DNA of 21,199 bases, from positions 1-21,199 of IMG/VR virus record IMGVR_UViG_3300027747_000687. One strand, written 5' to 3'. Shown here in pieces: positions 1 to 21,199 of this stretch (position 1 is the stretch's first letter; every line of letters starts with the position of its first letter). Source of the DNA: a virus. Position numbers and translations under genes: made by a program. Under the pieces are notes generated by a model. The model searched no databases. It was not told the DNA's origin and worked only from the letters and a program-made list of their open reading frames with translations.

Positions 1-20
1 GATTCCTATCATCCCAACCA
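1..20 (+). tRNA. tRNA 3' end, cut by window edge
   Basis: The first 20 bases read as the end of a T arm and acceptor strand finishing in an encoded CCA at 18-20, followed by the usual short spacer before the next tRNA. The anticodon lies outside the window, so the isotype is unknown. Confidence 0.7.
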
Positions 21-30
21 AAGATTATAT

Positions 31-106
31 GGAGTTACTAGTGTAGAGGTTCGCACCCTAGTCTGTGAAACTGGTAGTACGGGATCGTTCCCCGTGTAAC
101 TCCCCA
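31..106 (+). tRNA. tRNA-His (GTG)
   Basis: The acceptor pairs over 8 bp (31-38 with 96-103), giving the extra G-1:C73 pair diagnostic of tRNA-His, followed by CCA at 104-106. The anticodon stem 58-62/70-74 encloses a 7-nt loop with GTG at 65-67. Anticodon and G-1:C73 pair agree, so the isotype is secure. Confidence 0.95.
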
Positions 107-112
107 AACAAT

Positions 113-188
113 GCCAAGATAGCTCAGTTGGTAGAGCAATGGACTGAAAATTCATGTGTGGTTGGTTCGATCCCAACTCTTGGTACCA
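113..188 (+). tRNA. tRNA-Phe (GAA)
   Basis: Acceptor 113-119 pairs with 178-184 (one G-T at the end), discriminator A185, encoded CCA 186-188. The anticodon stem ATGGA/TTCAT encloses a loop with GAA. The T arm contains the normal GGTTCGATCC. Confidence 0.95.
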
Positions 189-195
189 AACATAT

Positions 196-270
196 AGCCT
201 ATTAGCTCAGGGGTAGAGCAATGTCTTGATAAGGCATGGGTCGGTGGTTCGAAGCCACCATAGGCTACCA
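196..270 (+). tRNA. tRNA-Ile (GAT)
   Basis: Acceptor 196-202 pairs perfectly with 260-266, discriminator A267, CCA 268-270. The anticodon loop TTGATAA gives GAT. D and T arms are normal. Confidence 0.95.
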
Positions 271-273
271 AAT

Positions 274-410
274 TTCGGGATAGACGTTATGATTGAGTCC
301 CTTGTAATCTAACACATGGAGGCATGTGTGACACACCAGTAGATTATAAAGGTCGATAAACTCTTGTATACGAGACACGTTAGTCAACAATACACAGACT
401 AGTTCCCGAA
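274..410 (+). ncRNA. Candidate structured RNA inside the tRNA array
   Basis: No ORF and no tRNA fits here, but the stretch folds well by eye. The ends pair perfectly (TTCGGGA 274-280 with TCCCGAA 404-410). Inside are a 10-bp helix 302-311/340-349 carrying a nested 7-bp hairpin 312-318/323-329 with a GAGG loop, a small hairpin 362-366/371-375 with loop TATA, and a hairpin 380-385/397-402. It lies between two tRNA genes and is probably co-transcribed and cut out with them. It is far shorter than the known phage array RNAs GOLLD and ROOL. I do not recognise the family; the RNA function is inferred from pairing only. Confidence 0.55.
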
Positions 411-420
411 AATCTATAAC

Positions 421-495
421 GGTAATGTAGGACAACGGTAGTCTACCACCCTCATAAGGTGTTTGTTGCAGGTTCGATTCCTGCCATTACCACCA
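421..495 (+). tRNA. tRNA with CAT anticodon (elongator Met or Ile2)
   Basis: Acceptor 421-427 pairs perfectly with 485-491, A492, CCA 493-495. The anticodon loop CTCATAA gives CAT. The paired first position and lack of three G:C pairs in the anticodon stem argue against an initiator. Two other CAT tRNAs in the window look like elongator Met and fMet, so this one may be the lysidine-modified Ile2 species that reads AUA; sequence alone does not settle it. Confidence 0.9.
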
Positions 496-499
496 ACAT

Positions 500-576
500 C
501 CGCCTTTAACTCAATTGGATAGAGTGCCGGGCTTCGAACCCGGAAGTTGTGGGTTCGACTCCTGCAGGGCGGGCCA
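500..576 (+). tRNA. tRNA-Arg (TCG)
   Basis: Acceptor 500-506 pairs with 566-572, discriminator G573, CCA 574-576. The anticodon stem CCGGG/CCCGG encloses CTTCGAA, anticodon TCG. Confidence 0.93.
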
Positions 577-633
577 AAGAATATGGAAGTGTGTTGGATA
601 AATGCACCTAAACAGCAAATTATTGCAATAAAG

Positions 634-660
634 CATAAATAATAGTGAGGAGACTATTAT
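634..660 (+). promoter_or_regulatory. Start-site hairpin with late-promoter-like box
   Basis: Just before the HNH start codon, ATAATAGT (639-646) pairs with ACTATTAT (653-660). This puts the ribosome site GAGGAG in a 6-nt loop and the AT of the start codon in the stem. CATAAATA (634-641) differs by one base from the T4 late-promoter box TATAAATA and overlaps the 5' strand of the hairpin. Initiation about 6 nt after the box would give a transcript lacking that strand. The pairing is seen directly; the regulatory reading is inferred. Confidence 0.5.
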
Positions 661-1126
661 GAATTGCCAATATTGTAATAAAGAGATAAACAACAAAGGG
701 TCGCTTACAGCACATGAGATGTCCTGTCACATCAATCCCAACAAAATTAAACATAGACATTCTGATAAAGCAGGGGCACAAAAAGGTTCTACGCCGTGGA
801 ATGCAGGTAAGAAATTAGGAAGACCTGCATACTGGGATGATAAATATCCAGAAGAACAAATTTTTGTTGAAAATTCAACATATGCGAGACATAGTATTAA
901 AGCTAGGATAAGAGCAAAAAATTTGATAGAATATAAATGTGCTTGTTGTGGTATAGGGCCAGAATGGCAAGGTAAAGAAATGCCACTGATATTAGACCAT
1001 GTTAATGGTATAAACAATGACAATAGATTAGAAAATCTAAGGTTTGTTTGTAGTAACTGTGATTCACAATTACCGACTTATAAATCTAAGAATAGAAAAA
1101 AGGAAGTGTGGCCGAGCCCGGTTTAA
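659..1126 (+). CDS. HNH homing-type endonuclease
   Basis: This 155-residue protein is a free-standing HNH nuclease of the kind found between phage tRNA genes. The N-terminus has a small zinc-finger-like element (C3, C6, H19, C23, H24). The HNH core lies in the second half: C94 and the C96-C97 pair, the D113-H114 catalytic motif in LDHVNG, then N-rich residues and a C131xxC134 pair, which would form a metal-bound beta-beta-alpha fold cutting DNA. The ribosome site is GAGGAG at 647-652. The C-terminus is odd: the last eight codons and the stop lie inside the tRNA-Ser gene that follows, so the tRNA supplies the stop codon. It probably inserted next to the tRNA as a mobile gene. Nuclease class is confident, target unknown. 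Confidence 0.9.
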   Translation: MNCQYCNKEINNKGSLTAHEMSCHINPNKIKHRHSDKAGAQKGSTPWNAGKKLGRPAYWDDKYPEEQIFVENSTYARHSIKARIRAKNLIEYKCACCGIGPEWQGKEMPLILDHVNGINNDNRLENLRFVCSNCDSQLPTYKSKNRKKEVWPSPV

Positions 1127-1193
1127 GGTACCTGACTTGAAATCAGACGAGGGGGCAACCCCTCCGTGAGTTCGAATCTCACCGCTTCCGCCA
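1102..1193 (+). tRNA. tRNA-Ser (TGA)
   Basis: Acceptor 1102-1108 pairs with 1183-1189, G1190, CCA 1191-1193. The anticodon stem CTGA/TCAG encloses TGA (1138-1140). A long GC-rich variable arm (around 1148-1166) is typical of the serine type II tRNA. Its first 25 bases are also the end of the HNH reading frame. Confidence 0.95.
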
Positions 1194-1219
1194 AGATATA
1201 AAATTCTCTTTTTACGAGG

Positions 1220-1256
1220 CATAAATAATATATCAGTGTGCCGAAAGGGCCTGATA
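1220..1256 (+). promoter_or_regulatory. dnaK leader hairpin and CATAAATA box
   Basis: TATCAG (1231-1236) pairs with CTGATA (1251-1256) around an inner GCC/GGC stem closed by GAAA, giving a compact leader hairpin about 35 nt before the dnaK start. CATAAATA at 1220-1227 repeats the box found before the HNH gene. The ribosome site is not inside the hairpin, so a simple RNA thermometer is not supported. Confidence 0.35.
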
Positions 1257-1292
1257 AGTATAAATCTTGCTTATAATATAAAGGAGAAAAAT

Positions 1293-3194
1293 ATGTCAAA
1301 GATTATCGGTATCGACTTAGGTACCACAAACTCATGTGTAGCCGTTATTGAAAACGGAATCCCTAAAGTAATTGAAAACAGCGAAGGTGCTAGAACTACA
1401 CCCTCAATTATTGCCTATGCAAATAATGAGATTCTTGTAGGTGCAAGTGCTAAACGTCAAGCAGTTACAAACCCAAAAAATACTATCTATGCTAGCAAGC
1501 GATTGATTGGACGTAAGTTCAGTGAACACGCTGTACAGAAAGATATAGACTTAATGCCCTATAAAATCATTCAAGCAGAGAATGGTGATGCATGGGTACA
1601 AGTCAATGAAGATAAATTAGCACCCCCACAAATCAGTGCTGAAGTACTACGCAAGATGAAAAAGACTGCGGAAGACTATTTAGGTCATGAAGTTACACAA
1701 GCAGTTATTACTGTACCTGCATACTTCAACGACAGTCAACGTCAAGCAACTAAAGATGCTGGTAAGATTGCTGGTCTAGAAGTATTGCGTATTATCAATG
1801 AACCAACAGCAGCCGCATTGGCATATGGTATTGATAAAGCAGACAAAGCTGACCGTAAAATTGCTGTCTATGACTTAGGTGGTGGTACATTTGACGTTTC
1901 AATCATTGAGATTGCTAACGTTGATGGCGATAAGCAAATTGAAGTATTATCTACAAATGGTGATACATTTTTAGGTGGTGAAGACTTTGACCAACGCATC
2001 ATGGATTACTTGATTGATGAATTCAAAAAGGATTCAGGAGTTGATTTAAGTAAAGATGTATTGGCACTACAACGATTAAAAGAAGCCGCAGAAAAGGCTA
2101 AGATTGAGTTGAGTAGTTCAGCACAAACAGATGTTAACTTGCCATACGTCACAGCAGATGCTAGTGGTCCTAAGCACATGAATGTTAAACTAACACGTTC
2201 AAAGTTAGAAAGTTTAGTTGACGAATTGATTCAACGTAGTATTGAACCATGTAAAGTTGCAATGAAAGACGCAGGTGTTACAGCTAGTGACATTGACGAG
2301 GTTATTCTTGTTGGTGGTATGACACGTATGCCTAAAGTACAAGAAGCAGTTGAAAAATTGTTTGGTAAGACTCCTCGCAAGGATGTTAACCCAGATGAAG
2401 CAGTGGCTGCTGGTGCCGCAATTCAGGGTGATGTTTTAGGTGGTGGACGTACTGACGTATTGTTATTAGACGTTACTCCATTAAGTCTTGGTATTGAAAC
2501 ACTAGGTGGTGTTATGACCAAGATGATTAAAAAGAACACAACAATCCCAACTAAGTTTAGCCAAACTTATAGTACAGCAGATGACAATCAGCCAGCTGTT
2601 ACTATCAAAGTTTATCAAGGTGAACGTGAAATGGTTACAGGCAATAAGTTGTTAGGTGACTTCTCACTAGAAGGTATTGACCCAGCACCAAGAGGCGTGC
2701 CGCAAATTGAAGTGACATTTGATATTGACGCTAATGGTATCTTAGATGTAAAAGCTAAGGATCAAAAGACTGGTAAAGAAAAGAAAATTACAATCAAAGC
2801 AAGCAGTGGATTATCAGAAGAAGAAGTTGAACGCATGGTAAAAGATGCGGAACTCAATGCTGAAAGTGATAAGAAAATGGTTGAGTTGATTCACGCACGT
2901 AATAGTGCAGAGGGCACACTATTCGGCTTTAAGAAAGACTTTGAGCAGTATAGTGACAAAGTGTCCGAGGAAGAAAAGACCAAAGCATCAGACGCTATCA
3001 AGGCAGTAGAAGATGCAATCAAAGGCGATGATCCTGTAGTAATACAAGAAAGCATTCCTAAATTGTATGAAGCAATTGGTCCTATTACAAAAGTCAAGCA
3101 TGAAGAGGAAGAAAAGGCTAAACAAGCCAATGAACCTAATGCTGATGAAACTGTAGTAGATGTTAAACCTGTTGAACCAGCAGAAGCAGTTTAA
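1293..3194 (+). CDS. dnaK: Hsp70 chaperone DnaK
   Basis: This is a full-length cytoplasmic Hsp70 of 633 residues, close to bacterial DnaK. It uses ATP cycles to bind and release exposed hydrophobic peptides, helped by DnaJ and GrpE. The ATPase domain starts with [14 protein letters not shown], followed by the phosphate loop LGGGTFDVS and the adenosine motif [10 protein letters not shown]. The linker [15 protein letters not shown] and the beta-sandwich substrate domain follow, then a helical lid and a charged tail. The tail ends in EPAEAV, not the usual bacterial EEVKD-like end. The start at 1293 is set by AAGGAG at 1281-1286; an in-frame GTG upstream has no support. No dnaJ or grpE is visible here, so it probably works with host co-chaperones on phage proteins. 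Confidence 0.97.
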
Positions 3195-3216
3195 TATTTC
3201 CAAATAAAAATAAAGG

Positions 3217-3245
3217 TTGCATTATATTCATAAGTAGTGTATAAT
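3217..3245 (+). promoter_or_regulatory. Promoter before tRNA-Asn, within a perfect inverted repeat
   Basis: -35 TTGCAT (3217-3222), 17-nt spacer, -10 TATAAT (3240-3245), followed by tRNA-Asn. The boxes lie inside a perfect 10-bp inverted repeat, TTGCATTATA (3217-3226) and TATAATGCAA (3240-3249), so it may also be an operator or form a hairpin after dnaK. Confidence 0.7.
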
Positions 3246-3265
3246 GCAATCTTACATTAACACAT

Positions 3266-3342
3266 TCCCGTGTAGCTCAGTTGGTAGAAGCGTTTGACTG
3301 TTAATCAAAATGTCCGTGGTTCGAGCCCACGCACGGGAGCCA
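3266..3342 (+). tRNA. tRNA-Asn (GTT)
   Basis: Acceptor 3266-3272 pairs with 3332-3338, G3339, CCA 3340-3342. The anticodon stem TTTGA/TCAAA encloses CTGTTAA. The D arm has an extra A (GTAGAAGC where GTAGAGC is usual), leaving a 3-bp D stem; the rest is normal. Confidence 0.92.
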
Positions 3343-3361
3343 AACATTTTATGGAGTACGT

Positions 3362-3556
3362 ATGATAGTTAGTGACAATGCAGGTTATAAATTAATGTGT
3401 GAGACACGCAAATTAGACATACCTCAAGGTAGTAACTATATTCGTATCTATACATTATATGATTGGGCTAAAAATCCAATAGCAGAACAAAACAAACTTG
3501 AATTAATTCTCACCGATGATGAATTAGTAGAGTTTAGAAAAGCATTGACAATTTAA
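3362..3556 (+). CDS. Small unknown phage protein
   Basis: A 64-residue protein that I do not recognise. It is mixed in composition, mostly predicted beta strands in the first two thirds (YIRIYTLYDW), with an acidic helix near the end (LTDDELVEFRKAL). No membrane segment, signal or metal-binding motif is visible. TGGAG lies 8 nt before the ATG. It is the first protein gene after tRNA-Asn and is followed 8 nt later by another small gene, so both are likely in the transcript from the promoter at 3217. Confidence 0.75.
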   Translation: MIVSDNAGYKLMCETRKLDIPQGSNYIRIYTLYDWAKNPIAEQNKLELILTDDELVEFRKALTI

Positions 3557-3564
3557 GGAATATA

Positions 3565-3750
3565 ATGTCAGCATACAATACACGTAATGATCCAATGAGA
3601 CACCACAGTGGTAAACCTAGACTAGGTCCATTGAATGTAAAGCAATTAGAAGAAATGTTAAAAACAGCACGACCAAAGAATAAAGTAAAAATTCAACGTG
3701 CATTGGATAAAAGAAAGAGTACACAACAAGTAGCAAAAGTTACTGAATAA
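3565..3750 (+). CDS. Small basic phage protein
   Basis: A 61-residue basic protein. The central part, KPRLGPLNVKQLEEMLKTARPKNKVKIQRAL, is Arg/Lys-rich with two likely helices, and resembles a small conserved protein I recall from other tailed phages, without known function. It could bind nucleic acid or ribosomes, but nothing proves it. AAGGAAT precedes the ATG. It sits between a small unknown gene and tRNA-Thr, inside the tRNA array. Confidence 0.75.
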   Translation: MSAYNTRNDPMRHHSGKPRLGPLNVKQLEEMLKTARPKNKVKIQRALDKRKSTQQVAKVTE

Positions 3751-3756
3751 AAATAC

Positions 3757-3832
3757 GCCCTCTTAGCTCATTTGGTAGAGCAACGGTTTTGTAATCCGTA
3801 GGTGGTCAGTTCGAATCCGACAGAGGGCACCA
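3757..3832 (+). tRNA. tRNA-Thr (TGT)
   Basis: Acceptor 3757-3763 pairs with 3822-3828, A3829, CCA 3830-3832. The loop TTTGTAA gives TGT. The last anticodon-stem pair is T-T, the others are good. Confidence 0.93.
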
Positions 3833-3839
3833 AGTATAT

Positions 3840-3913
3840 GCGGGATTAGTTTAATGGTCAAACGAAACCTTGCCAAGGTTTAGTCAGGAGTTCGATTCTC
3901 CTATCCCGCTCCA
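3840..3913 (+). tRNA. tRNA-Gly (GCC)
   Basis: Acceptor 3840-3846 pairs with 3903-3909, discriminator T3910 (the usual Gly base), CCA 3911-3913. The anticodon stem AAACC/GGTTT encloses TTGCCAA. Confidence 0.95.
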
Positions 3914-3933
3914 ATTAACTTAAGGAAGATAAA

Positions 3934-4203
3934 ATGAGTGTAAGAGCAAGCCATATTTTAGTAGCTGATTCAGCTAAAGCACATGAGTTGCGTCAACAAA
4001 TCGTTGAAGGTGCAGACTTTGCAACTGTAGCACAAGAAAACAGTTCATGCCCAAGCGGTCGTAATGGTGGAGACTTGGGTGTCTTTGGTCGCGGTCAAAT
4101 GGTTAAGCCTTTTGAAGATGCTACATTTGATACACCAGTTGGTGCATTGAGTGACGTAGTTGAAACACAATTTGGCTTTCATATAATTAAACGCACAGCA
4201 TAA
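3934..4203 (+). CDS. Parvulin-type peptidyl-prolyl isomerase
   Basis: An 89-residue single-domain parvulin (PpiC/rotamase) that would speed cis-trans isomerisation of peptide bonds before proline. The family signatures are all present in order: RASHILV at the N-terminus, DFATVAQENSSCPSGRNGGDLG in the middle, FGRGQMVKPFEDATF, and TQFGFHIIK at the C-terminus. The length matches stand-alone cytoplasmic parvulins such as E. coli PpiC. No signal peptide or membrane anchor is present, so it acts inside the cell. AAGGAAG lies before the ATG. With the nearby dnaK it suggests the phage brings its own protein-folding helpers, likely for virion proteins. Confidence 0.95.
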   Translation: MSVRASHILVADSAKAHELRQQIVEGADFATVAQENSSCPSGRNGGDLGVFGRGQMVKPFEDATFDTPVGALSDVVETQFGFHIIKRTA

Positions 4204-4208
4204 TTAAT

Positions 4209-4301
4209 GCCCCTGTAGTTTAATGGTTAAAACGGCGGATTTATATCCCGTAAGCAACAGATAATTGGTTCATGTGAGTTCGACTCTCGCCAGGGGTACC
4301 A
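4209..4301 (+). tRNA. tRNA with TAT anticodon (Ile, AUA) and long variable arm
   Basis: Acceptor 4209-4215 pairs with 4291-4297, A4298, CCA 4299-4301; D stem GTTT/AAAC and T arm GTGAG/CTCGC are good. The anticodon loop TTTATAT gives TAT, which would read AUA. The variable region (about 4252-4273) is about 22 nt, as in Leu/Ser/Tyr tRNAs and unlike Ile. The last anticodon-stem pair is A-C. It may be a chimeric or decaying tRNA. Confidence 0.75.
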
Positions 4302-4307
4302 AACAGT

Positions 4308-4336
4308 TTGACAATATATAGTAAATGCTATATAAT
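4308..4336 (+). promoter_or_regulatory. Sigma70-type promoter before tRNA-Met
   Basis: TTGACA (4308-4313), 17-nt spacer, TATAAT (4331-4336), both at consensus, 11 nt before tRNA-Met. ATATAG and CTATAT in the spacer and -10 form a short inverted repeat. Confidence 0.85.
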
Positions 4337-4347
4337 ATGTACATGTT

Positions 4348-4424
4348 GCGCTGATAGCTCAGTTGGTCAGAGCAGTGGACTCATAATCCATTGGTCGTAG
4401 GTTCGAGCCCTACTCGGCGTACCA
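4348..4424 (+). tRNA. tRNA-Met (CAT), elongator type
   Basis: Acceptor 4348-4354 pairs with 4414-4420, A4421, CCA 4422-4424. The loop CTCATAA gives CAT. The paired acceptor end and the D arm AGCTCAGTTGGTCAGAGC resemble elongator tRNA-Met. Confidence 0.92.
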
Positions 4425-4433
4425 AGAATTTAT

Positions 4434-4507
4434 GCGGGGTTCGTATAGTGGTAATACCTTAGCCTTCCAAGCTAATGCTGAGAGTTCGATTCTCTTACCC
4501 CGCTCCA
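4434..4507 (+). tRNA. tRNA-Gly (TCC)
   Basis: Acceptor 4434-4440 pairs with 4497-4503, T4504, CCA 4505-4507. The anticodon stem TTAGC/GCTAA encloses CTTCCAA. Confidence 0.95.
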
Positions 4508-4513
4508 AAATGT

Positions 4514-4542
4514 TTGACAGTATGTCATATTGCTGATATACT
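4514..4542 (+). promoter_or_regulatory. Sigma70-type promoter
   Basis: TTGACA (4514-4519), 17-nt spacer, TATACT (4537-4542). It starts transcription near 4549, about 190 nt before the next coding start, which implies a long structured leader or a separate small RNA. Confidence 0.8.
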
Positions 4543-4548
4543 ATGTTC

Positions 4549-4725
4549 ATTAACAATCGTTGCCCGTAAGGGCGTTATATTATAGCGTACTTTTGTCATA
4601 TGTGCGGGACACAGCCTGCCCAGTTGAAACTATTTAATATTATGAGAGAAGTGCTATACTGTAGTAACAATACTAGTTGTACTACGTCCAGGTATACTAC
4701 AAGGTTACAGCGTGTGACAAGCGTT
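4549..4725 (+). ncRNA. Candidate small RNA or long structured leader
   Basis: This non-coding stretch downstream of the promoter at 4514 has a series of hairpins: GCCC/GGGC with a GTAA loop (4562-4573) inside TAAC/GTTA; GCGGG/CCTGC (4604-4619); TAGTA/TACTA with an ACAA loop (4662-4675) or alternative pairings with two later TACTAC copies; TTGTA/TACAA (4677-4702); and GTTACA/TGTGAC with a 3-nt loop (4704-4718). The last hairpin sits directly before the ribosome site of the next gene, so control of that gene is possible. No known riboswitch was recognised. Confidence 0.45.
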
Positions 4726-4741
4726 GGGAGTATGCTATAAT

Positions 4742-4906
4742 ATGATAACAGAGTACAAGGTAATCAATGCTACACATGAAGAATTTCATAAACAGGTAGA
4801 AATGTTGTTAATTTTGGGTTGGCAACCACAAGGTGGTGTCAGCGTGATACGTAGTTGGTATACACCCGATCCAACAACATACTACTTTCAGGCTTTTGTG
4901 AGATAA
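4742..4906 (+). CDS. DUF1737-like small protein
   Basis: A 54-residue protein with the pattern of DUF1737: EYKVI at the start, then a helix ending in LGWQPQGGVSV, and YYFQAFVR at the end. Proteins of this type are common as short genes in bacteria and phages; the function is not known. I chose the ATG at 4742 because GGGAG (4726-4730) lies before it; an upstream in-frame TTG has no ribosome site. It follows a long foldable leader and is followed one base later by tRNA-Leu. Confidence 0.8.
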   Translation: MITEYKVINATHEEFHKQVEMLLILGWQPQGGVSVIRSWYTPDPTTYYFQAFVR

Positions 4907-4907
4907 T

Positions 4908-4993
4908 GCGAGTGTGACGGAATAGGTAGACGTAACAGACTTAAAATCTGTCGCCCATTGGGCGTCCCGGTTCGATTCCGGGCACTCGCACCA
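4908..4993 (+). tRNA. tRNA-Leu (TAA)
   Basis: Acceptor 4908-4914 pairs with 4983-4989, A4990, CCA 4991-4993. The stem ACAGA/TCTGT encloses CTTAAAA; the GCCC/GGGC variable arm is typical of Leu. It begins one base after the stop of the upstream gene. Confidence 0.95.
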
Positions 4994-5010
4994 TTTAACT
5001 AAATAATTAT

Positions 5011-5187
5011 ATGAAATTCAACATACATATTAATGACAAATTTTACAAGTCAGTTGATTTAGGGGAAAAAACAAAATACAACCCTAAAGAGATTACTGAC
5101 ATGGTTCAACGTGATAAGGACAATGGTCTACTTAAAGATTTTAATGTAGACGAACGTTTTGCAATTCACATTGAAAAAGTAGATTAA
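5011..5187 (+). CDS. Small unknown protein between tRNA genes
   Basis: A 58-residue frame starting MKFNIHINDKFYKSVDL and ending in FAIHIEKVD. It looks like a small mixed alpha/beta protein with a basic middle; I do not recognise it. No clear ribosome site precedes the ATG (sequence CTAAATAATTAT). The TAA stop at 5185-5187 touches the first base of tRNA-Val, so translation and tRNA processing share one transcript. Reading frame length, codon quality and the fit between two tRNAs support it as real. Confidence 0.65.
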   Translation: MKFNIHINDKFYKSVDLGEKTKYNPKEITDMVQRDKDNGLLKDFNVDERFAIHIEKVD

Positions 5188-5262
5188 GCATCGTTAACTC
5201 AGTGGTAGAGTGCTTCCTTTACACGGAAGAGGCCGGGAGTTCGACCCTCTCACGATGCACCA
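5188..5262 (+). tRNA. tRNA-Val (TAC)
   Basis: Acceptor 5188-5194 pairs with 5252-5258, A5259, CCA 5260-5262. The anticodon stem CTTCC/GGAAG encloses TTTACAC. Confidence 0.95.
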
Positions 5263-5276
5263 AACATAGGAAAAAA

Positions 5277-5465
5277 ATGACTGATAAAAAAATTGACCCA
5301 ATCACAAATCGTTTTGATTTAATTCTAGCCGCTAGTGCTAGAGTACGTGAATTAAAAAGAGGTCATAGACCCAAGATTGAAACAAAGAATCGTGAATGTG
5401 TAACAGCAGTAAACGAATTTGAGCAAGAGGTCATCGGTAAAGAATACCTAAAACGTATTAAATAA
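5277..5465 (+). CDS. rpoZ: RNA polymerase omega subunit homologue (RpoZ-like)
   Basis: This 62-residue protein matches the core of bacterial omega: DPITNRFDLILAASARVREL corresponds to the conserved NRFxLVLxAAxRARQL helix, and KNRECVTAVNEFEQEVIGKEYL to the second conserved segment (K..TVIALREIxxGxI). Omega binds the beta-prime C-terminal region and helps assemble and stabilise RNA polymerase. The protein is shorter than E. coli omega (91 residues) because the variable C-terminal tail is missing. AGGA lies 6 nt before the ATG; an in-frame start inside tRNA-Val is not used. The stop codon touches tRNA-Trp. In a phage it may replace host omega or bias the polymerase; that role is inferred. No other polymerase subunit is visible here. 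Confidence 0.87.
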   Translation: MTDKKIDPITNRFDLILAASARVRELKRGHRPKIETKNRECVTAVNEFEQEVIGKEYLKRIK

Positions 5466-5539
5466 GGCTCCTTGGTGTAACGGCAGCATGATGGTCTCCA
5501 AAACCATTCGTGGGGGTTCAAATCCCTCAGGGGTCGCCA
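5466..5539 (+). tRNA. tRNA-Trp (CCA)
   Basis: Acceptor 5466-5472 pairs with 5529-5535 including two G-T pairs, discriminator G5536 as in Trp tRNAs, CCA 5537-5539. The anticodon stem ATGGT/ACCAT encloses CTCCAAA. It begins right after the omega-like stop codon. Confidence 0.93.
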
Positions 5540-5540
5540 A

Positions 5541-5750
5541 TCATAAGTTATTGAATTCAGGCCCTGCTAAGATAAAGGGCTTGTCCTCACTAACGTATTC
5601 GGCTACAAACTCTTGTTTCTTTTGTTGAAACAATGGGTCTAGTACAAATTGATTGTTAGGAAGTACACTGGATATTTTAGGATCGTAAGGTCTATGACTA
5701 AAAGCCGTATATAGGTCTTGTACAGTATTTCTTAATTCGTATGGTAACAT
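5541..5750 (-). CDS. Possible minus-strand small protein
   Basis: A 69-residue frame on the minus strand fills the gap between tRNA-Trp and tRNA-fMet, with no competing frame on the + strand. It begins MLPYELRNTVQDLYTAF and ends PFILAGPEFNNL, with a balanced composition and no low-complexity stretch. I do not recognise it. No clear ribosome site precedes the ATG, which lowers confidence. On the minus strand a perfect TATAAATA box lies about 29 nt upstream, so it might be a late gene transcribed against its neighbours. It is the only credible minus-strand gene in the window. Confidence 0.5.
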   Translation of the reverse strand: MLPYELRNTVQDLYTAFSHRPYDPKISSVLPNNQFVLDPLFQQKKQEFVAEYVSEDKPFILAGPEFNNL

Positions 5751-5778
5751 ATTGTTATTATTTTTCTATGACAGTATG

Positions 5779-5790
5779 TATTTATAAATA
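5779..5790. promoter_or_regulatory. Palindromic late-promoter-like box
   Basis: TATTTATAAATA is its own reverse complement, so the T4 late-promoter box TATAAATA occurs on both strands. Read on the minus strand it would start transcription about 20 nt before the ATG at 5750. On the + strand it would start inside or at the edge of tRNA-fMet, which is less plausible. In an AT-rich genome chance cannot be excluded. Confidence 0.3.
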
Positions 5791-5793
5791 TAT

Positions 5794-5868
5794 AGCGGGG
5801 TACGTCAGCGGTAGACTACCGGGCTCATAACCCGAAGGACGGAGGTTCGATTCCTTCCCCCGCAACCA
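5794..5868 (+). tRNA. Initiator tRNA-fMet (CAT)
   Basis: The first base A5794 faces A5864, so the 1-72 pair is broken, the hallmark of bacterial initiator tRNA. Bases 5795-5800 pair with 5858-5863, followed by A5865 and CCA 5866-5868. The anticodon stem ends in GGG/CCC around CTCATAA, the second hallmark, which guides it to the ribosomal P site. The anticodon arm and 3' end closely match E. coli tRNA-fMet. Confidence 0.93.
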
Positions 5869-5882
5869 ATTAACTGAAAAAC

Positions 5883-6485
5883 ATGCCTTATATTAAAGAA
5901 GTCTTTGACGTAACTACGTTTGAACATGCAAAGCATGTAGTATTAACTAGTGATCCAGATAATCCTAAGAAATTTGAGAATGAAACTAACTTCTTGGTTG
6001 ATGAAATACAAAAACAAAACATAATCACAATGGATAGTACTGTACTAGACTTTGGTTGTGGTATGGGTCGTGTTAGTAAGAAACTCATTGACACTTTTGA
6101 TTGTAACATCATTGGGGTAGACATAAGCAAAACTATGTTGACATTTGCTAACATATACATTAGCAAACCAAAAAAGTTCAAATCCATGAATTCATACAAC
6201 ATGCCTGATACGATTGATGTGGCAATCAGTACATTTGTATTGCAACACGTACAAGACCCCAAAGCAGAGATTGAATTAATTTATAGCAATCTAAAAGTAG
6301 GTGGTTATCTTGTGTTAGTTAATGAAGATAAACGTTATGTTCCTAGCGATGTAGATAGCAATCGTTATATTGTTTGGAATGATGATGGATTTGATATCTT
6401 TGATGAATTGAACAAGAAATTCACGTTAGTAAACTCTGTTCCATATATGAACAGTAATGCAGACATTATGTTTTACAAAAAATGA
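5883..6485 (+). CDS. SAM-dependent class I methyltransferase
   Basis: A 200-residue protein with the class I methyltransferase fold. Motif I is DFGCGMGRVS (from residue 56), where the glycine-rich loop binds S-adenosylmethionine. The acidic end of strand 2 is IIGVDIS, and AISTFVLQHVQD with LVLVNED marks the later strands. The length and pattern match the Methyltransf_11/25 families that modify small molecules or sugars; the substrate is unknown. The start has only a weak ribosome site, 14 nt after tRNA-fMet. It overlaps the next gene by ATGA, so the two are translationally coupled. It may take part in capsid, tail or nucleotide modification, which is only a guess. Confidence 0.88.
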   Translation: MPYIKEVFDVTTFEHAKHVVLTSDPDNPKKFENETNFLVDEIQKQNIITMDSTVLDFGCGMGRVSKKLIDTFDCNIIGVDISKTMLTFANIYISKPKKFKSMNSYNMPDTIDVAISTFVLQHVQDPKAEIELIYSNLKVGGYLVLVNEDKRYVPSDVDSNRYIVWNDDGFDIFDELNKKFTLVNSVPYMNSNADIMFYKK

Positions 6486-6988
6486 CACCTGATACTTCAT
6501 TAGCAAGTTACATCAAGGACAATAATGACACGGATTTGTTTTATGCTGAGAAAGAGCATTATACATTGTTGTCAATGGTGTCCAAAGAATATAATAACAC
6601 CGTATTATATGACATTGGTTCATATAAAGGTCTAAGTGCGATAGCACTGTCAAGCAATCAAAACAATTTAATAATCAGTTATGATATTGAATATCTATTA
6701 AAGGTTGACAGACCAAAGAACGTAGAGTTTCGAATTGGAGACTTCTACAATGACAAAGAATTACTACGTAGTCCACTAATCATGTTTGATATTGATCCAC
6801 ATGATGGATTGCAAGAAAAGAAATTTGTAAGTTACTTAACAAGTAACAACTACAAAGGCACTGTCATATTTGATGACATACATTTGAATGATGGAATGAA
6901 AGACTTCTGGAGTTCTATCACACAACAAAAACAAGACTATACTAACCTCGGTCATTGGTCAGGTACTGGTGTAGTACATTTCACTTAA
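6482..6988 (+). CDS. Methyltransferase-fold protein
   Basis: A 168-residue protein with a Rossmann-type methyltransferase pattern: VLYDIGSYKGLSAIAL (residues 41-56) fits SAM motif I, IISYDIE the strand 2 acidic position, and IMFDIDPHDG (100-109) and VIFDDIHLNDGMKDFW later strands with possible metal or catalytic Asp/His residues. The DDIH pattern is like Methyltransf_24 and cephalosporin-hydroxylase-like proteins that often act on sugars. It is coupled to the upstream methyltransferase by a 4-nt overlap, and the two may act on one product. Substrate unknown. No promoter lies between them. Confidence 0.8.
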   Translation: MTPDTSLASYIKDNNDTDLFYAEKEHYTLLSMVSKEYNNTVLYDIGSYKGLSAIALSSNQNNLIISYDIEYLLKVDRPKNVEFRIGDFYNDKELLRSPLIMFDIDPHDGLQEKKFVSYLTSNNYKGTVIFDDIHLNDGMKDFWSSITQQKQDYTNLGHWSGTGVVHFT

Positions 6989-7010
6989 TTAATAGTTTAC
7001 CCAAAAGTCA

Positions 7011-7039
7011 TTGACGGCAAACACAAATTCATATACAAT
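7011..7039 (+). promoter_or_regulatory. Promoter of the RNA element before the DUF2828 gene
   Basis: TTGACG (7011-7016), 17-nt spacer, TACAAT (7034-7039). The start would be near 7046, leaving about 280 nt before the next coding start, so it makes a long leader, a small RNA, or both. Confidence 0.75.
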
Positions 7040-7045
7040 ACACGT

Positions 7046-7241
7046 ATTGAATGATTAATTTTTAGGATCGGCACAGCAACAAACTCATTAACTATGGACT
7101 GTTAGACACTGTGGTAGTAACTGGAGCAGAGTGCTTAAAAACACCGAGCGTTGAAGGGTATTATTGAAGCAAGACTAACGAACCAGGTGTGATGGCCCTG
7201 GCTAAACAAGCAGTCAACAACGATCCTGTTAACATTTTTTT
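7046..7241 (+). ncRNA. Candidate Y-RNA-like structured RNA upstream of DUF2828 gene
   Basis: This non-coding stretch starts at a good promoter and ends in seven T residues (7235-7241). AGGATCG (7064-7070) pairs perfectly with CGATCCT (7221-7227), closing about 165 nt. GACTG (7097-7101) can pair with CAGTC (7211-7215) just inside, and CCAGG/CCTGG (7183-7201) forms an inner hairpin. Ends that pair and a 3' U tract are features of Y RNAs, and Y RNA genes lie beside Ro60 (rsr) genes in bacteria. I see no certain tRNA-like T loop or standard Ro site, so the Y-RNA label is a hypothesis based on position and shape. Confidence 0.45.
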
Positions 7242-7294
7242 AGGATGCTTTCAGCAACTTTAATTTCAGCCAAAATGAAACCAAAGCGCATCCT
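7242..7294 (+). ncRNA. Second paired element in the DUF2828 leader
   Basis: AGGATGC (7242-7248) pairs perfectly with GCATCCT (7288-7294), with an inner TTTCA/TGAAA hairpin (7264-7280). It echoes the previous element: each begins with T residues plus AGGAT and ends with ATCCTGTT and an AACA soon after. This suggests a tandem, diverged repeat of one RNA module. It ends about 32 nt before the start codon. Confidence 0.4.
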
Positions 7295-7326
7295 GTTGCA
7301 TAACACACACAAGGAAGGAGTACACT

Positions 7327-8754
7327 ATGTCAACATTTGTAGAAGCAGTAGCAAACCAAGAAGCCCGTACCACTAATGGTATGAAGGCACGTAAGTCAAC
7401 CGCAAATGCTTGCGTTGATTTGTTCTATAACATCGGTGCAAGCCGTGGTAAGAACATCATACCCGCATTCACTGCGGCTTATGTTGAAAATCCTGACTTG
7501 GCATTACGTATTGCCCAATGGGCACGTGATGCACGTGGTGGATCCGGCGAACGTGAATTGTTCCGTCAAGTTCTAATTCACTTGGAATTGACTAACCCAG
7601 AAGATGCTAGCCGTCTATTGGTTAAGGTTCCTGAATTGGGTCGTTACGATGACTTGCTAGTGTTTAAGACTAAGCCTCTAAAGGCACAAGCATACACATT
7701 GTTAGGCGATGCATTGCGGGCACGTAATGGATTGGCTGCAAAGTGGACTCCACGTAAGGGCGATGTTGCACGTGAAATCCGTGAATTCTTTGGTATGAGT
7801 CCAAAGCAATATCGTAAGAGCCTAGTTGCACTAACCAATGTTGTTGAAACACAAATGTGTTCTAACGATTGGGACAACATCAACTATAACCATGTTCCTT
7901 CAGTGGCACATGCACGTTACAAGAAGGCTTTTGGTCGCCATGGTACAACTTATGCAGAATACGTAACTAAGTTGGTTAAGGGTGAGGCTGGTGTTAAAAT
8001 TAACGCTGGTGCAGTATTCCCTTACGATGTATTAAAGGGTGCTATCCAAGACTACAGTCGCAAGGTTATGACCAAGACTGAATTGGACGCAATGCAAGCC
8101 CAATGGGATGCATTGCCAAACTTCATCGGTGACGCTAACGTGTTGCCAATGGTTGACAGTTCAGGTTCTATGATAATGCCAGCAGGTGGACGTTCTTCAA
8201 AGAGTGATTTGACTTGTTTGGATGTTGCAATCTCATTGGGATTGTATTTTGCAGACAAGAACACTGGTAAGTTCAAGGATACATTCTTGACCTTCAGTCG
8301 CAATCCACAGTTGGTTACTCTTAAGGGTAACATCAATCAAAAGATTGACCAAATGAACACCGGTGAAGTCGCTAACACCGACTTGAATCGTGCGTTTGAT
8401 TTGATTCTTAAGACTGCATTGGATAACAATGTTCCTCAAGCAGAAATGCCAGGTACATTGGTAATCTTCAGTGATATGCAATTTGATGCAGGTGTTCAAC
8501 ACGATGACAGTGCTATTGAAATGATAGCACGTAAGTACGAGGCAGCAGGTTACGAACTACCTAAGGTAGTATTCTGGAACTTGAATGCCGCATACGGTAA
8601 CGCACCAGTTAAGTTTAACGAAGCAGGTGTTGCGCTAGTCTCAGGATTTAGCCCAGCAGTTGCACAAGGTATTCTTTCTGGTAACATGGATGACTTCTCA
8701 CCGGAAGCAATCATGTTGAAGACCGTTATGAAGGATCGCTACGACCTAGTTTAG
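7327..8754 (+). CDS. DUF2828 / Ro60-like protein with von Willebrand A domain
   Basis: A 475-residue protein matching the DUF2828 pattern, a family related to the TROVE-vWA architecture of Ro60/Rsr. The N-terminal half is helical with a Ro-like segment around residues 33-86 (LFYNIGASRGKN, WARDARGGSGERELFRQ). The C-terminal vWA domain has the metal-site motif DSSGS (277-281), a Thr at about 351 (NTDLNRAFDLIL) and SDMQFD (382-387), so the MIDAS looks intact. It ends with the family's GVALVSGFSP and MLKTVMKDRYD. Ro60 proteins bind misfolded RNAs and Y RNAs and help exonucleases; whether this protein does so is inferred. The ribosome site is very strong (AAGGAAGGAG at 7311). Foldable RNA flanks it on both sides. 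Confidence 0.87.
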   Translation: MSTFVEAVANQEARTTNGMKARKSTANACVDLFYNIGASRGKNIIPAFTAAYVENPDLALRIAQWARDARGGSGERELFRQVLIHLELTNPEDASRLLVKVPELGRYDDLLVFKTKPLKAQAYTLLGDALRARNGLAAKWTPRKGDVAREIREFFGMSPKQYRKSLVALTNVVETQMCSNDWDNINYNHVPSVAHARYKKAFGRHGTTYAEYVTKLVKGEAGVKINAGAVFPYDVLKGAIQDYSRKVMTKTELDAMQAQWDALPNFIGDANVLPMVDSSGSMIMPAGGRSSKSDLTCLDVAISLGLYFADKNTGKFKDTFLTFSRNPQLVTLKGNINQKIDQMNTGEVANTDLNRAFDLILKTALDNNVPQAEMPGTLVIFSDMQFDAGVQHDDSAIEMIARKYEAAGYELPKVVFWNLNAAYGNAPVKFNEAGVALVSGFSPAVAQGILSGNMDDFSPEAIMLKTVMKDRYDLV

Positions 8755-8768
8755 GCTAAATAGTAGTT

Positions 8769-8792
8769 AGTAGATGCCACAAGGCGTCTACT
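8769..8792 (+). terminator. Hairpin after the DUF2828 gene
   Basis: A 10-bp stem 8769-8778/8783-8792 with an ACAA loop lies 14 nt after the stop. No T tract follows, so it may protect the mRNA end or act as a processing mark rather than terminate. Its last two bases are shared with the next helix. Confidence 0.5.
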
Positions 8793-8876
8793 TATATAAG
8801 TATACAGTATCAGTACCCTGCCCGATAAGACAGGCTCTACTAAGCGAAAGAGATACAGTGTGCTTATATAAGTTTT
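8791..8876 (+). ncRNA. Candidate Y-RNA-like helix with two hairpins, joined to tRNA-Pro
   Basis: Bases 8791-8811 pair with 8852-8872 over 21 positions with one mismatch (A8806/A8857) and two G-T pairs. Inside lie CCTG/CAGG (8817-8834) and TCT/AGA (8836-8851) hairpins, forming a three-way junction. TTTT (8873-8876) follows, then tRNA-Pro starts. Long end-pairing, small size (about 85 nt) and a 3' U run resemble Y RNAs. RNase P cutting of tRNA-Pro would free its 3' end. Structure is seen in the sequence; identity is inferred. Confidence 0.55.
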
Positions 8877-8954
8877 CGGAGTGTGGCGCAGTCTGGCTAG
8901 CGCACCTGGTTTGGGACCAGGGGGTCCAAGGTTCGAATCCTTGTACTCCGACCA
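8877..8954 (+). tRNA. tRNA-Pro (TGG)
   Basis: Acceptor 8877-8883 pairs with 8944-8950, A8951, CCA 8952-8954. The anticodon stem CCTGG/CCAGG encloses TTTGGGA. It stands apart from the main array, directly after the structured RNA. Confidence 0.95.
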
Positions 8955-8959
8955 ATTAT

Positions 8960-9193
8960 ATGATCGATCACATCACAACATTTTTTGCAATTTTCTTACT
9001 AGACGTTGTCTATACATATTATCTAAGATGTGTAGCAGATAATAATGTTATGGGTGCGAGCTGTTGGTCCGTAGCCTGCTATGTTCTAGGAAGTGTAGCA
9101 GTTATAAATTACACAACTAATCATTGGTTGGTTATTCCGGCTATGGCCGGTGCATTCTTTGGCACGTATGTTGGAATGAAAATTAGAAAGTAA
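8960..9193 (+). CDS. Small membrane protein
   Basis: A 77-residue hydrophobic protein with three likely membrane segments: about residues 5-22 (ITTFFAIFLLDVVYTYYL), 33-50 (ASCWSVACYVLGSVAVI) and 55-72 (WLVIPAMAGAFFGTYVGM), ending in the basic KIRK. I do not recognise a named family. The start ATG lies 6 nt after the CCA of tRNA-Pro and has no ribosome site, so translation may need tRNA processing or be leaderless. Longer upstream frames run through the tRNA and are not real. A role in the inner membrane is likely but its function is unknown. Confidence 0.7.
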   Translation: MIDHITTFFAIFLLDVVYTYYLRCVADNNVMGASCWSVACYVLGSVAVINYTTNHWLVIPAMAGAFFGTYVGMKIRK

Positions 9194-9201
9194 AGTACTA
9201 A

Positions 9202-9230
9202 TTGACATAAATCCCAGAGTGTAGTATAAT
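9202..9230 (+). promoter_or_regulatory. Consensus promoter before the phosphoesterase gene
   Basis: TTGACA (9202-9207), 17-nt spacer, TATAAT (9225-9230), 29 nt before the ATG. The spacer lacks the TTTGGGTA element of the later cassette, although TTGACATAAAT is shared. Confidence 0.9.
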
Positions 9231-9259
9231 CATACAATCAAAACAAAAAGGGAGTTATT

Positions 9260-9862
9260 ATGCCAAGTGTATTTTTAGTTAGTGACACACATTTTGGTCA
9301 TTCCGGCGTGTGCAGATTCACAGAAAGTGACGGAGTGACAAAGATCCGCCCCTGGACTGATCCAGATGAAATGGATGAGGCTATGGTCAAGATGTGGAAC
9401 GAGACTGTCAAGCCCACTGATAAAGTTTATCACTTGGGTGATGTAGTCATCAACCGCAAAGCGTTGAGCATTATGCATCGTTTGAACGGTGACAAGGTAC
9501 TGATCCGCGGTAATCACGATATTTTTCGTGATGATGAGTACAGATTGTACTTCCGTGAATTGCGAGCCTATCATGTTATGAATGGTATGATTTTGAGTCA
9601 TATCCCTGTACATGAAGAAAGTTTAGGTCGCTTTGGTGTCAACATTCATGGTCATTTGCACAGTAATCGTGTTAAAAAGCCCCGTGGGTATGACGCTAAA
9701 ACCGGCACTATGTTGTACAGTGATGAAATCGATCCAAGATATCATTGCGTATGTGTAGAACAAACTGATTTTCGCCCTATACTGTTTGAAGATGTAATCA
9801 AACGCATCAAAGATGAAGGCGGAGAAGTAGGTTTTAAGTCAGGTAACGGTCCTACAATGTAA
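9260..9862 (+). CDS. Calcineurin-like metallophosphoesterase
   Basis: A 200-residue protein with all metal-binding motifs of the calcineurin-like phosphoesterase fold: D9xH11 in SDTHFGH, GD (60-61), GNHD (84-87), H114 in LSHIP and GHLH (131-134). Two metal ions would be held in the active site. Phage proteins of this size are usually phosphodiesterases or phosphatases of nucleotides or RNA ends; the substrate is not known here. GGGAG precedes the ATG, and a consensus promoter lies just upstream. The stop codon is inside a long hairpin, marking the end of a single-gene unit. Confidence 0.93.
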   Translation: MPSVFLVSDTHFGHSGVCRFTESDGVTKIRPWTDPDEMDEAMVKMWNETVKPTDKVYHLGDVVINRKALSIMHRLNGDKVLIRGNHDIFRDDEYRLYFRELRAYHVMNGMILSHIPVHEESLGRFGVNIHGHLHSNRVKKPRGYDAKTGTMLYSDEIDPRYHCVCVEQTDFRPILFEDVIKRIKDEGGEVGFKSGNGPTM

Positions 9863-9896
9863 CTAAGGGGGCAACTTAATAGCCCTCTTAGTTGCA
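9858..9896 (+). terminator. Hairpin at the end of the phosphoesterase gene
   Basis: A 15-bp stem (9858-9872 with 9882-9896, two G-T pairs) with a 9-nt loop contains the stop codon. No T tract follows, so it may be a weak terminator or an mRNA end protector. Its 3' strand overlaps the -35 box of the next promoter. Confidence 0.6.
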
Positions 9897-9920
9897 TAAT
9901 AACTGCATATATTGTATACT
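9892..9920 (+). promoter_or_regulatory. Promoter before the carboxypeptidase-like gene
   Basis: TTGCAT (9892-9897), 17-nt spacer, TATACT (9915-9920). The -35 box is the same variant as at 3217. The start would be near 9927, at the first in-frame ATG. Confidence 0.65.
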
Positions 9921-9943
9921 GCTATATGCATAGTAAATACTAT

Positions 9944-10762
9944 ATGAAGTACATCATCCTAATATTATCCATATTGTTTAGTACAACAGTTATGGCTAAC
10001 ACCAATGTTCTATTATTGAATGTAACTGACAATTCTGTTGTGCAAGGTTCAATTGATAGTTCCAAAGTTAGCATTGCTAGCATCAGCAAGTTGATGACCA
10101 TACATACCGTACTAAAAGCAAATCAAAACTTAAATGAAATATTGACCGTAAAGTCAAAGTTACGTAACCATACAAGACTTGTGCGTGGAATGAAATTGTC
10201 CAGACTTGACTTGATAAAACTGTCATTGGTATACAGTGACAATCTAGCCGCAGTTACACTAAGTGAAAACTATCCAGGTGGACGTGAGGAATTTATGCGA
10301 CAAATGAATATAAACTCCGTAGAACTTAAAATGACTAGTACCTATTTCGGAGATCCAACTGGATTGGACAGTGACAATAGCAGTACAATCAGTGATATAT
10401 CAATATTGACTAATGAAGTATCTAGGTATCAGATTATACGTGAAGCCGCAAAGACAGAGAACCTAACAGTTGTTGCAACTAAAGGTAAGAAGTCTATTAA
10501 AATCAAAGTTAAACCTACAAGCAACTTCTTTGGTCATACTAGTATGCTTGCTATTAAAACAGGATTCACTAATGCGGCGGGATTCTGTGTTACGATGTTG
10601 TTGTACTCTAACGAAAAGGTATATAACTTAGTTGTGCTAGGAGCTCATACTAGCAAAGAACGTAAGAAAATTGTAGAAAAAACATTGGGTTCTATTAACG
10701 TAATTGCAAAAGAGGATAAATACATTAAGCCAGTAAAACGTCATCAACGTCATTACGGTTAA
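9944..10762 (+). CDS. Secreted D-Ala-D-Ala carboxypeptidase-like protein (peptidase S11)
   Basis: A 272-residue penicillin-binding-protein fold exported to the periplasm. A signal peptide (residues 1-18, ending VMA before N19) is followed by the three active-site motifs: SISK (46-49) with the nucleophile serine and base lysine, SDN (98-100), and KTG (204-206) in AIKTGFTNAAG. These fit the DacA/PbpG family that trims or cuts peptidoglycan peptides. It is shorter than E. coli DacA and lacks the C-terminal beta domain and amphipathic anchor; it ends in a basic tail. I chose the ATG at 9944 since it begins a clean signal peptide; an ATG at 9926 is also possible. In a phage it may alter the wall during infection, block superinfection, or help lysis. 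Confidence 0.85.
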   Translation: MKYIILILSILFSTTVMANTNVLLLNVTDNSVVQGSIDSSKVSIASISKLMTIHTVLKANQNLNEILTVKSKLRNHTRLVRGMKLSRLDLIKLSLVYSDNLAAVTLSENYPGGREEFMRQMNINSVELKMTSTYFGDPTGLDSDNSSTISDISILTNEVSRYQIIREAAKTENLTVVATKGKKSIKIKVKPTSNFFGHTSMLAIKTGFTNAAGFCVTMLLYSNEKVYNLVVLGAHTSKERKKIVEKTLGSINVIAKEDKYIKPVKRHQRHYG

Positions 10763-10777
10763 CATAGAAAGCAAAAT

Positions 10778-11068
10778 ATGAGCAAAGTCAATACGATAGT
10801 AGAAGAACTAGAAGAAGAAGTTTACGAAGATTGGCAATATGAAAAGAGCAGTCAACTGGCTAGCGAATTCATTGAAAACACATTGATGAAAGATTTAGAG
10901 AAATTTGACTTTGAGCATACTGACAAAGACTATGTAGAAGGTACTGCTACATTAGGTATGTTTTTAGAATTGATTCCAAGAATAATTGACTTGGGCTATG
11001 ACAGAGAAATGTTGTTGGCGCAAGTAGAAGAATATATTGAGGAAGCGGAGAACAGGACCTTTCATTGA
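10778..11068 (+). CDS. Small acidic unknown protein
   Basis: A 96-residue, strongly acidic, largely helical protein (VEELEEEVYEDW near the start and LLAQVEEYIEEAEN at the end). No known motif, membrane segment or metal site is visible. The charge and helix content would fit a small binding or decoy protein, but this is not evidence of function. The ribosome site is weak. The stop TGA overlaps the TTG start of the next gene, so the two are coupled and probably expressed with the upstream carboxypeptidase-like gene. Confidence 0.8.
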   Translation: MSKVNTIVEELEEEVYEDWQYEKSSQLASEFIENTLMKDLEKFDFEHTDKDYVEGTATLGMFLELIPRIIDLGYDREMLLAQVEEYIEEAENRTFH

Positions 11069-11487
11069 AGGTCAAGTACTTTTATCAAAACAATAAAAGC
11101 ATAGTGCATGAGGTAATGATTGATTCATTGGCTAATGCACTAAGTGAATTGATAGAACTCCCTGAATCAATAGAAGTTTGTTTATACAAGCTTGATGAAA
11201 ATGTCTACGGTGGCATAGACAAACATACACCTAATCGTTTAGGACTGAACAGTAACCTAACGTTAGAAGATATCCCTAAGATACTTGTACATGAACTGAT
11301 ACACGTACACCAGCGTCACACTGGTAAACTCGCCATTAAGAACAGTACCTACTACTGGCTCGGCATACCCTATCACAATACAGAATCTGAAATATCCTAC
11401 GAAGAATATCGTAATACACCTTGGGAAATTGATGTAGAAAACCGTGTTGACAAACTGTTAACAGAAGTACTACAAAAATTAGTTTGA
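11065..11487 (+). CDS. HELIH zinc metalloprotease-like protein
   Basis: A 140-residue protein with a zincin motif HELIH (76-80) in ILVHELIHVHQRH; the second half has ENRVDKL after PWEIDV, where an acidic third zinc ligand might lie. This resembles small HExxH proteins common in bacteria and phages and sometimes linked to SprT-like or minor metallopeptidase folds. There is no signal peptide, so it should act in the cytoplasm. The start is a TTG overlapping the upstream stop; AGG at 11054 could serve as ribosome site, and the N-terminus MKVKYFYQNN reads well. A later ATG (11119) would cut 18 residues. Protease activity is inferred from the motif only. Confidence 0.75.
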   Translation: MKVKYFYQNNKSIVHEVMIDSLANALSELIELPESIEVCLYKLDENVYGGIDKHTPNRLGLNSNLTLEDIPKILVHELIHVHQRHTGKLAIKNSTYYWLGIPYHNTESEISYEEYRNTPWEIDVENRVDKLLTEVLQKLV

Positions 11488-11511
11488 CAACAAATAGATA
11501 AGAATTCATGG

Positions 11512-11540
11512 TTGACAATAAATCGTTTCGGGTATATAAT
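11512..11540 (+). promoter_or_regulatory. Early promoter cassette, leaderless type
   Basis: TTGACA (11512-11517), 17-nt spacer with AATAAAT and TTTCGGGTA, TATAAT (11535-11540). The predicted start falls at the ATG of the GIY-YIG gene (11547). This is the first copy of the repeated cassette. Confidence 0.88.
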
Positions 11541-11546
11541 ACATTC

Positions 11547-11885
11547 ATGAACTCGAAAACTACTCGCAAACGCAGAACAGACCGCAATCAAGTCATTTAC
11601 TACATCCAAGATGTTGTAACACTTGAGTACTACATTGGTCTGACTGCTGTTTGCTATGCAGGTAATGTTCGCAAGACATTGACACGCCGCATGCAAAAAC
11701 ACATGCAACGTGCCTTGACTGAGAACAAAGATTGGGGTTTGTCACGTGCTTTGCGTGAACAAGGTGCAGAAAATTTTGTATTCGGTGTCGTGGAGATTGT
11801 GAGAGGCAAGCGTCCTGCTCATGCCCGCGAGACTGAATTGATTAACACATTGCAACCAGCATTGAACACATTTGGAGTAAAGTAA
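11547..11885 (+). CDS. GIY-YIG nuclease domain protein
   Basis: A 112-residue single-domain GIY-YIG protein. The family motif appears as IYYI (17-20) and YIG (29-31); the conserved arginine fits R48 in LTRRMQKHMQ, and the catalytic glutamate fits RETELI (94-99). GIY-YIG enzymes cut DNA with one metal ion. No extra DNA-binding domain is present, so it may be a degenerate homing enzyme or a nuclease with another role. The true start is the ATG at 11547, which lies 7 nt after the -10 box with no ribosome site, so the mRNA is probably leaderless. The stop overlaps the next start (TAATG). Confidence 0.85.
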   Translation: MNSKTTRKRRTDRNQVIYYIQDVVTLEYYIGLTAVCYAGNVRKTLTRRMQKHMQRALTENKDWGLSRALREQGAENFVFGVVEIVRGKRPAHARETELINTLQPALNTFGVK

Positions 11886-12100
11886 TGAACGAACGAATTA
11901 AGGAACTTGCTGAACAGGCTACATCAATTGTAGAAATGGTAGGGCCCGAAGGTTATACCAGCAGTTATGCCAAATTTGATAGGGAAAAGTTCGCCGATTC
12001 GCTTGTATGGGAATGTATGAAAATCTGTGAAGATGTTATGAAAAAAGATAACTCTGCACTTGCCTGTTGGAGTGCAATCAAAGGAACATTTAGGAGTTGA
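11885..12100 (+). CDS. Small phage protein, C-terminus apparently frameshifted
   Basis: A 71-residue protein of a common phage type: MNERIKELAEQA start, and a conserved FADSLVWECMKIC segment, similar to FAELIVRECAAL in the next gene. Its in-frame end, AIKGTFRS, is odd. Removing one G at 12073-12074 would make the end read IKEHLGVEE with a TGA at 12105-12107, which overlaps the next start as ATGA. That end matches the EIKKHFGVKE end of the neighbouring gene. So a single-base insertion has probably shortened the tail by a few residues. Function unknown. Confidence 0.82.
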   Translation: MNERIKELAEQATSIVEMVGPEGYTSSYAKFDREKFADSLVWECMKICEDVMKKDNSALACWSAIKGTFRS

Positions 12101-12103
12101 AGA

Positions 12104-12442
12104 ATGAGTAACTATGATGCCACTGGTGGCGAACAAGGATGGATTATGAAAAGCAAATTAAATGAATTGAGATTGGATGCTGGTATTGCCAGAATTGAGA
12201 ACCAACAATGGTTATGTGTGCTGGACAAAGAAACTGGCATGATGATTGACCCCATGATTGGGTTGGAAAAGTTCGCCGAGTTGATTGTCAGGGAATGTGC
12301 CGCTCTTGCTAAATCTAAGTCTGAACGTATCCAATCAATGGAAACAGATGACCGTGGTGACCAGGCACAGATACACTCTCTAGCCTGGCAGTTTGAAGAA
12401 TTCGGATATGAGATAAAGAAACATTTTGGAGTCAAAGAATGA
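12104..12442 (+). CDS. Paralogue of the preceding small phage protein
   Basis: A 112-residue protein sharing FAELIVRECA and the end IKKHFGVKE with its upstream neighbour, so the two arose by duplication. This copy ends cleanly, overlapping the next start as ATGA. AGGAG at 12091-12095 supports the ATG at 12104; an internal ATG at 12146 (MKSKLNEL) is a possible second start and would fit the family's usual N-terminus. The function of this family, seen in many phages, is unknown. Confidence 0.8.
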   Translation: MSNYDATGGEQGWIMKSKLNELRLDAGIARIENQQWLCVLDKETGMMIDPMIGLEKFAELIVRECAALAKSKSERIQSMETDDRGDQAQIHSLAWQFEEFGYEIKKHFGVKE

Positions 12443-12573
12443 AATGGATAGCATTTGTACTAGTGATTATGGTTATATCTTTTCAAATGAAGGACCAACC
12501 TCGTAGGTCTTTATGGAACTCGGGGTCTCCGGTAACAGTTAAGGAAGCTATATGCCTTGGATTGAGAATGTAG
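12439..12573 (+). CDS. Very small membrane peptide
   Basis: A 44-residue frame starting MKWIAFVLVIMVISF, one clear membrane segment or uncleaved signal, followed by a basic polar tail. It overlaps the upstream stop by ATGA and overlaps the next gene by 22 nt. Position and coupling support it; no function can be given. Confidence 0.55.
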   Translation: MKWIAFVLVIMVISFQMKDQPRRSLWNSGSPVTVKEAICLGLRM

Positions 12574-13019
12574 CGGCAACTGATGTATCAACTAAGTATC
12601 ACCACGATGCCGGTGAGAATAGTATGTTGATTAGCATTACCGATCCGGCAAGTTGGAGACCGACTCCTGCACATAAGTTTAAGGAAATTCATCATTTTGA
12701 ATTCTTAGACATTGAAAAGAATGACGAGTGTTTAGATGAAGCCATGCGTTGTAGTCAGGAACAAGCCGATGAGTTGGTAAGACTGTTACAATATGCACTA
12801 GAAAATAGAATGAATGTTGTGGTTCATTGTTTTGCAGGTATATGTCGTAGCGGTGCAGTAGCAGAGATTGGCGTACAGTTAGGATTTGATGATGTTGGTA
12901 ATTTTCGTAGCCCTAACTTACTAGTCAAGCATAGAATGATGAATGCACTAGGTTGGGAATACGATGAAAATGAAAAGCCAAACATTGATGATTGGCGCAA
13001 CTTTAAGAATGATGTGTAA
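12552..13019 (+). CDS. Dual-specificity / tyrosine phosphatase-like protein
   Basis: A 155-residue protein with the cysteine phosphatase signature HCFAGICRS: C93 as nucleophile and R99 as phosphate-binding residue (C-X5-R). An upstream Asp in FLDIEKND (about residue 53) could be the general acid. The size fits small dual-specificity phosphatases acting on phosphoprotein, RNA 5' ends or phosphoinositides; the substrate is not known. AAGGAA at 12541 precedes the ATG. The stop overlaps the next start as TAATG. It may remove phosphates from host regulators, which is only inferred. Confidence 0.85.
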   Translation: MPWIENVAATDVSTKYHHDAGENSMLISITDPASWRPTPAHKFKEIHHFEFLDIEKNDECLDEAMRCSQEQADELVRLLQYALENRMNVVVHCFAGICRSGAVAEIGVQLGFDDVGNFRSPNLLVKHRMMNALGWEYDENEKPNIDDWRNFKNDV

Positions 13020-13330
13020 TGGAAAAATTAGTAGTTGATGGTAAAGTAGCAGTGTTGTACAGTCCGGGATACGGTGCTGGCTGGTCTACTTGGAACACCG
13101 TGTATCCAGAAATCATATTTGATCCAGCGATAGTTAAGTTGGTGATAGAGAAAAGATTTGATGAACTTGAAACTTTTGTGACATTGAAATATGAAAAAAT
13201 CTATACCGGCGGATTAATGGATTTAGAAGTTGTATGGGTCAAAGAAGGTAGACTATTTAAAATAGAAGACCACGATGGTAATGAATTTATAGAGTACAAA
13301 GATGAAGAAGATGGTTGGTTTGTGGCATAA
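13019..13330 (+). CDS. Conserved phage protein of unknown function
   Basis: A 103-residue protein with a striking N-terminal segment, VLYSPGYGAGWSTWN, which I recall as a conserved mark of a family of unknown function in phages and bacteria. The C-terminus is acidic with beta-strand pattern (LEVVWVKEGRLFKIEDHDGNEFIEY). No membrane segment. It is coupled to the upstream phosphatase by a TAATG overlap. Confidence 0.83.
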   Translation: MEKLVVDGKVAVLYSPGYGAGWSTWNTVYPEIIFDPAIVKLVIEKRFDELETFVTLKYEKIYTGGLMDLEVVWVKEGRLFKIEDHDGNEFIEYKDEEDGWFVA

Positions 13331-13339
13331 AGGAAAAGA

Positions 13340-13555
13340 ATGTATAAGATAGAAGAAAAAGAATTTGAGACACTTGATTTGGCAATGGCACATGCAAAAG
13401 AATTGAATGTCTTTGTCACAATCAAGGGTGCTAAATTTGAAATATGTGGTAAATTTGGTGTTGATAGTGTTGCTGATGGTAAGTGCCCCGATGGTGTAGC
13501 ATACGATTGGAACAAGGCAAGCCGCATTGGACGAGTTAAAAAGGAAAGAGTATAA
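13340..13555 (+). CDS. Small unknown protein
   Basis: A 71-residue basic protein I do not recognise. It begins MYKIEEKEFETLDLAMAHAKEL, with VTIKGAKFEICGKFGVDSV in the middle and a basic end (ASRIGRVKKERV). AAAGGAAAAG precedes the ATG. It ends the operon that began at the GIY-YIG gene; the repeated promoter cassette starts 20 nt later. Confidence 0.78.
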   Translation: MYKIEEKEFETLDLAMAHAKELNVFVTIKGAKFEICGKFGVDSVADGKCPDGVAYDWNKASRIGRVKKERV

Positions 13556-13574
13556 AAGTATTACCTCCCAAAGG

Positions 13575-13603
13575 TTGACAATAAATGGCTTTGGGTATAC
13601 AAT
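13575..13603 (+). promoter_or_regulatory. Early promoter cassette with inverted repeat
   Basis: TTGACA (13575-13580), 17-nt spacer ending TTTGGGTA, TACAAT (13598-13603). CCCAAAG (13567-13573) before the -35 pairs with CTTTGGG (13589-13595) in the spacer. Confidence 0.88.
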
Positions 13604-13632
13604 AGAGGCTTCTGTAGTGAAAAGGAGCTTTT

Positions 13633-13833
13633 ATGTCTTACGTTGTTTTCAAGCATAACAAAGAATACGGTCCTCGCAAGGGTCTTGAGGGTCCGTTTCA
13701 CTATCCCAATGGTCAGGTTCTGTATTACGATCCTAAAGAAGGTGAGTACTACGATCCTCGTACCGATTTTTACGTTGACCGTGACGAGGTCGCTGAATTG
13801 CAAAATTCAATTTTTGAAGTACTCAAAAAGTAG
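13633..13833 (+). CDS. Small Tyr/Asp-rich unknown protein
   Basis: A 66-residue protein rich in Tyr, Asp and Pro, with the repeated motif YYDP (VLYYDPKEGEYYDPRTDFYVDRDE). I do not recognise a family. AAAAGGAG lies 8 nt before the ATG, and its own promoter lies upstream. A second frame in the same place (13643) reads poorly and is a shadow. A weak AAAAAGT/ACTTTTT hairpin covers its stop codon. Confidence 0.75.
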   Translation: MSYVVFKHNKEYGPRKGLEGPFHYPNGQVLYYDPKEGEYYDPRTDFYVDRDEVAELQNSIFEVLKK

Positions 13834-13841
13834 TACTTTTT
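13825..13841 (+). terminator. AT hairpin over the stop codon
   Basis: AAAAAGT (13825-13831) pairs with ACTTTTT (13835-13841). It is short and AT-only, with its T run in the stem, so termination would be weak. Confidence 0.3.
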
Positions 13842-13856
13842 AGTTATACCCAACGG

Positions 13857-13885
13857 TTGACAATAAATGGCTTTGGGTATATAAT
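13857..13885 (+). promoter_or_regulatory. Early promoter cassette with perfect inverted repeat
   Basis: TTGACA (13857-13862), 17-nt spacer with TTTGGGTA, TATAAT (13880-13885). TATACCCAA (13845-13853) and TTGGGTATA (13873-13881) form a perfect 9-bp inverted repeat around the -35 box. Confidence 0.92.
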
Positions 13886-13916
13886 ACTTGTATTGATTGA
13901 TTAAAGGAGCACACAA

Positions 13917-14189
13917 ATGCGTACACCGACAGTAATTTATGGTTTGAAGAATTCACAAAAATTCCGTGTGATTTTCAAGGGCGATGGCTCTGAAAACGAA
14001 ATTGGATTGTACATGACAATCAGTCAAATGACTACTATGTTTGCTACCACTCTTGCACGTACACTGGTTTGGGAAGCATTACTTCAATTATCATTCATGC
14101 GCCAAGAGGCACAAAGATATAACGAGCCTGTCCCTACAGGTCTCGGTACGACAATTCGCAATAAGCAAATTCAAGTTGATTTAGTTTAA
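13917..14189 (+). CDS. Small unknown phage protein
   Basis: A 90-residue protein: an N-terminal beta part (VIYGLKNSQKFRVIFKGDG), then a helical stretch (MTTMFATTLARTLVWEALLQLSFMRQEAQRY). No known motif. AAAGGAG lies 9 nt before the ATG. The leader contains TTGATTGATTAAAGGAG, shared in part with the copy at 19310. It is followed in operon by a 51-residue gene. Confidence 0.77.
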   Translation: MRTPTVIYGLKNSQKFRVIFKGDGSENEIGLYMTISQMTTMFATTLARTLVWEALLQLSFMRQEAQRYNEPVPTGLGTTIRNKQIQVDLV

Positions 14190-14199
14190 GGAGATAAAC

Positions 14200-14355
14200 A
14201 TGAAATTAGAAACTGCTATCAAGGTCCTGCTCAAAGAATGCGAATTCTTAGGTCAGAATATTTCAGCCCTCTTAGAGGATATTGCACGAAACGGTCGTAT
14301 GACTTATAGCGAAAAAGTAGTACAAGCCGCAAATGTGTATAACAGCCGCGGTTGA
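14200..14355 (+). CDS. Very small helical protein
   Basis: A 51-residue frame starting MKLETAIKVLLKECEFLGQ, mostly helical. AAGGAG precedes the ATG by 6 nt. Its TGA stop (14353-14355) is part of the -35 box of the next promoter. It is not recognised, but the strong ribosome site and exact fit make it credible. Confidence 0.75.
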   Translation: MKLETAIKVLLKECEFLGQNISALLEDIARNGRMTYSEKVVQAANVYNSRG

Positions 14356-14380
14356 CAATAAATGTCTTTGGGTATATAAT
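14352..14380 (+). promoter_or_regulatory. Early promoter cassette
   Basis: TTGACA (14352-14357), 17-nt spacer with TTTGGGTA, TATAAT (14375-14380). The downstream ATCTTAAACAGTT is shared with the copies at 19630 and 20206. The upstream gene's stop TGA lies inside the -35 box. Confidence 0.92.
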
Positions 14381-14413
14381 AGAATCTTAAACAGTTAACA
14401 ACAGGAGTTTGCA

Positions 14414-14881
14414 ATGGGTACACGTTCACTTATCGCAGTTGTTCATGGTAATAACTACAAAACAGTTTATTGTCATTGGGATGGCTATCTATCACACAAT
14501 GGTCGTATTTTGCAAGAACACTATGATTCACCTAAAGCAAACAACCTTGTTGCATTGGGTAATGTCTCTAGTCTCCAGCCCAACATAGGTGAAAAGCATC
14601 CCTTCAGTGCGTTTGACATTCCCGGCATGTCTGCAAGTGCATGGGAAGATAAGTATGGCAACATGACTACATTCTATGGTCGTGACCGTGATGAAGAAGG
14701 TCAAGAGTTTGTCACACACACCAGCAAAGAATCTTTGATTGAACATTTCAATGATGGTTGGTGTGAGTTTTCATATATTATGAAAGATGACACTTGGTAT
14801 GTTATGTATCAAGGTGACGAGAATTTTTACTTGTTGTCAGAAGAATTAGCTAAAGAAAAAAACACGGTAGAGGTAAAATAA
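14414..14881 (+). CDS. Conserved phage protein of unknown function
   Basis: A 155-residue protein beginning MGTRSLIAVVHGNNYKTVYC, with HWDGYLSHNGRILQEHY, a pattern I know from a family of unknown function found in many phages. It also contains FYGRDRDEEGQ and ends in an acidic/basic tail. No membrane segment or known catalytic motif. CAGGAG precedes the ATG, in its own promoter cassette. The stop overlaps the next start (TAATG). Confidence 0.85.
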   Translation: MGTRSLIAVVHGNNYKTVYCHWDGYLSHNGRILQEHYDSPKANNLVALGNVSSLQPNIGEKHPFSAFDIPGMSASAWEDKYGNMTTFYGRDRDEEGQEFVTHTSKESLIEHFNDGWCEFSYIMKDDTWYVMYQGDENFYLLSEELAKEKNTVEVK

Positions 14882-15201
14882 TGAAAAAGGTACTAATTGT
14901 ATTAGCAACATTATTAAGCACTGTTGCCTTTGCTCAGGATAATTCAGATCCTGAGTGCAAGGCTAATCAATTCAATTGTACATTTCAACCTGAACCATGG
15001 AAAGGTACAGTTGAAATTAAACCAATTTCAAATATCGTTGAAACTTGCAATAGATTGATGCAAGCTAATTACACTAATGTTCTAGCATGTACCACTAGAG
15101 TTAGTTCTACTCACTGTATAATTTATACAAAGATTAATGTTTCTATGGCAATTATTGGACATGAATTGCGTCATTGTAGCGAAGGTGCTTGGCACAAATA
15201 A
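14881..15201 (+). CDS. Secreted small HELRH metalloprotease-like protein
   Basis: A 106-residue protein with a typical signal peptide, MKKVLIVLATLLSTVAFA, cleaved before Q19. The mature part has six cysteines, likely disulphide-bonded in the periplasm, and a zincin motif HELRH (94-98) close to the C-terminus in IIGHELRHCSEGAWHK. The third zinc ligand would have to be one of the last residues (E101 or H105). So few residues follow the motif that activity is not certain; it may be an inactive or minimal form. It is coupled by TAATG to the upstream gene. It could act on the cell envelope, which is inferred. Confidence 0.78.
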   Translation: MKKVLIVLATLLSTVAFAQDNSDPECKANQFNCTFQPEPWKGTVEIKPISNIVETCNRLMQANYTNVLACTTRVSSTHCIIYTKINVSMAIIGHELRHCSEGAWHK

Positions 15202-15210
15202 CCAAAAACA

Positions 15211-15239
15211 TTTACAAGGTATGTGTAATCACGTATAAT
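15211..15239 (+). promoter_or_regulatory. Promoter, leaderless type
   Basis: TTTACA (15211-15216), 17-nt spacer, TATAAT (15234-15239). The predicted start coincides with the ATG at 15247. The spacer differs from the cassette. Confidence 0.75.
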
Positions 15240-15246
15240 ATAATAT

Positions 15247-15489
15247 ATGAATGTAACACCTACCGATAATGTTGATGAGTTAATTCGTCAAGCACAGGCT
15301 GCACATGATAACAATGTTAGGATAACCCGTTTTTGGGAAAACTTACACAATATACACAATAAAGAAAGAACTAGGCAAGAGCAATTAAATAGGAACAGGG
15401 AAATGATGATGCTAGACAAACTCTACTATGAAAAGGCTCGAACCAAATCTGTAATGGTCAAGGGCACAAACGTGGATTTATATATTTGA
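15247..15489 (+). CDS. Small helical unknown protein
   Basis: An 80-residue, mostly helical protein rich in Asn, Arg and Glu (ELIRQAQAAHDNNVRITRFWENLHNIHN, then KERTRQEQLNRNREMMML), possibly a coiled coil. Not recognised. The ATG lies 8 nt after a -10 box and has no ribosome site, so it is probably translated from a leaderless mRNA. Confidence 0.73.
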   Translation: MNVTPTDNVDELIRQAQAAHDNNVRITRFWENLHNIHNKERTRQEQLNRNREMMMLDKLYYEKARTKSVMVKGTNVDLYI

Positions 15490-15519
15490 ACTTTCTAACT
15501 TAGAAAAGGTAGTGATTGT

Positions 15520-15744
15520 ATGACATACAAGACAATTTATACAGAGGTTGAAGTTGATGTTGACCTCGAAGATTTTGAGACCGATGACCTAATTGAAGAA
15601 TTAGAAAATCGTGGTACAGGTGTTATGGACTATGGTAATGGTAAAGAAGTGCTTGAATCGCTTTATCAAAAGCGTAGACTTGGATTAGATTATCAAAGTG
15701 AATTAGACCAATTGATTTGGCTTGGCTTGGGGAAAATACTATGA
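15520..15744 (+). CDS. Acidic phage protein
   Basis: A 74-residue protein, with TEVEVDVDLEDFETDDLIEELENRG, a pattern common among small acidic phage proteins of unknown function. Its C-terminal half is helical. A weak AAGG site lies about 12 nt before the ATG. The stop overlaps the next start as ATGA, so the two are coupled. Confidence 0.8.
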   Translation: MTYKTIYTEVEVDVDLEDFETDDLIEELENRGTGVMDYGNGKEVLESLYQKRRLGLDYQSELDQLIWLGLGKIL

Positions 15745-16022
15745 TTAATTTAAAATTTTCAATTGACTACCCTTTTACTAGATTGTCATTCAATCATATT
15801 TTTAGTCGTTGTTGGAATACATTTATCAAAAACAAATATTTTGAAATTGAAGTGTTGCAGGATTGTGAATATCTACTTAACTTTAATTTTAATTGGACAA
15901 CTAGATGCGACCATGCAGGTATTAGACTAGAATTTGGTTTGTTTGGTTATGAGATATTATTTAACCTATGCGATAATAGACATTGGGACTATCACGCAAA
16001 TACTTGGGTGAAAGAAGATTGA
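15741..16022 (+). CDS. Conserved phage protein, DHAG motif
   Basis: A 93-residue protein. The motif CDHAGIRLEFGLFGYEILFNLCDNRHWD, aromatic-rich, resembles a family of short unknown proteins I recall from phages. No signal peptide; the hydrophobic segments are short and look like beta strands. I start it at 15741 (GGGGA before it, ATGA overlap with the upstream stop) rather than at an upstream in-frame ATG. Its stop TGA lies within the next -35 box. Confidence 0.8.
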   Translation: MINLKFSIDYPFTRLSFNHIFSRCWNTFIKNKYFEIEVLQDCEYLLNFNFNWTTRCDHAGIRLEFGLFGYEILFNLCDNRHWDYHANTWVKED

Positions 16023-16047
16023 CAAGTTAATAGAAGTCTGATAGAAT
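16019..16047 (+). promoter_or_regulatory. Promoter with stop codon in -35 box
   Basis: TTGACA (16019-16024), 17-nt spacer, TAGAAT (16042-16047). The upstream TGA stop (16020-16022) lies inside the -35 box. The spacer does not have the TTTGGGTA element. Confidence 0.75.
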
Positions 16048-16071
16048 GATTTTTTAAACAAGGAGAAGTTT

Positions 16072-16473
16072 ATGTTAAGAGGTTTATTTAGAGGTACGTT
16101 GGACATTTTGTATGATAGCCATAATAGTGCTAGGATTAAAATGAACAATCATATTCGTACATTTGATGAGAATACTACTGCCAATACATTTATTAAACAA
16201 AGTGTAATTGGTTTCTGGCGTATGATTTTTGAAATTTTATTGAATTTGTACTTAGTGTTTACACTATCATTAGTAACTGCACTTATTTTATGTGTGGTTG
16301 TTGTAGCTTGGCCATTTACGTTTTTATCTGTAACCTTCACGTCATTAACAGAAAATATATATGACGAAAAAAAATTACAACAACAAGTAACCGCAGAGCT
16401 TGCTAATAAGGAAGCAACAAAAGTTGAACCTTCTATGGATGCTCCTGTAACTAAAATTAAATCTAAGGTATAA
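16072..16473 (+). CDS. Membrane protein, one long hydrophobic hairpin
   Basis: A 133-residue protein with a hydrophobic region around residues 50-90 (IFEILLNLYLVFTLSLVTALILCVVVVAWPFTFL), giving one or two membrane spans. Polar basic sequence precedes it, and the Lys-rich tail ends in APVTKIKSKV. AAGGAGA lies 8 nt before the ATG. Not recognised. It may sit in the inner membrane during infection. Confidence 0.78.
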   Translation: MLRGLFRGTLDILYDSHNSARIKMNNHIRTFDENTTANTFIKQSVIGFWRMIFEILLNLYLVFTLSLVTALILCVVVVAWPFTFLSVTFTSLTENIYDEKKLQQQVTAELANKEATKVEPSMDAPVTKIKSKV

Positions 16474-16475
16474 TC

Positions 16476-17030
16476 ATGGCCACTCTAGTTAAACATGAAT
16501 GGCACCAAGTTGATAGTCAATTTGCACTTGAATTGGATGAAAGTATTCTAAGCGAAATCTACCCTGATTTATCTGAGGATGAGATTGCTGAGAAACTTAA
16601 ACAAATTGAAGAAGGCGAAATTGACGTTGAAGAAATTGTCAATGATGCTTGGGAAAACGATGTTGAACTAGAGTGGGACCGTCAGTATGATGACTGGTGG
16701 ACTGAACGCAAGGGTGGTTACGAAGTTACTTATGAAATGGGTGATGAAGATAGTTGGCATACACCACACAAAGAACCTGAACCTTCACACAAGTGTACTA
16801 AGTGTAAGTGGACTGGTAAAAGTTATGAAACAGGTACAGCACATCTGCGTGAAGATGGTACTGTAATTGAAGATTATTTCAATTCAGACGAAGAATCACA
16901 TAGTAATAAAGATATTTGTCCAATGTGTGATAGTGATACTGAACTAACCGAAGTTGGTCTTAAAGAAAAGCAAGAACGTGATGAACTCATGGCACGTTGG
17001 GCGGCAGAAGAATCGGAAGATGAAAACTAA
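16476..17030 (+). CDS. Acidic zinc-ribbon protein
   Basis: A 184-residue strongly acidic protein. The N-terminal half is rich in Glu and Asp with helices (LSEDEIAEKLKQIEEGEIDVEEIV). The C-terminal half has CTKCKW and CPMCDS, two CxxC pairs about 40 residues apart, the pattern of a zinc ribbon. The acidity might mimic DNA or bind a basic partner; unproven. Two nt separate it from the upstream stop, and AAGG is the only ribosome-site candidate. It overlaps the next gene by 11 nt. Confidence 0.8.
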   Translation: MATLVKHEWHQVDSQFALELDESILSEIYPDLSEDEIAEKLKQIEEGEIDVEEIVNDAWENDVELEWDRQYDDWWTERKGGYEVTYEMGDEDSWHTPHKEPEPSHKCTKCKWTGKSYETGTAHLREDGTVIEDYFNSDEESHSNKDICPMCDSDTELTEVGLKEKQERDELMARWAAEESEDEN

Positions 17031-17238
17031 AGAAGAAATTATCCATGACATGTGCTTGACTTACAGACATGACTATGGGTTGCGTAAAACAGACAACGAT
17101 CCAAATTGGACAGCAGGAATGACTGAACAGGATGCCAAAATGCTTTACAAAACAATGGAACAGATATATAATAACAACGTTGAACCTATCATTGACCACT
17201 ACAAGGAAAAAGAAAATGCATCTAAGACAAATAAATGA
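17020..17238 (+). CDS. Small unknown protein
   Basis: A 72-residue protein starting MKTKEEIIHDMCLTYRHDYGL and with NWTAGMTEQDAKMLYKTMEQIYNNN, helical and polar. Not a family I can name. It overlaps its neighbours by 11 and 23 nt; the ribosome site is weak (GGAAG close to the ATG), so it likely depends on coupling. An upstream in-frame start inside the previous gene is unlikely. Confidence 0.72.
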   Translation: MKTKEEIIHDMCLTYRHDYGLRKTDNDPNWTAGMTEQDAKMLYKTMEQIYNNNVEPIIDHYKEKENASKTNK

Positions 17239-17731
17239 AATAACAGCCCATCAAATTGTTGGTGGTAGTGACTATCAATGGCATTGTTATCCTGACGCCC
17301 GTATGTTAGATTACGAAAGTGATTGTGCTTACATCAATGTGGTGTATAGCACTAGGAACCAAGAAATCTATGATGCTACTGTAAGCATTAACGCTGATGC
17401 ATGGGGTAAAGAAGATAAAGACATGCGACCTTATCGTTGGTTGAATCCTAAGTATAAGGAAGCATACCACCAAGAATGCAAGACTCGCAAAATCAAAAAG
17501 AACATTGCATGGGATGATGTTAAATGGATTGACTTAGAAGTTGCAGAAGATTTCTTAGAGAAGGCTATAGCAATCTTTAATGGTGAATCACATGACACAC
17601 GTGTTCAAGTTCCTATTGAATTGGAAGATGACGTTATGTTACACTTGTGCATGGAAGCACATAAGCATGATATTACACTGAACCAAATGGTTGAGAAAGT
17701 ATTACGTGAAGTAATAAAAACGCATGAATAA
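17216..17731 (+). CDS. Phage protein with C-terminal RHH-like (HicB-type) motif
   Basis: A 171-residue protein in two parts. The N-terminal part, GGSDYQWHCYPDARMLDYESD, is like a phage family of unknown function. The last 40 residues, PIELEDDVMLHLCMEAHKHDITLNQMVEKVLREVI, have the strand-helix-helix pattern of ribbon-helix-helix proteins, ending like the HicB/Arc motif (ITLNQMVEKVLRE). It could bind DNA as a dimer and control genes. AAGGA (17203-17207) sets the ATG at 17216. It overlaps the next start by 8 nt. Confidence 0.8.
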   Translation: MHLRQINEITAHQIVGGSDYQWHCYPDARMLDYESDCAYINVVYSTRNQEIYDATVSINADAWGKEDKDMRPYRWLNPKYKEAYHQECKTRKIKKNIAWDDVKWIDLEVAEDFLEKAIAIFNGESHDTRVQVPIELEDDVMLHLCMEAHKHDITLNQMVEKVLREVIKTHE

Positions 17732-18011
17732 TTTTTTATATGATACATTTGAATGGATAAAAAGTGATTACAAAACTAACAAATTTAGATTTTGTGTTGA
17801 AGTTGTTGCTTGGGGTATTAGCATTGGGTGTGCTATCACAATGGCTGCGACAGTTCCAAATCCACCTTTATTGGCACTTTACCCTGTTTGGATTGCAGGG
17901 TGTGCTATGTACGCTTGGGCTAGTTACACTCGCCGATCGTTTGGTATGCTTGGGAACTACCTATTACTCACAACAATAGATTCAATTGGTTTAATTCGCA
18001 TGTTAACATAA
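17724..18011 (+). CDS. Small phage membrane protein
   Basis: A 95-residue protein with two or three hydrophobic segments (VVAWGISIGCAITMAATV, PLLALYPVWIAGCAMYAWA, YLLLTTIDSIGLI) and a Tyr/Arg-rich turn (SYTRRSFGMLGNY). It looks like a conserved phage inner-membrane protein of unknown function. It overlaps the upstream gene; the overlapping frame at 17764 is a shadow. Confidence 0.78.
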   Translation: MNNFLYDTFEWIKSDYKTNKFRFCVEVVAWGISIGCAITMAATVPNPPLLALYPVWIAGCAMYAWASYTRRSFGMLGNYLLLTTIDSIGLIRMLT

Positions 18012-18020
18012 GGAAAGAAA

Positions 18021-18476
18021 ATGTCAAAGAAACATACAGTATATATTCAAGAAGATCCCATTACAGGTGATTTGATATTGCCTTTCCCTGAGGGCATGTT
18101 AGAAGAAATGGGATGGGATGTTGGTGATACACTTAAATTCAAAACACACAAAGATGGGAGTTTTACTTTGACTAAGAAAGAAAAACAAGATACTGAATGG
18201 GTATTGGTTGAATGTATTAGTACATTTAGACAACGTTATATGGTTGAAGTGCCCAAAGGTAAGGCAGAATGGGCATTGGATACTGTTACAATGAACGAAG
18301 CCAAAGAGTTTAGTCAGGAACATATCGGTGAACAGATTGTTAGTCATCGTGTTGTAACCAAAGAGGAAGCATTGGTATTGTGTGATGTTGACAATGACTA
18401 TGGTAGTAGTTGGCCCGAGGAGACAAAAATGAAAAACTTTTTCACAACTTGGCAAGAGCAAGAAAATGATGACTGA
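18021..18476 (+). CDS. AbrB/MazE-like domain protein
   Basis: A 151-residue protein. Residues 10-52, EDPITGDLILPFPEGMLEEMGWDVGDTLKFK plus the GSFTLTKK strand, match the SpoVT/AbrB swapped-hairpin fold, in which dimers bind DNA (as in antitoxins). The rest is a larger, less recognisable domain (VLVECISTFRQRYMVEVP) resembling a family seen in phages. AAGGAAAG precedes the ATG. It overlaps the next gene by 11 nt. A regulatory role is likely but unproven; no toxin gene is adjacent. Confidence 0.82.
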   Translation: MSKKHTVYIQEDPITGDLILPFPEGMLEEMGWDVGDTLKFKTHKDGSFTLTKKEKQDTEWVLVECISTFRQRYMVEVPKGKAEWALDTVTMNEAKEFSQEHIGEQIVSHRVVTKEEALVLCDVDNDYGSSWPEETKMKNFFTTWQEQENDD

Positions 18477-18777
18477 ATGCAACCCAACTAGTGATTGGAA
18501 AGATACAGAATGGAATACTTTTCGTGATTGGATCAGTGGTGTTTTGAAAACCACTGAGGTTCAAGTTACATTCTACAAAAAGGATGGTACTGAACGCATT
18601 ATGAAATGCACATTAAATCCAGAAGTGTTGCCTCCTGTTGTGGTCAAAGAAGGTAAGAAGGAACGTAAGATTCCTGAAAATTCTATGGCAGTGTTTGATA
18701 CTGAACTTAGAGAGTGGCGTAGCTTTGTTATCAAATCCGTAAGACATATCAGTTTTACCCTAGAATCTAACGGTTGA
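18466..18777 (+). CDS. SH3-barrel-like phage protein (DUF2693-like)
   Basis: A 103-residue protein with VQVTFYKKDGTERIMKCTLN, then a basic segment (KEGKKERKIPENSMAVFDTELREWRSFVIKSVRHI). This is the pattern of the small beta-barrel phage family DUF2693. Its role is unknown. Its TGA stop lies in the next -35 box. Confidence 0.83.
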   Translation: MMTECNPTSDWKDTEWNTFRDWISGVLKTTEVQVTFYKKDGTERIMKCTLNPEVLPPVVVKEGKKERKIPENSMAVFDTELREWRSFVIKSVRHISFTLESNG

Positions 18778-18802
18778 CGATAAATAAGGTTTCTGTTATA
18801 CT
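18774..18802 (+). promoter_or_regulatory. Early promoter, leaderless variant
   Basis: TTGACG (18774-18779), 17-nt spacer beginning ATAAATAA, TATACT (18797-18802). It lacks TTTGGGTA. The predicted start lies at the ATG at 18810. Confidence 0.8.
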
Positions 18803-18809
18803 TATGGCT

Positions 18810-18965
18810 ATGAAAAAAGAAATCTTATCATTCACCGTTAAACAGCCTAAACAACGTCATCACATGATGTTGTTCCAAGCTGGTACACCTTTTAAACAAA
18901 AAGTAGTACAAGATAAAACTCTGTATAAACGCAAACCCAAACACCGCAAAAATCTAGACCTATAA
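18810..18965 (+). CDS. Small basic phage protein
   Basis: A 51-residue basic protein: MKKEILSFTVKQPKQRHHMMLFQAG, ending KRKPKHRKNLDL. It is of the small Lys/Arg-rich phage type. The ATG at 18810 is 8 nt after the -10 box; ATG 18804 (adding Met-Ala) is closer. No ribosome site, so leaderless translation is likely. It may bind nucleic acid, but this is inferred from charge. Confidence 0.75.
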   Translation: MKKEILSFTVKQPKQRHHMMLFQAGTPFKQKVVQDKTLYKRKPKHRKNLDL

Positions 18966-18973
18966 GTAATCAT

Positions 18974-19237
18974 ATGGATAAAATACTTTGTAAGGATTGT
19001 AAGTATAGTAAGGTTTCATTCCTTGGAAAATTACTACGAAATGAGTACGCATATACCTGCACCCATCGTGATAGTTGGTACACCCCCAAGCCTGACAACG
19101 TACTAGGCCTGGACAGGCCAGCTTATTATCGGTCCTGCAAGACTCAGCGCATGTACGGCGAAACATGCGGCACAGACGGTAATAATTGGATTCCCAAAGA
19201 TACATCAAAAGTATTCATTTATTTGCGCCACAAATAG
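18974..19237 (+). CDS. Cysteine-rich, probably zinc-binding protein
   Basis: An 87-residue protein with CKDC near the start, CTH in the middle, and CKTQRMYGETCG before NNWIPK, so five cysteines plus His able to bind zinc. The pattern resembles short phage zinc-finger proteins of unknown function. No clear ribosome site is present; it may be coupled to the upstream gene, 8 nt away. A minus-strand frame in the same place is a shadow. Confidence 0.78.
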   Translation: MDKILCKDCKYSKVSFLGKLLRNEYAYTCTHRDSWYTPKPDNVLGLDRPAYYRSCKTQRMYGETCGTDGNNWIPKDTSKVFIYLRHK

Positions 19238-19248
19238 GCAAAAAAAGG

Positions 19249-19277
19249 TTGACGATAAATGGATTTGGGTATATAAT
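19249..19277 (+). promoter_or_regulatory. Early promoter cassette
   Basis: TTGACG (19249-19254), 17-nt spacer with TTTGGGTA, TATAAT (19272-19277). The leader has ATCTTGTTCAGTTGATTAAAGGAG, near that of the other copies. Confidence 0.9.
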
Positions 19278-19309
19278 ATATCTTGTTCAGTTGATTAAAG
19301 GAGTAAACA

Positions 19310-19612
19310 ATGGAACGCTTTTCACAGATTCAACAGGTTAATTCTGCTATCATGTTTGGTAACTTTACCAATGATGAACTGAATAGCATTGCCGATGCAG
19401 TTAAGTTTGCCCGTGCTAACATTGCAAAGCAAAACAAACGTGAAATGACTGTTGGTACAGTTGTCAAATTCAAAAATAGCCGCACTGGTATGACAGTGAC
19501 AGGTACTGTTAAAAAGGTAAATCGTAAGTTTATCCTTGTGAATGAGCAAAAGTCAGGTAGTCTGTTTGGTTCTACATGGAGAGTCCCAGCTAGCATGTTG
19601 GAAGTTGCGTAA
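19310..19612 (+). CDS. Phage protein with small beta-barrel end
   Basis: A 100-residue protein. The N-terminal half is helical (DELNSIADAVKFARANIAKQNK). The C-terminal half, TVGTVVKFKNSRTGMTVTGTVKKVNRKFILVNE, ending TWRVPASMLEVA, has the strand pattern of an SH3/KOW-like barrel as in some nucleic-acid-binding proteins. It is familiar from phage genomes but with no known function. AAAGGAG lies before the ATG. Confidence 0.83.
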   Translation: MERFSQIQQVNSAIMFGNFTNDELNSIADAVKFARANIAKQNKREMTVGTVVKFKNSRTGMTVTGTVKKVNRKFILVNEQKSGSLFGSTWRVPASMLEVA

Positions 19613-19629
19613 AAACAACATACCCAAAC

Positions 19630-19658
19630 TTGACAATAAATCGGTTTGGGTATATAAT
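19630..19658 (+). promoter_or_regulatory. Early promoter cassette with perfect inverted repeat
   Basis: TTGACA (19630-19635), 17-nt spacer with TTTGGGTA, TATAAT (19653-19658). TACCCAAAC (19621-19629) and GTTTGGGTA (19644-19652) form a perfect 9-bp inverted repeat. The leader ATCTTAGACAGT is shared with other copies. Confidence 0.92.
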
Positions 19659-19690
19659 AGAATCTTAGACAGTAAAGAAAAGGAAACGAA

Positions 19691-19933
19691 ATGACTACAC
19701 TGACAACTGAAATTTATTATGGTATGTATTCTGACGAAGGTAACATGACTGTTCATGGTATCGTGGTGGCTGCCAAAAGTCAAAATCTATCATGGAAACA
19801 GACTTTCAAGGCATTGCGTGATTTGGCTGACAGCAACCCTGACAGTTTCGGCGAGGCAATGGACACTGTGGTTCGTGAATGTGTCTATGATGCTATCGGT
19901 GCTGACCAACGTGGTGAATGTTTTTATCTGTAA
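19691..19933 (+). CDS. Small unknown protein
   Basis: An 80-residue, acidic, mostly helical protein (VVAAKSQNLSWKQTFKALRDLAD, then FGEAMDTVVRECVYDAIGAD). Not recognised. AAAAGGAAACG precedes the ATG; it is 9 nt before the next gene, one operon of two genes under the cassette at 19630. The overlapping frame at 19755 is a shadow. Confidence 0.77.
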   Translation: MTTLTTEIYYGMYSDEGNMTVHGIVVAAKSQNLSWKQTFKALRDLADSNPDSFGEAMDTVVRECVYDAIGADQRGECFYL

Positions 19934-19942
19934 GGAATCAAA

Positions 19943-20209
19943 ATGACTAAGAAAATCTCCATTAAAGTGTTTGCAGACCCCGGTCATGCTTGGGCACGTA
20001 TTGCAAAATCCAAACTGGTGTCACTTGGCATTGCCGACAAAATTAGTACTTATAGTTACATGAATGGTCCTAATGCTTTCCTGGAAGAGGACTGTGACTT
20101 GTCAGTGTTGATGGGTGCTCTACGTGAGCGTGGCTATGAAATTAAATTCAATGAAAGTCACACCAATCGTCAAAGCAAAATCCGTAGTTACAATACATAC
20201 CGGGCTTGA
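19943..20209 (+). CDS. Conserved phage protein, KVFADPGHAWA type
   Basis: An 88-residue protein with VFADPGHAWARIAKSKLVSLGI, YSYMNGPNAFLEEDCDLSVLM, which I know as a recurring small phage family of unknown function. The acidic EEDCD and the conserved PGHAW could form a small active or binding site, but no activity is known to me. AAGGAA lies before the ATG. Its TGA stop sits in the next -35 box. Confidence 0.83.
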   Translation: MTKKISIKVFADPGHAWARIAKSKLVSLGIADKISTYSYMNGPNAFLEEDCDLSVLMGALRERGYEIKFNESHTNRQSKIRSYNTYRA

Positions 20210-20234
20210 CAATAAATCAGTTTGGGTATATAAT
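20206..20234 (+). promoter_or_regulatory. Early promoter cassette
   Basis: TTGACA (20206-20211), 17-nt spacer with TTTGGGTA, TATAAT (20229-20234). The -35 box contains the upstream stop codon (20207-20209). The leader ATCTTAAACAGTT is shared. Confidence 0.92.
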
Positions 20235-20266
20235 ATAATCTTAAACAGTTGAAACAAGGAATCAAA

Positions 20267-20539
20267 ATGAAAGCACTTAACGCATATATTTCTCAACAAA
20301 ACAGCTGGAACTCTTTGTTCAGTGGTAACAAAGTGGTCTATGAAGTTAACACCCCTGAGGGTCGTAAATTTGTAGCACAGAGTATTGATGCCGCATTGAG
20401 CCCCGAGAATCTGACTTGCGACGGTGAACTGCCCCGCAGTCAGGTGCAAGCCCGTTATCGTGCATTGACTGGTGCCGCTAAAGACCTCATCAAGTTGGAT
20501 CCTAGCGTTGCTCAATACATGTACGAATTTTCGGAGTAA
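20267..20539 (+). CDS. Small unknown phage protein
   Basis: A 90-residue protein (MKALNAYISQQNSWNSLFSG, VVYEVNTPEGRKFVAQSIDAAL, YRALTGAAKDLIKLDP), mixed alpha/beta. Not recognised. AAGGAATC precedes the ATG at 20267; an upstream in-frame ATG at 20249 lies before this ribosome site and is unlikely. It is followed in operon by a membrane protein gene. Confidence 0.78.
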   Translation: MKALNAYISQQNSWNSLFSGNKVVYEVNTPEGRKFVAQSIDAALSPENLTCDGELPRSQVQARYRALTGAAKDLIKLDPSVAQYMYEFSE

Positions 20540-20544
20540 TAATC

Positions 20545-20760
20545 ATGGAAAAAATTGCTGTTATGATTGGAGCAATTGTCATTGCTATTGCAGGACTATT
20601 GTTACTTAGTTTCTTACTAAGTTGGCCGGTGTACATGCTTTGGAATGGTTGCTTGGTTGGAGCCGTTGCAGGAGTTAGTGAAGTGTCCTGGCTACAGGCT
20701 TGGGGTATTACGGTGTTATTTGGATTTTTGTTTAAAACTACAGTGAGTAATTCAAAATGA
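20545..20760 (+). CDS. Small phage membrane protein
   Basis: A 71-residue protein with two or three hydrophobic segments (VMIGAIVIAIAGLLLLSFLLSW, then LQAWGITVLFGFLFK). The LLSWPVYMLWN centre resembles a known short phage membrane protein family of unknown role. No good ribosome site (the upstream gene ends 5 nt before). The stop overlaps the next start by ATGA. Confidence 0.8.
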   Translation: MEKIAVMIGAIVIAIAGLLLLSFLLSWPVYMLWNGCLVGAVAGVSEVSWLQAWGITVLFGFLFKTTVSNSK

Positions 20761-20927
20761 CCAATGCAGAAAAAATGAAATTGGCAATCGAAAGATTAGA
20801 AGAAGCCAAAGAACTAATGATTGATACATTGGGTGATTTAGATTTTGTACAAGATCACCTTGTCTCCATTGACACCATGATTGATGAATTAGCAGAGTAT
20901 AGACTTGAGGAGTTAGAAAATGAGTGA
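20757..20927 (+). CDS. Small helical protein
   Basis: A 56-residue acidic helical protein (MKLAIERLEEAKELMIDTLGD and MIDELAEYRLEELENE), a possible coiled coil. It overlaps both neighbours by a few bases (ATGA with the upstream gene, 8 nt with the next), so it is translated by coupling. Not recognised. Confidence 0.72.
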   Translation: MTNAEKMKLAIERLEEAKELMIDTLGDLDFVQDHLVSIDTMIDELAEYRLEELENE

Positions 20928-21084
20928 TGTAATGTTAGAAATTGAAATGATGATTGAGGATGGTGTTCATCCTATGACAATCGCCAGAATGCTTGATATA
21001 CCTATCGTGTGGGTGTATGATACACTTGAGCAGATGGAACCTAGTGAAGAAGAACTAAGTCCCTTTGCTACACTGAATTCATAA
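20920..21084 (+). CDS. Small helix-turn-helix-like protein
   Basis: A 54-residue acidic protein. The stretch VHPMTIARMLDIPIVWVYDTLEQM has the helix-turn-helix spacing (xIAxxLxIPxxxVxxxL), so DNA binding is possible. GGAG lies before the ATG. The stop overlaps the next start (TAATG). Confidence 0.7.
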   Translation: MSDVMLEIEMMIEDGVHPMTIARMLDIPIVWVYDTLEQMEPSEEELSPFATLNS

Positions 21085-21199
21085 TGGTCTACATTAATCT
21101 TTTATTTATGGTTATGACTGCATATTGGTGTATTCAGTCAGAAAAGTACTCACTTTCGTGGTACTTGAATGGATTTGCATTCGCCTTGAATGCATACAG
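21084..21199 (+). CDS. Membrane protein, cut by window edge
   Basis: Only the first 38 codons are present. They are hydrophobic (MVYINLLFMVMTAYWCI, then SWYLNGFAFALNAY), so a small phage membrane protein is likely. It starts in overlap with the upstream stop; the end lies outside the window. Confidence 0.65.
   Translation, partial: MVYINLLFMVMTAYWCIQSEKYSLSWYLNGFAFALNAY

Follow-up and report, generated by a model that had tools for sequence, protein, structure and literature searches.

The element at positions 8791-8872 of the virus record analyzed here belongs to a new, previously unlisted family of small structured phage RNAs, whose structure, conservation, single copy and position were directly observed. 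It is probably a discrete, single-copy small RNA gene of tRNA arrays, which would be freed at least partly by the end-processing of its neighbours and in which the core would be the working part. The window, by which we mean the whole stretch of DNA analyzed, is a virus record of 21,199 bp with 17 tRNA genes. The features in and around the element, all on the + strand, are as follows.

7327-8754, +: Ro60-like gene P0001, with DUF2828 and a DUF7788 vWA domain (Pfam) and the MIDAS motif DSSGS; directly upstream of the RNA
8770-8791, +: 9-bp hairpin GUAGAUGCC-ACAA-GGCGUCUAC, just 5' of P1; relatives such as L006, L014 and L026 have it with altered sequence
8791-8872, +: class A RNA family member, long P1 plus apical core (MFE z, model R1 match, family covariation)
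8812-8851, +: apical core, consisting of P2b AGUA/UACU, P2a CCUG/CAGG, loop CCCGAUAAGA, GGCUCU and the A-rich strand GCGAAA (invariant columns of the 40-sequence alignment, pair probabilities)
8873-8876, +: UUUU linker between P1 and the tRNA, lineage-specific (relatives have other linkers of 0-3 nt)
8877-8954, +: tRNA-Pro(UGG), CCA encoded (ARAGORN; Rfam RF00005, 61.8 bits)

Fold of the element and its family

An earlier note on this DNA had described a long helix followed by TTTT and a tRNA, and all three were confirmed in the window. P1 joins 8791-8811 to 8852-8872 with 20 of 21 positions paired, including two G-U pairs, and has one A-A mismatch (8806/8857). The minimum free energy of 8791-8872 was -26.7 kcal/mol, compared with a mean of -13.3 for shuffled sequences (z = -5.18), and none of 200 shuffles was as stable. 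About half of P1 consists of the palindromic sequence CTTATATAAG, which has two occurrences in the window, both in P1. That part of P1 alone is therefore weak evidence, and the helix is convincing because of the covariation.

The apical core of the window comprises the 40 nt enclosed by P1. In the favoured fold there is a single inner arm, formed by AGUA/UACU and CCUG/CAGG with pair probabilities of 0.84-0.89, and P2 folds into a 4-bp hairpin whose loop measures 9-10 nt. The note had placed two inner hairpins here, giving a three-way junction. This was rejected because the second hairpin (CUCU/AGAG) had a pair probability of at most 0.026, forcing it cost 3.4 kcal/mol, and a GAG able to form it was present in only 3 of 44 distinct relatives. 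The U-rich 3' end that the note had pointed out exists in the window but is specific to its lineage. A scan of 8791-8876 found no intrinsic terminator, that is, no short GC-rich hairpin with a T run, and the U run is not conserved. An ORF at 8774-9193 was judged spurious, since it overlaps the RNA and the tRNA; a small ORF starting at about 8961 is the likelier gene. The D loop of the tRNA-Pro carries an extra C at 8897 (CTGGCTAGC) compared with CTGGTAGC in L001-L003.

Relatives were gathered stepwise by an exact 21-mer (three near-identical contigs), by relatives of the upstream protein and by the core pattern. The family comprised 44 distinct sequences and was later extended; dozens of IMG/VR records carry the RNA. 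The relatives are IMG/VR contigs throughout, many of them fragments, and are non-independent samples in which some loci are repeat fetches of one contig. In an alignment of 40 sequences the core was nearly invariant (CCNGC-NGAUAAGAC-NGG-CUCU...YGAAA) and P1 varied freely.

Covariation across related phages, which the note had proposed as a check on the helix, was evaluated in 24 sequences with the window's clade left out. Standard pairs filled 94.5% of the pair cells, both sides had changed in 14 of 26 pairs, and 64 cells were doubly changed. None of 500 shuffled controls was as high on any of five measures, and sliding the partner by 1-3 nt brought pairing down to 28-50%. A covariance model (R1), built with the window excluded from the training set, scored 47.7 bits (E = 1.1e-8) at 8792-8870 of the window on the + strand, compared with 14.4 bits on the - strand. 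The 17 matching records searched whole, up to 352 kb in length, each contained one copy, as would be expected of a gene more than of a generic spacer signal. The earlier reader correctly saw more than chance in the helix and had good reason to consider a small RNA linked to a tRNA; the family character was not visible to that reader.

No family in Rfam 15 matched the element. A Pistol ribozyme match beside it (8745-8791; 13.1 bits, E 3.8) lacked the pseudoknot loop and was judged to be due to chance. Named phages and plasmids gave no credible match to the RNA, and a match in Microcystis phage Mic1 (E 0.8) was set aside as lying inside a coding region. Bacterial genome contigs yielded 12 matches to the core pattern, approximately the number estimated for chance, all without P1. 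A weak model match at L113:5770-5836 proved to be a hairpin of approximately 17 bp without the conserved core; this hairpin lies directly 5' of an apparent tRNA.

The upstream Ro60-like gene

P0001 falls into PHROG 850 ('RNA-binding protein'), and its mycobacteriophage homologues are annotated as 'Ro-like RNA binding protein'. The best Foldseek match of its model, which is of moderate confidence (pLDDT 66.5), was Ro60 of Thermus phage phiLo (9l5y, E 5e-6). D277, S279, G280 and S281 of the MIDAS motif are invariant. The predicted structure combines a helical-repeat ring with a vWA domain bearing a MIDAS, as in the Ro60 fold. Pfam assigns the protein to DUF2828/DUF7788, not to TROVE, and a sequence search of solved structures with a Ro60-like profile found nothing related. 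Ro60-like proteins of this kind occur in 681 phage records. In a promoter scan, the stretch from the start of the Ro60-like gene to the RNA contained no promoter-like site on the + strand, and a perfect sigma-70 match lay only downstream, at 9202; co-transcription is therefore likely.

Y RNAs typically have a long end-to-end helix, and those of Deinococcus tether or gate the Ro60 ring. The RNA of the window may likewise be a Y-RNA-like partner of the phage Ro60-like protein, binding its ring and tethering or gating it, although we consider this unlikely. The idea was suggested by the adjacent gene: the window and about 40 IMG/VR loci, which include repeat fetches of one contig, have the RNA 3' of a Ro60-like gene. 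The fold match to a phage Ro60 and the Ro-like names of the homologues agree with it, as does P1, which holds the 5' and 3' ends in a long, covarying helix. The literature discusses bacterial and phage Y RNAs located close to Ro60 (PMC7790460, PMC12282133), and a study of a Listeria phage suggested Y RNAs near such a Ro60-like gene (PMC12282133).

However, checks of co-occurrence lowered its standing as the main explanation. A DUF7788 match was found in only 5 of 29 RNA-bearing records searched, many of which are fragments, so that absence is weak evidence; the 352-kb RNA-bearing record also gave no DUF7788 match. Conversely, four records of 52-364 kb (G033, G035, G036 and G038) have the Ro60-like gene and lack the RNA, and none of seven named-phage Ro-like loci carries it. 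The RNA and the gene thus occur apart in some records. Bacterial and phage Y RNAs (YrlA and others, partners of Ro60/Rsr) share with the family the adjacent Ro60-like gene of the window and the ends in a long helix, but no Rfam Y RNA family matched the element, and the tRNA-like (YrlA) module is absent from it. Structured-looking RNA of several kinds, as judged by eye, lies directly 3' of the Ro60-like gene in nearly all relatives; L082 has a plain terminator there. The other structured RNAs at this place (B, C, D and E) also count against the Y RNA reading, which such surroundings had at first made natural.

These other RNAs include element B (approximately 200 nt; L145:8257-8452, L007, L068, L046 and others), which is located just 5' of the RNA, where it often follows a tRNA-Ala or the Ro60-like gene. 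Covariation was seen in 14 of its 43 predicted pairs, from six sequences only, and it has no Rfam match. Elements C, D and E, which differ in sequence, lie 3' of the Ro60-like gene in L029-L083 and had no Rfam match in the loci tested. Felix O1 (L193:3417-3581) has the gene order of the window with a different spacer, namely a Ro-like gene, a structured spacer of 165 nt and a tRNA-Pro-led array. This spacer was rejected as a family member, as it gave no model match and contains instead a terminator-like hairpin, another helix and a promoter-like site. In Cronobacter phage S13 (L188:3396-3638), two adjacent tRNA genes lie downstream of the Ro-like gene, and a similar hairpin insert (GACGCAAACTGATAAGTTTGTATTCAGC type) lengthens both to 113-121 nt.

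Neighbours of the RNA in tRNA arrays

The 3' neighbour of the RNA is most often tRNA-Met and otherwise tRNA-Gly or tRNA-Val, with a gap of 0-3 nt (9 nt in L148); in the window, the RNA ends 4 nt 5' of tRNA-Pro. In L148 and L201 it begins directly after a CCA end, and in L201 it exactly fills the spacer from the CCA of tRNA-Gly to tRNA-Met. Four loci (L125, L128, L147 and L161) carry it within a permuted beta-type tmRNA, where it makes up the 62-63 nt that separate the CCA end from the 5' end (in L125, Rfam RF01850 at 169.8 bits and RF04321 at 147.4 bits); these spacer RNAs come in two distinct versions, L125/L161 and L128/L147. The core thus stays while the contexts change, from tRNA-Met, tRNA-Gly, tRNA-Val and tRNA-Pro to the tRNA-Gly/tRNA-Met spacer and the permuted tmRNA spacer. 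The RNA is exactly the intervening segment of the two-piece tmRNA (RF01850/RF04321) in those four loci, whereas the window and most relatives have no adjoining tmRNA; neither ARAGORN nor Rfam found a tmRNA in the window, and its element is not such a segment.

In about half of the distinct contexts, the RNA is followed directly by helix F (CACCCUAG...CUAGGGUG) and then by promoter-like sequence of the next gene. In L014, L068 and L010, helix F reads CACCCTAG..CTAGGGTG with a conserved GTTCTTTA inside, and other lineages have a tRNA in its place. In L154, a phosphoesterase gene lies 3' of the RNA. The tRNA link is therefore recurrent and not obligatory, and tRNA processing cannot be the sole route of release. 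The proposal of the earlier note, a tRNA-coupled small RNA, is upheld insofar as a covarying, single-copy RNA recurs 0-4 nt 5' of tRNA-Met, tRNA-Gly or tRNA-Val and fills the L201 and tmRNA spacers, but not as a general rule, because the tRNA neighbour is not conserved.

The tRNA arrays are tightly packed, with gaps of 4-9 nt common in the window, so that close abutment is expected for any small gene there. Other parts of the array of the window also drew attention. The 150-nt spacer between tRNA-Ile and tRNA-Met (271-420) is closed by TTTCGGGA/TCCCGAAA (z = -2.4) and may be another RNA gene. A full-length, phage-encoded Hsp70 gene (1236-3194; PF00012, 851.7 bits) lies inside the array, and a rotamase gene is located at 3934-4203.

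The positions of the RNA would also suit a spacer acting in cis, whose fold would place or insulate the ends of the adjoining tRNA or tmRNA so that they can be processed, and which would have no role once removed. Its distance of 0-4 nt from tRNA 5' ends, its start directly after CCA and its identity with the permuted tmRNA spacer are all consistent with this, and in L113 an apparent tRNA has a different long helix, lacking the core, on its 5' side. However, each record has one copy although the phages have many tRNAs, the RNA is also found without an adjoining tRNA, and a spacer would not need an invariant apical core. We regard a purely cis-acting spacer as rather unlikely.

A ligand-binding aptamer or self-cleaving ribozyme controlling release of the neighbouring RNA is improbable: the variable closing helix around an invariant unpaired core resembles such architectures, and a glutamine riboswitch linked to a permuted tmRNA has been reported for methylophage Melnitz (PMC9004378), but Rfam ribozymes and riboswitches gave no match over the element even at E <= 10, and the 3' neighbour is inconsistent. 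The Melnitz case resembles the family in that a permuted phage tmRNA is associated with a conserved, structured RNA; the RNA itself differs, with no glutamine riboswitch match here.

Proposed release and meaning

Under the favoured explanation, a discrete small RNA gene, an RNA of approximately 75-85 nt would be transcribed together with its neighbours. The covarying P1 would close the molecule and seal both ends, and the apical core, i.e. the P2 hairpin with its loop NGAUAAGAC and the CUCU and YGAAA strands, would be the working part and would probably bind a partner in trans. The end-processing of the abutting tRNA or tmRNA piece would free the RNA: its 3' end would come from an RNase P cut at the 5' end of the downstream neighbour, and its 5' end from the 3'-processing of an upstream tRNA. 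Release in the window would take place from a transcript of the Ro60-like mRNA, the RNA and tRNA-Pro. We infer the free RNA, the nucleases (RNase P as the maker of the 3' end) and the action in trans from sequence and position. Such tRNA-coupled release is plausible as a recurrent, not universal, route, the RNase P cut following from established tRNA processing. The phage Ro60-like protein may be one candidate partner, if a doubtful one.

The stable RNAs C and D of phage T4 (species 1 and 2) are small RNAs in the T4 tRNA cluster that are processed with the tRNAs. They share with the family the encoding of a small RNA inside a phage tRNA cluster, but they are larger, at about 120-140 nt, than the approximately 75-85 nt of the family RNA. 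It is conceivable, and we put it forward tentatively, that the family represents a new class of phage sRNAs that lie in the spacer of two tRNAs or of a split tmRNA, are matured by the tRNA or tmRNA end-processing of their neighbours and act in trans in the infected cell, perhaps in an RNP with the Ro60-like protein.

The usual reading of a phage tRNA array is a list of tRNAs; in the phages studied here, a covarying RNA family of single-copy members is found in the spacers. Together with several other structured RNAs, this RNA is a candidate partner for the widespread and little-studied phage Ro60-like proteins. With the family as a defined object, one can ask if functional RNAs are concealed by phages between tRNA genes and freed by the tRNA-processing enzymes of the host.
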